Shown: positions 1 through 64,000 of the stretch, piece by piece
How the letters are laid out: the number at the start of each line of letters is the position of its first letter
How positions within the stretch are numbered: the stretch's first letter is position 1
Assembly: GCA_903911145.1 (NCBI GenBank)
Contig: CAIWCD010000013.1
Span: 248,001-312,000 of the forward strand
Direction: 5' to 3'
Origin: an uncultured delta proteobacterium
GTDB lineage: Bacteria; Myxococcota; Myxococcia; Myxococcales; 40CM-4-68-19
DNA length: 64,000 bases
Position numbers and translations under genes: made by a program
Notes under the pieces: generated by a model
What the model was told of the DNA's origin: nothing
Databases searched by the model: none
Seen by the model: only the letters and a program-made list of their open reading frames with translations

Positions 1-349
1 CGGCTTCGTCGCTGCGGACCCAGCGGAAAGCGATGTGCTCGTCCGAGATGGTCGGCTCCGCACCAGCCTCGGCGCGCAGCAGGAACGCGTGCTCGCGCAT
101 GGGCCCACGGCGCGCATCTTCGTAGCCGTGCGCGAAATTCAGGCTCGACAGCGGGCCCGTGATCTTCGTCTCCTCGTGCGCCTCGCGCAGTGCCGAAGCC
201 TCAGGCGTCTCGCCTCCATCGGCCTTGCCCGTCACTGGATGCAGGCCACCGCCGCGCTTCTTCGGCCGCTCAAGCAGCAGCACCTCGGGGCCCAGCGCCG
301 ACGGGCGAACGATCCAGACCAGCGCCTTCTCGCGGGGAGATCTATGCAT
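1..349 (-). CDS. Nudix hydrolase, C-terminus cut by window edge
   Basis: About 116 residues are visible, starting MHRSPREKALVWIV; the stop codon lies outside the window. A Nudix box is clear around residues 41-63, with the core GKADGGETPEAS followed by REAHEE, giving the G-x5-E-x7-REUxEE pattern that binds the divalent metal and pyrophosphate. The last Gly of the box is replaced by Lys (EETKI). The family hydrolyses nucleoside diphosphates linked to another moiety; the substrate cannot be told from sequence. There is no ribosome binding site before the ATG. Instead a -10-like TATTCT (356-361) ends 6 nt upstream, so the mRNA may be leaderless. It is divergent from the aminotransferase that follows. 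Confidence 0.85.
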   Translation of the reverse strand, partial: MHRSPREKALVWIVRPSALGPEVLLLERPKKRGGGLHPVTGKADGGETPEASALREAHEETKITGPLSSLNFAHGYEDARRGPMREHAFLLRAEAGAEPTISDEHIAFRWVRSDEA

Positions 350-355
350 GGCGGC

Positions 356-361
356 AGAATA
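356..361 (-). promoter_or_regulatory. -10-like hexamer TATTCT before the Nudix gene
   Basis: TATTCT on the minus strand ends 6 nt before the ATG at 349. A -35 box at the usual distance is not evident. The spacing would put the transcript start at or very near the start codon. Confidence 0.35.
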
Positions 362-440
362 TCCTGCGTGGTACAGGTGCGCCGTTTTTCGCGTCGGGAC
401 GTCTTGAACTGGCGCGCATTCTGGGGGAGTGCGAGGGCGC

Positions 441-1730
441 ATGGACAAGCTTCCCGTCGATCTCGAATCAGGTGACCCGCGTCGCGGGCTCGCCAGCATG
501 GCACGCGGACTCGTCGGCTCCGAGATCCTCAAGATCGCCGCTGAGATTCGCGCCAAGCAGGCTGCGGGCGCGACGATCTGCAACCTGACGGTCGGCGACT
601 TCTCCTCGAAGGAGTTCCCGATCCCAAAAGCGCTTCTCGATGGAACCGTGCGCGCTCTGCAGGCGGGCGAGACGAACTATCCGCCGTCCGATGGCGTGCT
701 GAAGCTGCGAGAGGCCGTGCGCGACGACTTCCGCACGCGACTGCACATCGACGTGCCGGTCGAGTCGGTGGTGATCGCGGGAGGCTCGCGTCCCATCATC
801 TACGCGGCCTACACGGCGCTGATCGAACCGGGCGATGTCGTCGTCTATCCGGTGCCGAGCTGGAACAACAATCACTACGTCCATCTCTCCGGCGCGCGCG
901 GGATCGCGGTGCCCTGCTCCGCTGAGGATGGCTTCCTGCCCACGGCCCGCCTGCTCGAGCCGCACATCAAGGAAGCGCGCCTGCTCGCGCTCTGCACGCC
1001 CCTCAATCCGGCGGGCACAGTGCTCGCGCCAGAAGAGGTCAAGAGGATCGGCGAGATGCTCGTCGCGGAGAACAAGCGTCGAGAGCCGCTCGGGCAGAAG
1101 CCGCTCTACCTGCTCTACGATCAGGTCTACTGGCAGATCACGTTCGGCAACGCGCAGCACACGACGCCCGTGGCGCTCGTTCCCGAGTGCGCGCCCTATG
1201 TGATCTTCGTCGACGGCATCTCCAAGGCGTTCGCCTCGACGGGAGTACGCGTCGGTTGGGGCGTCGGCCCGCGCGCGGTGATCGGCGCGATGCGCGACAT
1301 CCTCGGTCACGTCGGCGCCTGGGCCCCCCGCGCAGAGCAGGTCGCGACCGCCGAACTCCTGCGCGACTCGGGCGAGCGCCAGCGTTACTCGGCCTGGCTG
1401 CTCGACGGCCTGCAGGCGCGGCTCAACAAGCTCTACAACGGATTCACCGCGATGGCCGCCGCGGGCCTCCCCGTGCGCGCGATCGCTCCGCAAGGCGCGA
1501 TCTATCTCTCCGTGCAGGTCTCGCTGATCGGCAAGAAGGGCATGCTGACGAACGATGCCATCCGCCGATATCTCCTCGACGAGGCGGGCTTTGGCGTGGT
1601 GCCGTTCCAGGCCTTCGGGCTGCAGGGCGAGACCGGCTGGTTCCGCTTGAGCGTCGGCGCGGTGAGCGAGAAGGAGATCGAGCAGGCTCTTCCGCGCGTC
1701 GAGGCTGCGCTGCGCCGGGCGCTCGAGTAA
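441..1730 (+). CDS. Aminotransferase class I/II, PLP-dependent
   Basis: A 429-residue fold-type I aminotransferase. Visible family features are NYPPSDG near residue 75, the CTPLNPAGT segment, the cofactor-contacting Asp in YDQVYW, and the Schiff-base Lys in DGISKAFASTGVRVGWG near residue 260. It is probably an aspartate/aromatic-type aminotransferase; the substrate is not resolvable. The ATG at 441 is chosen because an in-frame GTG at 429 has no better ribosome binding site and adds only four residues. The gene stands alone and converges on the next gene over a palindrome-rich spacer. Confidence 0.9.
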   Translation: MDKLPVDLESGDPRRGLASMARGLVGSEILKIAAEIRAKQAAGATICNLTVGDFSSKEFPIPKALLDGTVRALQAGETNYPPSDGVLKLREAVRDDFRTRLHIDVPVESVVIAGGSRPIIYAAYTALIEPGDVVVYPVPSWNNNHYVHLSGARGIAVPCSAEDGFLPTARLLEPHIKEARLLALCTPLNPAGTVLAPEEVKRIGEMLVAENKRREPLGQKPLYLLYDQVYWQITFGNAQHTTPVALVPECAPYVIFVDGISKAFASTGVRVGWGVGPRAVIGAMRDILGHVGAWAPRAEQVATAELLRDSGERQRYSAWLLDGLQARLNKLYNGFTAMAAAGLPVRAIAPQGAIYLSVQVSLIGKKGMLTNDAIRRYLLDEAGFGVVPFQAFGLQGETGWFRLSVGAVSEKEIEQALPRVEAALRRALE

Positions 1731-1746
1731 TCCAGCGCTGGCGAAT

Positions 1747-1788
1747 CGAATATTCGCTTCACCGAATATTCGCATCTACGAATATTCA
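1747..1788. repeat. Three palindromes CGAATATTCG at 16-bp spacing
   Basis: CGAATATTCG occurs at 1747-1756 and 1763-1772, and as CGAATATTCA at 1779-1788. Each start is exactly 16 bp from the last, so the array is both a direct repeat and a set of inverted repeats. It sits between the 3' ends of two convergent genes, where a promoter operator is not expected. It may be a protein-binding array or part of a compound terminator. Confidence 0.7.
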
Positions 1789-1789
1789 A

Positions 1790-1823
1790 CGCGGGATATC
1801 ACCGTCGATCGGGATATCCCGCG
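1790..1823. terminator. Inverted repeat between convergent genes
   Basis: Arms CGCGGGATATC (1790-1800) and GATATCCCGCG (1813-1823) pair perfectly over 11 bp around a 12-nt loop. Its place between convergent genes and its strand symmetry suggest a bidirectional terminator, although there is no T-run. Confidence 0.5.
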
Positions 1824-1834
1824 CGCTCGAGCGA

Positions 1835-2458
1835 CTATCCGCTGCAGGTGCTCAGCGTTCCGATCGAGCAGAACTGCGTCGGGGTCAGCGAGCAGGCCGG
1901 CGCGCCGAACGTGCCGCTGAGATGGCCGCTGGCACCGAAGTGCACATCGTAGCTCCCGCTGATCACACCGCCGCTGATCGACGTCACGCTGATGGTGCCG
2001 CTGGTGGAGACGATATCCGTCTGGCTGCACGCTGAAGAGTAGCGCGCAACCTCGGCGCCGGCCGCGAAGTTGTTGCCGCTGGCGTCGACCAGCGGAGTCC
2101 CGATCGTATAGGTCGCCGCGCCGATCGACGGAGCAGATCCGCCGCTCGTCGCGGGAGTGCCCGAGACCGAGAGGATGAGCACGTTGCTATCGGCGACAGC
2201 GCCGCCGGTCTCGATTCCGGCGCATGCGCCGCCGCGGTCCGAGAGAAGGACGAAGGCGAACGAAGCGGCCTCCGTGCCGCCGCACTCTGTGCCGGTATAG
2301 GTAATCGAGTCTCCTTCGGCCACGGAAGGGATGGAGACCGTGACGCCATTTCCGTCTGTGACTGACCCGTTCACGACCCCATCGCTGCTGTTGCTGGTTG
2401 AGGAGACGTCGCAGGCGCAAATCGCAGCGCAGGCCATCAGGCCGAGGAGCTTCTTCAT
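1835..2458 (-). CDS. Lipoprotein of unknown function
   Basis: A 207-residue protein starting MKKLLGLMACAAICACD, with a short charged n-region, a hydrophobic core and a lipobox-like I-C-A-C that would place the lipidated Cys at about residue 15. The mature part is rich in Ser, Gly and Thr, with evenly spaced small beta-type segments and several Cys residues. I recognise no family. The start is set by a GGAGGG ribosome binding site about 8 nt upstream of the second Met of the longer frame. The gene lies 72 bp downstream of cvpA on the same strand and may have its own promoter. Confidence 0.75.
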   Translation of the reverse strand: MKKLLGLMACAAICACDVSSTSNSSDGVVNGSVTDGNGVTVSIPSVAEGDSITYTGTECGGTEAASFAFVLLSDRGGACAGIETGGAVADSNVLILSVSGTPATSGGSAPSIGAATYTIGTPLVDASGNNFAAGAEVARYSSACSQTDIVSTSGTISVTSISGGVISGSYDVHFGASGHLSGTFGAPACSLTPTQFCSIGTLSTCSG

Positions 2459-2530
2459 ATCGATTCCCTCCATGAAGCGTGAATGAGTTGGACGCAGTGG
2501 GCGGACAATCCTGCTGCAGACGCGGCCACG

Positions 2531-3091
2531 TCAATTTCCCTGGTGCAGTTTGATTCCAATGGACCTGACCGCCGGAGCCGCGCGATCGCCAGTGGCTTTG
2601 AGCTGCTGCTCGACATCGCCGAGAAAGCTTGTGTCGGTCGCGAGCGCAATGATCTGCGAATGGGCGAGATCGAGCTTCTCCAGCGGAGCCACGTTGCGCT
2701 CGGCGGCGGGCAGATGTTTGTGCATCAGCGACGCGAAGCTCGCGATCGCCCAGACGAAGAGCAGCCCTTTGGCGAGGCCCAGCGCTCCGCCGCCGACGCG
2801 ATCGAGCGTGCCCGTGATCGCGCCGAGGTGATCGTGCAGAAAGCTCCCGAGCAGGCTGGCGATCACCTCGACGCAGATGAAGAGCGCGATGGAGAACGCG
2901 ACGGTGGCGAGCGAAGGCGAAAGGCCAAGAGCGGGCGAAAACTCGACCGCGAGCGGTGCCGCGAAGATGCGCGCGAGAACGAGCCCGCCGAGAAATCCCG
3001 CGACGCCGAAGAGTTGGCGGATCAGACCACGCATCAGACCGAACACGAGGAAGACAAGCGCGATGCCGACGCAGATTAAATCGAAGATCAC
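2531..3091 (-). CDS. CvpA family membrane protein
   Basis: A 186-residue protein with four hydrophobic segments (about residues 3-22, 28-48, 62-86 and 103-122) and the CvpA-like N-terminus FDLICVGIALVFLVFGLMRG, plus a hydrophilic tail. CvpA proteins are inner-membrane proteins first linked to colicin V production and purine supply; their molecular role is unsettled. It is the last gene of a likely operon behind the J-protein (18-bp gap). Co-transcription with an Hsp70/J pair is unusual for the family and hints at an envelope-stress role, which is inference. Confidence 0.85.
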   Translation of the reverse strand: MIFDLICVGIALVFLVFGLMRGLIRQLFGVAGFLGGLVLARIFAAPLAVEFSPALGLSPSLATVAFSIALFICVEVIASLLGSFLHDHLGAITGTLDRVGGGALGLAKGLLFVWAIASFASLMHKHLPAAERNVAPLEKLDLAHSQIIALATDTSFLGDVEQQLKATGDRAAPAVRSIGIKLHQGN

Positions 3092-3109
3092 GTTATCCTC
3101 TCGCGCGCG

Positions 3110-3652
3110 CTATTTAATCAGCTTCGTCGCTTCATCGCGCTTCGTCTTGTAGTTCGCGTTGCCCGGCTCATAGGTGAGCGCCATCTTGAAGTTGCGCTCG
3201 GCCGCGGCAAAACGCTGCCCGGCGAAATCCTGCAATCCCGCAAGATAGAACTTGCGCCCTTGAGGCGTAACGCCGACCTCGAGCTCCTTCTCCTTCTTCA
3301 TCTCCTGCTCGCTTGCCTCGACGAAGCGCAGCTTGCTCTGCCGCATCGGTCCGCCGATATCCGCGAGATACTTGGTGCGGCGGATATCATCGCGCAGGCA
3401 GACATATGCCTCATTGATGCGCTTATAGATGCGGCTGATTGAATCCCGCAGCTCGCCATCTGCCAATCGATAGAAGCGATCGGGGTGATAGATGCGCGAT
3501 TCACGGTAATAGGCGAGTTTAATCTCCGCGGGCGTTGCCACCGGCGCGAGTTTCAAGATCTGGAAGTAATCGAGCTCGTCCATGATCTGCGCGAGCGCCA
3601 CCGCCTCGATCTCGAACGGCCCGTCGACGGCGGATGAATCTGCGTAGCTCAC
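3110..3652 (-). CDS. J-domain co-chaperone with C-terminal TPR-like segment
   Basis: A 180-residue protein. A J domain spans about residues 28-97, starting at DYFQILKL, with the diagnostic HPD in IYHPDRF near residue 58 that stimulates Hsp70 ATPase activity. The Gly/Phe and zinc-finger parts of DnaJ are absent. The C-terminal 40 residues (QDFAGQRFAAAERNFKMALT and following) look like one or two TPR helices. The ATG overlaps the stop of the upstream Hsp70 gene by 4 bp, so the pair is translationally coupled and this is very likely the dedicated partner of that Hsp70. It uses AT-ending codons (TAT, AAT, TCA) more than its neighbours. Confidence 0.9.
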   Translation of the reverse strand: MSYADSSAVDGPFEIEAVALAQIMDELDYFQILKLAPVATPAEIKLAYYRESRIYHPDRFYRLADGELRDSISRIYKRINEAYVCLRDDIRRTKYLADIGGPMRQSKLRFVEASEQEMKKEKELEVGVTPQGRKFYLAGLQDFAGQRFAAAERNFKMALTYEPGNANYKTKRDEATKLIK

Positions 3653-5232
3653 GCCGCCGCCCCATCCGAGAGGACCGTCGCAGCGTTCTTCGCCTGCGCC
3701 GCCTGGATCATCTTCTCGGAGAGGCCAGAATTGAGACGAATCGCGCAGGTTGTCTGCTGGCCTGTCTCGAGATCAGCCGCAGTCACGTTGACGATCCCGT
3801 TGGGATCGATCTCGAACGTCACTTCAATGCGCACATCGCCGCGTTCGGCGACTCGGAAGCCGGAGAATTCAAACTCACCGAGAAGTTCGCACTCGGCCGA
3901 TTTATTCGACTCGCCTTGATAGACCTGAATCTTCACCTTCTCCTGCGCGTCGCGGTTGGTCGTATAGGTCTTGCTGCGCTCGATCGGGATCGGCGTGTTC
4001 TTCTCGATCATTGAATCGGTATATCCGCCGACCGTACCAACCCGCAGCGTCAGCGGCGTCACGTCGAGGAGGAAATGCTCGCCCTTCGACTCGAGCAGCG
4101 AGCGGGCCTGCAGTGCAGCTCCCATCGCGACCACTTCGTCGGGATCGATCCCGGTCATGGGATCTTTCTGGAAGTAATGCTTTACGCTGGTGCGGACAAT
4201 CGGCAATCGCGTCGGGCCGCCAACGAGAATCACCGCATCGAGATCGCTCGCGGCCATGCGCGCACTCTGCAGCGCCTCGTCGCAGACCTTGAACGTCCGC
4301 TGCACGAGATCCATCATCATCCGATTAAACTCCGACTCCTGCAGCGTCGCGATCAGATCGAGCCGATTGCCGCTCGGGTCCTGGCAGATCGCCTCGACGT
4401 GGATATTCGCAACACCATCGCGACCGACGTCGATCTTCGCCTTCTCTGCCGCCTCCTTGAGCATCTGCAGGCAATACTTATTCAGCCGCAGATCGATTCC
4501 CGTCTCAGAGAGAAATCGATCTCCCAGCCAGGTCATGATCCGATCGTCGAAATCATCGCCGCCCAGATAGGTATCGCCCGCGGTCGATAGCACCTCGAAT
4601 ACATCGTTGCCGATCTCCAATATGGACATATCGAACGTGCCGCCGCCGAGGTCATAGACGGCGATTCGCTGCGAGAGATCCTTGCCGAACCCGTACGAGA
4701 GCGCGGCCGCGGTGGGCTCATTGAGAATGCGCAGCACCTCGAGTCCGGCGATGCGGCCCGCGTCCTTGGTGGCCTGGCGCTGGTTGTCATTGAAATATGC
4801 CGGCACGGTCACGACGGCCTTGGACACCGAGTGGCCGACGTGCTTCTCGACAATCGCCTTCATCTCCTTGAGCACCAGCGCGGAGATCTCGGGGAGGCTG
4901 TAGAGCGATTCGCGGATCTGGATGCGGACGGAGTTGTTCTCGCCCTCGACGATCTTGTAGGGCATGACCGCCTGCGCCTTGCGCACTTCGTCCGAGAAGT
5001 AGTAGCGGCCGATGAGTCGCTTGGCCGAATAGACGGTGCTCTCGGCGTTGGTGATGATGTTGCGCTTGGCTCCGTTGCCGACGAGGACCTTGCCGTCCTC
5101 GAGGAAGCTCACGACCGATGCGTGCGTGCGCTCGCCGAGCGCGTTGGGAATGACGAGCGGCGCGCCGTTCTCGATGATGGAGACGCACGAATAGCTGGTG
5201 CCGAGGTCGATGCCGATTGCGATCTCGTCCAT
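3649..5232 (-). CDS. Hsp70 (DnaK-like) chaperone lacking the lid
   Basis: A 527-residue protein, about 110 shorter than canonical DnaK. The nucleotide-binding domain is complete: GIDLGTSYSCV at the N-terminus, VPAYFNDNQRQATKDAG, EPTAAALSYG, DLGGGTFD near residue 195 and VGGPTRLP near 335. The substrate-binding beta domain follows (LLDVTPLTLRVG to about residue 500). The C-terminal helical lid is missing and replaced by a short Ala-rich tail. Myxobacteria carry several divergent Hsp70s, some tied to exopolysaccharide and motility, but assignment to one of those is not possible here. It follows the CPBP protease gene by 37 bp and overlaps the J-protein gene. Confidence 0.92.
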   Translation of the reverse strand: MDEIAIGIDLGTSYSCVSIIENGAPLVIPNALGERTHASVVSFLEDGKVLVGNGAKRNIITNAESTVYSAKRLIGRYYFSDEVRKAQAVMPYKIVEGENNSVRIQIRESLYSLPEISALVLKEMKAIVEKHVGHSVSKAVVTVPAYFNDNQRQATKDAGRIAGLEVLRILNEPTAAALSYGFGKDLSQRIAVYDLGGGTFDMSILEIGNDVFEVLSTAGDTYLGGDDFDDRIMTWLGDRFLSETGIDLRLNKYCLQMLKEAAEKAKIDVGRDGVANIHVEAICQDPSGNRLDLIATLQESEFNRMMMDLVQRTFKVCDEALQSARMAASDLDAVILVGGPTRLPIVRTSVKHYFQKDPMTGIDPDEVVAMGAALQARSLLESKGEHFLLDVTPLTLRVGTVGGYTDSMIEKNTPIPIERSKTYTTNRDAQEKVKIQVYQGESNKSAECELLGEFEFSGFRVAERGDVRIEVTFEIDPNGIVNVTAADLETGQQTTCAIRLNSGLSEKMIQAAQAKNAATVLSDGAAA

Positions 5233-5269
5233 GCACTGATGCTAACGCAAAAGCGTCGCGCCCGGGGCG

Positions 5270-6025
5270 TCAGCGCGCGACGATCGTGGTCTGGAGAATC
5301 AGCAGCGTGGCGTTGCAGACAAAGTGGAACAGCGCCGCGCCAGCGATGGTGCCACTGCGCGCGCGCAGCCAGGCGAAGAGGAGCGCTGGGAAGAACGTCA
5401 GGAGACGAAACGGCGCGGGGATGAGGAGGTGGCCGAGCGCGAAGAGAACAGCGGCAACGAAAGCTCCGCGGCCGAGCGAGGCATTGGCGATGCGAAGTCG
5501 GGGAGGCCACTGCTCCTCGAAGAGGCGCGTGACATAGCCGCGGTAGAAGAACTCTTCCGAGAGCGCAACGGCGGCGTGTCCTCCGAGTTGGCCGAGAAGC
5601 GTGAGTGCAACGTCGAGGTTTTCGGGAGCGCGGAAGGCGAACAGGCGCGGCGCAGCGAACGGGGCCGCGAGCTCACCAATCCAGCGCGGCAGCAGCGGAA
5701 CGATCGCGGCGACGTGCAGATAGCCGAGGACAAACGGAGGAAGAACCAGCAGGGAGAGAACGACCGCGTCGACGAGATCTCGCTGCCACCGCGAGAGCGA
5801 GAGGCCCGCATCGGAGGCATCGAGTCCGCGCCGCTCGAGCATCCGCTGCGGAACCCAGAGAAACGCCGCCACCGCGAGCGCACCGACCCACTGGCCGAGG
5901 AACGGGATCGCGCCGGCGAGCAACTGAATCACCGCGAGCGAAAGCAACGTCGCAGCCCAGACGAGCAGCGCCTCGCGCGCCGGACTGCCTCCGAGAAAGT
6001 TGCGGGCGACCACGGGGCGCACCAT
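5270..6025 (-). CDS. CPBP family intramembrane metalloprotease
   Basis: A 251-residue polytopic protein with about seven hydrophobic segments. Motif 1 of the CPBP/Abi (Rce1-like) family is EEFFYRG near residue 160, and motif 2 is FALGH near residue 200, giving the Glu and His residues thought to bind the metal or activate water. It is the likely first gene of the CPBP, Hsp70, J-protein, CvpA operon, with a 37-bp gap to the Hsp70 gene. The first 20 residues are weakly hydrophobic and the ATG has no clear ribosome binding site. Confidence 0.85.
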   Translation of the reverse strand: MVRPVVARNFLGGSPAREALLVWAATLLSLAVIQLLAGAIPFLGQWVGALAVAAFLWVPQRMLERRGLDASDAGLSLSRWQRDLVDAVVLSLLVLPPFVLGYLHVAAIVPLLPRWIGELAAPFAAPRLFAFRAPENLDVALTLLGQLGGHAAVALSEEFFYRGYVTRLFEEQWPPRLRIANASLGRGAFVAAVLFALGHLLIPAPFRLLTFFPALLFAWLRARSGTIAGAALFHFVCNATLLILQTTIVAR

Positions 6026-6097
6026 AGCGCAGAGCGCGCGGGAGATTTGCCCGCGGATCGACTACTATCGATCACCGTAATCTTGCTGGAGGTCGCG

Positions 6098-6991
6098 ATG
6101 CCCCGCCGCCCGCTGTTCGCCCTCGCCCTCGCCGCCGCGCTCTCTGGCTGCGGAACACAGACGCTCGTGGCAGGCCTCTTCATCAACACGCCCGCGGTGC
6201 CCAATCCTGCGCAGCCGGGCACGAAGCTCGGACCGTTCTCCGCGCTGCTCGGTTTCATCGTCAGCGTCGACACGAGCAACCCGACGAACCTCTCGAGCGC
6301 GTCCATCAAGGGCGTAACGGGTGTCGACGCGTCACTCGTCTTCGAAAGCTGCGTCGGCCTCTCGACGCAACCGGCGAGCGACGGTGGAGTGAGCCCGCAG
6401 AAAGCCTGCGTCGCGAGCGGACAGGGCGGCACCGATCGGGTCATCGCCGTCGGAGACAGCGGCAGCGGACTCTACGAACTCAACTCCAGCGATCATCCCG
6501 AGCTGACGTTCGAGCAGGGCGTCACCTACACGATGATCCTTCAGGAGCCGGGCGGCGACGCGTTCGGGGCCCGCTTCCAGCCTGGACCTGCGCCGATCAT
6601 GCACGAATTCGTCGACAAGACGGCCATCAAGACGCTCACGCAGGGCGCGTCGCTGGCCGTGACGCGCGATGATCTGCCGGGCCCGGACGGGCGCCTGCTC
6701 CCCGCGGCGATCGTCGTCGCGTCGGTCGATCCGCGGCAGCCGAATGCGATGCCGAAGATTGTCTGGTCGTCGATCAAGTACACCGATCCGAAGACGCTGG
6801 CGCTGCTCGCGCTGAGCGACGCGCCCTACCGCGTCTCGAGTTTCACCATCGACGGATCGGCCTTCGTCGCGAAGGGCTACTACCTCGTCACGATGGTGTC
6901 CCTCGCCGAGGGCAAGGCGTCGGGAAATGCCTTCATCGGCTCGACCGCGCTCGCTGGAACGGGCGATTCAGGAATCGTACAGGTCAAGTAA
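6098..6991 (+). CDS. Lipoprotein of unknown function
   Basis: A 297-residue lipoprotein starting MPRRPLFALALAAALSGCG, with lipobox L-S-G-C at residues 15-18. The start is fixed by TGGAGG at 6087-6092, 5 nt before the ATG. The mature part is predicted mostly beta, with motifs such as YTMILQEPGGDAFG and SVDPRQPNAMPKIV. No recognised domain. It is divergent from the CPBP gene and converges on the coiled-coil gene. Lipoproteins of this kind are common in myxobacteria. Confidence 0.8.
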   Translation: MPRRPLFALALAAALSGCGTQTLVAGLFINTPAVPNPAQPGTKLGPFSALLGFIVSVDTSNPTNLSSASIKGVTGVDASLVFESCVGLSTQPASDGGVSPQKACVASGQGGTDRVIAVGDSGSGLYELNSSDHPELTFEQGVTYTMILQEPGGDAFGARFQPGPAPIMHEFVDKTAIKTLTQGASLAVTRDDLPGPDGRLLPAAIVVASVDPRQPNAMPKIVWSSIKYTDPKTLALLALSDAPYRVSSFTIDGSAFVAKGYYLVTMVSLAEGKASGNAFIGSTALAGTGDSGIVQVK

Positions 6992-7004
6992 CTGCACGAA
7001 CGCA

Positions 7005-8351
7005 TCAGCTGCGCGTGCGCGCCTGGCGGATGTAGCGGTCGAGATCTTCGCGGTCGATGAGCGAGAGGATCTCGAGCTGGTTTCCCTCGCGCCGATAGAT
7101 GAGCCGCACGTCGGTGGCGACGCGAATCCGGTAGTGGCCGGGCAAGCCGCCGAGCGCGAGCGCACGCAGCGAGCCGTGGCGCCAATCCTCGGCGAGGCGG
7201 TGGATCTTGTCGAACGCAGCCCGCTGCATCCGGCGCGGCCAGCGCTCGATTGAGTCGTAGAACTCTCGCGTGAAGACGGGCAGCAGGAAACTCTGCGCGT
7301 CCTCTTCACTGGGAAGACCGTCACCCGGATTCGCATCCTCATCGTCGGACGCGTGCGCGATGCGCGGTGTCTCCTGTGGCCTCTGCTCCTGCTTCTCCGC
7401 GGTCGCAATTCGCTGCTCGGCCGCGCGGAGAGCCTCTTCGCTGCGCGCGAGCCTGTCGGAGACTCCCCGCAACTCGGCCTCTGCGCGGCGCAGATCGGCG
7501 AGCGCGCGACCGTCTCCTGCCGCAGTCAGGCGACCGAGCTCCGCACGCAAACTGGTCTGATCGTCGCGCAGACGAGACAGCTCACTGCGCTCTGCGGAGA
7601 GACGCTGTTCGCGCTCGGCCGTCTCCGCACGCTGCTCGACGAGCTGCCGCTGAAGTGAGTCCCTCTCGCGCTCGGTCCGCTCGGCGCGCTTTTGCGTCTC
7701 CTCGAGCGCACGCCGCGCGGCCTCGACCTCCTTGCGCGCCTGCTTCTCATCGAGCGTCACTTTCTTCGGCCCCGGACGGACCGGCGCTTCGAGCGCCCGC
7801 AGACCCTCGTCGATCGCGCTCTTCGCCGCGCCACCAGCGAGATCGTGTTCGAGGAGCGCAGCCCAGACGATGCGCGCGAGTTGCTGCAGCGGATCGCCGG
7901 TCACCATCACGTCGAGAACATCTTCGAGCAGGTCGGCGAGCTGCTCCTTGGCGAGCGCGCGTCCGTCGAAGAGCGGCGAGCGCAACGCCTCGCGCACGGC
8001 CTGCTCGAGCGACGCACGCACGTCCTCTGCGGCGAGATATTCGTCGGCGAGGACGCGCGCAACCTGCTCGGGAGGGAGCGCCTCGAGGCGAAATCCAGGC
8101 GTCGTGAGCTTGAGCTCTCGGCAGAGGGAAACCAGACGCTTGTCTGCAAAACAGAGTTCGAGAAAACCGCCCAGCCAGTCGGCTTCGAGCAGCGCGAGCG
8201 GCAGAGGAGACGTGGAAAGAGGAGGCGCCACATCGCCGCTCGATTCCGGCTCGGATTGCGCTGGACCTCCACCAGAGCCATCGGGAGCGATCACCGGCGA
8301 CTCCAGATTCGCCGCTGCCTTCGCTTTCGCTTTGCGCTTCTTCTCGCCCAT
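7005..8351 (-). CDS. Coiled-coil protein with C-terminal RelE/ParE-like domain
   Basis: A 448-residue protein with three parts. Residues 1-50 are Lys/Ala-rich and low in complexity. Residues 60-200 are helical with no recognised family. A long coiled coil covers about 215-330, dense in Glu, Arg and Leu. The last 90 residues resemble the RelE/ParE toxin fold: FTREFYDSIERWP, then helices, then LPGHYRIRVATDVRLIYRR and LEILSLIDREDLDRYI, matching the family pattern of L-x-G-x-YRxRxGDxRxIY followed by a final hydrophobic strand. No antitoxin-like gene is adjacent. The start at 8351 (MGEKKRKAK) is the first ATG inside the divergent spacer with the SDR gene. Confidence 0.75.
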   Translation of the reverse strand: MGEKKRKAKAKAAANLESPVIAPDGSGGGPAQSEPESSGDVAPPLSTSPLPLALLEADWLGGFLELCFADKRLVSLCRELKLTTPGFRLEALPPEQVARVLADEYLAAEDVRASLEQAVREALRSPLFDGRALAKEQLADLLEDVLDVMVTGDPLQQLARIVWAALLEHDLAGGAAKSAIDEGLRALEAPVRPGPKKVTLDEKQARKEVEAARRALEETQKRAERTERERDSLQRQLVEQRAETAEREQRLSAERSELSRLRDDQTSLRAELGRLTAAGDGRALADLRRAEAELRGVSDRLARSEEALRAAEQRIATAEKQEQRPQETPRIAHASDDEDANPGDGLPSEEDAQSFLLPVFTREFYDSIERWPRRMQRAAFDKIHRLAEDWRHGSLRALALGGLPGHYRIRVATDVRLIYRREGNQLEILSLIDREDLDRYIRQARTRS

Positions 8352-8432
8352 GCGGCGCGCACGCTCGTGGCGAACGGCGAGGATGTCAATCGCAACCCTG
8401 GCTGCAGAAGCGAAGTGCGAGGACACGCCAAC

Positions 8433-8441
8433 TGCTACTCT
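8433..8441 (+). promoter_or_regulatory. Extended -10-like TGCTACTCT before the SDR gene
   Basis: TGCTACTCT fits an extended -10 (TGnTAnnnT). Only 6 nt separate it from the ATG at 8448 and there is no ribosome binding site, so the transcript would be leaderless. Confidence 0.4.
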
Positions 8442-8447
8442 CTTCCG

Positions 8448-9203
8448 ATGATCAACGGGACGACTCCTGCGCTGCTCGGGCGGCGCGCACTGGTCACGGG
8501 CGCGGGAGTTCGCGTGGGCCGCGCGATCGCTCTCGCCTGCGCGCAGGCCGGCGCGGACGTCGCGGTGCACTTTCGAGCATCGCGCGCAGAGGCGGAAGAG
8601 ACGGCGCAGCAGATTCGCACACTCGGTCGGCGGGCCGTTCTCGTACAGGGAGATCAAGCGCTCGACGGTGGACCGGAGAAGATCGTCGAGCAGGTCGCGA
8701 CCGCGCTGGGCGGGCTCGATCTGCTCGTGCTCTCTGCGGCGCAGTTCGAGCGGAAGCCCGCGAGGGAACTCGATCGCGTGCAGTTCGAGGCGATGCTCGC
8801 GACCAATCTGACCGGACCGTTTCTGCTCGCGCGCGCGGCGCTGCCGCATCTCGAGTCAGCAAGCAACTCCGCGATCGTGACGCTGCTGGATCTCTGCGGG
8901 ACAAGCCAGGTCTGGCCGGGCTACGCCCACTACGCTGCCGCGAAGGCCGGACTGGCGGCGCTCACCCAACTGCTCGCTGTAGAGTGGGCGCCTCTGGTCC
9001 GCGTCAATGGAGTCGCGCCTGGCTACGTGCTGCCTTCCGCACAGACGACGCCAGAGGAGCAGTCGCGCCGGATTGCACGCATTCCCCTCGCGCGCGCGGG
9101 CTGCGCAGAGGACGTCGCGCAGGCGGTCGTCTATCTCGCGAGTGCGCCGTTCGTGACCGGCCAGATCCTCGCCGTCGACGGAGGCCGCTCCGTTTCGCCA
9201 TGA
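8448..9203 (+). CDS. SDR family oxidoreductase, pteridine-reductase-like
   Basis: A 251-residue Rossmann-fold short-chain dehydrogenase. The cofactor motif TGAGVRVGRAIA is near residue 19; the Arg in TGxxxRxG is typical of the pteridine reductase/FolM branch. Other landmarks are the NLTGPF segment, catalytic Tyr and Lys in YAHYAAAKAGL near residue 168, and VAPGYVLP. The Ser position of the usual SDR triad falls in IVTLLDL, where Asp or Thr replaces Ser, also as in PTR1-type enzymes. An NADPH-dependent reductase is expected; the substrate is uncertain. It is the first gene of a pair with the Fe-S carrier gene 121 bp downstream. Confidence 0.85.
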   Translation: MINGTTPALLGRRALVTGAGVRVGRAIALACAQAGADVAVHFRASRAEAEETAQQIRTLGRRAVLVQGDQALDGGPEKIVEQVATALGGLDLLVLSAAQFERKPARELDRVQFEAMLATNLTGPFLLARAALPHLESASNSAIVTLLDLCGTSQVWPGYAHYAAAKAGLAALTQLLAVEWAPLVRVNGVAPGYVLPSAQTTPEEQSRRIARIPLARAGCAEDVAQAVVYLASAPFVTGQILAVDGGRSVSP

Positions 9204-9324
9204 GCGGCATCAGATGGCCAGCTGTGCACGATGCGCATTTGGATCCACCGTGCTTGGCCCGCGCGGTGCGATCGAGTTACAGTTCCAGTTCGGCCCGGAA
9301 ACCCCGTTCCCCGAAGGAGAATCG

Positions 9325-9717
9325 ATGGAGACTGCAGTCGAGACGAACAGCGCGAAGCCCCTTGCCACGAGCGACGAACCCGGCCCGATGGTCGTCCTGA
9401 CCGCCAAGGCATCGGCGATGGTCAAGGAGACGATGGAACGCGAAGGAAACAAGTTCGCCGGGCTGCGCATCGCGGTGGTCGGCGGCGGCTGCAGCGGCTT
9501 CCAGTACAGCCTCGACCTCGACGAAGAGGGCGCCAAGGATGGCGACACCTCGTTCGTGTCGAGCGGCATCACCTGCTTTGTCGACCCGATGTCCTCGATG
9601 TACCTGATGGGCGTCGAGGTCGACTACGTCGAGACGCAGTTCGGTCAGGCCGGCTTCTCGTTCAAGAATCCGCAGGCCAAGTCGACCTGCGGCTGCGGCT
9701 CGAGCTTCAGCGCGTAG
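9325..9717 (+). CDS. HesB/IscA-type iron-sulfur carrier (ErpA-like)
   Basis: A 130-residue A-type carrier. The core domain begins VVLTAKASAMVKE near residue 23. The three conserved cysteines are present: GGGCSGFQY near residue 56 and the C-terminal CGCGSSF. These bind a [2Fe-2S] or [4Fe-4S] cluster for transfer to apoproteins. The first 20 residues are a disordered-looking extension. The ATG at 9325 is preceded by AAGGAGA and is preferred over the longer frame. No isc or suf genes are in the window. Confidence 0.92.
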   Translation: METAVETNSAKPLATSDEPGPMVVLTAKASAMVKETMEREGNKFAGLRIAVVGGGCSGFQYSLDLDEEGAKDGDTSFVSSGITCFVDPMSSMYLMGVEVDYVETQFGQAGFSFKNPQAKSTCGCGSSFSA

Positions 9718-9743
9718 TCCGGCGCGGTCTCGAGAGAGATCGC

Positions 9744-9763
9744 AGATGCTTTGAGTGCAACAC
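9744..9763. repeat. Half-site of the ACTCAAA palindrome family (site A)
   Basis: The minus strand reads TTGCACTCAAAGCATCTGCG, matching the half-site shared with 18405-18424, 21735-21754 and 46525-46544. Only one half is present. It is directly followed by a separate GC-rich terminator hairpin. Confidence 0.6.
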
Positions 9764-9767
9764 AATC

Positions 9768-9803
9768 GAACGGGCGCCCGCGATGGATGCGGAGCGCCCG
9801 TTC
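9768..9803 (+). terminator. Hairpin between the Fe-S carrier gene and a convergent gene
   Basis: Arms GAACGGGCGC (9768-9777) and GCGCCCGTTC (9794-9803) form a perfect 10-bp stem with a 16-nt loop. It lies 50 bp after the Fe-S carrier stop and 40 bp before the end of the convergent gene, so it can serve both. Confidence 0.65.
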
Positions 9804-9843
9804 TGCTTCGTACAGCTCGAGCTGCTCCCACTCGCCTTGCTGG

Positions 9844-10236
9844 CTACTGCGCGGCCTTGTCGCGACGCTCCTCGCGCTTGTCCTCGCGCTTCTGCTTGCG
9901 ATCCTCACGGCGCTCGGCCTTGTCCTCATGCAGCGCCTTCTTATCCGCGTGGATCGCCTCCCGATCGGCCTTGAGCTTCGCCTTGTCGGCGTCGACCTGC
10001 GCATCGTTGCCGACGGCCTCGTCCTTCTTGAGCTCCTGGTGATCCGCGCGGCGCTCGGCTCGGTCCTCACGCAGCTGCTTGCGTTCGGCCTTCACTTCCT
10101 TCGTGTCGGCGTGATCCTTCGCGCGGTCGGCCTGGACCTTCGCCTTGTCGGCCTGGACCTGCGCGTCGTCGGCGCGCGCGCCGTGGCTGGCGATGAGCGA
10201 TGCAGCGAGAATTGCAGCGGAGAGGAAGCGGGTCAT
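9844..10236 (-). CDS. Highly charged periplasmic repeat protein
   Basis: A 130-residue protein with a Sec signal peptide (MTRFLSAAILAASLIASHGARA). The rest is almost entirely Lys, Arg, Asp, Glu, Ala, Gln and His in repeats of seven or so residues, such as ADKAKVQADRAK, ADKAKLKADRE and KADREAIHADKKALHEDKAERRED. It should form a long single helix or coiled coil. No family is recognised. The start at 10236 has AGGAGA 6 nt upstream; a second ATG 6 nt earlier is too close to that site. A role in binding envelope polymers, metals or stress protection can only be guessed. Confidence 0.8.
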   Translation of the reverse strand: MTRFLSAAILAASLIASHGARADDAQVQADKAKVQADRAKDHADTKEVKAERKQLREDRAERRADHQELKKDEAVGNDAQVDADKAKLKADREAIHADKKALHEDKAERREDRKQKREDKREERRDKAAQ

Positions 10237-10562
10237 GGGCATCTCCTGAAAGTGAATGAAGGGTGGATTCCCCTCGGGCTGCTGCAGTGAACCGGCAGCA
10301 CGCAAATGGATAAAGCATCGGGCGTGCCGCCACGCCGACGAGCGCCAACTGGGCGGAACGAGAGGCCGTCGATCGCACACCGCAGCCCACAGTCTGAGAG
10401 ACGCAGATCCCCGACGGGGAGTCGCGCCCCGGGAGCATTGCCGCGACGGGAGGGCCGCGCCCAGCCTGTGTGATCGCGCGCACAAACACGAAGGCCCGGA
10501 TGCTCTGCTGAGCAGTCCGGGCCTCGCGAAGTCAGTCAGGTGCCGCGAAACTGACCGGCGGG
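10237..10562. other. Intergenic region between charged-protein gene and groEL
   Basis: No convincing gene in 326 bp. It holds the groEL terminator (10492-10524) and a small palindrome TCCCCGACGGGGA (10408-10420). The stretch 10243-10330 should carry the promoter of the charged-protein gene, but no clear boxes are visible. Confidence 0.6.
10492..10524 (-). terminator. Terminator after groEL
   Basis: Arms AGGCCCGGA (10492-10500) and TCCGGGCCT (10516-10524) pair perfectly. Inner TGCT and AGCA extend the stem to 13 bp with one bulged G and a 6-nt loop. It lies 39 bp downstream of the groEL stop. Confidence 0.75.
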
Positions 10563-12318
<1,756 letters not shown>

Positions 12319-12345
12319 GTCGCGATCGTCCGCCACCAGCGCGGA

Positions 12346-13089
12346 TCAGGGGGTCTGGAACAGGTCCGCAGCGGCCTTCGCGACGCTGTCGTCGAGTTCT
12401 TCGAGCGTCCCGCCACTGCCGATGGCGGAGTTCAAGAGCGTCCCGCCGCGGGTGTCGTGCAGGCGCAGCGACACCTTGTAGCGCTTGCCCAGTTTCTGCA
12501 GCTCCCCGCTGATGATCGCGTCCGCGCCGATGCGACGGCCGGTGTCGACCTCGCACTCCCCTTCGCACTCATCGAGCTTCTTCCCGCTCGCGCCGAGCAG
12601 AACGAGCAGGTTCTCCCGCGTCATCACCTCCACGCCGGGAGCGTTGCGCAGAGCGCTCTGCCGGATCACGTCGGTGAAGTACTGCACGTTCTCGTGCGTG
12701 AGTTCGCTCGCGAAGTTGCGCAGATCGAGAACTGCCAGCTTCCCGTGCAGCGACACCCCCGCGCGCGTGTTTGCCGGAGCTGTCACTGGCGCCACGAGCG
12801 GAGCAGGCGGGGCCGCTGGCGCGGTTGGCGTGGAGGGCGAGGCCTCGGCCTGAGATGAACTGGTCACTGCGTCCTTCGCCGCGATCGCCCCTTTCACTGC
12901 GAGAGAGAAGATGTGACCCAACCCGCCGTTCTCATCGGACCCGGCTGTCTCTGCGGGGCGTTCAGGAGAAGGATCCGGCTCGGGAGTCCGATGCTTGCAC
13001 CCGCCCACGACCACGACCAGCGCGAGGCAGCCCAGCACACGCCCGTTCAGAGGAGAACGGCTGGCAATGAATCCCCGCGATCGTTCCAT
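12346..13089 (-). CDS. Lipoprotein with CsgG/LpoB-like C-terminal domain
   Basis: A 247-residue lipoprotein. The signal region ends VLGCLALVVVVGGCKH, with lipobox V-G-G-C near residue 31. A Pro/Ala-rich disordered linker covers about residues 35-110. The C-terminal 135 residues (KLAVLDLRNFASE, DVIRQSALRNAPGVEVMTREN, GRRIGADAIISGELQKLGKRYKVSLRLHD) match the alpha/beta pattern of the LpoB/CsgG/FlgO group, where an N-terminal AVLDF-type strand and a ADxxxxGxL strand are usual. This fold builds secretion channels or activates cell-wall synthases. The start is at 13089, with GGAG 7 nt upstream. Confidence 0.7.
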   Translation of the reverse strand: MERSRGFIASRSPLNGRVLGCLALVVVVGGCKHRTPEPDPSPERPAETAGSDENGGLGHIFSLAVKGAIAAKDAVTSSSQAEASPSTPTAPAAPPAPLVAPVTAPANTRAGVSLHGKLAVLDLRNFASELTHENVQYFTDVIRQSALRNAPGVEVMTRENLLVLLGASGKKLDECEGECEVDTGRRIGADAIISGELQKLGKRYKVSLRLHDTRGGTLLNSAIGSGGTLEELDDSVAKAAADLFQTP

Positions 13090-13155
13090 CAACACGCTCC
13101 GAGCCCTGCGAAGAACGAGACGGCTGCAGCATGAACATCAGCGGCCACGAGCAGG

Positions 13156-14547
13156 TCAAGGCAGCAAATCGTCGGCCGCGCGGGCGAGGTCGTCGAGCGA
13201 TTTCACCGAGAGCGTCCGGTGGCAGTGGCGCGCGTAGAGCGGCATCTCGCTGTCGCCGAACCCCCAGGCGCCGCGATCTTCCGGGCAGAGCCAGAGCACG
13301 CGCCGCGCTCGCCGCTTGAGCTCGTCGAGCACCCAGGCGTTGGGAGGGTTGTAGTTGCAGCGGCCGTCGCCGATGACGAGCACCGTCGTGCGGCGGTTGA
13401 TCGACCCGAACTGCTCGCGGTGGAACTGCTCGAGCGCGCGCCCGTAGTTTGAGTTGGCGGCGAGATTGATCACGCGGCCAGCCATCGCCAGATCGACCGC
13501 GGCCGCGACGTCGCTGCTCTTGAAGAGCTGCGTCACCTCTCCGATCTCGCTGACGAAGACGAACGAGCGCACGCGCGCGTAGTGGGACTGCAGCGTGTGG
13601 ACGAACTGCAGCATCATGCGGGAGACGGTGCGGACCGAATCGGAGACATCGCAGAGCACGACGATCTCGGGGCGCTCCCTGCGGCGCGTTCGGAAGATCA
13701 GCTGCGCAGGCAATCCGCCGAGCGCGAGATTCTTGCGCAGCGTGCGTCGCACGGAGAGTGCGCCTTTGCGCCGCGCGCGCCGCCTGCGCGAGAGACGCTC
13801 CTTGAGACGCTCGGCGAGCCGCTTCACTGCCTCGCGCATCCGCTCGACCTCGTGTGGAGTGAGCGACGCGAGCGCACGCTGCGAGAGTCCACTCTCTCCG
13901 CGCGCCGCCGGATCGCGCAACCGCTGCTCGCGCTCCGCCACGCGCCGCGCCGCCTCTTCGAGCGCCTCCATCGTGCGCGCCGTTTCGCGCTGCACCACCG
14001 CGAGTTCGCCCGGCGGCACAGCGCGCGCACGCAGCGACTGAACAAACTGTCCAAGCTCCGCCTCGCTCTGCTGCGCACCCGCCGCGCCCATCACGCGGCG
14101 CGCGTAGAAGCCACGCTGGAGCGGGCTCTGCAGATTGCGGAAGTCGACGGCGAGCGAAGCCTCCTGCAGCAGGCGGGCGAGCGATTCCGAATTGCCTTCC
14201 AGCAATGCCTTCGTCAGCGGCGACAGTTCGGTCTGCGCGAGGAGTTGCGCGATCTCCTCCAGCGATTTCTCACTGAGCTTCTCGTTCTTGAGCCCCGCGA
14301 ACAGCGACGACGAGAGTCCATCGATGAGCGCCTTCTGTCCGGACCAGAAGAGCTCGAAGAGGCGATCGAAGAGAAGCGCATCGGAGGCTCGCTTGACCAT
14401 CGTCGAGCGCAGCGCCGCATGCACCAGCGGCTTCTCCTCGAGAGCGACCAACGACAGCGCAGAGATTGCGTCGGTACACTCAGCGGGAGACAGTCGCAGG
14501 CCGTTCTGCCGGAGCAACTGCGCGAACTCTTCGACACGCTTGAGCAT
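13156..14547 (-). CDS. VWA domain protein, CoxE-like
   Basis: A 463-residue protein. The N-terminal 280 residues are helical and charged. An Arg-rich stretch (RLKERLSRRRRARRKG) precedes the von Willebrand A domain from about residue 310. The metal-ion site DVSDS in EIVVLCDVSDSVR is a D-x-S-x-S MIDAS motif. The CoxE-like family usually works with a MoxR AAA+ ATPase as a chaperone pair for metalloenzymes, but no MoxR gene is adjacent. It is the last gene of a four-gene operon, 17 bp after the RNA methyltransferase gene. Confidence 0.85.
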   Translation of the reverse strand: MLKRVEEFAQLLRQNGLRLSPAECTDAISALSLVALEEKPLVHAALRSTMVKRASDALLFDRLFELFWSGQKALIDGLSSSLFAGLKNEKLSEKSLEEIAQLLAQTELSPLTKALLEGNSESLARLLQEASLAVDFRNLQSPLQRGFYARRVMGAAGAQQSEAELGQFVQSLRARAVPPGELAVVQRETARTMEALEEAARRVAEREQRLRDPAARGESGLSQRALASLTPHEVERMREAVKRLAERLKERLSRRRRARRKGALSVRRTLRKNLALGGLPAQLIFRTRRRERPEIVVLCDVSDSVRTVSRMMLQFVHTLQSHYARVRSFVFVSEIGEVTQLFKSSDVAAAVDLAMAGRVINLAANSNYGRALEQFHREQFGSINRRTTVLVIGDGRCNYNPPNAWVLDELKRRARRVLWLCPEDRGAWGFGDSEMPLYARHCHRTLSVKSLDDLARAADDLLP

Positions 14548-14564
14548 CGCGGGCCTTCGCGCCC

Positions 14565-15986
14565 TCAGCGCGCGCGTTCGAAAAGCGCGACGGTCTCGAA
14601 GTGGGCCGTCTGCGGGAAGAGATCGATTGGACGAGCGCGCGCGAGTCGATACCCCGACTGCTCGAGGAGGCGGGCGTCGCGGGCGAGCGTCGGAGCGTCG
14701 CAACTGACGTAGACGATGCGTGGCGCGTGCAACGCGGTGGCGGCCCGGATCACCGCGGCGGCCCCCGTGCGCGGAGGATCGAGGAGCACCGCATCGAGCC
14801 GTCCGCGCTCGCTCTCGTGCAGCGATGCGGTCACCGTTGCGGCGTCGCCGGCGACCAACTGCAGGCGCGCTTGCGACCTTTCTGGGAGCGGTCCAGCGAG
14901 GTTCGCCTCCTCCGCTGACTTGCGTAGGAGGCCGAGAGATGGGCCCGCGCTCTCGACGCCGATCACGGCGTGCGCGCCGGCCGCGAGCAGAGGAAGCGTC
15001 AGCGTTCCCGCGCCGCAGAACAGTTCCAGCACGCGCCCGCGCACCGCCTCGCCGAAGAACTCGAGCACCACGGCTTGCAGAAGCGCGGTCGCGCCGCGAT
15101 TGGCCTGCGCGAAGAGATCGGGGCGCGCGCGGAGTCGAAACGGCGTGCCTTGAGAGACCTGCACCGGCGCATCGGCGAGGAGAGGCTCACCGAGAAGAGT
15201 TGGCGCGGACGACGGGCCGAGAGTGATCCCGCGCAAGCCTCGAACGCGCCGCAGAAGCTGCTCTGCACGTTGTCGCGCACGCGCGCTCGGCGCCGCTTCG
15301 CAGCGCAGATCGATCGCGCCGCGGCCGCGGTTGTCGACGAGCAGACCGAGATCGGTCACCTCTGCGATCGCAAGCTCGGCGAGCACCGGCCGCACCGCAT
15401 CAGCGAGCTCCTGCAGCGCCGGTTCAAAGAGCAGGCAGCGATCGACGGACACGATCGGCGACCGCGCACCCGGCGCGACTTCGTGGCCCGCGAACCCCCA
15501 CGAGCCATTTGCCGCCCGGTGCATGCGGGCACGCTTGCGATATCCGAACGCCTCCGGGCTCGCGACGATCGGCTCGACCAACCGCGCTGCGTCCGCGATG
15601 CCTCCGATTCGCGCGAGCGCATCCACCGCGAGCGCCTGCTTGCCGGCCAGTTGCGCTTCAGACGTCACGTGCTGAAGCGGACAGCCTCCGCACCGCTCGA
15701 CATGCGGACAGGGAGGCTGCGTGCGCTGGGGGCCAGCGGCGAGGACTTTCAGCGTGCGGGCGCGGAGAAACTGCTTCGATGCACGCACGGCCGCGATCGC
15801 ATCGGAGCCACGCCCAGCCTCACTCTGCGAGCGCTCTTGAGTTTGCGGGAGGCGAGCAAGCACGCGATCGCCGGGAGCTGCACCACGCAGAAAGACGACC
15901 TGCCCGTCGAGGTGCGCGATCGATTCCCCACCGTGCGCCAACGACTCCGCGGTGAGCTCGACGTCGCGCCCGGACTGCTCGATCAC
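14565..15986 (-). CDS. TrmA/RlmD-type 23S rRNA or tRNA (uracil-5-)-methyltransferase
   Basis: A 473-residue SAM-dependent RNA methyltransferase. An N-terminal TRAM domain (about residues 1-60) is followed by a [4Fe-4S]-binding Cys cluster (CPHVERCGGCPLQH) near residue 97. The SAM motif is LELFCGAGTLTLPL near residue 315. The catalytic Cys is in VSCDAPTLARD, and LDPPRTG is the conserved loop. These show an m5U methyltransferase; whether the target is 23S rRNA (RlmC/RlmD) or tRNA is not decidable. The GTG start overlaps the stop of the PilZ gene (GTGA), so translation is coupled. Confidence 0.92.
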   Translation of the reverse strand: MIEQSGRDVELTAESLAHGGESIAHLDGQVVFLRGAAPGDRVLARLPQTQERSQSEAGRGSDAIAAVRASKQFLRARTLKVLAAGPQRTQPPCPHVERCGGCPLQHVTSEAQLAGKQALAVDALARIGGIADAARLVEPIVASPEAFGYRKRARMHRAANGSWGFAGHEVAPGARSPIVSVDRCLLFEPALQELADAVRPVLAELAIAEVTDLGLLVDNRGRGAIDLRCEAAPSARARQRAEQLLRRVRGLRGITLGPSSAPTLLGEPLLADAPVQVSQGTPFRLRARPDLFAQANRGATALLQAVVLEFFGEAVRGRVLELFCGAGTLTLPLLAAGAHAVIGVESAGPSLGLLRKSAEEANLAGPLPERSQARLQLVAGDAATVTASLHESERGRLDAVLLDPPRTGAAAVIRAATALHAPRIVYVSCDAPTLARDARLLEQSGYRLARARPIDLFPQTAHFETVALFERAR

Positions 15987-16336
15987 GCGCTCGCCAGATC
16001 CTGCGTCAGGCGCTCGACCATCTTGGCAATGCGGGCCTGCGTCTCGATATCCGGAGAGAGGAACTGGATGCCGATCCCCGGCTCGTCGACGCCAGGACCC
16101 GCCGCGCGCGACCAGGCCACGCGCCCCTTGAGCTTGCACTCGGGCTGCCCCGGGAGCTGCAGAAGAACATCGACCGGCGTGTCCTGCGGGGCGACGGCAG
16201 GCGCGTTCACGAAGACGCCGCCGAGCGATAGATTGGTTCCCCAACCAGTAAACACGCCGACGGTCGACGTCACCGAAACCAGCACTTCGTGCTGCAGGCG
16301 CGGACTCGACCGCGTGTTCGGCCCTGGAGTGCTCAT
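15983..16336 (-). CDS. PilZ domain protein
   Basis: A 117-residue single-domain protein starting MSTPGPNTRSSPRL. It has the PilZ core NLSLGGVFVNA (D/N-x-S-x-x-G) and an upstream Arg-containing stretch, but not a perfect RxxxR, so c-di-GMP binding may be weak or lost. It also has a strand-rich body (LLQLPGQPECKLKGRVAWSR) and a C-terminal helix. PilZ proteins of this type act in motility or envelope control. The ATG overlaps the upstream gene stop by 4 bp, and its own stop overlaps the methyltransferase start. Confidence 0.85.
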   Translation of the reverse strand: MSTPGPNTRSSPRLQHEVLVSVTSTVGVFTGWGTNLSLGGVFVNAPAVAPQDTPVDVLLQLPGQPECKLKGRVAWSRAAGPGVDEPGIGIQFLSPDIETQARIAKMVERLTQDLASA

Positions 16337-16929
16337 GGCTTCCTCTTCTCTGCAGGCTTCTGTGCGGCGGCCACGATGGTGGGCGCCTTCTGTTGAACAG
16401 GAACGCGAGGCAGCGCGGGCCAACGCCCGGCGGCCGCGCGAAACTCATCCGCGAGACCGATCTGATCGGCCACCGCTTCGAGCAGTCGCTCCGACGTTTC
16501 GAGCGCGATCATCGCCTCGTCGAGATCGTAGTCTGGCGCCTCGCCGGTGTCGGCGTCGAGACCATCCTCGACCAGCGTACGCAGATAGCTGGTGAAGTCC
16601 GGGGGCAGGCTCATGTTGGCCGCGAGCCGCTCGAAGTTGTCGAGCAGGCGCAGGAACGACTCGAGCGAGCTGAGCTTGCGCTCGGCGGCGAGACCCGGCG
16701 GACGTGACATCCCCGGTCGGTAGGTCGGGTCCCAGTTCGGCTGGCTGTCGCGTGCCCACTGCGAATCAACCAGCGCGCGCGCCGCATGCAACGCAGCTGC
16801 GGAGGCGCGATTGACCGCGTCGTCACACGACGGAGGAGTCATCGCCAGCAGCGCGCGCGCGCCACCGAGCGCGGCGAACGAACGGCGAAGCCGGCTGACT
16901 GCATCTGCTCGACGGTCGGAGGTCGTCAT
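16333..16929 (-). CDS. Helical protein of unknown function, first in PilZ operon
   Basis: A 198-residue soluble, mostly helical protein with no signal peptide. It contains an acidic patch (GLDADTGEAPDYDLDE) near residue 127 and a Lys/Pro-rich C-terminus. No family recognised. It overlaps the PilZ gene by 4 bp, so it is co-translated with it and may be a partner in the same pathway. It lies 60 bp downstream of the CoA-transferase operon on the same strand and could be read from it. Confidence 0.75.
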   Translation of the reverse strand: MTTSDRRADAVSRLRRSFAALGGARALLAMTPPSCDDAVNRASAAALHAARALVDSQWARDSQPNWDPTYRPGMSRPPGLAAERKLSSLESFLRLLDNFERLAANMSLPPDFTSYLRTLVEDGLDADTGEAPDYDLDEAMIALETSERLLEAVADQIGLADEFRAAAGRWPALPRVPVQQKAPTIVAAAQKPAEKRKP

Positions 16930-16989
16930 GAACTCTCTACCCTCTCACAATCGTCGCCCGCCTGCTGCATGCAGAGGGCGCGCTCGAAG

Positions 16990-17646
16990 TCAGACAGCCA
17001 TCGTCTTGAGATTCGGCGAGACGCGATAGTTCGCCTCGGTCGCCGCGCGCACCTGCGCCTCGGTCACTCCCGGCGCGAGTTCCTGCAACTCCATCCCCGT
17101 GGGCGTCACCTCGAACAAACAGAGCTCGGTGATGATCGTCCGCACGCAGCCCTTGCCCGTCAGCGGCAGCCGGCACTCCTTGAGCACCTTGCTCGAGCCG
17201 TCCTTCGCGGTGTGCTCCATCGCGGCGATCACGCGGCGCGCGCCCGTCACCAGATCCATCGCGCCGCCCATGCCCTTGACCAACTTGCCCGGGATCATCC
17301 AGTTCGCGATGTCGCCCGTCTCGCTGACCTCCATCGCGCCGAGGATCGCCACGTCGATGTGGCCGCCGCGAATCATCGCGAAGGAGTCGGCGCTGGAGAA
17401 GAAGGCCGCGCCGTCGATGGTCGTCACCGTCTCCTTGCCCGCGTTGATCAGGTCCGCATCGATCTCCGACTCAGTCGGATAGGGCCCGATGCCGAGCAAC
17501 CCGTTCTCCGACTGCAGCACGACGTCGACGCCCTTGGGCAGGTGATTGGCGACCAGCGTGGGCACGCCGATCCCGAGGTTGACGTAGTTCCCATCGCGCA
17601 GTTCTTGAGCTGCGCGGGCGGCGATCTGATCACGAGTCAGCGGCAT
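16990..17646 (-). CDS. scoB: 3-oxoacid CoA-transferase subunit B
   Basis: A 218-residue beta subunit of a family I CoA-transferase. The active-site Glu is in [10 protein letters not shown] near residue 48, and the [15 protein letters not shown] and [12 protein letters not shown] motifs are conserved. With subunit A it moves CoA from succinyl-CoA (or acyl-CoA) to acetoacetate. Together with the thiolase gene upstream this is a ketone-body or acetoacetate route to acetyl-CoA. The start at 17646 (MPLTRDQI) is the first Met of the domain. Confidence 0.92.
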
Positions 17647-17670
17647 GGAAAGTCTCTCTGCGGAAAAATC

Positions 17671-17699
17671 GTTGGTGTACCAATATTCGGTATGCAAAC
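17671..17699. repeat. Imperfect palindrome between scoA and scoB
   Basis: GTTGGTGTACC and GGTATGCAAAC flank AATATTC; 8 of 11 arm positions pair. It begins right at the scoA stop codon. It could be an mRNA-processing or attenuation hairpin that sets the ratio of the two subunits. Confidence 0.35.
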
Positions 17700-18394
17700 T
17701 AATTCGCGCGCAGCGTCCGCTTCTCGATCCACTTCGGCTCATTCGAGGCCTGGATGACGCGCTTGACGTAGATGCCCGGCACATGGACGAGGTCGGGATC
17801 GAGCTCGCCCGGCTTCACGATCTGCTCGGCTTCGACGATCGTCACACGCGCAGCGGTGCACATCATCGGAGAGAAGTTCCGCGCGGTCTTGCGGAAGACG
17901 AGGTTGCCCATCGTGTCGGCCTTCCAGGCGTGGACGATGGCGAAGTCGGCGGTCAGCCCGGTCTCGAAGATCATCTCGCGCCCGTTGAGGACGCGCGACT
18001 CCTTGCCCTTCGCGATCAGCGTGCCCGCGCCCGTCGGTGTAAAGAAGCCGCCGATGCCCGCGCCGCCTGCGCGGATGCGCTCGGCGAGCGTGCCCTGCGG
18101 GTTCAACTCGACCTCGATCTCGCCCGCGAGATACTGCCGCTCGAACTCCTTGTTCTCGCCGACGTAGCTCGCAATCACGCGCTTCACTTGCCGCGTCTTG
18201 AGCAGCACGCCGAGCCCGCGATCGTTGGTGCCGCAGTTGTTGCTCACCAGCGTGAGGTTCTTGACGCCCTTGGCAAGAATCGCCGCGATAAGCATGTCCG
18301 CGTTTCCGCAGAGTCCGAATCCACCGCTCATGATCATCGCGCCGTCCTGGATGTCGGCGACGGCGGCGGTTGCGCTCTCAAAGACCTTGTTCAT
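17699..18394 (-). CDS. scoA: 3-oxoacid CoA-transferase subunit A
   Basis: A 231-residue alpha subunit. It has the family signature [11 protein letters not shown] near residue 24, [12 protein letters not shown], and [14 protein letters not shown]-type motifs near residue 117. Ordered thiolase, scoA, scoB on one strand with short gaps (30 and 52 bp), indicating an operon. The 52-bp gap before scoB contains an imperfect palindrome. Confidence 0.92.
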
Positions 18395-18404
18395 GGGCTC
18401 TCCC

Positions 18405-18424
18405 GAAGATGTGTTGAGTGCAAA
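18405..18424. repeat. Half-site of the ACTCAAA palindrome family (site B)
   Basis: The minus strand reads TTGCACTCAACACATCTTCG, 17 of 20 matches to the half-site consensus. It sits inside the thiolase operon, between the thiolase stop and the scoA start. Confidence 0.45.
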
Positions 18425-19660
18425 CTATTCGCGTGCGACCAGCATCGCGATGCCTTCGCCGCCGCCGATGCAGAGCGAAACGCCGCCCTTCTTCGCGCCC
18501 GCGTCCTTCATCGCGTAGAGCAGCGTGACGAGCAGCCGGCAGCCGCTCGCGCCGATCGGGTGGCCGAGCACCACCGCGCCGCCGCGCGTGTTCACCTTCT
18601 TCGCGTCGAGCCCCAGCAACTGGTTGTTGACCATCGCGACGACGGCGAAGGCCTCGTTGATCTCCCAGAGCTCGACGTCGCCTGCACTCCACGTAGCCCG
18701 CCCGAGCGCGCTCTTGATCGCATCGGCCGGCGCGATGGTGAACTCCACCGGTTCGCGCGCCGCGTGTCCGTACGAGACGATGCGCCCGAGGATCTGCTTG
18801 CCCTCGCGCTGCGCCCGCTCGGCGCTCATCAGCACCACCGCGGCCGCGCCGTCGTTGATGCTTGAGGCGTTCGCCGCCGTGATCGTTCCGTCCTTCTTGA
18901 ACGACGGCTTGAGCGCCGGGATCTTGTCGGGCCGCGCATTCTTCGGACCTTCATCCTCAGCCGCGAGAGTGGCGCCCGCGAAGAGATCCTTCGTCGGCAC
19001 GAGCCCCTTGGGGAACCCGCCCTTGCCCGGCAACGGCACGGGCGCAATCTCCGCCTTGAACGCGCCGTCGGTCTGCGCCTTCTGCGCGCGCCGCGTGCTC
19101 TCAAGCGCGTACTCGTCCTGGGCCGCGCGCGAGAACTGGTAGTCGGTCGCGCACTTCTCGCCGCACATCCCCATGTGCATGTCGTTGTACGGATCCCAAA
19201 GTCCGTCGTGGATCATCATGTCCTTGAACTCGGTGTTGCCCATGCGCGCGCCTGTGCGCAGTGCGCTCGAGAAGTAGGGCGCGTTCGACATCGACTCCAT
19301 CCCTCCCGCGACCGCGACGTCGAGTTCGCCGAGTGCGATCGCGCGCGCCGCCTCGATCACCGCTTCGAGACCCGAGCCGCAGACCTTGTTCACCGTCACG
19401 CACGGCACGCTCTTGGGCAGACCCGCGAACAGCGCGGCCTGGCGCGCAGGGGCCTGCCCGACGCCGCCTTGCAGCACCTCGCCCATGAAGACGGTGCCCA
19501 CCTGATCGGCCGCAACGCCCGCGCGCTCGAGAGCGGCAAGGATGGCGACCGAGCCGAGCCGGGGAGCGGAGACGCCTGCGAGCGCTCCCTGAAACGCGCC
19601 GATGGGCGTGCGTGCGGCGCCAACGATGACGACTTCCTGCTTCGAGACGTTGCTGGCCAT
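18425..19660 (-). CDS. Acetyl-CoA acetyltransferase (thiolase)
   Basis: A 411-residue thiolase. Catalytic residues are visible: acyl-accepting Cys in VNKVCGSGLEA near residue 92, His in GHPIGASGCR near 361, and Cys in LCIGGGEG near 392. The closing NEAFA segment (INEAFAVVAM) is present. The enzyme condenses two acetyl-CoA or, with the CoA-transferase genes behind it, cleaves acetoacetyl-CoA. The start at 19660 (MASNVSKQEVVIVGA) is 39 nt inside the open frame and fits the family N-terminus. Confidence 0.95.
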   Translation of the reverse strand: MASNVSKQEVVIVGAARTPIGAFQGALAGVSAPRLGSVAILAALERAGVAADQVGTVFMGEVLQGGVGQAPARQAALFAGLPKSVPCVTVNKVCGSGLEAVIEAARAIALGELDVAVAGGMESMSNAPYFSSALRTGARMGNTEFKDMMIHDGLWDPYNDMHMGMCGEKCATDYQFSRAAQDEYALESTRRAQKAQTDGAFKAEIAPVPLPGKGGFPKGLVPTKDLFAGATLAAEDEGPKNARPDKIPALKPSFKKDGTITAANASSINDGAAAVVLMSAERAQREGKQILGRIVSYGHAAREPVEFTIAPADAIKSALGRATWSAGDVELWEINEAFAVVAMVNNQLLGLDAKKVNTRGGAVVLGHPIGASGCRLLVTLLYAMKDAGAKKGGVSLCIGGGEGIAMLVARE

Positions 19661-19756
19661 GTGGATGCCTCCGATGAAGTCGCGCGCTGTAGAGCGCAAG
19701 AGGCAGTCGGCGTCAAGGCACCGGCACGGCAGCGACGGCCCGCGAGCGACGTTTCG

Positions 19757-19765
19757 TGCTACAGG
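19757..19765 (+). promoter_or_regulatory. Extended -10-like TGCTACAGG before the peptidase gene
   Basis: TGCTACAGG ends 8 nt before the ATG at 19774 and there is no ribosome binding site between them, the same arrangement as at 8433 and 55687. Confidence 0.3.
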
Positions 19766-19773
19766 CGCGACCC

Positions 19774-20730
19774 ATGAGCTATGCGGGCGACCTGACAGTG
19801 AGCGAGTTCGAGGCGCTGCTCGACCAGCGCGGCGGCCCTGCCGTCATCGTGCACGGAGGGGCCGGAACCCCTGCGGACGCCGCTCCCGAAAGATATCTCG
19901 AGGGCGTGCGGCGCGCGGCAGAGGCGGGCCTTCGCGTGCTCGTCGAGGGAGGCAGCGCACTCGATGCGGCGCAGGCCGCGGCGGTTCATCTCGAGGACGA
20001 CCCGACCTTCAACGCGGGCACGGGCGCAGCGCTCACCTCCGATGGCGAGGCCGAACTCGATGCCTCCTGCATGGACGGCGCGACGCTGCTCGCCGGCGCC
20101 GTCGCGTGCGTCAAGACCATCAAGAATCCGATCCTCGCCGCGCGGCGCGTCTGCGATGACACGCCGCACATCCTGATGGTGGGGCCCGGCGCCGAGGCCT
20201 TCGCGCGCGAGTGTGGAATTCCGACGTACGCGAACGAACTGCTCATCACTCCGCAGCAGCGAGCACGCTGGGAGGAGCTGCACAAGCAGGCCGCCCTCGA
20301 GGGAGCGGACGCCGTGCGACGCAAGCTGGGGACCATCGGGGCCTGCGCGGTCGATGGGCGCGCGCACGTTGCTGCCTGCACCTCGACCGGGGGCACCGTC
20401 TACAAGCGGCCAGGGCGCGTCGGCGACACGCCGATCATCGGCGCCGGCACGTTCGCGGATGATCACGAAGCGGCGGCAAGTTCGACGGGCGTGGGCGAGG
20501 CGATCATGAAGGTCTCGATGGCGCGCGCGGCGTGCGTGCGCGTGCGCGAAGGCCACTCACCGCGCGAGGCCGCCGTGGATGCGGTCGGGCTGCTGCGTGA
20601 GCGGGCGCAGGGGGACGGGGGGGTTATCGTCGCCGGTCCCGATGGCCGCCTCGGATGGGCCTACAACACGCCGCGCATGGCGCGAGCCATTATCCGCGCA
20701 GGCTGGCCGAGAGCGCTGGCCGCGGTCTAG
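19774..20730 (+). CDS. Isoaspartyl peptidase / L-asparaginase, Ntn-hydrolase type
   Basis: A 318-residue plant-type asparaginase. The N-terminal VIVHGGAGT motif is near residue 28, NAGTGA near 87, and the autocleavage site is the Thr of GTIGACAVDG near residue 195, which becomes the nucleophile of the beta subunit. STGGTVYKRPGRVGD and GAGTFADD are conserved substrate-side motifs. It removes isoaspartyl residues from peptides and may hydrolyse asparagine. The ATG lacks a ribosome binding site. Confidence 0.93.
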   Translation: MSYAGDLTVSEFEALLDQRGGPAVIVHGGAGTPADAAPERYLEGVRRAAEAGLRVLVEGGSALDAAQAAAVHLEDDPTFNAGTGAALTSDGEAELDASCMDGATLLAGAVACVKTIKNPILAARRVCDDTPHILMVGPGAEAFARECGIPTYANELLITPQQRARWEELHKQAALEGADAVRRKLGTIGACAVDGRAHVAACTSTGGTVYKRPGRVGDTPIIGAGTFADDHEAAASSTGVGEAIMKVSMARAACVRVREGHSPREAAVDAVGLLRERAQGDGGVIVAGPDGRLGWAYNTPRMARAIIRAGWPRALAAV

Positions 20731-20736
20731 CGCGAA

Positions 20737-20771
20737 CTGAATCTTCGTTCATCTCGTGAATTCAGATTCAG
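20737..20771 (+). terminator. Hairpin after the isoaspartyl peptidase gene
   Basis: Arms CTGAATCT (20737-20744) and AGATTCAG (20764-20771) pair, with an inner TTCA/TGAA pair. It lies 6 bp after the peptidase stop. Its position argues for the ttcA start at 20792 rather than an upstream codon inside the hairpin. Confidence 0.5.
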
Positions 20772-20791
20772 AGAGAGGATCGGAAACGGCG

Positions 20792-21712
20792 ATGCAACTA
20801 TCGAACGAGCTGTCGCGCGGGCCGGTCCCTCCGCATGCACCCGACCGACGGCTGGAGAAAAAGCTGCTCCATCTCGCCGGACGCGCCATCGCGCAGTACG
20901 AGATGATCGCCGCGGGCGACCGCATCCTCGTCGGCATCTCCGGCGGCAAGGATTCGTTCGCCCTGCTCTATCTGCTGCAGACGCTGCAGGCGCGTGCCCC
21001 CATCCCCTTCGAACTCGTCGCGGTGAATCTTGACCAGGGCCATCCGGGCTTTCCGGCCACGCAACTCGAGGCCTATCTGCGCTCGCAGCACGTCCCGGTG
21101 AAGATGCTGCGCGAGGACACCTACGCCATCGTCAAGCGGCTCGTTCCCGAGGGAGAAACAACCTGCCCCGTCTGCTCCCGACTGCGCCGCGGCATCCTCT
21201 ACAACGCTGCGCAGGAACTCGGCTGCAACAAGATCGCGCTCGGACATCACCGCGACGATCTGATCGAATCGCTGCTGCTCTCGATGCTCTTCTCGGGCAA
21301 GACGCGCTCGATGCCGCCGAAGTTACAAAGTGACGATGGGCGTAACACTGTCATCCGCCCGCTCTGCCTGACGCCCGAAGATGACATCAAGGCCTTCGCC
21401 GAGAGCGCGCAGTTCCCCATCATCCCGTGCGATCTCTGCGGCTCGCAGGAGAATCTCCAGCGCAAGCGGGTCAAGCGGCTGCTCGCAGAACTCGAGCAGG
21501 ATCACCCGGGAGTGCGCGACTCGCTGCTCGCTGCGATGGGCAACGTCATGCCGGCACACCTGCTCGACGCACGCCTCGCGCAAGGCCCGCGCACAGTGGA
21601 CGATGGCCGCGACCCCTGGTTCGACGATTCGGACAGCTGCGCGAGCGATGCGCCGGCACCCGCGCCGCTCACGCAACTCGGAAAGGCTGCAGCGGGCCGC
21701 GCCGGACAATAG
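20792..21712 (+). CDS. TtcA-type tRNA 2-thiocytidine synthetase
   Basis: A 306-residue PP-loop ATPase. SGGKDS at residues 50-55 binds ATP. CPVC at 125-128, with a third Cys in PCDLCGSQ near 215, are the TtcA-type Fe-S ligands. ALGHHRDD is conserved. TtcA thiolates C32 of tRNAs. The ATG at 20792 is chosen because an upstream start would lie in the hairpin ending at 20771. The stop codon touches a perfect palindrome shared with the convergent mnmA, another tRNA thiolase. Confidence 0.88.
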   Translation: MQLSNELSRGPVPPHAPDRRLEKKLLHLAGRAIAQYEMIAAGDRILVGISGGKDSFALLYLLQTLQARAPIPFELVAVNLDQGHPGFPATQLEAYLRSQHVPVKMLREDTYAIVKRLVPEGETTCPVCSRLRRGILYNAAQELGCNKIALGHHRDDLIESLLLSMLFSGKTRSMPPKLQSDDGRNTVIRPLCLTPEDDIKAFAESAQFPIIPCDLCGSQENLQRKRVKRLLAELEQDHPGVRDSLLAAMGNVMPAHLLDARLAQGPRTVDDGRDPWFDDSDSCASDAPAPAPLTQLGKAAAGRAGQ

Positions 21713-21746
21713 TTTGAGTGCAAATCAAATTGCTTTGCACTCAAAC
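21712..21746. terminator. Palindromic element (site C) between ttcA-like gene and mnmA
   Basis: Arms GTTTGAGTGCAAA (21712-21724) and TTTGCACTCAAAC (21734-21746) pair perfectly over 13 bp around a 9-nt loop. The right arm continues as the family half-site TTGCACTCAAACGATCTGCG. Both stop codons lie in it: the TAG of the ttcA-like gene at its left edge and the TGA of mnmA within its right arm. It is the most complete symmetric copy after site D. Confidence 0.75.
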
Positions 21747-22802
21747 GATCTGCGCGCCCCCCAGCACCGCGTCGCCGCGATAGAAAACAGCGCTCTGGCC
21801 TGGCGCGACGCCGACGGCGGGCTCGTCGAGTTCGACGCGGACCTGCCCCGAATCCGCGAACAACCGCGCTGGGAGCGGGCGGCCGCGATGTCGGATCTGC
21901 ACTTCGCACCGCGCGCCCTCCTCTGGCGGCGCAATCGTCCAGCGCGGACTCGTCGCCTCGAACGCGCGGCGTGACACCTCTTCGTGCGTGCCGACGACGA
22001 CGCGTTGTCGCGAAGCATCGAGCGAGGCCACGTAGAGCGGCAGTTTGCGCGACAGACCGATGCCCTTGCGCTGCCCGACGGTGAAGTGATGCACGCCCCC
22101 GTGCTCGCCGAGCGCGCGGCCGGAGAGATCGACGATCTCGCCCTTCGTCTGCGCGACGCCGTTGCGCTCGAGGAACTTCGGCAACTCCTCGCCGCCCACG
22201 AAGCAGACCTCCATGCTCTCGGGCTTGTCGGCGTTGGGCAGCCCTCGGCTGCGCGCGATTGACCGCACCTCTTCCTTCGTCAAGTCGCCGAGAGGAAAGC
22301 GGACGAGTTGCAGCGCCTCCTGCGTCAAGCCGTGCAGGAAGTAGCTCTGGTCCTTCGCAGGATCGCGCGCGCGCTGAAGCGACCAGGTTCCATCCGACTG
22401 CTGCACGTTGCGCGCGTAGTGCCCGGTCACCAGCGCGTCCGCGCCCAGCTTGCGCGCCCGCTCGAGGAGCCAGTCGAACTTGACGTGATCGTTGCAGCGC
22501 ACGCACGGATTCGGCGTCTCGCCGCGCGCATACGACTGGATGAACGGCTCGATCACCTCGGCGCGAAATCGCTCCTCGGCATCGAAGACGTAGAAGGGAA
22601 TTCCCACCGCCGCCGCAGCACGCCGCGCATCGTAGAGATCATCCGGAGCGCAGCAGGAGCGGCCCGCACGCTCTTTGCCTTCGGGCTGCGAAGTCAGTCG
22701 CAGCGAGATCCCGAGCACGTCGGCAGCCCCGCGAGCATCGGCGCACAGCGCGGCCGCGACGGACGAATCGACTCCTCCACTCATGGCGACGACGGCCGGC
22801 AT
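21741..22802 (-). CDS. mnmA: tRNA-specific 2-thiouridylase MnmA
   Basis: A 353-residue PP-loop enzyme that thiolates U34 of tRNA Lys, Glu and Gln. It has SGGVDSS at residues 8-14, catalytic Cys in NPCVRCN near residue 100 and its partner in EVCFVGG near 199. GQRKGIGL is the conserved loop of the central domain. The length matches the family. CAGGAG lies 7 nt before the ATG. It ends inside the palindromic element shared with the convergent ttcA-like gene. Confidence 0.95.
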   Translation of the reverse strand: MPAVVAMSGGVDSSVAAALCADARGAADVLGISLRLTSQPEGKERAGRSCCAPDDLYDARRAAAAVGIPFYVFDAEERFRAEVIEPFIQSYARGETPNPCVRCNDHVKFDWLLERARKLGADALVTGHYARNVQQSDGTWSLQRARDPAKDQSYFLHGLTQEALQLVRFPLGDLTKEEVRSIARSRGLPNADKPESMEVCFVGGEELPKFLERNGVAQTKGEIVDLSGRALGEHGGVHHFTVGQRKGIGLSRKLPLYVASLDASRQRVVVGTHEEVSRRAFEATSPRWTIAPPEEGARCEVQIRHRGRPLPARLFADSGQVRVELDEPAVGVAPGQSAVFYRGDAVLGGAQIV

Positions 22803-22934
22803 GCGCGCGCTCCTGACAGATGCGAGGCCTTCACGTCAAGAGGCAGGCGCACGCGTCCTTCGCGCCACAGAATGTGGGATAGACGGTCAGTTGTGCGATG
22901 CGCGGCGCGCCGGGTTTGAGCAACTCTACGCGTC

Positions 22935-23483
22935 ATGAATCCCGTTCACCGCACCGCTTCTCTGCGGCTCATTCCGCTCATCGCGCTGCTCATCGCCGGG
23001 TGCGGTGGCCAGGTCTCGGAAGGACTTCCCGCGACGGCGCTTGGTTGCCACGTCGACGGCGACTGCCCGACCAACTTCATCTGCTCGCAGGGTGCGTGCA
23101 ACTACGTCCCGCCCGCCTGCGTGCAGAACAGCGACTGCGGGGATGGCAACGTCTGCACGAACGGGAACTGCGTCAGCGGAAGCGGCGGAGGAAGCGGCGG
23201 CGGCTCAGGTGGAGGAACTGGCGGCGGAGCAGGAGGCGGGAGCGGCGGCGGTTCGTCCCAGTGCACGCCCGACACCTGGACGAACTACGCGCAGGCCGCG
23301 ATCGGCAACGAGTGCGCGAGCTGCCACCACCACTCGAACCTCACCAGCTACACGACCGTCTACGGCGAGCGCAGCCAGATTGCCTCGCGGATCAACTCGG
23401 GCTCGATGCCGCAGGGCGGCTGGAACACGGCGTCAGACCAGTCGCGCATCACCACCTGGATCTCCTGCGGAGCACCACAATGA
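22935..23483 (+). CDS. Lipoprotein with Cys-rich modules and one c-heme site
   Basis: A 182-residue lipoprotein. The signal peptide ends with lipobox I-A-G-C at residues 22-25. Two Cys-rich EGF-like modules follow (CHVDGDCPTNFICSQGAC; CVQNSDCGDGNVCTNGNC), then a Gly/Ser linker of about 30 residues, then a small domain with one CxxCH heme motif in ECASCHHH. No methionine ligand is obvious; a His of HHH may be the distal ligand. It would sit on the membrane as an electron carrier or sensor. Its stop overlaps the start of the four-His membrane protein (ATGA). Confidence 0.8.
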   Translation: MNPVHRTASLRLIPLIALLIAGCGGQVSEGLPATALGCHVDGDCPTNFICSQGACNYVPPACVQNSDCGDGNVCTNGNCVSGSGGGSGGGSGGGTGGGAGGGSGGGSSQCTPDTWTNYAQAAIGNECASCHHHSNLTSYTTVYGERSQIASRINSGSMPQGGWNTASDQSRITTWISCGAPQ

Positions 23484-24112
23484 TCGCGGCTGCACTGCTT
23501 GCGACCGCGCTCGTCTTCTCCGGCGCGGAACACCCGCTGCTCGCCAGCAACGAGCGTCCCTCTGCCGCGGGCGAGTCGTCGTCTGCCCAGGCTTCCCCAT
23601 CGCTCGACTTCGATCTCCTCGGCGATCAGGGCAAGGAGGCCGCGGACCCCCAGGCGCAGAAGGTGCTCAAGGAGATGCAGACGCGCCGCTTCATGCTCAC
23701 GGTGCACCAGACGGCCGGCTTCGCGCTCGCTGGGCTGATGGTCGGAACGATGGTGACCGGGCAACTCAATTACGCCGACAAGTTTGGCGGCCCCAACACC
23801 GGCCGTTACGAGACCATCCACAGCATCTTCGCGATTTCGACGGAAGTGATCTTCGCCGCCACTGGCGCGCTCGCGCTCCTCTCTCCCGTCCCGGTCGCGC
23901 CTCCGAAGGATGCCGGATGGAGCCGCGCAGATGTGCACCGGTTCGGCATGCTCGGCGCGACCGCAGGCATGGTCGCGGAGGCAGGATTCGGCGCCTGGAC
24001 CGCCTCGCGAGAAGGTGCGCCCGACCAGGCCAAGCTCGGCGCCATTCACCTTGCGATCGGCTACACGACGCTCGCGTTCATGATCGTAGCGGTCGGCGCG
24101 ATCGTCCTCTGA
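23480..24112 (+). CDS. Four-helix membrane protein with one His per helix (b561-like)
   Basis: A 210-residue protein with an N-terminal signal or anchor, an acidic linker, and four hydrophobic helices at about residues 75-95, 110-135, 155-175 and 185-208. Each begins with a histidine: TVHQ, TIHS, DVHR and AIHL. This layout is that of cytochrome b561-type proteins, where four helix-borne His ligate two b hemes, but overall sequence identity is not obvious. In E. coli the b561 homologue yceJ is next to yceI; here a YceI gene is next as well, which supports the reading. It overlaps the upstream heme lipoprotein gene by 4 bp. Confidence 0.7.
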   Translation: MIAAALLATALVFSGAEHPLLASNERPSAAGESSSAQASPSLDFDLLGDQGKEAADPQAQKVLKEMQTRRFMLTVHQTAGFALAGLMVGTMVTGQLNYADKFGGPNTGRYETIHSIFAISTEVIFAATGALALLSPVPVAPPKDAGWSRADVHRFGMLGATAGMVAEAGFGAWTASREGAPDQAKLGAIHLAIGYTTLAFMIVAVGAIVL

Positions 24113-24170
24113 TTTAGTTGCATAAGACAACCATTCCCGCACGACACAACGCTGCACCCTGGAGTTCCCG

Positions 24171-24761
24171 ATGACCGCCCTTCCCGCTCGCGCGTTCCGC
24201 CTGCTTCTCGCGTTCGCCCTCCTCGCCGCCGCCGGTGCCCGCGCGGACGCCCCGGCCGATCACGTCCTTTCGCTTGTCTCGCCAGCATCGACGATGCGCT
24301 ACCACATCGTGCACAAGCTCCACACGGTCGAGGCGACCTCGACGGATCTCGACGGCAAGGCGATGTTCAAGGCCGACGGGACGGTGCAGGTGATGGTTCG
24401 CGCGAAGGTCTCCGGCTTCCGCTCGGGCGACACCAACCGCGATGAGCACATGATGGAAGTGATGGAGGCCGCCTCGTTCCCGACCGTGACGTTCAAGGGT
24501 CTGGCAAAGATCCCGCCGCCGGCTTCGTACCCCGCGAAGGCCGACATCGCGGTCGCGGGCGAGCTTGAGCTGCACGGCAAGAAGTTCCCCGAGACGATCA
24601 ACGTCCATGTCGACATGACCTCGGCGACCGCGTGGCATGTCACGGGAACGTTCAACGTCAGCCTCGACAAGTACTCGATCGAGCGCCCCGCCCTTCTGCT
24701 CGTGAAGATCAGCGACGCCTGCGAAATGGCGCTCGACCTCACGCTCGCCGGCGCCAAGTGA
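24171..24761 (+). CDS. YceI family periplasmic protein
   Basis: A 196-residue secreted protein. The signal peptide ends ARA near residue 24. The lipocalin-like YceI domain shows SPASTMRYHIVHKLHTVEATS, the RDEHMMEVMEAASFPTVTFKG signature and a C-terminal VSLDKYSIERPALLLVKI. YceI proteins bind polyisoprenoids such as quinones, which fits a role in the adjacent redox cluster. The stop overlaps the next gene by 4 bp (GTGA). Confidence 0.92.
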   Translation: MTALPARAFRLLLAFALLAAAGARADAPADHVLSLVSPASTMRYHIVHKLHTVEATSTDLDGKAMFKADGTVQVMVRAKVSGFRSGDTNRDEHMMEVMEAASFPTVTFKGLAKIPPPASYPAKADIAVAGELELHGKKFPETINVHVDMTSATAWHVTGTFNVSLDKYSIERPALLLVKISDACEMALDLTLAGAK

Positions 24762-25222
24762 TCCCCGCGAAGAACAGCGCCGCAGCCGCGCTGCGCCTGG
24801 GTTTGCTCGCACTCGCGCTGGCCGGTGGCGCCGCCTGCGGCATCCCCGATCACAGCGCGGTGATGCGGCCCGGGGAGGACTGCCAGGGCTGCCACAACGG
24901 ACAGATCGCGCCCGCGTGGACAGTGGCGGGCACGGTCTTCAGCGATCCGAATGCGCCGCTCTCTGCAGGCATGCCCGACGCACAGATTCTCATCACCGAC
25001 GCGAACAAGCGCACGCTCACGCTGACCAGCAACTCCGGCGGAAACTTCTACACGAGCGAGATGCTCGACTTTCCGATCAAGGTCGAGATCCAGCGCGGGA
25101 CGTGGCGGATGGCGATGGCCTCGTCTCCGGCGAGCGGCTCCTGCAACAGCTGCCACTCGATTCCGAAGGGCACTCCGTATGTGCCCGGGCGACTCTTCAT
25201 TCCGTACCAGCAGCTCCAATAG
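24758..25222 (+). CDS. Diheme c-type cytochrome lipoprotein
   Basis: A 154-residue lipoprotein starting from GTG, with a lipobox-like G-A-A-C near residue 25. Two CxxCH heme motifs are visible: DCQGCHNG near residue 44 and SCNSCHSI near residue 130. The region between them is beta-rich (VAGTVFSDPNAP, ILITDANKRTLTLTSNSGGNFYTSE) and resembles a carboxypeptidase-regulatory or Ig-like fold. The GTG overlaps the YceI stop, so all four genes from 22935 likely form one operon. Confidence 0.8.
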   Translation: MIPAKNSAAAALRLGLLALALAGGAACGIPDHSAVMRPGEDCQGCHNGQIAPAWTVAGTVFSDPNAPLSAGMPDAQILITDANKRTLTLTSNSGGNFYTSEMLDFPIKVEIQRGTWRMAMASSPASGSCNSCHSIPKGTPYVPGRLFIPYQQLQ

Positions 25223-25232
25223 CCGAGCCCAA

Positions 25233-27380
25233 TCAGCGCGGCGGTGGAAGCCTCGGCAGCGGCTCGGGCTCGATCGACCACTTCTCGTAGGGCGGCACCG
25301 GCAGCGACGGCAGCTCGTCGAGGAAGCGCGACGGCTTCATGAGAATCCGAGCGCGGTCCCGTTCCTCATGCAGCATCGGATAGCAGAGGTAGAGCTCGTC
25401 GCGCGCGCGTGTGGCTGCGACGTAGAAGAGCCGCCGCTCCTCCTCTTCGCCATCTCCCGCGCGTGCATCCCCACGCAGCGCCACCGAACTCGGGAAGCGC
25501 CCGTCGGCGAGCCAGACCAGGAACACCGCGCGCCACTCGAGACCCTTCGCCTGGTGCACGCTCGAGAGCGTCACCTTCTCGTCCGCATCGGCACCCTCAA
25601 TCACGTCTTCGCTCTCGAGCGAATCGAGCAGCGTCAGATCGGCGAGGAACTGCTCGAGCGACTCGGCCTGCAGCGCGTAGTCGGCGAGCTGGCGGACATC
25701 GTCGGCGCGCGCATCGGCGTTGGCGAAACGCAGCTTGAGCGCCTCGCGGTAGCCGGCCTCCTCGAGAACGAACGAGATCATCTCGCTGGGAGATTCGCGC
25801 AGCGACGGCAGAGAGAGCTGCGCGAGCGCTTCGCGAAATCGCCGGAAACCCGCACGGGCCTTGGTCGGGATCGATTCGTCAAGCTGCGTATCACCGAGGT
25901 TCAGATGCGCGCTCTCGCCGCGACGCGCCGACTCATCGAGCCGCGCCCAGAGCGCATCCGCGCTCGCCGCGCCAATTCCCGGCACCAGCTTGACGATGCG
26001 CTTGAACGACAGCTCATCGCGCGGATTGGCGACAAAGCGCAGAAATGCCAGCACGTCCTTGATGTGTGCCTGCTCGAAGAAGCGCACGCCGCTGCGCACC
26101 TGAAACGGGATCCCTCGCCGCAAAAGCTCCATCTGCAGTTCCATCGAGTGGTGGTGCGCGCGATAGAGGATCGCCATCTCCTTGAGCGCGATGCCCTCCT
26201 CGCGCAACTCGAGCAGCCGCTGCGCGACGAACTCGGCCTGCTGCTGCACATCGCGAAGAGGAACGAGCGCAGGCAACAGGCCCCCTTCGCGGTGCGCGCG
26301 CAGCTCCTTGGGAAACTGCCTGCGGTTGTTGCGAATCGACGCGTTCGCCAGCGCGAGGATCGGCGGCGTCGAGCGGTAGTTGGTCGATAGTTGCAATTGC
26401 AAGCATTCCGGCCAGCGCTCGGGGAACTGCAGAATGTTCTCGAAGCGCGCACCGCGAAAACCGTAGATGCTCTGCGCGTCATCGCCGACGACGAGCAGGT
26501 TTCGATGGTCGCGCGCGAGCTCGTCGACGATGCGTCCCTGCAGATGATTGGTGTCCTGGTACTCGTCGACCAGCACCGCCGAGAAGCGCGCGCGGATCGA
26601 TTTCGCCACCTCGGGAAGCTCGAGCAGAAGCCGCTGCCAGTTGAGCAGCAGATCATCGAAGTCCATCGCGTTCATCTGCGCCTTGCGTTCGGCGTAGCGG
26701 CGACAGACCGCGAGCACCTTCTCCTCGATGGCGAGGAACTGCGGATGGCTTGCAGCAAGGACTTCCGCGATCGGCCGCTGCGTGTTGACCGCGCTGCTCC
26801 AGATATCGATGAGCACATCGGCGCGCGGGAAGCGGCGCGTGCCGACGCCGAGGCCGAGGTCAGCCGTGGCCGCGGACATCAGCTCTTTCGAGTCTTCGCG
26901 ATCGAGCAGCGAGAAGCGATCGCGATAGCCCAGCGACGACGCGTGATCGCGCAGCAGCAGGTGCGCGACGTGATGGAACGTGCCGCCCACCAATTTGCGC
27001 AGATCGATTTTGCAGAGCGATTCGACCCGCGCCATCATCTCGCGCGCGGCGCGGTTGGTGAACGTGAGCAGCAGGATCCGCTCGGGCGGCGTGCCCGTCT
27101 CGAGCAACCGCGCCACTCGATAGGTCAGCGTCCGCGTCTTGCCCGAGCCAGCGCCTGCGATGACCAGCGTTGTCCCCTCGGGCGCGAGCGCGACGGCGCG
27201 CTGCTCGGCGTTGAGCGAATCGTAGTCGACGAGGCTGCGCGCGGGCGTGCTGCTCTTGAGCGCGTAGCGGCGCGGGGCAGAGGGAGGCATCGGAGGAGCG
27301 TGCGCTGCGAGCGGCGCAGCGGGAGTCGGCGCGAGTGCGGAGCTGTCCTGCGGAGTCGCGCGCTCCTCTGAGTTTGGCAT
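25233..27380 (-). CDS. UvrD/PcrA-type superfamily 1 DNA helicase
   Basis: A 715-residue ATP-dependent 3'-5' helicase. After a 65-residue Pro/Ala-rich leader come the Q-motif LNAEQRAVA, Walker A GAGSGKT near residue 90, the Walker B-region VDEYQDTN, motif III VGDDAQSIYGFRGA, and SSVHQAKGLEWRAVFLV (motif V). The C-terminus stops soon after motif VI (FYVAATRARDELYL), so the Tudor-like PcrA tail is absent. It acts in repair or replication restart. A promoter TTGACG-N18-TACTGT lies directly upstream, with the -10 only 9 nt from the ATG. Confidence 0.93.
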   Translation of the reverse strand: MPNSEERATPQDSSALAPTPAAPLAAHAPPMPPSAPRRYALKSSTPARSLVDYDSLNAEQRAVALAPEGTTLVIAGAGSGKTRTLTYRVARLLETGTPPERILLLTFTNRAAREMMARVESLCKIDLRKLVGGTFHHVAHLLLRDHASSLGYRDRFSLLDREDSKELMSAATADLGLGVGTRRFPRADVLIDIWSSAVNTQRPIAEVLAASHPQFLAIEEKVLAVCRRYAERKAQMNAMDFDDLLLNWQRLLLELPEVAKSIRARFSAVLVDEYQDTNHLQGRIVDELARDHRNLLVVGDDAQSIYGFRGARFENILQFPERWPECLQLQLSTNYRSTPPILALANASIRNNRRQFPKELRAHREGGLLPALVPLRDVQQQAEFVAQRLLELREEGIALKEMAILYRAHHHSMELQMELLRRGIPFQVRSGVRFFEQAHIKDVLAFLRFVANPRDELSFKRIVKLVPGIGAASADALWARLDESARRGESAHLNLGDTQLDESIPTKARAGFRRFREALAQLSLPSLRESPSEMISFVLEEAGYREALKLRFANADARADDVRQLADYALQAESLEQFLADLTLLDSLESEDVIEGADADEKVTLSSVHQAKGLEWRAVFLVWLADGRFPSSVALRGDARAGDGEEEERRLFYVAATRARDELYLCYPMLHEERDRARILMKPSRFLDELPSLPVPPYEKWSIEPEPLPRLPPPR

Positions 27381-27389
27381 CGGCCGCGG

Positions 27390-27419
27390 ACAGTAGTGAA
27401 CGGGTGTGCAGTTCGTCAA
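27390..27419 (-). promoter_or_regulatory. Sigma-70-like promoter of the helicase gene
   Basis: On the minus strand, TTGACG (27414-27419) and TACTGT (27390-27395) are 18 bp apart. The -10 ends 9 nt before the ATG at 27380, so the mRNA would have almost no leader. There is no ribosome binding site in between. Confidence 0.55.
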
Positions 27420-27540
27420 GGCGAGCGAAAACGGCTGACGCGAATAGCTGGCGGTGCCACGGTGGTCGTTGAGCGCGACCGTACCTTTTGCAGGGTCGCC
27501 GCCGAGGTTGCCTCCCGCGCAGGCCTTGGCGCTTGCGAAC

Positions 27541-28473
27541 TCAGGAGGCCCGGCGCCCCTTTGCGTCAGTCCGCGCCGAGGGCGAAAGTCGGTTGTGCGC
27601 GAGCGCTCCCTGGCTCTTGACGAGGATGAGCTCCGCGAGAATCGACACTGCGATCTCTCCCGGCGTCTTGTCTCCGAGGCGCAGTCCGATCGGCGCGTGC
27701 AGGCGCGGATCATTGCGGTGATCGACGCCCGTGCGCTTCTCGATGCTTCGCAGAAGCAGCGCCACTTTGCGCCGACTGCCGATGAGCCCGATGTAGCGCG
27801 CGGCCGTGCTGAGCGCGGCCTGGAGAACTCCCTCGTCGAGCGCGTGGCAGCGCGTGAGGATGACGACGAAGTCTTCGAGCCCAGGAGAAAGCCCGGCGAG
27901 CGGGGTCTCGGCGAGGTCTGCGCAGAGCACCTGTGTCGCGCGCGCAAAGCGTGACGGATCGGCGAAAGCAGGTCGGTCATCAACAACGACGCAGGAGAGG
28001 CCGACGTCTCCGCAGAGAGTCGCGACCCGCTCGCCCACGTGGCCCGCGCCGTAGAGGAGAACCCGCGCGGGAGGCCGGCAGATGTCGACCAGCACGGAGA
28101 CTTCGCCGCCGCACTTCATGCCGAGGAGATCCGCATCTGGGGGCTCGCCCGGGGCGAGTGACTCGGCCGCATCTCCGCTGGTGTTGAGCGAGAAGCGCAG
28201 CAAGCGAGACACGCCGCCGCTCGAGAGGAGTTGGACTGCGTCGACGATCACCGCCGCTTCCAGCGGGCCGCCGCCAACTGTCCCGCGGATGGAGCCGTCA
28301 GGCGCGACGAGCATCTTCGCGCCGCTGTCGCGCGGAGCCGAGCGATCGGTCGAGGCGACGGTGCAGAGGGCGAACGACTCACGCGCCGCCGAGCGGCGAG
28401 CACACTCGGCGAAGAGCTCCCCCTCTCCCAGCGGCGTCGCCGGTCCGGTTGGCGCTGCGAGACCCGAGCTCAT
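27541..28473 (-). CDS. XdhC/CoxI family molybdoenzyme maturation protein
   Basis: A 310-residue two-domain protein. The N-terminal XdhC/CoxI domain shows STDRSAPRDSGAKMLV and GTVGGGPLEAAV. The C-terminal Rossmann domain shows VLLYGAGHVGERVA near residue 140, and IGLIGSRRKVALL with GEIAVSILAE near the end. XdhC binds molybdenum cofactor and inserts the sulfurated form into xanthine-dehydrogenase-type enzymes. Its ATG overlaps the mocA-like gene stop. No molybdoenzyme gene is in the window. Confidence 0.9.
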   Translation of the reverse strand: MSSGLAAPTGPATPLGEGELFAECARRSAARESFALCTVASTDRSAPRDSGAKMLVAPDGSIRGTVGGGPLEAAVIVDAVQLLSSGGVSRLLRFSLNTSGDAAESLAPGEPPDADLLGMKCGGEVSVLVDICRPPARVLLYGAGHVGERVATLCGDVGLSCVVVDDRPAFADPSRFARATQVLCADLAETPLAGLSPGLEDFVVILTRCHALDEGVLQAALSTAARYIGLIGSRRKVALLLRSIEKRTGVDHRNDPRLHAPIGLRLGDKTPGEIAVSILAELILVKSQGALAHNRLSPSARTDAKGRRAS

Positions 28474-29120
28474 CGAACCTCCGTGATCATCTGTGCGGAC
28501 TCGTGCTCGGCGCGCCAGGCGGCCAGCTCTTCGGGCGTATCGAGATCGACGAGGACGTCAGGAGCATCCACACCATATTCGCATACACGAATACCAAACG
28601 CAGCAATCAGCTCGCGCGCGCTCCAGTCCGGCTTTGCGTGCACAAACTCTGAGCCCAGCGCGGTCGGGAAGATCGCGGGGTGACCGCGGACGCCTTTGCA
28701 GAGGGGCAGATGCACGGCATCCGGCGCGTTCACTGCGCCTTCGATGAGCAGCGAGAGCACGCGTGGATTCAACGTCGGCTGGTCGACGAGCGCAACCAGC
28801 GCGGACGGGACGTCGCCACGGAGCGCGTCGAGGCCGGTGCAGATCGAGCTGAGCTGCCCGCGATCGGGGGCTGGATTGACCGCGATGCGCGGCGGGCGGG
28901 CGAACGAGTGCAACTCCTGCTCCAGCAGCGCGCGATGATGCCCGAGCACGACGACGATCGGAACGAGGCCCGCCGATTCAAGCGACTCACAGGTCGCGCG
29001 CAGAAAGCTGCGCCCATCTCGATGTGCGAGCAGCGCCTTGGGTTGCCCCATGCGCGAAGAAGCGCCAGCAGCGAGAACGACAGCGCCGACGCGCGAAGAG
29101 AGGCCGGACTGCGTGTTCAT
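28470..29120 (-). CDS. MocA-like molybdenum cofactor nucleotidyltransferase
   Basis: A 216-residue MobA-like NTP transferase. The nucleotide-binding LAAGASSRMGQPKALL is near residue 17, ALVDQPTLN (the D-Q-P motif) near residue 112, and GHPAIFP near 145. MocA cytidylylates molybdopterin cofactor for xanthine-dehydrogenase-family enzymes, which fits the XdhC gene it overlaps by 4 bp. It also overlaps the upstream lipoprotein gene (ATGA). Confidence 0.88.
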   Translation of the reverse strand: MNTQSGLSSRVGAVVLAAGASSRMGQPKALLAHRDGRSFLRATCESLESAGLVPIVVVLGHHRALLEQELHSFARPPRIAVNPAPDRGQLSSICTGLDALRGDVPSALVALVDQPTLNPRVLSLLIEGAVNAPDAVHLPLCKGVRGHPAIFPTALGSEFVHAKPDWSARELIAAFGIRVCEYGVDAPDVLVDLDTPEELAAWRAEHESAQMITEVR

Positions 29121-30958
29121 CGTGTGCCGATTCCACTGCGAAGCGGGAGCAAGCCCGCGCTGCGAAACGGCTCCGCGTGCAGAGCCGTGCGCACGGCATC
29201 GGCGGGGTCGCGTTCTCGTGCACGCGCGAGCGCCGCGGCGGAGAGCTCTCCCGCACCGAGCAACAGAGCGACGGCCTTTGCGCGCGACGCACTCTGCTTC
29301 ACCTGCGCGGCCGCGAAGAACTCTCGCTCGGCCGCGCAGCCACCTTCCTTGTGCGCAGCACGCTCGGCCTCGGAGACGCGCTGATCGGCGTTGGCGACGA
29401 GCCCATCCGCCTCGTGGGCCGCGGCCGAGCGGGCCTGCTCCTGTTCAGCATTCGCGCTCACGGCAAAACCGAGGAGGCCCGCCGCCGTGCGCGCGCCAAG
29501 GTCCGCGGCGCAGAGAGCCCAGAGGCGCGGAGCCTGCTCGCCTTCGGCTGGAGGCGCGTCCGCGGCAGCGCCGTGTGTCGCCGAGGCGTGCGCGTCGAGG
29601 GCGCTGCGCACCGCCGACGAGAGGGTCCGCGCGGCCACGATGGCGAGGGATGGCTCGCCGAGGTCGGCCTCGAGCGTCGCAGAGATCAACTGCGCCACCA
29701 GTGAGCGCGGATCGCGCGCAGCCGCGGCCCGAGCCGCCGAGAGCGCACCGACCGCATCGCCCTCCGCGACGAGTGCAACCGCGAGCGCAGCGAGGTGCGA
29801 ACCATCCTGTGCGATCGGTTTGAGCGACGCGGAAGCCCGCGCCCCGCGCAGTCGCGCTTCATCGCCGGGCAGCGAGCGCACGAGGAAGAGCGACGCCTCC
29901 AGCGCACTTTGGGCGACCCAACTCGCCGGCGAAGAGATCTCCGCGAGGAGCGGTTCGAGCAGGCGACCATCGAGGGAGAGCGCCGCAAGCCGGAGCGTCT
30001 GCGCACGGTCGCGCGGAGCAGTCGGCCAGTCCGAAGGAGCTTCGTGAAGCGCGGGAAGATGGAGGGCCTGGGCCGCAGCGACAAGCTCGCGCGCAGCTGC
30101 GCCGCGATGCTTCAAGTCGGCCACCAGAGCGGCCGCGCGCGTCGCGACAGGTGACGTCGGCGTCCCGGCAAGCTCGGCGAGATCGCGCGCATCGAGCCGC
30201 GATGATGCATCTGCAAATGCCAACTCGGCGAGGGCGCGCGAGGAATCGAGGTTGCCGCTGCGCACCCACGCACGCAACTCCGATTCGTCTCCGAGAAGGG
30301 CCGCCTCGTCGACCGCCGCGCGAGCCTCGAGAGTCTGCGCTTCGCCGCGCTGCGCGCCATCGGGATGATTCGCCAGATATGCGCGTAGACGCTCGCGCCG
30401 CAGATGCAACGGCGCCGAAGCGGCCGCGCGAAACGCAGCTTCCGCGAGTGCAACCGACGCTTGCTCGTGACCCGGCGCCGAGGGATGCGCGGCAAGCCAG
30501 GCCTGCAACTCGTTCTCGTTGCGGCTCGACATCGCCGCCACCAACTCCAACTCGGCGATGCGCGCCCAGGCCTCATCCGCGTGCGCCCCGTGCGGTTCGT
30601 CGGCGAGAAAGCCCTGCAGCGCTGGCTCGCTGTTGGCTGCGCTCGCATCGTTCCAGCGCAGCGATTCGAGAAGCATGCGCGCCTCGCGCTGGTGCGCGCC
30701 GTCGGGAAACTCAGAGAGGAACGTGCGCCACGCGAGGATCGTCGCCTGGCGTTTGGCGGCGAAGAACTCCGCGCTCTCCAGCGAATCGCGCACCTGCCCG
30801 GCACGTTTGCCCGAGGGGGAATCGGAGAGGCGCGCGCGGTAGTAGTCGCCGGCCCCGGGACTGTCGGGTGCTGGCTCCGCGTGACCACAAGCAAGCGCCG
30901 CGAGCGAGGAGCAGAGGGCGATGGGCGCGAGTTGCGCGCGGACGGGGCGAGGGAACAT
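29117..30958 (-). CDS. Large repeat lipoprotein upstream of mocA/xdhC
   Basis: A 613-residue Ala-rich helical lipoprotein. The signal region ends LAALACGHAEP, with the lipobox Cys near residue 24. The body looks like TPR- or HEAT-type repeats. ILAWRTFLSEFPDGAHQREARMLL, ELQAWLAAHPSAPGHEQAS and RLRAYLANHPDGAQRGEAQ are three related 30-40 residue units with the H/F-P-x-x-x-H/R-x-x-E-A pattern seen in outer-membrane TPR proteins. Its stop overlaps mocA, so it is the first gene of that operon, an odd partner for cofactor maturation. It is divergent from the phosphatase gene. Confidence 0.75.
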   Translation of the reverse strand: MFPRPVRAQLAPIALCSSLAALACGHAEPAPDSPGAGDYYRARLSDSPSGKRAGQVRDSLESAEFFAAKRQATILAWRTFLSEFPDGAHQREARMLLESLRWNDASAANSEPALQGFLADEPHGAHADEAWARIAELELVAAMSSRNENELQAWLAAHPSAPGHEQASVALAEAAFRAAASAPLHLRRERLRAYLANHPDGAQRGEAQTLEARAAVDEAALLGDESELRAWVRSGNLDSSRALAELAFADASSRLDARDLAELAGTPTSPVATRAAALVADLKHRGAAARELVAAAQALHLPALHEAPSDWPTAPRDRAQTLRLAALSLDGRLLEPLLAEISSPASWVAQSALEASLFLVRSLPGDEARLRGARASASLKPIAQDGSHLAALAVALVAEGDAVGALSAARAAAARDPRSLVAQLISATLEADLGEPSLAIVAARTLSSAVRSALDAHASATHGAAADAPPAEGEQAPRLWALCAADLGARTAAGLLGFAVSANAEQEQARSAAAHEADGLVANADQRVSEAERAAHKEGGCAAEREFFAAAQVKQSASRAKAVALLLGAGELSAAALARARERDPADAVRTALHAEPFRSAGLLPLRSGIGTR

Positions 30959-31031
30959 AGGCCGCGCACCATAGAGCGAAACGCAACCCGCTTGCGCGCG
31001 CAGAGAGAGGCCGCTATTCGCTCTCTTCTCC

Positions 31032-31733
31032 ATGAACCTGCCCGCGCCCTCGCCCATCGGCGTCGTCTGCGACTTCGACGGCACCGCCACGCTCCTCGAC
31101 ATCGGCGACGAGATCAGCCGGCACTTCGGCGGCGTCGCCCACTGGGAGAGCGAGCGCACCCGCTTCGCGCGCGGAGAGCTCGACACGCGCGGGATCATCG
31201 AAGGCATCTACACGCACGTTACGGCGAGCGAGGACGAGGTGCGCGCGTTCGCGGCCAGCGCGGCCCGGCTGCGTCCTGGGTTCGCTGAACTCGTCGAGGC
31301 CTGCCGCGCCCGAGGCGCTCCGTTCATTCTCGCTTCGGGAGGATTGCGCCAGTACGTCGAGGCCGCGCTCGAGGCGCATCTCTCTCCCGAATTGCGCGCG
31401 CACATCGAGATTCGCGCCAACGAGGCGATCTTCGGACCGCCGCATCTGCGCGTGCGCTTCCCCTGGGACGAGCGCTCGCGCGCAATGGACTGCGCCGCAT
31501 GCGGGTCGTGCAAACGCGTCGCTGTCGCCGATCTGCGCGCGAAGGGCACGTCGTGGGTCCTCGGCATCGGCGACGGCTTCGCTGATCGCTGCCTCGTCGC
31601 CAGTGCCGATCAGGCCTTCGCGAAATCCGGCAGCTACCTGGAGCGGCACTGCGCTGGGAGCGGGATTGCGCACGAAGCCTTCGAGTCGCTCGAGCGAGCC
31701 GCCGCGGTTGTTCGCGAGCATCGCGCGCGCTGA
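31032..31733 (+). CDS. HAD-superfamily phosphatase, MtnX-like
   Basis: A 233-residue HAD phosphatase. Motif I DFDGTAT near residue 14 carries the nucleophile Asp, motif II Ser is in LASGGLRQYVE, and motif III-IV is GIGDGFADRCLVASAD near residue 180. The cap and Cys pair CAACGSCKR are typical of MtnX/PSPase-like proteins. The family includes 2-hydroxy-3-keto-5-methylthiopentenyl-1-phosphate phosphatase of methionine salvage, but no other mtn gene is nearby. TATTCG ends 11 nt before the ATG. Confidence 0.82.
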   Translation: MNLPAPSPIGVVCDFDGTATLLDIGDEISRHFGGVAHWESERTRFARGELDTRGIIEGIYTHVTASEDEVRAFAASAARLRPGFAELVEACRARGAPFILASGGLRQYVEAALEAHLSPELRAHIEIRANEAIFGPPHLRVRFPWDERSRAMDCAACGSCKRVAVADLRAKGTSWVLGIGDGFADRCLVASADQAFAKSGSYLERHCAGSGIAHEAFESLERAAAVVREHRAR

Positions 31734-31793
31734 TCGTCTGGTACACGCCGTGCATTTCGCGCCTGCTCTCGCCCCTGCGAGCAGGAGTCCGCG

Positions 31794-32810
31794 ATGTCGC
31801 GCAGCCACTGGTTCACTCTTGCGTTCCTCTGCGCTGCCGCCGCACGCGTTGCCTCGGCGGAGCAGTCTGGACCCGATCAGGTCCGAAACGAGACCGTCGC
31901 GGAGCAACTCGAGACGCCTGACCCGTCGCACGAGGAGGACGCGAAGGATGACGCGCCTGCGGCCCCCGGCGCACGAGAGTCGAACGACGCCGAATCGCGC
32001 GCAAGCAGTCTGGGCGCGGACGCGCGCTCGCCCGAATGGGAGCTCGAGCTCAATGTCCTCGGCAGCACGCGCGGCGAAGGAGCGCTCGAAGCGCTCGCGC
32101 GGGGCGAGTTCGGCAGGCTCTCCGCGCTCATCGGAACGGGTAACTCAATCGGTGCGTACGCGGCAGATCGCGAGTGGCTGCGCGGCAGGCTCGCGTGGAA
32201 CTTCGGCGTCGTTGTCTCGCTCGCGACCCTCTGGCAACCCGAGCAGTCGGGCGCATCGCAAGAGCAGTTATCGCTTGGAGTCGGTGCCGAGACCGAGAGC
32301 CGAGAATGGGAGGTCGTGCTCACGCAGCAACGTGCGCAGCTTTCGGGAGCCGCCGCGGGACTGCCCAATTCGCTGCGTGGCGAATCGCTGAATCTCTGCG
32401 GCTTCAGTGCGACGCTCGAGTTCGCGCACGACGTGGCCGCTGGCCTGCGCGCCAATCTGCACGCGGCCGCGGGACTCTTCTCACTCACTCTGCCGCGCAA
32501 CGCGCTGCTTCCCTGGCTGGCCATCTCTCCCTGGAGCCGGATCGGCGAACACGCGCTGATGTGGCCAGCCCGTGCAGAGGGTTCGTTGGGGCTCTCTCTC
32601 GAGCGCGCCTTCGGAACTGCCTCGATCTCGCTGGGCGCAGGCCTCCCCGCGCAGGCCGGCGGCGCAGAGGGAGAGCTGACGTTGGCATTCGAGCGGCCGC
32701 TCGGCCCGGCCACATTCTCGCTCGCCGCGAGCGCCGCACATCTCTGGCCGAACGATCTCTGGCTCGGCTCGCTGACGCTGGGCGCGCGGTGGCACTTCGC
32801 ATCGGGATGA
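31794..32810 (+). CDS. Secreted protein, possible outer-membrane beta barrel
   Basis: A 338-residue protein with a Sec signal (about residues 1-22, ending ASA). An acidic disordered stretch follows (about 25-75). The rest shows alternating amphipathic segments and ends ARWHFASG, with aromatic residues at the C-terminus as in outer-membrane barrels. No family recognised. AGGAG precedes the ATG. Its stop overlaps the hydrolase start by 4 bp. Confidence 0.7.
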   Translation: MSRSHWFTLAFLCAAAARVASAEQSGPDQVRNETVAEQLETPDPSHEEDAKDDAPAAPGARESNDAESRASSLGADARSPEWELELNVLGSTRGEGALEALARGEFGRLSALIGTGNSIGAYAADREWLRGRLAWNFGVVVSLATLWQPEQSGASQEQLSLGVGAETESREWEVVLTQQRAQLSGAAAGLPNSLRGESLNLCGFSATLEFAHDVAAGLRANLHAAAGLFSLTLPRNALLPWLAISPWSRIGEHALMWPARAEGSLGLSLERAFGTASISLGAGLPAQAGGAEGELTLAFERPLGPATFSLAASAAHLWPNDLWLGSLTLGARWHFASG

Positions 32811-33628
32811 CCGGGCGCGATCGATCTGGGCTAGCTTGCGCGCCGCATCCTTCCGAGCTCGAGGTCGACGTGCAAGGCAACTGGCTTCTGCTGCGCGGGC
32901 TCGCCCGTGAACAGCGACACTGGGGGACCTTCCCCGCAGCGTTCTCCGCGCAACTCGGCGGCGCGCACGTTGCGTGTCTCGACTTTCCCGGCACGGGTAC
33001 CGAGCACGAGCGACGGAGCCCGAACAGCGTCTCCGCGATCACCGAGGACCTGCGCGCGAGATGGCTCAAGTTGCGCACGGAGCGGGAGGGGCCGTGGAAT
33101 CTGCTCGCGATGTCTCTGGGCGGAATGATCGCGATGGACTGGACCTCGCGCCACGCGACCGATTTCTCCTCGGTCGTTCTGATCAACACCAGCGCCGCCG
33201 ACCTCTCCGTCCCCTGGCGCCGCATCCGCCTCTCGGTGCTGCCCGACATTTTCGGTGCGCTCGTCTCGCGCGATGACCTTCAGCGCAATCGGCGCATCCT
33301 CCGCGCCACCGCGCGCCTCTTGAGCGATCCCGAACCGATCGCGAAATCCTGGGCCGAGATTCAGGCGCAGTCACCGATCGCGCGGACCACCGTGCTCCGA
33401 CAGATCTGGGCGGGCTTCCGCTTTCGCGCGCCGCCGTCTCTTCCGATTCCGACGCTCGTCATCGCCGGTGCGAAGGACCCGCTCTGCGATCCCGAGTGCC
33501 CACGCCGCCTCGCGCTCAGATTCGGCGCGCCGCTGCTGGTCCACCCGAGCGGTGGACACGACCTCTCCCTCGACGATCCTGCCTGGGTCGCCGCGCAGGT
33601 CGGCGCCTGGGCCGCCTCTCGCGCGTAG
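32807..33628 (+). CDS. Alpha/beta hydrolase
   Basis: A 273-residue alpha/beta-fold hydrolase. The nucleophile elbow is AMSLGGMIAM near residue 103 (S in G/M-x-S-x-G), the acid is likely Asp in GAKDPLCD near residue 225, and the His is in SGGHDLSLD near 252. The N-terminus lacks a signal, so it is cytoplasmic. It is translationally coupled to the secreted protein gene upstream (ATGA). The substrate cannot be inferred; esterase or lipase-like. Confidence 0.85.
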   Translation: MTGRDRSGLACAPHPSELEVDVQGNWLLLRGLAREQRHWGTFPAAFSAQLGGAHVACLDFPGTGTEHERRSPNSVSAITEDLRARWLKLRTEREGPWNLLAMSLGGMIAMDWTSRHATDFSSVVLINTSAADLSVPWRRIRLSVLPDIFGALVSRDDLQRNRRILRATARLLSDPEPIAKSWAEIQAQSPIARTTVLRQIWAGFRFRAPPSLPIPTLVIAGAKDPLCDPECPRRLALRFGAPLLVHPSGGHDLSLDDPAWVAAQVGAWAASRA

Positions 33629-33668
33629 GCGATCCTTCCCCCGCGCTGCTCTCGCAACGCGACGGCCG

Positions 33669-35762
33669 CTACGGTTTGTTTCCCGTGTTGCCGAGCTTGA
33701 GCTCAAGCAGCGGCTGCCCCTCTTTCGCGATCCCGAGCCCATGCGATTGCACCCGCGCGCGCGCAACACCGCGAGCGACGAGAGCATCGGCCACGGCCTT
33801 CGCGCGCTGCTCCGCCAGCAGGAGCCCCACCAACTCGTCCTCGCCCAACGTCAGATCCGACGCCTCGAGGCGCACGCCCACAGTGACCGGCTCGGCAGCC
33901 CGCACCAGCGCGGCCGCGACTGCCGACAGCGGAGCGAGCGCGCCCGGCAGAAGTTCAGCGGTTCCCGGACGGAATCCAAATCGCTCCGAGAGCTCGACGC
34001 GCGTCGGCGTCACGCGCACGATCGGCTCACCCGCCTCGCGATGCAGCCGCAGATCGCGCGACGCAACTTCCCCCGGCAACACCTCGACGCGCACCGGCTC
34101 TGCGCGATAGCCCGGCGCATGCGCGACGACGTTGAACGAGCCGTGCGGCAGCGCGATCGAATAGCTGCCCTCAAAGATCGGCGCCTCCACCGGCGTGCCA
34201 CCGCTCGCGGCCCCAGCTCCGTTCAGCCCAACGAGCTCAACCGACGCGCGCAGCGGTCGACCATCGTCGCCGAAGATCTTCCCGCGCACGGTCGCGTCGG
34301 TCAGCTGCGGCTGCAGCGCCACAGTCAGCTCGCGCATCTGCCCCTCAAAGATCGTCGCGCCCGCGGAGAATGGATCGTAGCCATCGTGCGCAACCGCGAG
34401 CGTGAGTGGACCCGGCGCCGCATCAAGCTGCGCGCGACCATCCGCACCGGTCATCGCGTCGAGATCGTTCAGCTCAACAACGCTCACCCACGCATTCTCG
34501 AGCGGCTCCTGAGTGCGCGAATCGATCACAAGCAGCGCGATGCGTCCCTTGCCTTGGGCGATCGGCGGAGTCGGAGCCGTTGGAGGCGCACTGCTCGCAG
34601 AAGGCCCGGTCCCGACCGCCTGGCCAAGCAGCGGAGCGCGCGACGGAGAGTCGACGTGCGCTGTCGCGCTCGCCTTCGGAGGATCGCGAAGCACTGGGGG
34701 CTTGCGCTTGAGCACGTCGAGGTTGAGCGCATACGACAGACTCACCAGCGCACGCCAGGGCGGATTCGGCGCCCAGCCCGGCATCGGCAGCGAATCAGCT
34801 TCGGGCCGCCCCGTGCGGGTCAGCGAGATCCCGAGCGCCGCCGTGGCGGTCAGCCCGTGAACACCGGTGCGGATCGCCGTCGCGCCCAGGAAGATCTCCG
34901 CGCGAGGAGGATGACTCCCCGCAGGGAGAGCCTCCTGTCGCCCGACGGGGGACTCGAGCAGAAACTCCACGACTGGCGCGGCCAAGCGCATCGGGGACTG
35001 CAGCGAGAGTCCGCCCTGCACGCGATCGTAGCGCGAGAGCCCGAGCGCGTAGGTCGGGAAGGTCTGCAGCGAGCTCACGAGATTGGAGCTCTGATCGAGC
35101 ACGTAACCCGCGCAGAGCGTGCCCACGAGCGGCAGCGATCCCAGAAGAGGCACACGAGAGATCGAGCCCGCGAAGGAGGCCATCGCAGCCGCGCGTCCGC
35201 CCGTGCCCTTGAACGAGACGCTCCCCACGCTCGCCGGAAGATCGAGCTGCACCAGCGCACCGGCGGAGAGAGGCCCCCAAGCGCGCAGCACCAGCTTCAC
35301 GCCGAGATCTGCGTCGCCGATCGAAGTCAGCGTCTGCCGCGATGACGGGCCGAATCGGTTCGCGTCGGAAAAACCGATCGCGCCGTAGGTCTCGAGCCAC
35401 TGGAGAGGCGCGAACGAGATGCCGAGCACAACCTGCGCCCGCTGGATGGTCGCGCCGCGGAGGAGAAAATCGCCGCCACGGAAGTAGTCGGCCGCAGCGC
35501 CCAGTTCGAGACGATTCGGCTCAGGCAGCGCGAGAGCAGGCAGCGCGAGGGTTCCCTGCGCGCCAGAGACGAGCATGCCGGACGCAGGGGCGACGAACGA
35601 GGAGAGGGCGTCGATCGCTGTCGACGAACCGGCATCAGCGAGACCGGCGTCGGCGGGCTCGGCGTCCGCGGTAGAGAGCGCAGCCTGCTGCGCGCCTTCG
35701 GCCGAGGGCGAGAGCGCCGAGATGAGAAGCGCTGCCAGCGCAGCGATGGACGAGACGTGCAT
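33669..35762 (-). CDS. Outer-membrane protein: barrel, two regulatory-like domains, OmpA-like end
   Basis: A 697-residue protein with a signal peptide ending near residue 25. Residues about 65-365 look like a beta barrel (repeated strands such as LELGAAADYFRGGDF and ALVSLSYALNL). A Pro/Ala linker follows. Two carboxypeptidase-regulatory-like beta domains come next (RIALLVIDSRTQEPLENAWVSV near 420; ATVRGKIFGDDGRPLRASVEL near 500). The last 110 residues resemble OmpA/MotB C-domains (FRPGTAELLP, LAEQRAKAVADALVARGV) but lack the usual NDxxGR tail, so peptidoglycan binding is uncertain. It may tether the outer membrane or form a stalk. Confidence 0.7.
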   Translation of the reverse strand: MHVSSIAALAALLISALSPSAEGAQQAALSTADAEPADAGLADAGSSTAIDALSSFVAPASGMLVSGAQGTLALPALALPEPNRLELGAAADYFRGGDFLLRGATIQRAQVVLGISFAPLQWLETYGAIGFSDANRFGPSSRQTLTSIGDADLGVKLVLRAWGPLSAGALVQLDLPASVGSVSFKGTGGRAAAMASFAGSISRVPLLGSLPLVGTLCAGYVLDQSSNLVSSLQTFPTYALGLSRYDRVQGGLSLQSPMRLAAPVVEFLLESPVGRQEALPAGSHPPRAEIFLGATAIRTGVHGLTATAALGISLTRTGRPEADSLPMPGWAPNPPWRALVSLSYALNLDVLKRKPPVLRDPPKASATAHVDSPSRAPLLGQAVGTGPSASSAPPTAPTPPIAQGKGRIALLVIDSRTQEPLENAWVSVVELNDLDAMTGADGRAQLDAAPGPLTLAVAHDGYDPFSAGATIFEGQMRELTVALQPQLTDATVRGKIFGDDGRPLRASVELVGLNGAGAASGGTPVEAPIFEGSYSIALPHGSFNVVAHAPGYRAEPVRVEVLPGEVASRDLRLHREAGEPIVRVTPTRVELSERFGFRPGTAELLPGALAPLSAVAAALVRAAEPVTVGVRLEASDLTLGEDELVGLLLAEQRAKAVADALVARGVARARVQSHGLGIAKEGQPLLELKLGNTGNKP

Positions 35763-35895
35763 GAAGTTCGGTGCCGCGCACGAAAGGGAGCGTGCGACGG
35801 CGGACTCCCGAACTTGCCACACGAGGCGATCAGTTGCGAGCGCGTTGGCGAGACTCCGCGGCGAACGTGCGCCGCGGAGCGAGGGAGGTGGACGT

Positions 35896-36123
35896 CTACG
35901 CCGCCGAGGCGTTCCCCGAGAGTGCCATCATCGCCATCGCGCGATTGAGCAGACGCAGTCGATGACGGGCCAGCGCCACCGCGCGACGGCCATGCGGCGC
36001 CCCCTCGCGAAGCCGCGCCACCGCGTCCGTGAACTGCTCGTACGCAAGCTGGACCCTCGCAACCAGAGCGATGCGATTGACCCGCTGCCGCTTGTCTCCA
36101 CGCTTCGTCGAATGGCGGTGCAT
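35896..36123 (-). CDS. Small basic protein of unknown function
   Basis: A 75-residue protein starting MHRHSTKRGDKRQRV. It is very basic and helical, with one amphipathic helix near residues 20-60. GGAGG lies 6 nt before the ATG, the strongest argument that it is real. No family recognised; a nucleic-acid-binding role is only suggested by charge. A 24-bp perfect palindrome lies 159 bp upstream, between it and the sigma-54 activator gene. Confidence 0.6.
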   Translation of the reverse strand: MHRHSTKRGDKRQRVNRIALVARVQLAYEQFTDAVARLREGAPHGRRAVALARHRLRLLNRAMAMMALSGNASAA

Positions 36124-36281
36124 GAGAGCCTCCTTCGCTGGTCTGCGAGGGAGGGATGCACGCCGCCGGCCAAGTGATGCGTCGGCGCGGCGACAGCGAA
36201 AAGCCTACTGCATATCGATGGGTTGTCTGCAGGCGCGGTCTCGGACGCGCAGGGAGATTCCGCCACGGACGGCGTGCAGTG

Positions 36282-36305
36282 ACGTTTCTGACGCGTCAGA
36301 AACGT
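36282..36305. terminator. 24-bp perfect palindrome after the sigma-54 activator gene
   Basis: Arm ACGTTTCTGA pairs with TCAGAAACGT around CGCG, with no mismatch over 24 bp. It is 27 bp past the activator stop, so a terminator is the default reading, but there is no T-run. It could equally be a symmetric protein-binding site for the small gene downstream. Confidence 0.5.
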
Positions 36306-36331
36306 GAGCCGCTGACAATTCGGCAGCGCGC

Positions 36332-37711
36332 CTACTCGTCTTTGCCGAGCAGACGCGAGAGCGTCTTGCGATCGATGCCGAGCGCTTCCGCGGCGCGCGT
36401 CTTGTTGCCGCCGAGTTCGCGCAGCACGCGATCGGCATAGCGGCGGTTGAGCTCATCGAGCGTCGGACGATCCTTGACGAGCGCATCGGTCGCTGCATCC
36501 CGCACAGGCTCCGGTGCGCGCACGCGATGGCGCACAGCCTCGGGAAGATCGTCGACGAGAATTGTGCCACCCGGATTGAGCGCGAGCGCGCGCGCCACAG
36601 CGTTCTCGAGTTCGCGCACGTTGCCTGGCCAGTCGTAGGCCATCATCGCCTCGCGCGCTTCGGTCGTGATGTTCGCGCCGCGCGCGCCTGCGTGCCGCGA
36701 GGCGAAGTACTCGGCGAGCAGCGGAATGTCCTCGCGCCGCTCGCGCAGTGCGGGCAGCGAGATCGAGACGACGTTGAGCCGATAGTAGAGATCCTCGCGG
36801 AACTTTCCGGTGCGCGCGGCCTCGGCAAGATCCTTGTTGGTCGCGGCCACCACGCGCGCGTTCACGCGCACCGGCTGCGATTCGCCGACGCGCCGGATCT
36901 CCCCTTCCTGCAACACGCGAAGCAGTTGGCTCTGGATGCGCGGACCGACGTCACCGATCTCGTCGAGGAAGAGCGTGCCGCCGCTCGCCTCCTCGAAGAG
37001 TCCCTTGCGTGCGCCGGTCGCGCCGGTGAATGAGCCGCGCGCGTGTCCGAACAGTTCGCTCTCGAGCACGCCCTCGGCGATCGCGCCGCAGTCGACCGCG
37101 ATGAACGGCTCGGCCGCACGAGGAGAGGCGCCGTGGATCGCACGGGCGACAAGTTCCTTGCCCGTCCCGCTCTCGCCGAGCACCAGCACGGTCGCGTCGG
37201 TCGCGGCCACGCGCGCCGCAGTCTTGTAGACCTGCAGCATCGTCGGACTGATCCCCACGACATTTCCCAGCGAGTGGCGATCGCGAATCTCCCGCTTGAG
37301 CCGCCGATTCTCCGCCGCGAGACTTCGATGTCTGAGCGCGCGATCGACGACGACCTGCAGAGCCGTGTAGTCGATCGGCTTGAAGATGTAGTCGTACGCG
37401 CCGCCGCGGATCGCCTCGACCGCGCTGTTGAGCGTGCCGTTCGCGGTCACGAGAATCACCGGCGTGTCGGGCGCGCAGGACTGCACCTGCTCGAGCACCT
37501 TGTCGCCGTCGACGTCGTTCATCCGCCAATCGGTGATGATGAGATCGTAGCCGTCGCCGCCCGAGGCCTGCTCCGCGCGGACCGCCGCAATCGCATCGGA
37601 ACCATCGGGCAGCGCCGTGATCGCGTGGCCCTCGCCCGAGAGGAAACTCGCCAGCGCATTGCGCGACGGCTCATCATCTTCGACCACGAGAATGCGCGCC
37701 CGATCCGTCAT
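36332..37711 (-). CDS. Sigma-54-dependent response regulator, NtrC family
   Basis: A 459-residue regulator. The receiver domain has acceptor Asp61 (LIITDWRM) and the KP Lys near residue 111. The AAA+ domain has Walker A GESGTGKE (179-186) and Walker B TLFLDEIGD. The sigma-54 contact loop reads GSFTGA (226-231) instead of GAFTGA, a natural variant that may still be active. The Fis-type HTH ends the protein (ELGGNKTRAAEALGIDRKTLSRLL). It forms a two-component pair with the kinase gene 9 bp upstream. I could not find a convincing -24/-12 promoter in the window. Confidence 0.95.
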   Translation of the reverse strand: MTDRARILVVEDDEPSRNALASFLSGEGHAITALPDGSDAIAAVRAEQASGGDGYDLIITDWRMNDVDGDKVLEQVQSCAPDTPVILVTANGTLNSAVEAIRGGAYDYIFKPIDYTALQVVVDRALRHRSLAAENRRLKREIRDRHSLGNVVGISPTMLQVYKTAARVAATDATVLVLGESGTGKELVARAIHGASPRAAEPFIAVDCGAIAEGVLESELFGHARGSFTGATGARKGLFEEASGGTLFLDEIGDVGPRIQSQLLRVLQEGEIRRVGESQPVRVNARVVAATNKDLAEAARTGKFREDLYYRLNVVSISLPALRERREDIPLLAEYFASRHAGARGANITTEAREAMMAYDWPGNVRELENAVARALALNPGGTILVDDLPEAVRHRVRAPEPVRDAATDALVKDRPTLDELNRRYADRVLRELGGNKTRAAEALGIDRKTLSRLLGKDE

Positions 37712-37720
37712 GCGCGCTTT

Positions 37721-39259
37721 CTACACGGCCTCAGCGGGGAAGCGTACGGTGAAGACGCTGCCGCGCCCGGGCTCGCTCTCGACGTCGATGCGCCCCTTCA
37801 TCGCGCGCACGATCTCTTTGCAGATCGCCAGTCCAAGCCCTGTGCCCTTCCCCGTCGGCTTGGTGGTGAAGAACGGCTCGAAGATGTGCCGCTTCACCTC
37901 GGCCGGCATGCCCGCGCCGCTGTCCTCGACGCGCAGAATCAGCTCTCTGCCCTCGTGGTGCGCCTGCACATCGAGCGTCCCGCCCTGAGGCATGGCGTCG
38001 ACCGCGTTGGCCACCAGATTGGTCAGCAGGTGGCGCACGAGCCCGGGGTCGATGCGGAACTTCCCGTCCTCCACCACGCGCGTGACGCGGACCTTCGCGC
38101 GCGCCTCCGCGCCCAGCGTGAGATCGAGCGCCTCCTCGACCATCGCGCCGAGGTGCACATCCTCGAGAGTCGGCGTGAAGCCGCGCGTCTGATCGAGGAA
38201 CCGCCGGATGATCTGCGCCATCCTCTGCACTTCATTCCCGACGGTCTGCACCTGGTTCTTCGCGGGCTCCGGCAGATCCGATCTGCGCGCGAGCAACTGG
38301 ACATGGCCGCTGATGGCGTTGAGCGGGTTGCCCAGCTCGTGCGCGATCGTGCCCGCGAGCTGACCCAGTGCGGCCAGGCGCTCCTGCGCGGTGAGATCGC
38401 GGCGCGCGTTGACGAGCAATTCGTTGAGTTCCTCCAGCGCGCGATTCTTCCGCGTCAGCTCTGCCGTCGCGTGCTCGACCTTCGCGGTCAGCTCCTTCTT
38501 GTTGTCGTGGATCTGCTCGAGCATCCGATTGAACCCGCGCGCGAGGACCGCGAGTTCGTCGCCGCCGCTCGCAGGCACCGGCACCGCGGCGTTGAGCTGC
38601 CCGCCCTCGACCGCGCGCATCGACGTCTCGAGGATTCGCACGCGCGTGACGAGGATGCGGCTGATTCCGAGAAAAAGCGCGAGCGAGAGAAAGAGCGCGG
38701 CGCCGATCGCGACAGGAAGGATCGCGTGACGTTCCGCTTCGGTGATGCGCGAGGCCTCCTCGAGCGAGGTGGTCAGCGAGAGGCGGGCCTTGCGTCCGCG
38801 GTTGTCCGTGAACGGCTGCGAGACCAGCAGGGCGCGGCCTTGCGCATCGACGACCGTGCTGTAGACGCTGCGTGCGCCCGCCCACGCGATCGGCCCGCGG
38901 CTGCGCTCGAAGACAATCGCGTCTGCTTTCGCGTAGGCGACGTTGAAGTCTGCATCGCTGCCGAGCGCGGCTTGCCTCGCGACCTCGGCGCGCAGCAGTC
39001 GGCCCGGATGTCGGCGGATCGCCGAGGCCAGCTCTTCCGAGAGTGCGTCGTCGTCGTCGCTGCGCGCGTGCCGCAACGCGATCGCCGTCTCGCGTGCCAA
39101 CTCGACGGTGCTGTTCTGGATCTCCGACTCAACCGCGCTCTGCGCCGTCGAGAGGCCGATGCGAAAGGCCATCCCGACGGTGCCCATCAAGACGAGGACG
39201 AACAACCCGAGCAGCTTGACCGGCAGCGAGTTGAGCCGGATGGCGCGGGTCGCCGGCAC
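37721..39259 (-). CDS. Sensor histidine kinase, NtrB-like, membrane-bound
   Basis: A 512-residue kinase. TM segments lie at about 15-35 and 179-199, with a periplasmic sensor domain between. HAMP covers about 200-252, then a helix, the H-box HELGNPLNAISGH with His307, and the ATPase core with N-box NLVANAVDAMPQGG, G1 EDSGAGMP and G2 GTGLGLAI. It is directly followed by its regulator. The sensor domain shows no known fold by eye; the signal is unknown. It follows tatA by 18 bp. Confidence 0.95.
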   Translation of the reverse strand: MPATRAIRLNSLPVKLLGLFVLVLMGTVGMAFRIGLSTAQSAVESEIQNSTVELARETAIALRHARSDDDDALSEELASAIRRHPGRLLRAEVARQAALGSDADFNVAYAKADAIVFERSRGPIAWAGARSVYSTVVDAQGRALLVSQPFTDNRGRKARLSLTTSLEEASRITEAERHAILPVAIGAALFLSLALFLGISRILVTRVRILETSMRAVEGGQLNAAVPVPASGGDELAVLARGFNRMLEQIHDNKKELTAKVEHATAELTRKNRALEELNELLVNARRDLTAQERLAALGQLAGTIAHELGNPLNAISGHVQLLARRSDLPEPAKNQVQTVGNEVQRMAQIIRRFLDQTRGFTPTLEDVHLGAMVEEALDLTLGAEARAKVRVTRVVEDGKFRIDPGLVRHLLTNLVANAVDAMPQGGTLDVQAHHEGRELILRVEDSGAGMPAEVKRHIFEPFFTTKPTGKGTGLGLAICKEIVRAMKGRIDVESEPGRGSVFTVRFPAEAV

Positions 39260-39277
39260 TTGACAGGAGCCTCGTCT

Positions 39278-39487
39278 CTATGCTTGCGCGTTGGGCGGCT
39301 TTGCGGCCGTGCTCGGTGCGGCGGCGTCAGCCTGCGCGGGCTTCTCTTCGGTGCCGTCCTGCAGGCCCTTCTTGAATCCCTTGATCGCCTCGCCGAGGCT
39401 GGCGCCGAGCGCCGGCAGCTTGCTCGGTCCGAAGAAGAGAAGTGCAAGAACGAGGATGACGAGAATCTCACCGAATCCGAGCCGCAT
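39278..39487 (-). CDS. tatA: Twin-arginine translocase subunit TatA/TatE
   Basis: A 69-residue protein with the classic pattern: MRLGFGEILVILVLALLFFG (membrane helix), the hinge FGPSKLPALG, the amphipathic helix SLGEAIKGFKKGLQDG, and a charged tail. It oligomerises to form the Tat channel. tatB and tatC are not nearby. It is the first conventional gene of the tatA, kinase, regulator operon; upstream lie an intrinsic terminator and a 19-codon ORF. Confidence 0.95.
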   Translation of the reverse strand: MRLGFGEILVILVLALLFFGPSKLPALGASLGEAIKGFKKGLQDGTEEKPAQADAAAPSTAAKPPNAQA

Positions 39488-39632
39488 GACTGCCTCCGCT
39501 TCCTGCCCCGCGACGTGAGCCGCGAGAAAGGCCCTGCTGTGACGGCCCGGAATCTGGCGGGCCAAAGAAAGCGGCGGGGACCCAAGGTGGAGCCCCCGCC
39601 GCTCGACGTGCCGACCTGCTGCTGCGCAAAGC
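39488..39632. other. Leader region of tatA
   Basis: The 145 bp between the 19-codon ORF and tatA hold the intrinsic terminator (39570-39603) and 82 bp of unexplained sequence before tatA. No -10/-35 pair or -24/-12 pair is clear. Confidence 0.4.
39570..39603 (-). terminator. Intrinsic terminator between the 19-codon ORF and tatA
   Basis: On the minus strand, arms AGCGGCGGGG and CCCCGCCGCT (39594-39603 and 39570-39579) form a 10-bp stem with a 14-nt loop, followed by TTTCTTT. This is the most textbook-like terminator in the window, and it lies 30 bp after the small ORF stop and 83 bp before tatA. Confidence 0.8.
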
Positions 39633-39692
39633 CTACGCCGTCGCTGCGGCGAAGGCGATGCACATGTCGGAGCGTCTCGCCGTGTCCGTCAT
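39633..39692 (-). CDS. 19-codon ORF with very strong ribosome binding site
   Basis: It encodes MTDTARRSDMCIAFAAATA and stops at TAG. The sequence before the ATG is AAAGGAGGTGGTGAC, near-perfect Shine-Dalgarno complementarity at good spacing, better than any other gene in the window. It starts 41 bp after the terminator of the lipoprotein gene and is followed by a strong intrinsic terminator, so it forms its own tiny transcription unit or an attenuator leader ahead of tatA. The peptide has one Cys and no run of a single amino acid codon, so classic amino-acid attenuation is not clear. Confidence 0.55.
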   Translation of the reverse strand: MTDTARRSDMCIAFAAATA

Positions 39693-39733
39693 GTCACCAC
39701 CTCCTTTCGCCTGCAACAGAGAACATAACCGAA

Positions 39734-39771
39734 CGGCCGCGAAGCGCCAGCGATTGGCGCCCTCGCGGCCG
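39734..39771 (-). terminator. Terminator of the large lipoprotein gene
   Basis: Outer arms CGGCCGCGA (39734-39742) and TCGCGGCCG (39763-39771) and inner arms GCGCC (39744-39748) and GGCGC (39756-39760) form a 14-bp stem with a small internal loop. It lies 29 bp after the stop codon. Confidence 0.7.
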
Positions 39772-39799
39772 TCGGTGACGACATCGCTATACCGCGCCG

Positions 39800-42004
39800 C
39801 TACTGGCCGAGCGTGACCGTCTGGACCGCGAACGCCTTGAGGCTGTTGCCGAGCGCGTCCACCGTCACGTTGCCGAACCCGGTGAGCGACGCGAACGTGT
39901 TCGAGGTGCTCGTCGTCGCGATCGCGGCGACCCAGCCAGACGCAGTGGCATCGTGCTGGAGGTCCGAGAGCGACGAGCTGATCGCGGTGGGATCGACGAG
40001 AACGGCCGTCGAGCCAGACTGGCCGGCCGGCGGCATGTAGATCGACCAGGTCTGGTGCGTCGAGTTCTGCAGCGTGAACTTGTAGATCTGCGTGCTTGCG
40101 TCCGCGTCGGCCGGGATGTGGACAGTGCGGCTCGCCTTCGAGTACGTGACCGTGTTCGCCGTCGAGGTCGCGAGGCTCATGAACGGCGTGCCGGTCATGT
40201 CGATCTCGGTCGGAGCCGCAGTGCCGCCCGCGAAGGCGATGTTGTCCATCGTCTTCATGATGCCGCTGATCGCGATGGTTGCCGTCCCGGTCGAGCCGGA
40301 GCCGAACGCGGAGGCGAGCGAGCTGAAGTTGAGCGCAACGAGGCCGACGCCGAACGGGTAGCTCTCGAGGCCGTGGTTGCGCGGCGCCATCGCGAGCGGG
40401 AGGTCCGCGGTGGAGCAGTCGTTCGTGCCGCCGTCGCTGTCCGGCGTGCTGCAGATCTTGCCGGTCTGGGCGCCCGAGCTATCGGTCGCGGCGAGTCCGG
40501 CGGTCACACCGAGCGGCGTGAAGCCCATCGGGAACGCGGCGGCTCCGGAGAGCGCGACCACACCGTCGAGGTACTTGCCCTCGAACATCGGCAGCGTCGG
40601 AGCCTTGATGCCGACCTTCATGTGCATCGGCGTATCGAGGGTGACGGTCTGCGCGATCGGCGTCGGGGTCGGGCCCGACGGCCCCGTGGTGACGCCGACA
40701 TGCTCGCCAATCTCGAGGCTGGCGAGGAGCGGAAGAACCTGCGGCAGGAGCGCGCCGATGTTGATGTTCGAGGTGCCGCCCGTCAGGCTGGTCGCGAGGG
40801 GAATGACGACGCTCGGGTCGAGGTTGCCACCGATGCCCCAGAGGATGCGCTGGCCCGGATCGGCGTACATCGAGTAGGCGCCCGTGCTGTAGAGGTCGCT
40901 GCCGAGGCCGAGGATGAGGCCGCCGGGGAGATTCACCGTCGCGTTGGCGAGCGAAATCGTGACCGGGCGGGTCTTCCCGATGAAGTTGTCGAGCGAGAAG
41001 TCGAGGACGCTGCCCGCGATGCTGGTGCCGAAGAAGCCGAGGTGGAGCGGATAGCCGCCCGTGTTCGGAGGCGGCTGCTGCGCGGTGAGGATGTTGAAGT
41101 CGGCCTCGGTGATCGTGCCGTCGAACTCAGCGCGCTGCGCGATCGGATAGAACTGGCGCAGCGGGATGAGCAGGTCGGCGCCAGTCACGCCGATGTACGA
41201 GGCGTAGTCGTGGTTGGCCGCGAAGGCGTGGACGTTGTGCGCGGTCGCCGCGCCCGTGAGGGTGAAGACGGTCGAGCCGTCGGCGCCCGTGGTCTGCGCG
41301 GCGGCCGTGTTGGCGTCGAGCGCGATGAAGGCGCCCTGGACCGGAACCTTGGTGTCCTCATCGATGACAACGACGCGCAGCGAGTTCGTCGTGGAGAACG
41401 TGCCGTAGACCTTGACCGCCGCGGTGCAGGAGACCGCGGTGCCGATCTTCGCGGTGACCGTGGCCGACTGCGATCCGTTCGCCGTCGCGGCGACGCCGGT
41501 GAGCAGACCGGTCGAGGCGTCGATGGTGGCCGGGTCGCTCGTGCCGACCGACCAGGCAACGCCGGTGAACGGAAGCGCGTTGCCGGACGCATCCTGCGCG
41601 ACCGCGGAGAGCTGGATGGTCGAGCCCGTGCGGACGGCCGCGTTTCCCGGCGTCACGACGCAGGAGTGAACGTCCGTGGCCGCCGTCGGGGAAGCGCACG
41701 CGCCGCCGATGCAGACCTGGCCGCCGGTGCAGTCAGCGTTGCCACCGCAACCCGGGTTCGAGCAGCTGCCGAGGACGCAGATCTGGTTGCCGGTGCAGTC
41801 GCTGTTCGCCTGGCAGATGAAGACGCAGGCCTTGTTGTAGCAAACGCACTCCTTGCCCGCGCCGCAGTGGACGGGGTCGATGGTCGCGCAGGATGCAGGC
41901 GTCGTGCAGACGGTCGGACCGGCGTCGTTGCCAGACTTCACGCTTCCGCTGCAGGCAGCGAAGAACAGTCCAGTGAGCACAAGAGCGGGGGCTGAGAGCC
42001 TCAT
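39800..42004 (-). CDS. Large lipoprotein with Cys-rich modules and Ig-like domain
   Basis: A 734-residue lipoprotein starting MRLSAPALVLTGLFFAACSG, with lipobox A-A-C near residue 18. Cys-rich EGF-like modules cover about 28-110 (CGAGKECVCYNKACV, CTGNQICVLGSC, CTGGQVCIGGAC). A Big2/Ig-like domain covers about 115-205 (TPGNAAVRTGSTIQLSAVAQ, GVAWSVGTSDPATIDASTG). A carboxypeptidase-regulatory-like segment follows (NSLRVVVIDEDTKVPVQGAF). The rest, about 300-734, is unclassified and beta-rich. The start at 42004 is preferred because AAAGGA lies 8 nt before it. Probably surface exposed. Confidence 0.78.
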   Translation of the reverse strand: MRLSAPALVLTGLFFAACSGSVKSGNDAGPTVCTTPASCATIDPVHCGAGKECVCYNKACVFICQANSDCTGNQICVLGSCSNPGCGGNADCTGGQVCIGGACASPTAATDVHSCVVTPGNAAVRTGSTIQLSAVAQDASGNALPFTGVAWSVGTSDPATIDASTGLLTGVAATANGSQSATVTAKIGTAVSCTAAVKVYGTFSTTNSLRVVVIDEDTKVPVQGAFIALDANTAAAQTTGADGSTVFTLTGAATAHNVHAFAANHDYASYIGVTGADLLIPLRQFYPIAQRAEFDGTITEADFNILTAQQPPPNTGGYPLHLGFFGTSIAGSVLDFSLDNFIGKTRPVTISLANATVNLPGGLILGLGSDLYSTGAYSMYADPGQRILWGIGGNLDPSVVIPLATSLTGGTSNINIGALLPQVLPLLASLEIGEHVGVTTGPSGPTPTPIAQTVTLDTPMHMKVGIKAPTLPMFEGKYLDGVVALSGAAAFPMGFTPLGVTAGLAATDSSGAQTGKICSTPDSDGGTNDCSTADLPLAMAPRNHGLESYPFGVGLVALNFSSLASAFGSGSTGTATIAISGIMKTMDNIAFAGGTAAPTEIDMTGTPFMSLATSTANTVTYSKASRTVHIPADADASTQIYKFTLQNSTHQTWSIYMPPAGQSGSTAVLVDPTAISSSLSDLQHDATASGWVAAIATTSTSNTFASLTGFGNVTVDALGNSLKAFAVQTVTLGQ

Positions 42005-42307
42005 CGGCGACATCCTTTTCGATTGGTTTGCAAACTTGAGCGTGAGTCGAGCGGCTTGAAAGAGCTGCGCGGAGGTTCAGGGGCCCGTCGCAGAAGCGCG
42101 GCAGTTTGAGTATTTCTCGCCCGGCGTCAAGACGCTCTGCGTCGAAACGCGTCGATTTCTTCTTTCGTCCGAGACCTCGCGCGCGCGGGAAATACCGGAA
42201 TGCAGTTCGACCCGCGAGCCGACGCGACGGCCACGCGGATCGGTCGCGAGGTGGCCACTCAACTTGAAACTCGCGTCGTGCGCGGGCTTGCCGCTACTGT
42301 TCGCGCC
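42005..42307. other. Divergent promoter region, large lipoprotein / CAP gene
   Basis: No gene is supported in these 303 bp. TACTGT at 42295-42300 ends 7 nt before the GTG at 42308 and may be a -10 box for the CAP gene. No matching -35 is seen. The lipoprotein promoter is not recognisable. Confidence 0.4.
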
Positions 42308-43798
42308 GTGCATGCATTCGTGGCGGCTGCGCTGTTGCTTGGCGCGGCGGCAGGACACAAATCCGACGACGCCACACTATCGACGCCCGCGCAGCTCGAG
42401 GGGGCGCTGCGCGAAGCGAGCGAGGCGAGCTGTCCGGGGCATGCGGTCCGCGTCGATGCCGACCTGACGCGAGCAGCGCAACGATATGTGCGGGCGGTGC
42501 AGGTTGGCCAGGCCCAGACGGCAGGCGCGGAGCTCGCTTTCTACGCGTCGCTCGAGGCGATCGACGCGTCGCCGACCGGAGGCGTTGCGACGACGGATCG
42601 TCCAGCCAAGGCCGAGCGCGCCGTCGGCGATCTGCTCCCGCACAGCTGCCGCGTGACTCATGCAGGAGTCGCTGCGGCAAGGCTCACCGACGGCCGCGCG
42701 GTGATCGCGGTGCTCTCGGCGGACCGCGAGATTGAACTCGCGCCCCTGCCTGCGCGAACCTCGCCGGGTGCGAGCGTGCGCATCGACGGACGGCTGTTGC
42801 AGCGTGGGCTCTCGCTGCCGCGCCTCTATCACCTGACGCCCGCGGGAACAGTGGACGAGACGCCGCTCGACGTGGCTCACGGAAGATTTTCTCTCGACGT
42901 CAAGCTCGACGGCAAAGGAGAGCACACGCTCGAGTTGCTCGCGGACGGCGATGGCGGACCGGAGGTCGTGGCGATGCGGCGCATCTTCGTTGGCATCGAG
43001 CCGCCGAACGTCCCTCCCGAGCCGCCGCCCGAGGTGATTGGCGAAGGGCTCACTGGAGTCGCGCAGACGATCGCGCAACTGCGTGCTGCGCGCGGCTTGC
43101 CGCCGCTCTCACGAGATGCGGTGCTCGACGCGGTGGCCGCGGGGCACAGCGCAGAGATGGCGCGGACGCGGACCTTTGCGCATGTGCTCAAGAGCGACGG
43201 CTCGCTCGCCGATCGGCTGCTGCGCGCGCGTTACGCGCATCGGTTCGCAGGAGAGAACATCGGGCTCTCGGGTGACGCGCGCCTCGCCCAGCAGGCGATC
43301 CAGGAGTCGCCGGCCCACCTGATGAATCTGCTCGATCCGCGGCACACGCGGCTTGGGCTGGGAGCGGTGGCGGGCGTCTCTCCCGATGGGGCGCAGGGCA
43401 TCTATCTGACTGAAGTCCTCGCGCAGCCGGTCAAGGGTTCGCTCGATCCCTCGAGGGAGATCGCCGAGCAGCTTGCGCATGAGAGGCAGAGACTCAAGCT
43501 TCCGCCGCTCGTGCGCGATCAACGCCTCGACGCGCTCGCGCAGGCGCACGTGCAGAAGCTTGCGGCTGCGGCGGGACGGCAGATCGACGAGGACGTCGCG
43601 CGCGAGGCGATCGACCAGATCGGCTCGCTGCGCAGGGCCGTAGCGGAACTGCTGGTCGCAGGCGCGCCCGAGGACGCGAAGATGTCGAAGAACGCTGGCG
43701 CGCGCGACTGGGCCGTGGTCGGCATCGGCGCGACCTACGCAAGCTCGAAGCAGTACGGACCGGACCGGCTCTGGATCTTGCTGCTCTTCGCGCGCTGA
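42308..43798 (+). CDS. Secreted CAP (SCP/PR1-like) domain protein
   Basis: A 496-residue protein beginning at GTG with a signal peptide (VHAFVAAALLLGAAAG). Residues about 15-235 are unclassified. A CAP domain covers about 245-380: QLRAARGLPPLSRDAVLDAVAAGHSAEMA, AHVLKSDGSLADRL, FAGENIGLSG and HLMNLLDPRHTRLGLG. These supply the HxxxE/GENI motifs of the fold. A second, shorter repeat follows (AEQLAHERQRLKLPPLVRDQRLDALAQAHVQK), so there may be two CAP units. Function in bacteria is unsettled (adhesion, lipid binding or peptidase activity). Confidence 0.8.
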   Translation: MHAFVAAALLLGAAAGHKSDDATLSTPAQLEGALREASEASCPGHAVRVDADLTRAAQRYVRAVQVGQAQTAGAELAFYASLEAIDASPTGGVATTDRPAKAERAVGDLLPHSCRVTHAGVAAARLTDGRAVIAVLSADREIELAPLPARTSPGASVRIDGRLLQRGLSLPRLYHLTPAGTVDETPLDVAHGRFSLDVKLDGKGEHTLELLADGDGGPEVVAMRRIFVGIEPPNVPPEPPPEVIGEGLTGVAQTIAQLRAARGLPPLSRDAVLDAVAAGHSAEMARTRTFAHVLKSDGSLADRLLRARYAHRFAGENIGLSGDARLAQQAIQESPAHLMNLLDPRHTRLGLGAVAGVSPDGAQGIYLTEVLAQPVKGSLDPSREIAEQLAHERQRLKLPPLVRDQRLDALAQAHVQKLAAAAGRQIDEDVAREAIDQIGSLRRAVAELLVAGAPEDAKMSKNAGARDWAVVGIGATYASSKQYGPDRLWILLLFAR

Positions 43799-43807
43799 AG
43801 ACGCCGA

Positions 43808-44056
43808 TTAAGCCGACTTGCGCTGCGTCGCGAACGCCTCGATGGAGTTCTCCGGCGAAGCGGGCGTGAGCGCATAGTTCGGGCAGCGCACGCAGGTGAA
43901 GCTGTTCCAGCCGCGCTTGACCGCTTCGTTGAGGCACTCGTCGTAGCTGCCGCAGAAGAGGTTGCGGTGGGCCTCGACAGAGAGTTTGCGGCTCCCTTCG
44001 AGATTGATCGGGGTCGTGAGCTCAGTGGGGATCGGCTTCGCCAGGACCATGACCAT
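43808..44056 (-). CDS. Small four-Cys protein
   Basis: An 82-residue protein with a conserved-looking core around residues 34-60: C-x5-C then C-x2-C (FCGSYDEC, then FTCVRCPNY). The four Cys could bind zinc or an Fe-S cluster. GGAGG lies 9 nt before the ATG at 44056; a second ATG 6 nt later is possible. The gene is convergent with the CAP gene (9-bp gap) and divergent from the transglycosylase. I have not placed it in a named family. Confidence 0.65.
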   Translation of the reverse strand: MVMVLAKPIPTELTTPINLEGSRKLSVEAHRNLFCGSYDECLNEAVKRGWNSFTCVRCPNYALTPASPENSIEAFATQRKSA

Positions 44057-44214
44057 ATTGGAGCGCCTCCTCGATGCGGCTTGCTGCTTTGAGAAACGGA
44101 CCCGGACCACCAGAGCGATTCTCTGGTTGCGACGGGCGGCGGCCTATAGCAGAACGCCGCGAGAGGATCCAGTCGGCCAGATGGCGCAGGCGGCCTCGGG
44201 AACGGAAATCGCTC

Positions 44215-46503
44215 TTGATTGCGGCAGGACATCAGTGGGCGCGGCGCGCGCTCGGGGCCCTCGTCTGTGCCTTGGTGTTGTCCGGGATGCGCGTGGCGGC
44301 CGCACCGGATGCGGGCCAAAGCGTCGATGCCGATGCGCTTCGCGACGCCGCAGGAGAAGCGCTGGCAGGCCGCCACGATGCCGACGCGGCGCAGGGAGCG
44401 CTCGACTGTCTGCGTACACTGCCCGGGCCCGACGCGGCGGCCGACTGCGCGCTCATCCTCGCGCACGCACGATTTCAGCAAGGCGATCTGGCCGGCGCGG
44501 CGGCAGCTCTCGAAGGCACGCGCGGCAAACTCGGCATGCTCGAAGCGCATGGAGAGAAGTTGCTGGGCGAGGCGCTGCTGCTCTCGGGGCACGCACGCGA
44601 GGCAATCGAACCGCTGCGCTCGGCGGCAGACACCGGAGGAACCACCGGGCCGGGACTCGCGGCGGCGGCGCTGCTGGCAGACGCGCTGTTCGACACAGGA
44701 GCGATGCACGAGGCGGCAGCGCAGGCGGAACGTGCATCGGCACTCGACGGGCAAGCGCAGGGTGTGCGCGCGGCTCTCGCCTGGACCCGCGCAAAAGCCC
44801 TCGCCTCGCTCGCCGAGGCAGCGCGCGCGGCGAAGAGCGCACAGGGAAAGAGCGTCGCGTCGCAGGCCGCGAACGCTGCGCGCAGCTTCTGGCGCGACTT
44901 TCCCGATCATCCTGCCGCGAGCGAGGCGACGAAACTCGAGAAGCAGTTGGCGCGGCTGCCGGGAGGATCGCTGCCGGCCGTCACGCCGCGCGACCACCTC
45001 ACGCGAGCGAATCGTCTGCTGACGGCGGGGCAACCGGCGCTGGCGGTCACCGAGGCAGCGGCCGCGTGCGCGAAGCTTTCGGGAGACGCCAAGGCCGACG
45101 CGAATCTGCTGCTGGCGCGCGCGCTCGCCGCGGATGGACGACGCGGAGACGCAGGAGGGGCGCTCGCGTTGGCCGTGCATTCGACGCATCGGCGAACCGC
45201 TGCGCCCGCGCTGCTCCTACTCGCGCGCGATCATGCGCGAAGAGCGGACAGCACGGGCGCGGTCGCGCTGCTTGACCAACTGGTGCATCGTTTTCCTGTC
45301 GAACCCGAGGCCGACGAAGGCGCGTATCTGGCGGCGCGCCTGCTGCTCGACGCCGGCCAGACCGAGGCAGGACACGCCCGCCTGCTGCACGTCGCGGAGA
45401 ACCACACGGCGAGTGGCGCGGAGGCGCGCTGGTCGCTAGCGTGGCTCGCGTATCGAGCGGGCAGCGCAGACGCGGCGCAGCGATTTGCCGCCTTCGCTTC
45501 TCTCGCCAGCGACGACGAGAACCGCGCGCGAGGATTGTACTGGGAGGCGAAGGCAGGCCCGCCTGCGGCATCCGCTGAACTGTTCAACCGGGCGCTCGAA
45601 CGCGACCCCCTCGGCTGGTACGGACTGCTCGCGAGCGAAGCGCTTTCGACCGCCCCCAGCAAGGCTTTGCGCTTCCCTCCTGCTGGGACATCGGCGCTCG
45701 CCCTGGCCGGAGAACGTCTCGCCGATCCGGCGCGCAGGTTGCTGCGAATTGGCTTCAACGCCGAAGCGACAGAGGAGCTCGATCGCGCCGCTCATCAGCA
45801 CCGGCACGACCTTCTGCAGTTGCTGCCTCTCCTCTACGGATACCAGCGCGCGGGTCGATTCGACCGCTCGGTGCCACTCGCGCAGACGCTGCTCGCGGGC
45901 CGGCCGATCTCGCTCGCGGCGCTCAGCGCGAAGGCCGCGGCAGGGCCGGGCGCCGAGGATTCATTGCGTGCGCTCCTCGACGCGGCCTATCCGGCGGCCT
46001 TTGCGGACGAGGTCGCGCGAAGCGGTTCGGCGACCGGAATCGATCCCTATCTGCTCCTCTCGATTGCGCGACGGGAGAGCGTGTTCAAGCCCGACGCACA
46101 CAGCGCGGCAGGCGCGGTCGGCCTGCTCCAGTTGCTGCCCATCACGGCGCGGAAAGCCTCCGACGTGCGCGGCTTGGCAGCGCCGAGCGACGCCGAGTTG
46201 CTTGAACCCGCCGTCGCCATCGACGTCGGCTCCTGGTATCTCGCGCAGCTGCTCGCGCGCTTCGGAGACCCGGCGGTGGCGGTTGCGTCCTACAACGCAG
46301 GCCCGGTCGTTGTCGCGCCCTGGGCCAGGCTGGGCGCGGGCAAGCCGCTCGATGCATGGGTCGAGGAGATCCCATTCAAGGAGACGCGCCATTACGTGAA
46401 GATCGTCATCGGTGCATGGAGCGCGTATCGCATCCTCGCGGGAGGCGACCGTCCATCGCTCGCGGCGACAGTCCCCGAAGTCAAACAGGGGACCGACTTC
46501 TAG
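44215..46503 (+). CDS. Soluble lytic murein transglycosylase (Slt70-like)
   Basis: A 762-residue periplasmic enzyme. A signal peptide is likely in RRALGALVCALVLSG near residue 10. TPR-like helical repeats fill about 40-580 (the superhelical U and L domains of Slt70). The catalytic domain near residue 610 has RRESVFKPDAHSAAGAVGLLQLLP, with the essential Glu, and ASYNAGPVVVAPW. It cleaves the MurNAc-GlcNAc bond with anhydro formation. No in-frame ATG precedes the signal peptide, so TTG at 44215 is the best start, with low certainty. A palindromic element follows the stop codon directly. Confidence 0.85.
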   Translation: MIAAGHQWARRALGALVCALVLSGMRVAAAPDAGQSVDADALRDAAGEALAGRHDADAAQGALDCLRTLPGPDAAADCALILAHARFQQGDLAGAAAALEGTRGKLGMLEAHGEKLLGEALLLSGHAREAIEPLRSAADTGGTTGPGLAAAALLADALFDTGAMHEAAAQAERASALDGQAQGVRAALAWTRAKALASLAEAARAAKSAQGKSVASQAANAARSFWRDFPDHPAASEATKLEKQLARLPGGSLPAVTPRDHLTRANRLLTAGQPALAVTEAAAACAKLSGDAKADANLLLARALAADGRRGDAGGALALAVHSTHRRTAAPALLLLARDHARRADSTGAVALLDQLVHRFPVEPEADEGAYLAARLLLDAGQTEAGHARLLHVAENHTASGAEARWSLAWLAYRAGSADAAQRFAAFASLASDDENRARGLYWEAKAGPPAASAELFNRALERDPLGWYGLLASEALSTAPSKALRFPPAGTSALALAGERLADPARRLLRIGFNAEATEELDRAAHQHRHDLLQLLPLLYGYQRAGRFDRSVPLAQTLLAGRPISLAALSAKAAAGPGAEDSLRALLDAAYPAAFADEVARSGSATGIDPYLLLSIARRESVFKPDAHSAAGAVGLLQLLPITARKASDVRGLAAPSDAELLEPAVAIDVGSWYLAQLLARFGDPAVAVASYNAGPVVVAPWARLGAGKPLDAWVEEIPFKETRHYVKIVIGAWSAYRILAGGDRPSLAATVPEVKQGTDF

Positions 46504-46540
46504 ATGCTTTGAGTCCCAATCATTGGCACTCAAACCATCT
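46502..46540. terminator. 39-bp palindromic element (site D) between slt and rnd
   Basis: Pairs AGATG/CATCT, TTTGAGT/ACTCAAA and CCAAT/ATTGG are arranged around a single central C, with two C-C mismatches. The right half continues as the family half-site TGGCACTCAAACCATCTGCG. The slt TAG overlaps its left edge, and rnd ends 10 bp beyond its right edge. It serves two convergent genes. Confidence 0.75.
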
Positions 46541-46549
46541 GCGCCGAAC

Positions 46550-47887
46550 TCAGAACAGCTTGATCTGCGTCGGCTTGCGCGGAACGTTGGGGCTCGCGTC
46601 CTGCGCAGCGGAGACGGGTGCAGCTTGCGCAGGCACCGCCACAACCTCCGGTGCGGCCGTTGTGGCGGCGACAGCAGCAACACGCGGCGATTCAATCGCT
46701 GCCTGCACCGGAGCCGCGACCAGCGCAGCGAGCATCTCGACGCCGTACTGCTCGAGGCGAAAAGAGTCCATCCCTTCGACGAGCGCGAGCGCGGCGGCGT
46801 CGACCGGAGCGGCCTTGGCGATGGCCTGCAGCACGGCGTTCGGCGCAATCACCTGCACCTCGACCTTGCGCGCGTCCGCCCTCGTCTTGCGCCACGCGCG
46901 CAGCTGCTCGTAGCGCGCCTCCACGGCCGGGTCCTGGCTCGGCGCCCCGCGTCGCCACGGTGGCCCACCCTTGCCTGCCCCAGCCTGTGGGCGTGCGGGA
47001 GGCGGCGCGTTCAGGCCCGCCTCGACCGCGGCGAGCAACTCGGGTGCAAGCCGCTTCACCTGCGACGATGACGCGCCGGGAATGCCGACCAGCTGCTCCG
47101 CACTCTTCGGCAGCCGACGCGCGACCTCTCCGAGAAAGAGATCGGAGAGCACTTTGAAGGGGGGCCGATCGATCTCCTTCGCCCTTGCATCGCGCAAGAG
47201 ATAGAGCTCACGAAGCACCGCGCGCCCCTTGCCGTCGAACGTGCGCGCGATCTTCATCTTCTGCCAACCCTCGGGATCAAACGGGCGCGGCTTCGACTCC
47301 TTCATGCGCAGCCGGTCGAACTCCGCGCTCGCCTCGGCCGCCAGTCCGCGCGTGCCGAGTTGATCGGCCAATCGATCGCGCAGACGCAGCAGATATCGAA
47401 CGTCGTTGTACGCGTAGGTCAGCTGCTGCGCGGAGAGCGGACGCTTGCCCCAATCGCTCTTCTGCTCGTCCTCGACGAGCACGATGCCCAGCTCGTCAGC
47501 GAGCAGATTTCCCAGCCCGAAACGGGTCAAGCCCAGCGTCTTCGCGGCCGCGTGCGTATCGAAGATTCGTCCCAATCGCGCGCCATATTCGCGATTCAAA
47601 CAGAGCACGTCATATTCAGCCGCGTGGAGGACCACCTCGCGCGAACCGTCTGCGAAGAGCGGCCAGAGTGCCCGCACGTCGATCGCGAGAGGATCGAGCG
47701 CCCAGTCGCGCTCCTCGGTGCCAAGTTGGATCAGGCATACCCGCTCGGTATAAGCGTGAAATCCATTTGATTCGGTATCGAGCGCAATCCGCGAGCAGCG
47801 CGCAACGGCCTCGAGGCAGGCGGCGAACGCCTCGGCGGTGGCGACAAACTCTTGCGGACGGGCGGGGGCAGCGTGGGCGTCAGTCAT
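46550..47887 (-). CDS. rnd: Ribonuclease D
   Basis: A 445-residue 3'-5' exoribonuclease. The DEDDy exonuclease residues are seen in ALDTESNGF near residue 36, AAEYDVL near 90, and YAYNDVRYL (Y...D) near 155. An HRDC domain covers about 210-290 (LRELYLLRDARAKEIDRPPF, SAEQLVGIPGASSSQVKR). The last 130 residues are a disordered Ala/Pro-rich extension, longer than in the E. coli enzyme. It trims tRNA 3' ends and other small RNAs. Confidence 0.93.
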   Translation of the reverse strand: MTDAHAAPARPQEFVATAEAFAACLEAVARCSRIALDTESNGFHAYTERVCLIQLGTEERDWALDPLAIDVRALWPLFADGSREVVLHAAEYDVLCLNREYGARLGRIFDTHAAAKTLGLTRFGLGNLLADELGIVLVEDEQKSDWGKRPLSAQQLTYAYNDVRYLLRLRDRLADQLGTRGLAAEASAEFDRLRMKESKPRPFDPEGWQKMKIARTFDGKGRAVLRELYLLRDARAKEIDRPPFKVLSDLFLGEVARRLPKSAEQLVGIPGASSSQVKRLAPELLAAVEAGLNAPPPARPQAGAGKGGPPWRRGAPSQDPAVEARYEQLRAWRKTRADARKVEVQVIAPNAVLQAIAKAAPVDAAALALVEGMDSFRLEQYGVEMLAALVAAPVQAAIESPRVAAVAATTAAPEVVAVPAQAAPVSAAQDASPNVPRKPTQIKLF

Positions 47888-47948
47888 TGCAGGCCCGATG
47901 TATCACGGCGTCGCCGCGGGAACTGAACGACGTGACGGATATGATCGA

Positions 47949-49277
47949 TTAATCAGGAAGTATGCCGCGCGCTTCGAGTTCGCGGATGATGGGACGGAAC
48001 TCGCCCTTCGCCTTGAGCAGGCGGAGATCCTGCGCAAGCCCTGCGACGGCGCGATAGAACATCAACGCTTCCGGCGGCGGCTTGATTCGCAACGTCATCC
48101 GCGCCTCGCGCTGAAACAGCGCGCGGGTCTGCTGGAAAATCGGATCGCTGCCGAAGTCATAGACCCCTTCGGTCCGAATCGGCTTCTCGACGAGATCAGC
48201 GATCTGCTCGCAGAACTCGTACGCCTCGTCTTCGTCACCGAGGAAACGGAAGCCCGCCTCTTTCAACCCTGGTCCGACCTCGGGGCGCATGCGTCCATTG
48301 GCGTGCGCGGAGAGGAAGCCGCGATAGACCGAAGCGAACTTTTCCGACAGGAGTCTCGTCGCGCCGAAATCGAGCACTCCCAATCGACCATCGGGGAGGA
48401 TGAGGAAGTTACCGGGGTGCGGATCGACGTGAATGAAGCGCGCCGCATAGAACGGCCCCCAGATTGCGAATATCATCAACCGGGCAATTCGATATCTCTC
48501 TGCCTCGCTGGGATTGGTTTCAATCACGTCCATCAGGCTCGGAGCATAGAGCCGCGTCAGCGTTAATACCTTATGCGATGAAAGCTCGGGAATCGACCGA
48601 GGCACAACCAGTTCAGGATAGTTGGCTGCGGCGCGAGCATATGCAATTCCCTGCTTCGCCTCGGCGAGATAATCGAGTTCGCCGAGAAGCGAATGGCGCG
48701 CCTCTTCGTAATAAGGCCGCGCGTCGACCGAATCACCGCCGAGCGCAATTCCGCGCACGACGGTGCCCGCATTGGCCATATCGCTCTCCAATGCCTTATC
48801 CACGCCGGGGTATTGAATCTTGACGACAACCTCGTCGCCGCCGAGCGCGTCGGGGAGCTTGGCCGAATGCACCTGTCCCAATGACGCCGCCGCGATCGGC
48901 TCGCGGTCAAAGCGCGCGAAGAGCTCTTCGGGCGGCTTTCCGAGCTGTTCTTCGATGGCCTGCCGCACGCGCTCATAGGGCATGCGCTCTGGCGCTTGCG
49001 AGAGCAACTTGGCGACGATGCGGCGTGCGTCCGGAGGCAACGCATCGGGGTCCATCGCGAGCGCCTGGCCAAGCTTGAGCGCAGCCCCTTTCATTTCACC
49101 GAGCGTTCCGAGAATACGCTCTGCAGCGCGGCTCATCTCGGGGTTTGAATCCTCATCGCCGCCAAGCGTGCGGCGCGCCTTGCCCGCGAGCAGATCCCCC
49201 GTAGTGCGCGCCGTCAACCAGGCCACGCGCGAGAGGCGCTTGAGCCGGCCGGACTTGACGTGATCATCGTCGCTCAT
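47949..49277 (-). CDS. ABC1/UbiB-family atypical kinase (soluble type)
   Basis: A 442-residue ADCK/AarF-type protein. The KxGQ motif is in ALKLGQALA near residue 68, the AAAS Ala-rich loop is in AAASLGQVH near 130, the Lys in VVVKIQYPG near 150, the catalytic Asp in IHVDPHPGNFLI near 285, and the metal Asp in GVLDFGATR near 303. There are no C-terminal membrane helices, unlike the second copy at 55705. The family supports ubiquinone and other lipid metabolism. It lies downstream of fadL and a lipoprotein gene on the same strand (48-bp gap). It uses TTA and AT-ending codons unusually often. Confidence 0.88.
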   Translation of the reverse strand: MSDDDHVKSGRLKRLSRVAWLTARTTGDLLAGKARRTLGGDEDSNPEMSRAAERILGTLGEMKGAALKLGQALAMDPDALPPDARRIVAKLLSQAPERMPYERVRQAIEEQLGKPPEELFARFDREPIAAASLGQVHSAKLPDALGGDEVVVKIQYPGVDKALESDMANAGTVVRGIALGGDSVDARPYYEEARHSLLGELDYLAEAKQGIAYARAAANYPELVVPRSIPELSSHKVLTLTRLYAPSLMDVIETNPSEAERYRIARLMIFAIWGPFYAARFIHVDPHPGNFLILPDGRLGVLDFGATRLLSEKFASVYRGFLSAHANGRMRPEVGPGLKEAGFRFLGDEDEAYEFCEQIADLVEKPIRTEGVYDFGSDPIFQQTRALFQREARMTLRIKPPPEALMFYRAVAGLAQDLRLLKAKGEFRPIIRELEARGILPD

Positions 49278-49325
49278 CCGTTGATGCCTATCGGCCGACG
49301 ATGCGCGACGCCATCGAGATATCCA

Positions 49326-50726
49326 CTAATAGAGATATCGAAGCATCGCGCCGAAGGAGAAGAGCGTCCCACCGTAGGAATAGTTTCCCGTCGGATCGAT
49401 CGCCTGCGCCTTCACGGTATCGCGCGAATTGGCAACCATCAGCGCCATACCCAGATCGAAGTGGACCGGCTCGGTAAAGACCCGCAGCGGGTCCTGGAAC
49501 GTCGCGGTTGCGCCAGCGGAGAAGTTCTCGGTGAAGTTATCCAGATAGTTCGTCGCACCGACCTGATCCGGAGTCACCGCCGGTCGGACATAAGCGCCAC
49601 CGCGAATGGTGAGCCAATCGGTCGCGACATATTCGAGGCCAACGCGCGGCACGAAGATATTGCTGAAAGCCATCGGCGCGTCGTTCGCCGAGAAGCCGAG
49701 AATGCTCGAGAGGCCAAGCCCATCAAGCACCGCCCCGCTCGGGCTGATCTGCACATAGACCTGATCGTTCGGCGCCGAACTCCAGAGCAGGTAATCGAGC
49801 TGGAGAGAGAGAAGAAGCCGATTGGTCGCCTTGATGGTGGTACCGAGAGAGAACACGTGCGGCCAATACTGCGCATATCCCGCAACATTCAGGACCAGCT
49901 TGCCAATGCTGCCGAGGTCGATGGTCGTCGGCTGCGTATAGTACAGCACCGATTCGTCGCGCCAGGAGAGGCCGATCTTAATCCAATCGGTCGGCTCGAC
50001 GAGGATACCAACGATGGGCTTGATCTGCGTATTGAGCGCGACGTTGATATCGCGCGAATTAAAGCGGCGCGCGGCAAGATCGATGGAGAAGTCGACAGTG
50101 GCGATCTGCTCGGCGATCACCTGCGCACCCACGCCAATGCTCAAGCCATCAACGATCTTGACCGCCAACGACGACGCGACAACGAAGCGCTGCGGCTTGC
50201 TCTGATACATATAGAACTGCGGATGCGATTGATCGACCGTCTGCATACGCAGGAGCGCGCCGAATGGATGGCCGAGCGTGAGCCCAATCGCGACGCGGTC
50301 CTTGAAGATCGCGCCACCGAGAGGGAAGATCAGCGCGAGTTCAAAGCGCGGCGCGTTGTCCGACGTCGATGGTGCTATCGACGACGTGCTCCCTGGCGCG
50401 CGCGAGATGTTCAGGTTGATGATGGTATCGTTGAAGCCGATACCAAATTCAGTCTTGGTATGCCCGATCATTCCGGCGGGGTTATAGAAAATCGAGGAGA
50501 GATCGTCCCCGGCGGCAACGCTCGCGCCTGACATGGCGATCGAGCGCGGGGTGAATCCGAACAACTCATAGGGGTTCGCGCGGGCGGGGCCAGAACCGAG
50601 CGCGAAGAGCGAACCGAATACCGCGAGCAATCGCACAGCAGCGCCGGAAAGGATCTTCCTCGAGGGGATCATTGGAGTCAGTTCTCGCAAAGAGAGAGCA
50701 GCAAGTGAACGAATTGAAGCGCGCAT
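49326..50726 (-). CDS. FadL/OmpP1-type outer-membrane transporter
   Basis: A 466-residue protein (from the overlapping ATG). The signal peptide is clear in MIPSRKILSGAAVRLLAVFG and cleaves near ARA. The family N-terminus is ANPYELFGFTPRSIAMSG with SVAAGDDLSSIFYNPAGM. Strand-rich body and C-terminal aromatic (RYLY) end fit a 14-stranded barrel that imports hydrophobic compounds. The start at 50726 overlaps the previous stop (TAATG); an internal Met at 50672 gives a more normal signal peptide. The two genes are translationally coupled. Confidence 0.85.
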   Translation of the reverse strand: MRASIRSLAALSLRELTPMIPSRKILSGAAVRLLAVFGSLFALGSGPARANPYELFGFTPRSIAMSGASVAAGDDLSSIFYNPAGMIGHTKTEFGIGFNDTIINLNISRAPGSTSSIAPSTSDNAPRFELALIFPLGGAIFKDRVAIGLTLGHPFGALLRMQTVDQSHPQFYMYQSKPQRFVVASSLAVKIVDGLSIGVGAQVIAEQIATVDFSIDLAARRFNSRDINVALNTQIKPIVGILVEPTDWIKIGLSWRDESVLYYTQPTTIDLGSIGKLVLNVAGYAQYWPHVFSLGTTIKATNRLLLSLQLDYLLWSSAPNDQVYVQISPSGAVLDGLGLSSILGFSANDAPMAFSNIFVPRVGLEYVATDWLTIRGGAYVRPAVTPDQVGATNYLDNFTENFSAGATATFQDPLRVFTEPVHFDLGMALMVANSRDTVKAQAIDPTGNYSYGGTLFSFGAMLRYLY

Positions 50727-52330
50727 TAATGGTCAACCGCGGAGTGGGGCGGCGAACAGCTGTAGAGAAGATCCTGCAGCAGGCCGAGGATTTCGCCGAG
50801 GACCTGGTGCTGCACGAGCGACGCGAGAGGCGGAATCAATTCCTGTCCGACCTGTGGCGTCAGCGCCTGGGCCAGCAATTGGCGCAGCGCCTCGGTTGCA
50901 TTCGCGTCCGCCGCGAGAGCCTGGATCACCATCCGCAACGTCCGCACGCCCTGCCCGGTGGTATCGAGCGAAACGATCTGCTGCACGGCGCCGAGGAGGG
51001 TATTCAAGTTAATCCCGCTGCCCCCTGAGGTGCTTAAGGAGACGAGGTCGTAGAGCGCCCCAACCAGATTTCCCTTCGGATCGACAAACGAGAGACACCA
51101 GAGCAGACCGGTCTGCTGCGAGGCATTGGTGATATCGATGAAGATCCCCGCATCGGGCCCGAGCACGCCGCCGCCCATCACGGAGTCGTTCGGCACCGAG
51201 CAGGTTCCGACGCCATTGGGATCAGCGCAGCCGAGATCAACCAGCAGCGTGCGGACCTCGGCCTTGAATGAGTCGCTGAAGCTGGTCGACCTATAGACGA
51301 GCGAGACGAGCAGATTGTCGATTGAGGAGAGCGCGTCCGCGCCGCTCGTCGCGGCCTGGATTCCCGGAAGGAACGTGAGCAGCAGCGTCACGACCGCTTT
51401 GCGACGACCCGCCGGATCGCTGACGTTTCCACCCAGCGCCAGCAGCAGGCTCTCGGTGGTCGAATCGGAAAGCACGGCATTGAGATCGCCGATCAGCTTA
51501 TTCGCGCGCGGCGGCGTGAGATACGCGAGCAGCTTATCGAGAAGATCATAGGTCACCGCGGGGTCGCAGACGCCCGGGTTCTGCGCCATCAACCCGAACG
51601 TCGTGAAGAGGTCGTAATGCGGCGCCGGATGCGGATCTGTCGAGCTCGCCGCATAGTTGCCCTGCACATAATTGAGCAGCGCGACGAGCACCGACGTGAC
51701 CTGGGGATTGTTCAGCAGCTGGTTTCCGCCATTCTGATTGAGGAGGAAATCGAGCGTCCGGCGCAGCTCGCAGAGCGAGTTTCGCTGCGACGCAGGGAGC
51801 GCGGATGCAGTAATCGCGTCGACGCACTTCGAGGGAGCCACGGCACCAGGCTCGGGGGGTGCGCTCGGATTCGACACTGCCGCGAGACCGGTGAAGAGCG
51901 TCTCGAGCAGGTCGCCGAGCGGGCTGTATTCGTGCTGGCAGGGACAGAGGCTTGTGCTGGTATCGCAGACGCCGATCGCGCAGACCGTGTCTGCCGTGCA
52001 GTGTCGCGACGAGACGGTATCCGCGCAGGTCGGCTGGCCGATCTGCGTGACGGCCTCCTGGATACCGGCAAGCTGTCCGCCGTCGAGGAGGGCAAAGAAT
52101 TCGGGCATCACCTGCGTGACGTCGCTGCACGCATTCGGTCCGCCGTCCGTCGCTTGCGGTGCGGCCTCTCCCTCGGCGCCGCAGAAGATGCTCGCGAACG
52201 CGCTGCCATTGGCTTCCATGCTCTTGCATTGCGCGGTTCCACACGCAGAGAGCGTCGGGAGAAGGATTGCAGCCAGCGCGGCAACGAGAGGGCGCGCGGG
52301 CAATATGAAGGGACGCGTCGGGCTATGCAT
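50726..52330 (-). CDS. Lipoprotein of unknown function, coupled to fadL-like gene
   Basis: A 534-residue lipoprotein. The signal region is PLVAALAAILLPTLSACGT, with lipobox L-S-A-C near residue 29. A Cys-rich stretch follows (CADTVSSRHCTADTVCAIGVCDTSTSLCPC), and the rest is helical with Leu-rich units (LLVALLNYVQGN, LLDKLLAYLTPPR). No family recognised. GGAG lies 5 nt before the ATG at 52330. Coupling to the FadL gene suggests a shared job in lipid or hydrophobic-substrate handling. Confidence 0.75.
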   Translation of the reverse strand: MHSPTRPFILPARPLVAALAAILLPTLSACGTAQCKSMEANGSAFASIFCGAEGEAAPQATDGGPNACSDVTQVMPEFFALLDGGQLAGIQEAVTQIGQPTCADTVSSRHCTADTVCAIGVCDTSTSLCPCQHEYSPLGDLLETLFTGLAAVSNPSAPPEPGAVAPSKCVDAITASALPASQRNSLCELRRTLDFLLNQNGGNQLLNNPQVTSVLVALLNYVQGNYAASSTDPHPAPHYDLFTTFGLMAQNPGVCDPAVTYDLLDKLLAYLTPPRANKLIGDLNAVLSDSTTESLLLALGGNVSDPAGRRKAVVTLLLTFLPGIQAATSGADALSSIDNLLVSLVYRSTSFSDSFKAEVRTLLVDLGCADPNGVGTCSVPNDSVMGGGVLGPDAGIFIDITNASQQTGLLWCLSFVDPKGNLVGALYDLVSLSTSGGSGINLNTLLGAVQQIVSLDTTGQGVRTLRMVIQALAADANATEALRQLLAQALTPQVGQELIPPLASLVQHQVLGEILGLLQDLLYSCSPPHSAVDH

Positions 52331-52432
52331 ATTCTCCACTGTAGCAAGGAGCGCGCGAGGGATGGAGTAATCAATCGCGAGAAAAAGACAACGCAGCGCG
52401 GTGCGCAAGAAGTTGCGGGATGAAGCCTCGCG

Positions 52433-53440
52433 ATGGACTGTGCGCGGATGCCTGATGATGGTGCGCGCAGCACGAATGCGGTCGGTCTCGGCGTCGGCGC
52501 GGCTCTGCTTGGCTACGCGATGCTCGCGGTCGGATTCATCTGCATCGGGATCCCGTCGCAGACCACAGACAACGTCGGGGGACTATGGATCACCGAGGCG
52601 ATGGCGATCGCGCTGCCGGCGCTGATCTGGGTCCGGGCTTCTGGCACATCGTTCCAGACCGCTCTGGGCCTGCGTCTGCCGCGCGCGCGGTGGTTTGGAA
52701 TCGCCGCGCTTACGGCCATCGTCAACCAGCCCGTGGTCTCGATGCTGACATTCATCGCGCAGTCGACGCTGCCGCGCGCCTGGGTCGTCGCTTTCGAAGT
52801 GAAGAACTTGGGCATCGATACGATCTTTACAGCCCATCCCTATTCGATGCTCGCCGCCGTCGCGCTCTCCGCGCCGCTTGGCGAAGAGATCTTCTTCCGC
52901 GGATTCGCCCTGCCCGCCTGCGCGAATTCAATGAAGCCGCTCTTCGCCGCGCTGCTTACGGCAATCCTCTTCTCGGCGATGCACGCTGATCCGGTCGGCG
53001 CGCTCGGCCTCTTCGAGATCGGCTTCTGGCTCGCGGTGCTGCGTTGGGGCTCGGGCTCCATCTTCCCTGCGATGCTCGGCCACGCGGTCAACAATGCGAT
53101 CGCGGGTGTCTGGTTTCTGCTCGGATTGCAGAGCGCGAATCGCGCGCCGCCGGAGTGGGCGACCTCGCTCGGCATCGACAATCCGGACGCACCGCCGCCA
53201 ACGTGGGTAATCGCGAGCGGAGCCGTGCTGCTGATCTGCGGCGCGCTGCTCGCCGCGAAGGTCTTCTCGAGTCCGTCGCCAACTCGAGACGAGAACGAGG
53301 GCGGCGCGTCACCAGGCGGAAGCGCGAGCGCGCAGATTCAGCATTCGCGCGCGCTCCCGCTCTGGCTCCTCTGGGGAGCTGCGATGATCCCAGGCGTTGC
53401 CTGGCTCTACATCCATCGGGCGGCGCTCCTCCACGGCTGA
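52433..53440 (+). CDS. CPBP family intramembrane metalloprotease
   Basis: A 335-residue membrane protein, the second CPBP protein of the window. Motif 1 is GEEIFFRGF near residue 149, motif 2 is FSAMHADPVG near 182, and motif 3 is GHAVNNAIAG near 214. It has about eight hydrophobic segments and a Ser/Gly-rich linker before the last helix. Two start codons are possible (52433 and 52448) with no strong ribosome binding site for either. It is divergent from the lipoprotein gene. Confidence 0.85.
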   Translation: MDCARMPDDGARSTNAVGLGVGAALLGYAMLAVGFICIGIPSQTTDNVGGLWITEAMAIALPALIWVRASGTSFQTALGLRLPRARWFGIAALTAIVNQPVVSMLTFIAQSTLPRAWVVAFEVKNLGIDTIFTAHPYSMLAAVALSAPLGEEIFFRGFALPACANSMKPLFAALLTAILFSAMHADPVGALGLFEIGFWLAVLRWGSGSIFPAMLGHAVNNAIAGVWFLLGLQSANRAPPEWATSLGIDNPDAPPPTWVIASGAVLLICGALLAAKVFSSPSPTRDENEGGASPGGSASAQIQHSRALPLWLLWGAAMIPGVAWLYIHRAALLHG

Positions 53441-53457
53441 ATCAGCTCGCGAAGCGC

Positions 53458-53486
53458 GGCTCAGCTTCACCGTGCCGCGCTGAGCC
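53458..53486. terminator. Hairpin between two convergent genes
   Basis: GGCTCAGC (53458-53465) and GCTGAGCC (53479-53486) pair perfectly with a 13-nt loop. It lies 18 bp after the CPBP stop and 28 bp after the end of the opposing gene. Confidence 0.6.
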
Positions 53487-53513
53487 CGAAGGCTCGACGA
53501 CCACCGCCGCGGA

Positions 53514-55535
53514 CTAGTTGCCCGTGCAGGGGCCGCTGCCACCGCTGACCGCAGAGGTGGAACCCGCCGACGAGGAGAACTGGGTCGCCGAGGCGGAGAC
53601 GGTGACATCTGCCGCATTCCACGCCTGTCCAACCGCCATGCCGTTGGTGAGCGTGTAGGTCTTGGAGAGCGTGCCATTGAAGTAGACGTTCACCGTCGGG
53701 ACGACCGTCCCGCAGGTCGCGCCGCCGCCGCTCGAGTCGGCCGCGAAGTAGTAGACCCAGACCTGGTACGAGCCATTGCTCGGCGATGCGTGCGTGACGT
53801 TCTCGGGGCCGTAGCCATCGAGGTCGTCGTGATCGAGCGTCGCGCCCCACGTCGTGGCCGTGTTGTAATAGGCGCAGTCGTTGCCACCGACCACGGAAGT
53901 GCACGAGCCGGTGCTGCCGCCCGGCGAGTTTGCATAGTGCAGGTCGAGATCTCCGCAGGCGGTATTCCAGACCAGCTCGATGTGAACTGCGCCCTTGGAA
54001 GCGACCGTGATCGTCGCGGTGGCGGTGCCGATGCATCCCGACCCGTTCTTGACCGTGAGCGAAACTCCGTAGGCCCCCGAGACGAGCGCTTGGAACTGCG
54101 CCTGGACTCCCGTGAACGTTGATCCTCCGCCGACGAACGTCGCCGTCGAGCCGGTGGGCTGGCTGGTGAACGACCATGTGTAGGTCAGGCCGGTGCTCGG
54201 TGTGGAGCCAGCGCCGTTCAGCTTGATCCAGTCGAGCGGCACAACCGGGCTCGGCGTCGTGGCCGGAGAGAAGGTCGTGTACGTGCCGGTCTGGCTGCTG
54301 CTGTAGGAGGCCGAAATATTCGCGGTCGGATTCGTGCTGCCCGTCGTACCGCACGCGCCCGCAAGACCGTTGCCCGTGATCGGAACGCTGTCCTGGATCG
54401 CGTTGGTCCCGACCGCGAGCATGTAATCGATCGACGCCTTGTCGTTCTGGATGACCGTCGGCGAGTAGGTGATGCTGAGCGTGAACGTCGATCCGACCGC
54501 GAACGTCGAGGGGGCCGTCGGAAGCGAGCCTGACGTGATCGCGAACTGGCTCGTCGTCGGCGAGTACGGCGCGAACGTGAACTGGTTGATCGTGAAATCG
54601 GTGCTGCCGCAGTTCTTGAACGTGATCTGCTTGGTCAGCGACTGCCCGAGGGTAACGCCGCCGAAGGCGAGACCGGCAGAGGGGTCGACGCAGAGCTGCC
54701 AGCCCGCGACGAAGACCTGGAGCGGGACCGCCAACTGTGGCGAGAGCAGGTCGTTCGAGAGAATGTCGAGTTCGCCGTTGATCGTGCCATTCGTGGTCGG
54801 CTTCGCCGTGAGCGTGAGGTCAGCCGTTGCGCCCGGTGCGAGCGTGCCGCCGGGAATCGTGCCCGAGAGCGAGAAGACCGACGGAGTTCCAACCGTGCTC
54901 GAGATCGCCGGCTGCGGACTGACCGTCAGCGCCGCGGTGCCATTGTTCAGCACGCGCAACGTCCGCGTCGAAGTCTGGCCGGGAAGGCCCGTGCCGAAGT
55001 TGACCGTCGGAATCTTGTTCGGAAGCGTTGAGCAGGCGGCGGGATCGACCGCGCCAGCGGCGGTCAGGACGCAAACCTGGAGGATCGGCGAGGCCGCGTT
55101 GCCCGTCACCGGCAGCGTCACGATCGGGTTCTGCAGATCGTTCGAGGCGACCGCGACGGCGCCAGCTGCGGTCTCCGCGGCGGTCGGGGACCAGGTGACA
55201 TTAAAGCGCGCGCACTCGCCAGGAGAGAGCGTCGTGCCTCCCGAGCGGGGCTGATCGTTGCAGTCAGTGGTGAGCAGGTCGGAGACAGAGAGGTCGCTGT
55301 TCGGGTTTTCCGAGACCGTGATGGAGCCGACGATGAGCGGCGCGCTGCCCGTGTTGGAGACGCTGACCCGGATCTGCTGCGGCGAACCGATGGTGACGGG
55401 CCCGAACGCGAGCTCCGACGGAGTCACCAGGATGGTTGCGCTGATGCCAAGCAGCTTGTCACCGCACCCGGTCGAGGCTGCCGCGACGGAGAAGGCTGCA
55501 ACGAGCAGAGCGAGACGCGAGGGGAGACGAACCAT
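53514..55535 (-). CDS. Lipoprotein with ASH-like repeats and YfaP-like C-terminus
   Basis: A 673-residue lipoprotein with lipobox S-T-G-C near residue 24. Three or four ASH/choice-of-anchor-type beta domains follow, with the pattern F-G-x-V-x-x-G followed by a N-x-G-x-x-x-L segment (ELAFGPVTIGSPQQIRVSVS, VNFGTGLPGQTSTRTLRVLN, LAFGGVTLGQSLTKQITFKN). A PKD-like domain covers about 440-520 (LDWIKLNGAGSTPSTGLTYTWSF). The last 150 residues (HIELVWNTACGDLDLHYANS, GYGPENVTHASPSNGSYQVWV) match the YfaP/DUF2135 pattern. TGGAGG precedes the ATG. Surface adhesion is plausible. Confidence 0.8.
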   Translation of the reverse strand: MVRLPSRLALLVAAFSVAAASTGCGDKLLGISATILVTPSELAFGPVTIGSPQQIRVSVSNTGSAPLIVGSITVSENPNSDLSVSDLLTTDCNDQPRSGGTTLSPGECARFNVTWSPTAAETAAGAVAVASNDLQNPIVTLPVTGNAASPILQVCVLTAAGAVDPAACSTLPNKIPTVNFGTGLPGQTSTRTLRVLNNGTAALTVSPQPAISSTVGTPSVFSLSGTIPGGTLAPGATADLTLTAKPTTNGTINGELDILSNDLLSPQLAVPLQVFVAGWQLCVDPSAGLAFGGVTLGQSLTKQITFKNCGSTDFTINQFTFAPYSPTTSQFAITSGSLPTAPSTFAVGSTFTLSITYSPTVIQNDKASIDYMLAVGTNAIQDSVPITGNGLAGACGTTGSTNPTANISASYSSSQTGTYTTFSPATTPSPVVPLDWIKLNGAGSTPSTGLTYTWSFTSQPTGSTATFVGGGSTFTGVQAQFQALVSGAYGVSLTVKNGSGCIGTATATITVASKGAVHIELVWNTACGDLDLHYANSPGGSTGSCTSVVGGNDCAYYNTATTWGATLDHDDLDGYGPENVTHASPSNGSYQVWVYYFAADSSGGGATCGTVVPTVNVYFNGTLSKTYTLTNGMAVGQAWNAADVTVSASATQFSSSAGSTSAVSGGSGPCTGN

Positions 55536-55686
55536 CGATGGCCTCCAGGGCCGTGAGAAGCGGCGACACGTCCGCGACGCTGGATGTTGTGCCCCAACGC
55601 AGCCGAAAGGGTGTCGGTCATTAGACCGAGGCGATAGTGGTGGACACGGGCCCGAAACAGACGCGCATCCTCTCCGGTCCTGTCGG

Positions 55687-55695
55687 TGCTAACCT
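55687..55695 (+). promoter_or_regulatory. Extended -10-like TGCTAACCT before the UbiB-like gene
   Basis: TGCTAACCT ends 9 nt before the ATG at 55705, with no ribosome binding site between. It is the same TGCTA core seen at 8433 and 19757. Confidence 0.4.
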
Positions 55696-55704
55696 CCCGC
55701 GCCC

Positions 55705-57435
55705 ATGATTCAAGCGGTGAAAGATCTGCAGCGGCTCCGCGATATCGCGCGGGTGGTGGCGCGCCACGGCTTCGGTGAGCTGCTCGACCGCGCACGCATC
55801 TGGGATGTGCTTGGGCGCCGCGAAGATGTCGCCGTGTCGCCCGAGGAGCAGCGCCGTTCGACCGCAGCGCGGTTTCGCGACCTGCTCGCCGAGTTGGGAC
55901 CGACGTTCATCAAGCTCGGCCAGATCCTCTCGTCCCGCCCCGATATCCTGCCTCCCGACTTCATCACCGAGCTGTCGACGCTGCAGGATGACGCGCCGGC
56001 GATGCCGTACGACGAGGTCGCCCGGCTGATCGAGCAGGGTCTCGGCAAGCCTGTCGCGCAGCTCTTTGCGTCGATCGATCCACAGCCGCTCGCCACAGCG
56101 TCGATCGCGCAGGTGCATCGTGCGCGCCTCTTGCCGCTGGTTCCGGGCGCACCGGGCGCTGAAGGAGAAGGCGCGTCGGTCGTCATCAAGGTGCAGCGCC
56201 CGGGGATCGAAGCGCAGATCAAGAGCGATACCGATCTGCTCTCTTACGTCGCGCGCTTTCTCGAGGGCGTCATCGAGGAGACCGGCATCTACACGCCGAG
56301 CGGCATCGTCAGCGAATTTCGCCAGGCGATGCTGACCGAGCTCGACTTTCACAACGAGGCCGACAACATCGACGAGTTCGCGAAGAACCATCGCGAGCGT
56401 CCCTATGTCGTCATCCCGCAGCTCCATCGCACGCTCTCCTGCAAGACGGTGATTACGCTTGGCGAGCTGGTGGGCGTGAAGCTCAGCGAAGTGCTCAAGG
56501 ACCCGGGCAACTCGCGGTGGGACCGCAAGCAGCTGGCGAAGAACATCATCGACGCGAGCTTCCACCAGCTCTTTACCGACGGGCTGTTCCACGGCGATCC
56601 GCACCCCGGGAATATGATCGTCCTCGAGGGGAATCGGCTCGGGTTGCTCGACTTCGGGCTGGTCGGACGGATGTCGAAGCAGATGCAGGAGTCGATCATC
56701 CTGCTCGTGCTCTCGATCAGCCTGCGTGACCCCGATACCGTTGCGCGCCTCTTATATAAAGTTGGTATCCCCGATCAGCGGATCAACCTGCACCAGTTCC
56801 GCACCGATATTCACGACATATTGGAGCGATATCTCGGATTGAAGATCTCCGAGGTCGATTCCAGCTCGCTGATGCGCGACTTGGTCGAGCTCGCGCTCAA
56901 GTACAAGATCAAGATCCCCAAAGAGTATGCCGTGCTCTCGAAGGCCTCGGCGACGACCGAGGGGACCATTCGTGTGCTCGACCCGGATCTCGATGTCGTG
57001 CAGGTCGCCCTGCCCTATGCCAAGCAGCTGCTCTTCGAACGATACAACCCGACCTCGATGTCCTCGAGTGGCTTGCGCGCGCTGCTGCATCTGCAGGGAT
57101 TAATCCAGGATACGCCGCAGCAGATATCGCAGATTCTAATGGATCTCGAGGGCGGGAAATTCTCGATCAGCATTAAAAACGATGAGCTGAGGAAGATTAA
57201 CGTCAACCTGAAGGCGTTGGGCGTGCTCGTCTTCATGGGCTCGATTTCGTCGGGGCTGATCATCGGCGCGTTCTCGCTCGCGGGGCGCACGGCGACTCCC
57301 GATGGTGCGACGAGCTGGCCTCCCGCAGCGGTGATTGGGCTCTCGATTGCGGCGATGCTCTTTGGCGCGGCGGTCGCGTGGACGCTGGTCGCGGGGCGGT
57401 TCAAGAAGTTGTCGGTTCGACGCTGGATGAAGTAG
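55705..57435 (+). CDS. UbiB/ABC1-family kinase with C-terminal membrane anchor
   Basis: A 576-residue protein. It has the KxGQ motif in FIKLGQILSSRPDILP near residue 71, the Ala-rich loop in ATASIAQVHRARL, Lys in SVVIKVQRPGIEA, catalytic FHGDPHPGNMIV near residue 298, and LDFGLVGRM near 317. Two C-terminal TM helices (ALGVLVFMGSISSGLIIGAF; VIGLSIAAMLFGAAVAW) are the UbiB anchor. It is needed for ubiquinone synthesis in other bacteria; ubi genes are not in the window. It converges on the membrane protein gene. Confidence 0.92.
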   Translation: MIQAVKDLQRLRDIARVVARHGFGELLDRARIWDVLGRREDVAVSPEEQRRSTAARFRDLLAELGPTFIKLGQILSSRPDILPPDFITELSTLQDDAPAMPYDEVARLIEQGLGKPVAQLFASIDPQPLATASIAQVHRARLLPLVPGAPGAEGEGASVVIKVQRPGIEAQIKSDTDLLSYVARFLEGVIEETGIYTPSGIVSEFRQAMLTELDFHNEADNIDEFAKNHRERPYVVIPQLHRTLSCKTVITLGELVGVKLSEVLKDPGNSRWDRKQLAKNIIDASFHQLFTDGLFHGDPHPGNMIVLEGNRLGLLDFGLVGRMSKQMQESIILLVLSISLRDPDTVARLLYKVGIPDQRINLHQFRTDIHDILERYLGLKISEVDSSSLMRDLVELALKYKIKIPKEYAVLSKASATTEGTIRVLDPDLDVVQVALPYAKQLLFERYNPTSMSSSGLRALLHLQGLIQDTPQQISQILMDLEGGKFSISIKNDELRKINVNLKALGVLVFMGSISSGLIIGAFSLAGRTATPDGATSWPPAAVIGLSIAAMLFGAAVAWTLVAGRFKKLSVRRWMK

Positions 57436-57534
57436 GGGCGCGCCCGGCCGCTACACCCGATCGGCTGCGACAATCGAGTTTCTGGGTTAACCGGTCGATC
57501 AGGGCGCAGCTGGACTTAATCGGGCCAGCGGCGC

Positions 57535-57553
57535 CACTTTGGTTAACCAAGTG
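57535..57553. terminator. GGTTAACC-centred inverted repeat between convergent genes
   Basis: CACTT and AAGTG flank GGTTAACC with one extra T. A second GGTTAACC lies at 57485-57492. Both are in the 122-bp spacer between the UbiB-like gene and the opposing membrane-protein gene. Confidence 0.4.
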
Positions 57554-57557
57554 GGAT

Positions 57558-58616
57558 TCACGAATCGCCCTTCTCGTGCGGCGCGCCGGTGGGGTCTGGC
57601 ATTGGCAACGCTTCGATGACGGGCTCCTCGGCGATCGGGAGCGCTTCGATGATGTGCTCGGGAGTGCTTGGCTGAACAGCGATCGGAGGGGGGCGCAGCT
57701 CCCATGCCTGTACGGTGCGGCGCGGCTGGGTTGGCGCGCGCGGTGCCGGCTCGGGAGGAAGTTCAATCAAGCCCTCGGCATCGGCGGCAAGAGCGGCGAA
57801 GGCGCCTTGCCTGGCGAGTTCGAGCCAGGCAAACGCGACGGCCGAGACGATCGAGAGCGCGAGACGCGGTGCGATGGAGAGGAACTGCGCCTCGAACGTC
57901 AGCGGTGCATCGGCGAGGACGGGGCCGAAGAGCGTGCCGAGCGCAGTGGCGATCATCAGTTCGCCGAGGAAGAAGACAGCGGCGATGGCAACGACCCCGC
58001 CGATGCGCTCGCCGAAGAGTTGGGCTGCGCGGATGAATGCGGACGCGCCGTCGTCTCCGAACGCAGCAGAGCGGATGAGCGCAAGATTTCCGAGGAGATC
58101 GATGATGAGTCCGGTCAACAGCGAGCAGGTCAACAGCGCTGCGAGGCTTGCCAGGAGCGGCAGCGAGGGCTTCGCGAACGTGAGAGGCACAGCGAGAAGC
58201 AGCGCGGCCGTCAGGCAGAGCGAGATGAGCAGCGAGAGCGCGGAGGTGATCGCGCTGGCGCCGGCCACGCGCGCAAAGCCCGCGAACGCGAGACGGAAGA
58301 ATGTGCCCGCAGGAGGACGTGCGCCCATCTCGGCATCGACGGCGAGGACAGGAAGTGCACCAGCCCAGAAGCCGGCCGAGAGCGCCCAGGAGATCACCGC
58401 GGCCGCGAAGAGCGCACCCGCGAGCGGCCAACCGAGGCGCTTGATCGCCTCGAGCGCGTGCAGGAGGCCCCGCAGCGACTGCTCTCCGGCGAACGCGCGC
58501 CAGAGCAGGACCGCAGCGAAGAGAACGGGGAGCGAACTGAGAATGCTGCCGGCGAGATCAAGCAGGGCGCGGCCGAACGCGAGTTCCGGATTGCGCGTCG
58601 CCGCGCGCAGTCCCAT
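57558..58616 (-). CDS. Polytopic membrane protein of unknown function
   Basis: A 352-residue protein with about six hydrophobic segments between residues 15 and 275, and a soluble Pro-rich C-terminal tail with repeated EALP elements (IIEALPIAEEPVIEALPMP). No family recognised. The ATG at 58616 is used; an in-frame TTG at 58643 with GGAGG 4 nt upstream is an alternative start and would add nine residues. It is divergent from purK. Confidence 0.7.
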   Translation of the reverse strand: MGLRAATRNPELAFGRALLDLAGSILSSLPVLFAAVLLWRAFAGEQSLRGLLHALEAIKRLGWPLAGALFAAAVISWALSAGFWAGALPVLAVDAEMGARPPAGTFFRLAFAGFARVAGASAITSALSLLISLCLTAALLLAVPLTFAKPSLPLLASLAALLTCSLLTGLIIDLLGNLALIRSAAFGDDGASAFIRAAQLFGERIGGVVAIAAVFFLGELMIATALGTLFGPVLADAPLTFEAQFLSIAPRLALSIVSAVAFAWLELARQGAFAALAADAEGLIELPPEPAPRAPTQPRRTVQAWELRPPPIAVQPSTPEHIIEALPIAEEPVIEALPMPDPTGAPHEKGDS

Positions 58617-58731
58617 CCGGATCGCCTGGCCTGTGCGCAGCAAGAGTCCTCCGTCAGCGGCGCGGCCACACGATGCGGCCAATCGAACGCGGGCTGCCTT
58701 ATCCTTCGCGCGAGCCCGCCTGTCGATGGGA

Positions 58732-58737
58732 TATTCT
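58732..58737 (+). promoter_or_regulatory. -10-like hexamer TATTCT before purK
   Basis: TATTCT ends 8 nt before the purK ATG, in the same GGATATTCT context as the Nudix gene. There is no ribosome binding site between it and the start, so the transcript may be leaderless. Confidence 0.4.
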
Positions 58738-58745
58738 CCCGCGCA

Positions 58746-59900
58746 ATGAGCGACTCGACTCGTGTGATTCCTCCCGGCGCAACGCTCGGCATCCTCGGCG
58801 GGGGCCAACTCGGCCGCATGGTGGCGCTCTCGGCACGTTCGCTCGGATACCAGGTGCGCGTGCTCGATCCCGATCCCGGCTGCGCCGCGCGCCCCGTCGT
58901 CGAGCACGTCCTCGCGGCCTCATTTGACGACGCTTCGGCCTATGCCGAGCTTGCCCGCCACTGCGATGTCGTGACGCTCGAGATCGAGAAGCTCAGCCTC
59001 GCCGGACTAAAAGCGGCCGCACGATTCTGCCCTGTGCGACCGGGGTGGGAACTGCTGCAGATCATCCAGGACAAGGGCCTGCAGAAGCAGTGGCTCTCGG
59101 AGCACGGATTTCCCGTGGGAACGTTCCGGACCGCACAGAGCGCGGTCGAGCTGCGCACGGCGCTCGATGCTTTGAACACCAACTGTTTCATCAAGTCGTG
59201 CAAGGGCGGTTACGACGGTCGCGGCCAATTCGAGAGTTCCAGCGCGGCACAAGCGGACGAGGCCTGGAGCGCGCTCGGCGAGCAGCCCGTGGTGATCGAG
59301 CAGGCGCTCACACTCGAGGCAGAACTGAGCATCATGGTCGCCCGCAGTCCGAGTGGACAGGTCGCGATCTATCCGCCGGCACTCAATCACCACAAGTCGC
59401 GCGTGCTCGAGTGGTCGCTCCTGCCGGGCCCGTTGGATCCGGAGATCGCGCGGCGCGCAGAGGAGATCGGTCGCAGTCTCGCGGAGCAGCTTTCGCTCGA
59501 GGGCCTGCTCGCGGTGGAGCTCTTCCTCATCGACGGCGCGAACGGTCCCGAGTTGCTCGTCAACGAGATGGCTCCGCGGCCGCACAATACGTTTCATCAC
59601 ACGGAGGTCGCGTGCCCGACGAGCCAGTTCGAGCAGCTCGTGCGCGCGGTGTGCGGATTGCCGCTCGGCAGCTGCGAGGTCCTGCGGCCAGCCGCGATCG
59701 CGAATCTACTCGGCGACGAAGGCGGACCGAATGCGCCGTTCGCTTCCGCGCTCGAAGTTCCGGGGACGCGACTATTCCTTTATGGAAAGCGCGAGGCGCG
59801 GCCGGGGCGGAAGATGGGCCATCTCTCCGCGATTGGCGCGACGCCGCAAGAAGCGCTCGCGCGCGTGCAGGAAGCGAAGGCTCGACTCTCGCGAGGATAA
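58746..59900 (+). CDS. purK: N5-carboxyaminoimidazole ribonucleotide synthase PurK
   Basis: A 384-residue ATP-grasp enzyme of purine synthesis that carboxylates AIR using ATP and bicarbonate. It has the N-terminal GILGGGQLGRMVALSA motif near residue 15, LEIEKLS (usually E-x-E in the family), KSCKGGYDGRGQ near 151, VELFLIDG, and NEMAPRPHNTFHHTEV near 270 for metal binding. purE is not adjacent. The N-terminus MSDSTRVIPPGATLG carries about 12 extra residues. A -10-like TATTCT lies 8 nt upstream. Confidence 0.95.
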   Translation: MSDSTRVIPPGATLGILGGGQLGRMVALSARSLGYQVRVLDPDPGCAARPVVEHVLAASFDDASAYAELARHCDVVTLEIEKLSLAGLKAAARFCPVRPGWELLQIIQDKGLQKQWLSEHGFPVGTFRTAQSAVELRTALDALNTNCFIKSCKGGYDGRGQFESSSAAQADEAWSALGEQPVVIEQALTLEAELSIMVARSPSGQVAIYPPALNHHKSRVLEWSLLPGPLDPEIARRAEEIGRSLAEQLSLEGLLAVELFLIDGANGPELLVNEMAPRPHNTFHHTEVACPTSQFEQLVRAVCGLPLGSCEVLRPAAIANLLGDEGGPNAPFASALEVPGTRLFLYGKREARPGRKMGHLSAIGATPQEALARVQEAKARLSRG

Positions 59901-59923
59901 GACGGCAATCGCCGCGATATCCT
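59894..59923. terminator. Weak hairpin between purK and acs
   Basis: AGGATA (59894-59899) and TATCCT (59918-59923) pair, with an inner GGC/GCC pair. It overlaps the purK stop and lies before the acs end. Confidence 0.35.
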
Positions 59924-59940
59924 GCAGGAGGACAGTCCCG

Positions 59941-61884
59941 TTACGCTTCCTTGACCGCGGCGAGGATCTCGTCGACCACAGCCGGGTCAGCGAGAGTCGA
60001 GGTATCGCCGAGATCGCTGGTCTCTCCTGCGGCGGCCTTGCGCAGGATGCGGCGCATGACCTTTCCCGAGCGCGTCTTCGGCAGTCCGGAAACAAGCGCG
60101 ATTCGATCGGGTGAGGCAAACGGACCGATGCTCTTGCGAACTTCCTCGCGGAGAGCAGCAATAAACTCCGCGCGAGGGAGCCGGTTCACGCCCGGCTTCA
60201 CCACCACGAATGCGCAGATACCCGTCCCTTTTAATCCGTGCGGATATCCAACCACCGCGCTCTCGGCGACTGCCGGATCTCCTGCGAGCGCCGATTCAAG
60301 TTCCGCAGTGCCGATGCGGTGCCCGCTGACGTTCAGGACGTCATCGACGCGGCCGGTGATCCAATAGTAGCCGTCCGCGTCGCGCGTGCAGCCATCGCCG
60401 GTGAAATAGTTGCCCGGATACTTCGCGAAATAGGTCTCGCGAAACCGCTGGTGGTCACCCCACACGGTGCGGGCCTGGCCTGGCCAGGAGCCATGCAGCG
60501 CGAGATTTCCCGAGGAGGGATTGCCGTGCAGTCGATGCCCTTCCTCTGAAAGCAGCAGCGGCTCGACACCAAAGAACGGCAACGTCGCAGAGCCGGGCTT
60601 CATCGGAGTAATGCCCGGCAATGGAGTAATCAGCACCCCGCCCGTCTCCGTCTGCCACCAGGTATCGACGATATCGCAGCGGCCCTCGCCGACGACGTCG
60701 TGATACCAGGTCCAGGTATCGGGATCGATCGGCTCACCGACGCTCCCGAGCAGGCGCAGCGTGGCCCGCGAGCTCTTCTGGACGAACTGGTCCCCTGCGC
60801 GACGCAACGTGCGCAGCGCGGTCGGGGCCGTATAGAGGATATTCGCGCGGGTCTCGTCGACGACCTGCCAGATGCGGCCTGCGTCGGGATAGTTCGGGAC
60901 CCCTTCATACATAACCGTCGTGCAGCCCAATGCCAGCGGCCCATAGACGATATAACTATGTCCGGTCACCCAGCCGACGTCCGCGGTGCAGAAGTGGATA
61001 TCATCGGCGCGCGGATCGAAGACATAAGCGAACGTCGTCGCTGCATAGACGAGATATCCGCCGGTGGTATGCAGCACGCCCTTCGGTTTCCCCGTCGAGC
61101 CCGACGTATAGAGAATGAAGAGCGGGTCTTCCGCGTCCATCCAGACCGCAGGGAGATAAGGCCGCTGGCGGGCCATCTCGACATCGAGCGGGAGATCGCG
61201 CCCTTCCTTCATCGGCACGTCGGCGCCTGTGCGGCGTGCAACGAAGACGCGGCGAATCTGCGGAAGATTGATTAACGCCTTATCGACGATCTGCTTGAGC
61301 GGAACCGTCTTCGCGCCGCGCGGAGCCTCGTCGGCGGTAATCAACAACTCGCAGTTGGCGTCGATAATCCGGTCGCGAAGCGCCTCGGCGGAGAAGCCGG
61401 CGAAGACCACCGAGTGGACCGCGCCAATCCGCGCGCAGGCGAGCATCGCAAAGGCCGCCTCGGGAATCATCGGCAGATAGATGCAGACGCGATCTCCTCT
61501 TCGCACCCCGTTGGCACGCAGCGCGTTCGCGAGGCGCGATACTTCGTGCAGCAACTCGAGAAATGAAATGACGCGACGTTCTCCCGGAGTATTGCCGACC
61601 CAGACGATCGCGGGCTTATCCGGCGTCAGCGCGGCGTGTCGATCGATGCAGTTATAGCTGGCGTTGAGTTGCCCACCGTCGTACCAGGCGATCTCTGCCT
61701 CGCGCGCGTCGATCGTCGTGCGATTCACCGATCGGAAGGGATGAAACCAATCGATGCGCTTGGCCTCCTCTGCCCAGAACGTCGCTGGCGATTCAATGCT
61801 CTGCTGCCATAATGCCTGATACTCTTCGAATGAAGCGATGCGCGTGTGCTTTCCGTGCGGCTCAACTCGAATGGGCGTCGTCAT
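59941..61884 (-). CDS. acs: Acetyl-CoA synthetase
   Basis: A 647-residue AMP-forming ligase. The P-loop [19 protein letters not shown] is near residue 260, the [10 protein letters not shown] motif near 410, [20 protein letters not shown] near 495, and the regulatory Lys in [11 protein letters not shown] near 607, which is the usual acetylation site. It converts acetate to acetyl-CoA through acetyl-AMP. The ATG is 6 nt after the stop of the aminotransferase gene, so the two form an operon. Rare TTA and AT-ending codons are frequent here. Confidence 0.96.
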
Positions 61885-61890
61885 GCTTGA

Positions 61891-63192
61891 TTAACCTCGG
61901 CCTGCTTCAATGACCCGCGTCTCGGGTCCTTTGGCTGCTGCGAGAACCATCTCTTCAATTCGGGCCAGCGCCTGATCGAGGCTTGGGCGCGCGGGACCGA
62001 ACGAGAAGCGCACGTAGCTGCGAAAGCGCGACGCCCGCTTGGCGCGACGCTTTCCGGGATTCACGTCGAAGAATTCGCCGGGCACGCAGATCACCTTTCG
62101 CTCAAGCGCAGCGCGGAAGAATTGCATTCCGTCATTCAGCGGCGGCGGCAGGTGGCTCAGGTTTCCCCAGACGTAGAAGGTCCCGTCGGGCGCGCGGTCG
62201 GCGCGGATGCCGATGCGCTCGAGCGCGTCGAGCGTGCGCTGGCGCTTCTCGCGAAACACCGTGTGCGTCGCGTGCGTCTCGGCGACGACATAAGCATCTT
62301 CGAGCAGCGGAATCGCCGCGCGCTGGAGAGGCCGGCTCCCGCCGCCGTCGAGGAAGCTGCCCGCGGAGGCAACCGCGTCAATCACCTGCCTCGGTCCGAC
62401 CGTCCACGAGCAGCGCCAACCGGGATATCGCCAATTCTTGGTCAGCCCGTCGAAGATCACGATCGGGTCTTTATTCACGTCCTCGACATATCGCGCTGCG
62501 CTCTCGACCGGTAACTGGCCCGGGCGCGCGCTCCAGATGTAATGCGAATAGAACTCATCGACGAGGAGCGAGCATTCCAATTCGCGCGCGGCGTGAACCC
62601 ATCGCGCCATCTCCTCGCCTTGCACGAGCTTGCCCGTCGGGTTGCAAGGGTTCGACATCAATAGGGCCGATAGTCCGCGCCCCTGGATTTCCCGGCGGAG
62701 ATCTTCGGACGAGAAGGCATATCCACGCTCACCGTCGAGCGCGATGGGAATGGCCGTGAACGCCTTGAAGACGTCCAATAGTTCCTCATATGCGGTGTAA
62801 TCGGGGAGGAAATGGCCGAGGTTGATCTGGCCGAGCGCCGCAGCCGCGCGGGTCAGTGCAGAGCGACCGCCGCCGCAGATCGAGACGTTCTCCGCCGAAT
62901 ATTGCGAGGGCAATCCCTTGCGATAGAGCCGATTGTAATGGCTCGCCACCGCCTCGCGCAGCTCCCAGATGCCCGGCACGGGCGCATACTCCTGGTCGTC
63001 CACGTCGACGGTGACGTGCTTTGTGCGCGCAGGCGCGCCGGGAAGATCGCCCGCCTCGGGCATGCCCTGACCGAGGTTGCTCCACGAGGGATCAGACGGC
63101 TTGTAGCCGCGGCGCGTCGCCTCCGTGGTGCAATAGATGACGCCGGTGCGCGGCACTTGTCGAAACGCGGGAATCGGCTGCAGCTCGTCCAT
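61891..63192 (-). CDS. Aminotransferase class I/II, PLP-dependent
   Basis: A 433-residue fold-type I aminotransferase. Features are GQGMPEAGDL near residue 40, SNPCNPTGKLV near residue 180, the cofactor Asp in LLVDEFYSHYIW near 212, and the Schiff-base Lys in FDGLTKNWRYPGWRCSW near 252. It differs clearly from the aminotransferase at 441. Substrate unknown. Co-transcription with acs may link it to acetyl-CoA-dependent amino acid metabolism, which is inference. Confidence 0.88.
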   Translation of the reverse strand: MDELQPIPAFRQVPRTGVIYCTTEATRRGYKPSDPSWSNLGQGMPEAGDLPGAPARTKHVTVDVDDQEYAPVPGIWELREAVASHYNRLYRKGLPSQYSAENVSICGGGRSALTRAAAALGQINLGHFLPDYTAYEELLDVFKAFTAIPIALDGERGYAFSSEDLRREIQGRGLSALLMSNPCNPTGKLVQGEEMARWVHAARELECSLLVDEFYSHYIWSARPGQLPVESAARYVEDVNKDPIVIFDGLTKNWRYPGWRCSWTVGPRQVIDAVASAGSFLDGGGSRPLQRAAIPLLEDAYVVAETHATHTVFREKRQRTLDALERIGIRADRAPDGTFYVWGNLSHLPPPLNDGMQFFRAALERKVICVPGEFFDVNPGKRRAKRASRFRSYVRFSFGPARPSLDQALARIEEMVLAAAKGPETRVIEAGRG

Positions 63193-63313
63193 CGGGCGAC
63201 GATATCAAACATCCAGCGCAGGCGACGCGGGATAGCGAGGGGGTCGCGACTGTCGGTCGCGCTGACAACGTTCGGTGCTGGCGCGTTTGCACTCCGTTGC
63301 GCACAATGCAGCC

Positions 63314-64000
63314 ATGTCCGCGATGACCTCCACGCCCTTCACGCCGAACACCACCTCGGTCGAGAGCAGGGGCGCACTTCTCCTGCAATGGTCGAGAGCG
63401 CGGGCAGACCGGGTGAAGCTGCCCGTGCTCTCGGCCTTCTTTGTCGCGACCCTGACGCTGCTCTCGATGGCCGGCTATCCGCGCGCGCGCATCGAGGCGC
63501 TCGCCGTCGTCTTCGGCATCTCCCTCATGGTCCAGGTCGCCCAGCTCGTCTGCATGCGAACGCGGATGGCGCCGCAGATGGCCTATGTCGACCACTTCTG
63601 GCACTTCGGCTTTCTCACCATCACACTCGCGCTGACGGGTGGCCTGCGCAGCCCGATGATCGTCGCGTTCCTCACGCCACTGATCGGCTCGCTGGTGATT
63701 TTCCGCCGTCCCCGCCCGACGCGCTTGATGGCGGGCCTGATGGCGGTCAGTTCGGTGGCGATGCTCCTCTTGCCGCAGGAGTGGTGGGGTCCGCCGATTC
63801 CGCAGCCGTACGCGACCTACCTGACGTTCAGCAACGTGGCCGTCTCGCTGGTGATCCTCTGGACGACGATGGCCACGCTGCTCAAGGCCTTTCGCGAGAA
63901 CTGGGTCGCGCTACTGCGCGCTCGCGAGGAGACGCTCGAGCAGGCGCAGGCGCGCGCGAAGGGTCTCGAGCAGGTCGGCAGCAAGGTGGCGCATGAGCTG
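63314..64000 (+). CDS. Sensor histidine kinase, C-terminus cut by window edge
   Basis: The first 229 residues are visible and the frame runs off the end. There are about six membrane segments between residues 35 and 190, then a coiled linker (LRAREETLEQAQARAKGLE), and the beginning of the HisKA box KVAHEL, whose His would be the phosphoacceptor. The polytopic sensor is of the 6TM type. CACAAT lies 6 nt before the ATG and there is no ribosome binding site. Confidence 0.85.
   Translation, partial: MSAMTSTPFTPNTTSVESRGALLLQWSRARADRVKLPVLSAFFVATLTLLSMAGYPRARIEALAVVFGISLMVQVAQLVCMRTRMAPQMAYVDHFWHFGFLTITLALTGGLRSPMIVAFLTPLIGSLVIFRRPRPTRLMAGLMAVSSVAMLLLPQEWWGPPIPQPYATYLTFSNVAVSLVILWTTMATLLKAFRENWVALLRAREETLEQAQARAKGLEQVGSKVAHEL

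Follow-up and report, generated by a model that had tools for sequence, protein, structure and literature searches.

Why cytochrome b561 and YceI genes co-occur is still poorly understood. In the LcoA-BcnA system, which serves lipid-peroxyl detoxification, a b561 together with a YceI lipocalin keeps lipid peroxidation in check; reduction of the lipocalin-bound quinone by the b561 was proposed, a quinone-recycling mechanism with no biochemical test to date (PMC9113575). Two other systems touch on the same components: CybB, which transfers electrons from periplasmic superoxide to quinone (PMC11869295), and Cbp2D of Cellvibrio, in which a YceI-like ubiquinone-binding domain is combined with two c-type cytochrome domains (PMC8981238). 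In eukaryotic b561, the His residues H1 and H3 bind the non-cytoplasmic heme and H2 and H4 the cytoplasmic heme, and in CYBDOM a heme-bearing extracellular domain stands ahead of the core, which consists of TM1-TM4 (PMC10691727).

Here we analyse a locus that combines related elements in another way. It lies in a window (the whole stretch of DNA that was analysed) of 64,000 nucleotides from an uncultured delta proteobacterium.

Layout of the four-gene operon

The locus consists of four genes on the same strand (22935-25222) with overlaps at two junctions, and all of the gene readings agree with those of an earlier note on this DNA:

22935..23483, + strand: lipoprotein 1 gene, 182 aa (ORF reading, Pfam and motif search)
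23480..23483, + strand: ATGA overlap of genes 1 and 2
23480..24112, + strand: gene of a four-His, four-helix membrane protein, 210 aa (putative two-heme b cytochrome)
24171..24761, + strand: gene of a YceI-family periplasmic protein, 196 aa (Pfam and predicted structure)
24758..24761, + strand: GTGA overlap of genes 3 and 4
24758..25222, + strand: lipoprotein 2 gene, 154 aa, GTG start, two CxxCH

The four-His and YceI genes are separated by 58 bp. In the gene reading of the window, the set is isolated between a divergent mnmA-type (tRNA-thiolase-type) gene on the 5' side (21741-22802, minus strand) and a convergent UvrD-type helicase gene on the 3' side (25233-27986, minus strand).

The four-His membrane protein

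The window four-His protein has an N-terminal signal-like segment and a conserved DFDLL motif, followed by RRxxLxxHQ; most of its relatives likewise have a signal-like N-terminal segment, a Pro/Ala-rich linker, and the DFDLL motif ahead of helix 1. In the predicted model, which is of medium quality (pLDDT 78, pTM 0.58), the helices comprise residues 57-103, 109-134, 149-176, and 183-209, and His 76, 114, 153, and 190 are located near the start of helices 1-4, respectively. Their codons, counted from the gene start at 23480, are as follows:

23705-23707, + strand: His76 codon, helix 1
23819-23821, + strand: His114 codon
23936-23938, + strand: His153 codon
24047-24049, + strand: His190 codon

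The claim that each helix carries one His was borne out, and all four are invariant in 34 aligned diverse sequences of the family (relatives 32-47% identical to the window protein), together with R69, R70, Q77, G80, G94, G171, and G194. The His residues are spaced by 38/39/37 residues, and the invariant Gly of the family stand at His+4 or His+18. This one-His-per-helix pattern, the spacing, and the invariant Gly, with an H1/H3 and H2/H4 arrangement as in eukaryotic b561 (PMC10691727), suggest that the protein would bind two b hemes, one at the periplasmic side through His76 and His153 and one at the cytoplasmic side through His114 and His190. The predicted sidedness is taken from the signal-like N-terminal segment, which would place the N-terminus outside and thus H1 and H3 at the periplasm.

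The relation of this protein to known b561 families is distant. The window protein has no family match in Pfam, including no PF01292 match up to E 1, while weak matches, all below the curated cut-off, were obtained for 9/34 members against PF01292 (best E 1.6e-4) and for 12/34 against PF03188, the eukaryotic b561 family (best E 1e-3). A PF03188 search of 145 genomes of the phylum gave one positive, which was not the four-His gene of the source genome. Sequence searches of solved structures with the single sequence and with a profile found nothing relevant, the comparison of the family profile with PF01292 members was not significant, and a Foldseek search with the model gave no significant match. 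In the structural comparison, E. coli superoxide oxidase (5oc0) was the third match (Z 9.6, rmsd 3.5, 126 residues), where a Z of ~10 is at noise level for helical bundles; cytochrome b6 chains, NOX5, and other two-heme four-helix proteins were also among the matches. Because helical bundles readily match each other and Foldseek alone gave nothing significant, these structural matches, like the weak Pfam matches, are compatible with a membrane cytochrome that has two hemes but do not prove one.

The ligand pattern separates the protein from its prokaryotic counterparts. PF01292 members from Myxococcota have a conserved His pair, H-x(about 13)-H, in the last core helix, and prokaryotic b561 of the CybB/LcoA type has two conserved His in helix 4 and needs none in helix 3, whereas the four-His family has one in each helix. 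Judging from these motifs, the protein falls outside the standard family of prokaryotic b561, and its His pattern is that of eukaryotic cytochrome b561. The earlier note had called the gene b561-like but divergent; divergent it is, and the description was understated, considering the lack of a Pfam b561 match and a ligand pattern unlike that of the E. coli type.

The match to superoxide oxidase bears on one alternative function, namely that electrons of superoxide or lipid radicals, collected by the lipoproteins, enter at the periplasmic face and pass to quinone at the heme on the cytoplasmic side. CybB, a four-helix two-heme protein among the top structural matches, has such an activity (PMC11869295), and the invariant Arg-Arg pair ahead of helix 1 would be on the predicted periplasmic side. 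However, the proximity of this pair to a heme is an assumption, the four-His pattern is unlike that of the CybB/PF01292 type, and superoxide would need no dedicated c-heme or Rieske carriers, so that we regard this import of electrons as unlikely.

Homologues of the four-His protein were found in 65/99 related genomes and in 82/179 genomes of the phylum, nearly all from one order, plus three families outside. Outside the phylum, a search with a peptide pattern that came from a narrower alignment, is typical of the diheme branch (see below), and reaches close relatives only yielded myxobacterial and deltaproteobacterial records only. Neither the four-His protein nor lipoprotein 2 matched plasmid sequences. 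In the family tree, the window protein has the longest terminal branch, with 1.01 changes per site, reflecting either fast evolution or poor placement.

The YceI protein and the putative c-heme lipoproteins

As the earlier note had assigned it, the third gene encodes a YceI-family protein. It has the lipocalin-like barrel fold, scored 58.4 bits against Pfam YceI (PF04264; cut-off 23.7), and gave 21 significant Foldseek matches with its model, all of them YceI proteins; the best was Burkholderia BcnB (E 7e-11), and the best structural matches were BcnB, BcnA, and polyisoprenoid binders. It belongs to a divergent subfamily with invariant H48, H51, and NRDxHM. H48 and H93 are common to this subfamily and ordinary YceI proteins. 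The subfamily has an additional invariant His (H51) and Met (M94), beyond the His and RDxH residues of ordinary YceI, and these two residues are possibly a ligand or metal site.

Lipoprotein 1 has a signal peptide with a clear lipobox (LIAGC), two Cys-rich repeats of a type known from myxobacteria, a Gly/Ser linker, and a C-terminal domain of the monoheme c type (CASCH ... MP ... W[IL]xCGxPQ) with one CxxCH, at residue 127. This domain is kept with its CxxCH in the relatives L032, L051, L055, L057, and L207. The MP, whose Met is a possible ligand, is absent in L051 and present in L032, L055, and L057. Lipoprotein 2 has CxxCH at residues 42 and 129, on either side of a carboxypeptidase-regulatory-like stretch; its lipobox (GGAAC) is weak in the window and clear in relatives (e.g., LAAC and LAGC). 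Export signals, lipoboxes, and conserved CxxCH are thus present as had been claimed for a one-CxxCH and a two-CxxCH lipoprotein, with the reservation on the lipobox of the latter.

The source genome encodes ResB, which is required for c-heme attachment by system II. In L058, from an Anaeromyxobacter-type genome, the diheme lipoprotein is extended to 536 aa with ten CxxCH (3296-4906, the same stretch as L087 from 6073), which supports a probable role of the lipoprotein 2 family as electron carrier. On the strength of ResB, this ten-CxxCH relative, and the conserved CxxCH in both families, we consider it credible that both lipoproteins are c-type cytochromes.

Conserved linkage and exchange of partners

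The surroundings of four-His family members were searched with profiles, and the genes of relatives were called by a simple coding-bias method plus profile matches. Among 55 four-His loci, which come from related genomes and hence are not independent, a YceI gene was located within 3.5 kb in 45, some of the absences being contig ends; a double-Rieske-domain protein was found in 29, the diheme lipoprotein in 15, and a lipoprotein 1 relative in five. Three other genomes have the complete set of four genes, arranged as in the window in L032 and L055 and in a different order in L057, while in L051, from the same genus, lipoprotein 1, the four-His protein, and YceI are followed by the contig end. 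The best 15 matches of lipoprotein 2 in 179 genomes of the phylum all adjoin a module gene (four-His in 13, YceI in L208, and lipoprotein 1 in L207), and the source genome has two members of the diheme family, each beside one of its two four-His genes. In L207, the genes of lipoproteins 1 and 2 stand together with no four-His gene (4215-5681), and L208 has YceI and lipoprotein 2 without a four-His gene nearby (4754-5895).

These data agree with the proposal of the earlier note that the four genes form a module, and two of the outcomes that it had named as speaking against this, His residues not conserved and genes unlinked in relatives, were looked for and not found. That the genes are adjacent by inheritance alone, forming no functional unit, we find hardly credible. 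The linkage does come from related genomes that are not independent, with a single partner change on the tree, but the YceI, diheme, Rieske, and lipoprotein 1 genes stay adjacent in varied orders and strands in many genera, and adjacency is also observed outside the order (G110, G179, and G184), with overlapping genes.

In Myxococcaceae-type genomes (L041-L086; e.g., L066 6853-7656), the gene directly after YceI encodes a double Rieske Tat-lipoprotein. The Rieske proteins have Tat-type signals and lipoboxes (LPGC, LAAC, and LSGC), and both Rieske domains contain complete CxH...CxxH motifs in 5/6 inspected proteins; in the L041 protein, the second cluster motif is altered to CPRH. These sister modules (L041-L086, L209, and L215) have the same four-His family, YceI, gene order, and overlaps, with the double Rieske Tat-lipoprotein in place of the diheme lipoprotein of the window. 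Rieske and diheme genes occur together at only one of the 55 loci. This mutual exclusion gives a Fisher p of 3e-5, which we do not use as evidence, since the partner type changed only once on a tree of 54 four-His proteins and the loci therefore do not count as independent. On this tree, the diheme and Rieske partners split at one branch (SH-aLRT 98), while the presence of YceI changes seven times. The two partner types fall on the two sides of this branch and thus mark two old sister forms, one combining the four-His protein and YceI with a diheme lipoprotein and the other combining the same pair with a double Rieske lipoprotein.

The exchange recalls cytochrome bc1/b6f, and the module might be a small analogue of it, a quinol:carrier oxidoreductase with diheme b, Rieske or c, and a quinone site, to which YceI is accessory. 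A diheme-b candidate does occur with either a Rieske Tat-lipoprotein of two clusters or a diheme c lipoprotein, two partners that almost exclude each other, and cytochrome b6 chains are among the structural matches, although these may merely be common helical bundles. The four-His protein has no sequence relation to cytochrome b, and the Rieske loci have no cytochrome c1/f-type subunit; we judge this analogy very unlikely to hold.

The second copy and other redox genes of the source genome

The source genome has a second copy of part of the module (L031 3466-6788, on contig C31), consisting of a four-His gene and a diheme lipoprotein gene with no YceI nearby. This pair is preceded by genes for a class I cytochrome c and a 463-aa protein, which has an N-terminal CxxCH and a barrel-like C-terminus with a C-terminal aromatic residue and resembles a fused cytochrome-porin, the likeness to Cyc2 being one of general appearance only. 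L212 and L213 also have the cytochrome c gene and the porin-like gene as a pair, at a distance from the four-His gene. We rejected a connection with a Cyc2-type iron oxidase as the explanation of the module, the porin-like neighbour being specific to the second copy of the source genome.

The same neighbours are relevant to the possibility of respiratory or outer-membrane electron export, in which the four-His protein would act as a quinol dehydrogenase and supply electrons to the c-heme lipoproteins and, through them, to a periplasmic or outer-membrane acceptor, with YceI ferrying quinone. The two c-heme lipoproteins of the module, the ten-CxxCH relative in the Anaeromyxobacter-type L058, and the cytochrome genes ahead of the L031 copy would all suit such a function, which we consider possible while doubting it: the window operon has no outer-membrane porin gene, in other genomes the four-His gene lacks the porin-like neighbour, and the module is common in Myxococcaceae-like aerobes, where Rieske replaces the c hemes.

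Canonical b561 and YceI proteins are encoded elsewhere in the source genome, so the module is an additional system and not the sole copy; the LcoA-BcnA role may already be filled by these canonical copies.

Proposed function

We favour, tentatively and with somewhat less than even confidence, the view that the operon encodes an electron relay in the inner membrane, of the cytochrome b561-YceI type and most likely protective. The four-His protein, with its two putative b hemes, would carry electrons one at a time between the quinone pool of the membrane and the periplasm; the YceI barrel would keep a quinone or other isoprenoid lipid beside it; and the monoheme and diheme lipoproteins, or the two-cluster Rieske lipoprotein in the sister branch, would be one-electron carriers on the water side. 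The purpose would most likely be to maintain a quinone or lipid antioxidant of the envelope in its reduced state, for which the proposal on LcoA-BcnA is the nearest precedent. This reading draws on the invariant His pattern, the signal-like N-terminal segments, the structural match to 5oc0, the weak Pfam matches, the linkage counts, the YceI fold, the diheme copies beside four-His copies, the module genes beside the best 15 lipoprotein 2 matches, and the LcoA-BcnA precedent; we counted against it the L031 paralogue without YceI, the canonical b561 and YceI elsewhere, the Foldseek search, and the medium quality of the model. The path in the earlier note, from membrane quinol through two b hemes to surface or periplasmic c hemes, has just one of the possible directions; in CybB, the best characterised relative, electrons flow the other way, to quinone from superoxide in the periplasm (PMC11869295).

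A bolder proposal would be that the module is an undescribed quinone-linked oxidoreductase of the envelope, made of a bacterial membrane cytochrome with heme ligands in the eukaryotic b561 pattern, a quinone held by YceI, and a swappable two-centre lipoprotein (diheme c or double Rieske), and as such an independent counterpart of the combination of b heme, Rieske, and c heme in bc complexes. We think this unlikely.

The protective relay would place YceI on the electron path, as more than a lipid carrier. Because the electron carriers are defined, the transfer step is directly measurable.

Comparison with known systems

The LcoA-BcnA pair (E. coli yceJ-yceI type) resembles the window module in that a candidate cytochrome of the four-helix two-heme type is combined with YceI in conserved linkage; with the four-His protein taken as an analogue of b561, the adjacent b561 and YceI genes of that system have their equivalent at 45/55 loci. 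LcoA is, however, a PF01292 cytochrome b561, to which family the four-His protein does not belong, and the window module goes beyond the pair in its divergent YceI subfamily and two c-heme (or double Rieske) lipoproteins. The predicted four-helix bundle of the four-His protein may resemble that of CybB, and two b hemes are proposed for the four-His protein as well; the aligned proteins of the PF01292 type, to which CybB belongs, have two conserved His in helix 4, unlike the family described here. Cbp2D shares with the window module the functional joining of YceI to monoheme c-type domains, but it is one secreted carbohydrate-binding polypeptide without a membrane b cytochrome.

With the core of eukaryotic b561, including CYBDOM, the four-His family shares four His, one in each consecutive helix (PMC10691727). 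The differences are that the four-His protein has four helices instead of the six of single-domain eukaryotic b561, that its members score weakly against PF03188, and that the putative extracellular hemes of the window module would be carried by separate c-type lipoproteins, unlike the CYBDOM domain. If the assignment is true, a b561 His pattern known from eukaryotes occurs in a bacterial family.

The earlier note knew of no described system with this make-up. For its parts this was too strong, since the b561-YceI pair (LcoA-BcnA; PMC9113575) and the combination of YceI with c heme (Cbp2D; PMC8981238) are known. In the searchable literature, whose coverage is incomplete, we found no description of the entire set including c-heme or Rieske lipoproteins, nor of a membrane family with the eukaryotic His pattern in constant association with a divergent YceI. 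What is already known is thus the b561-YceI pair, and what we did not find described are the membrane family, the divergent YceI, and the alternative diheme c and double Rieske lipoproteins. Variants of the four-gene operon are widespread in myxobacteria, and in them a pair of the b561-YceI type is provided with soluble redox partners, two alternatives of which, diheme c and double Rieske, are found in sister branches.
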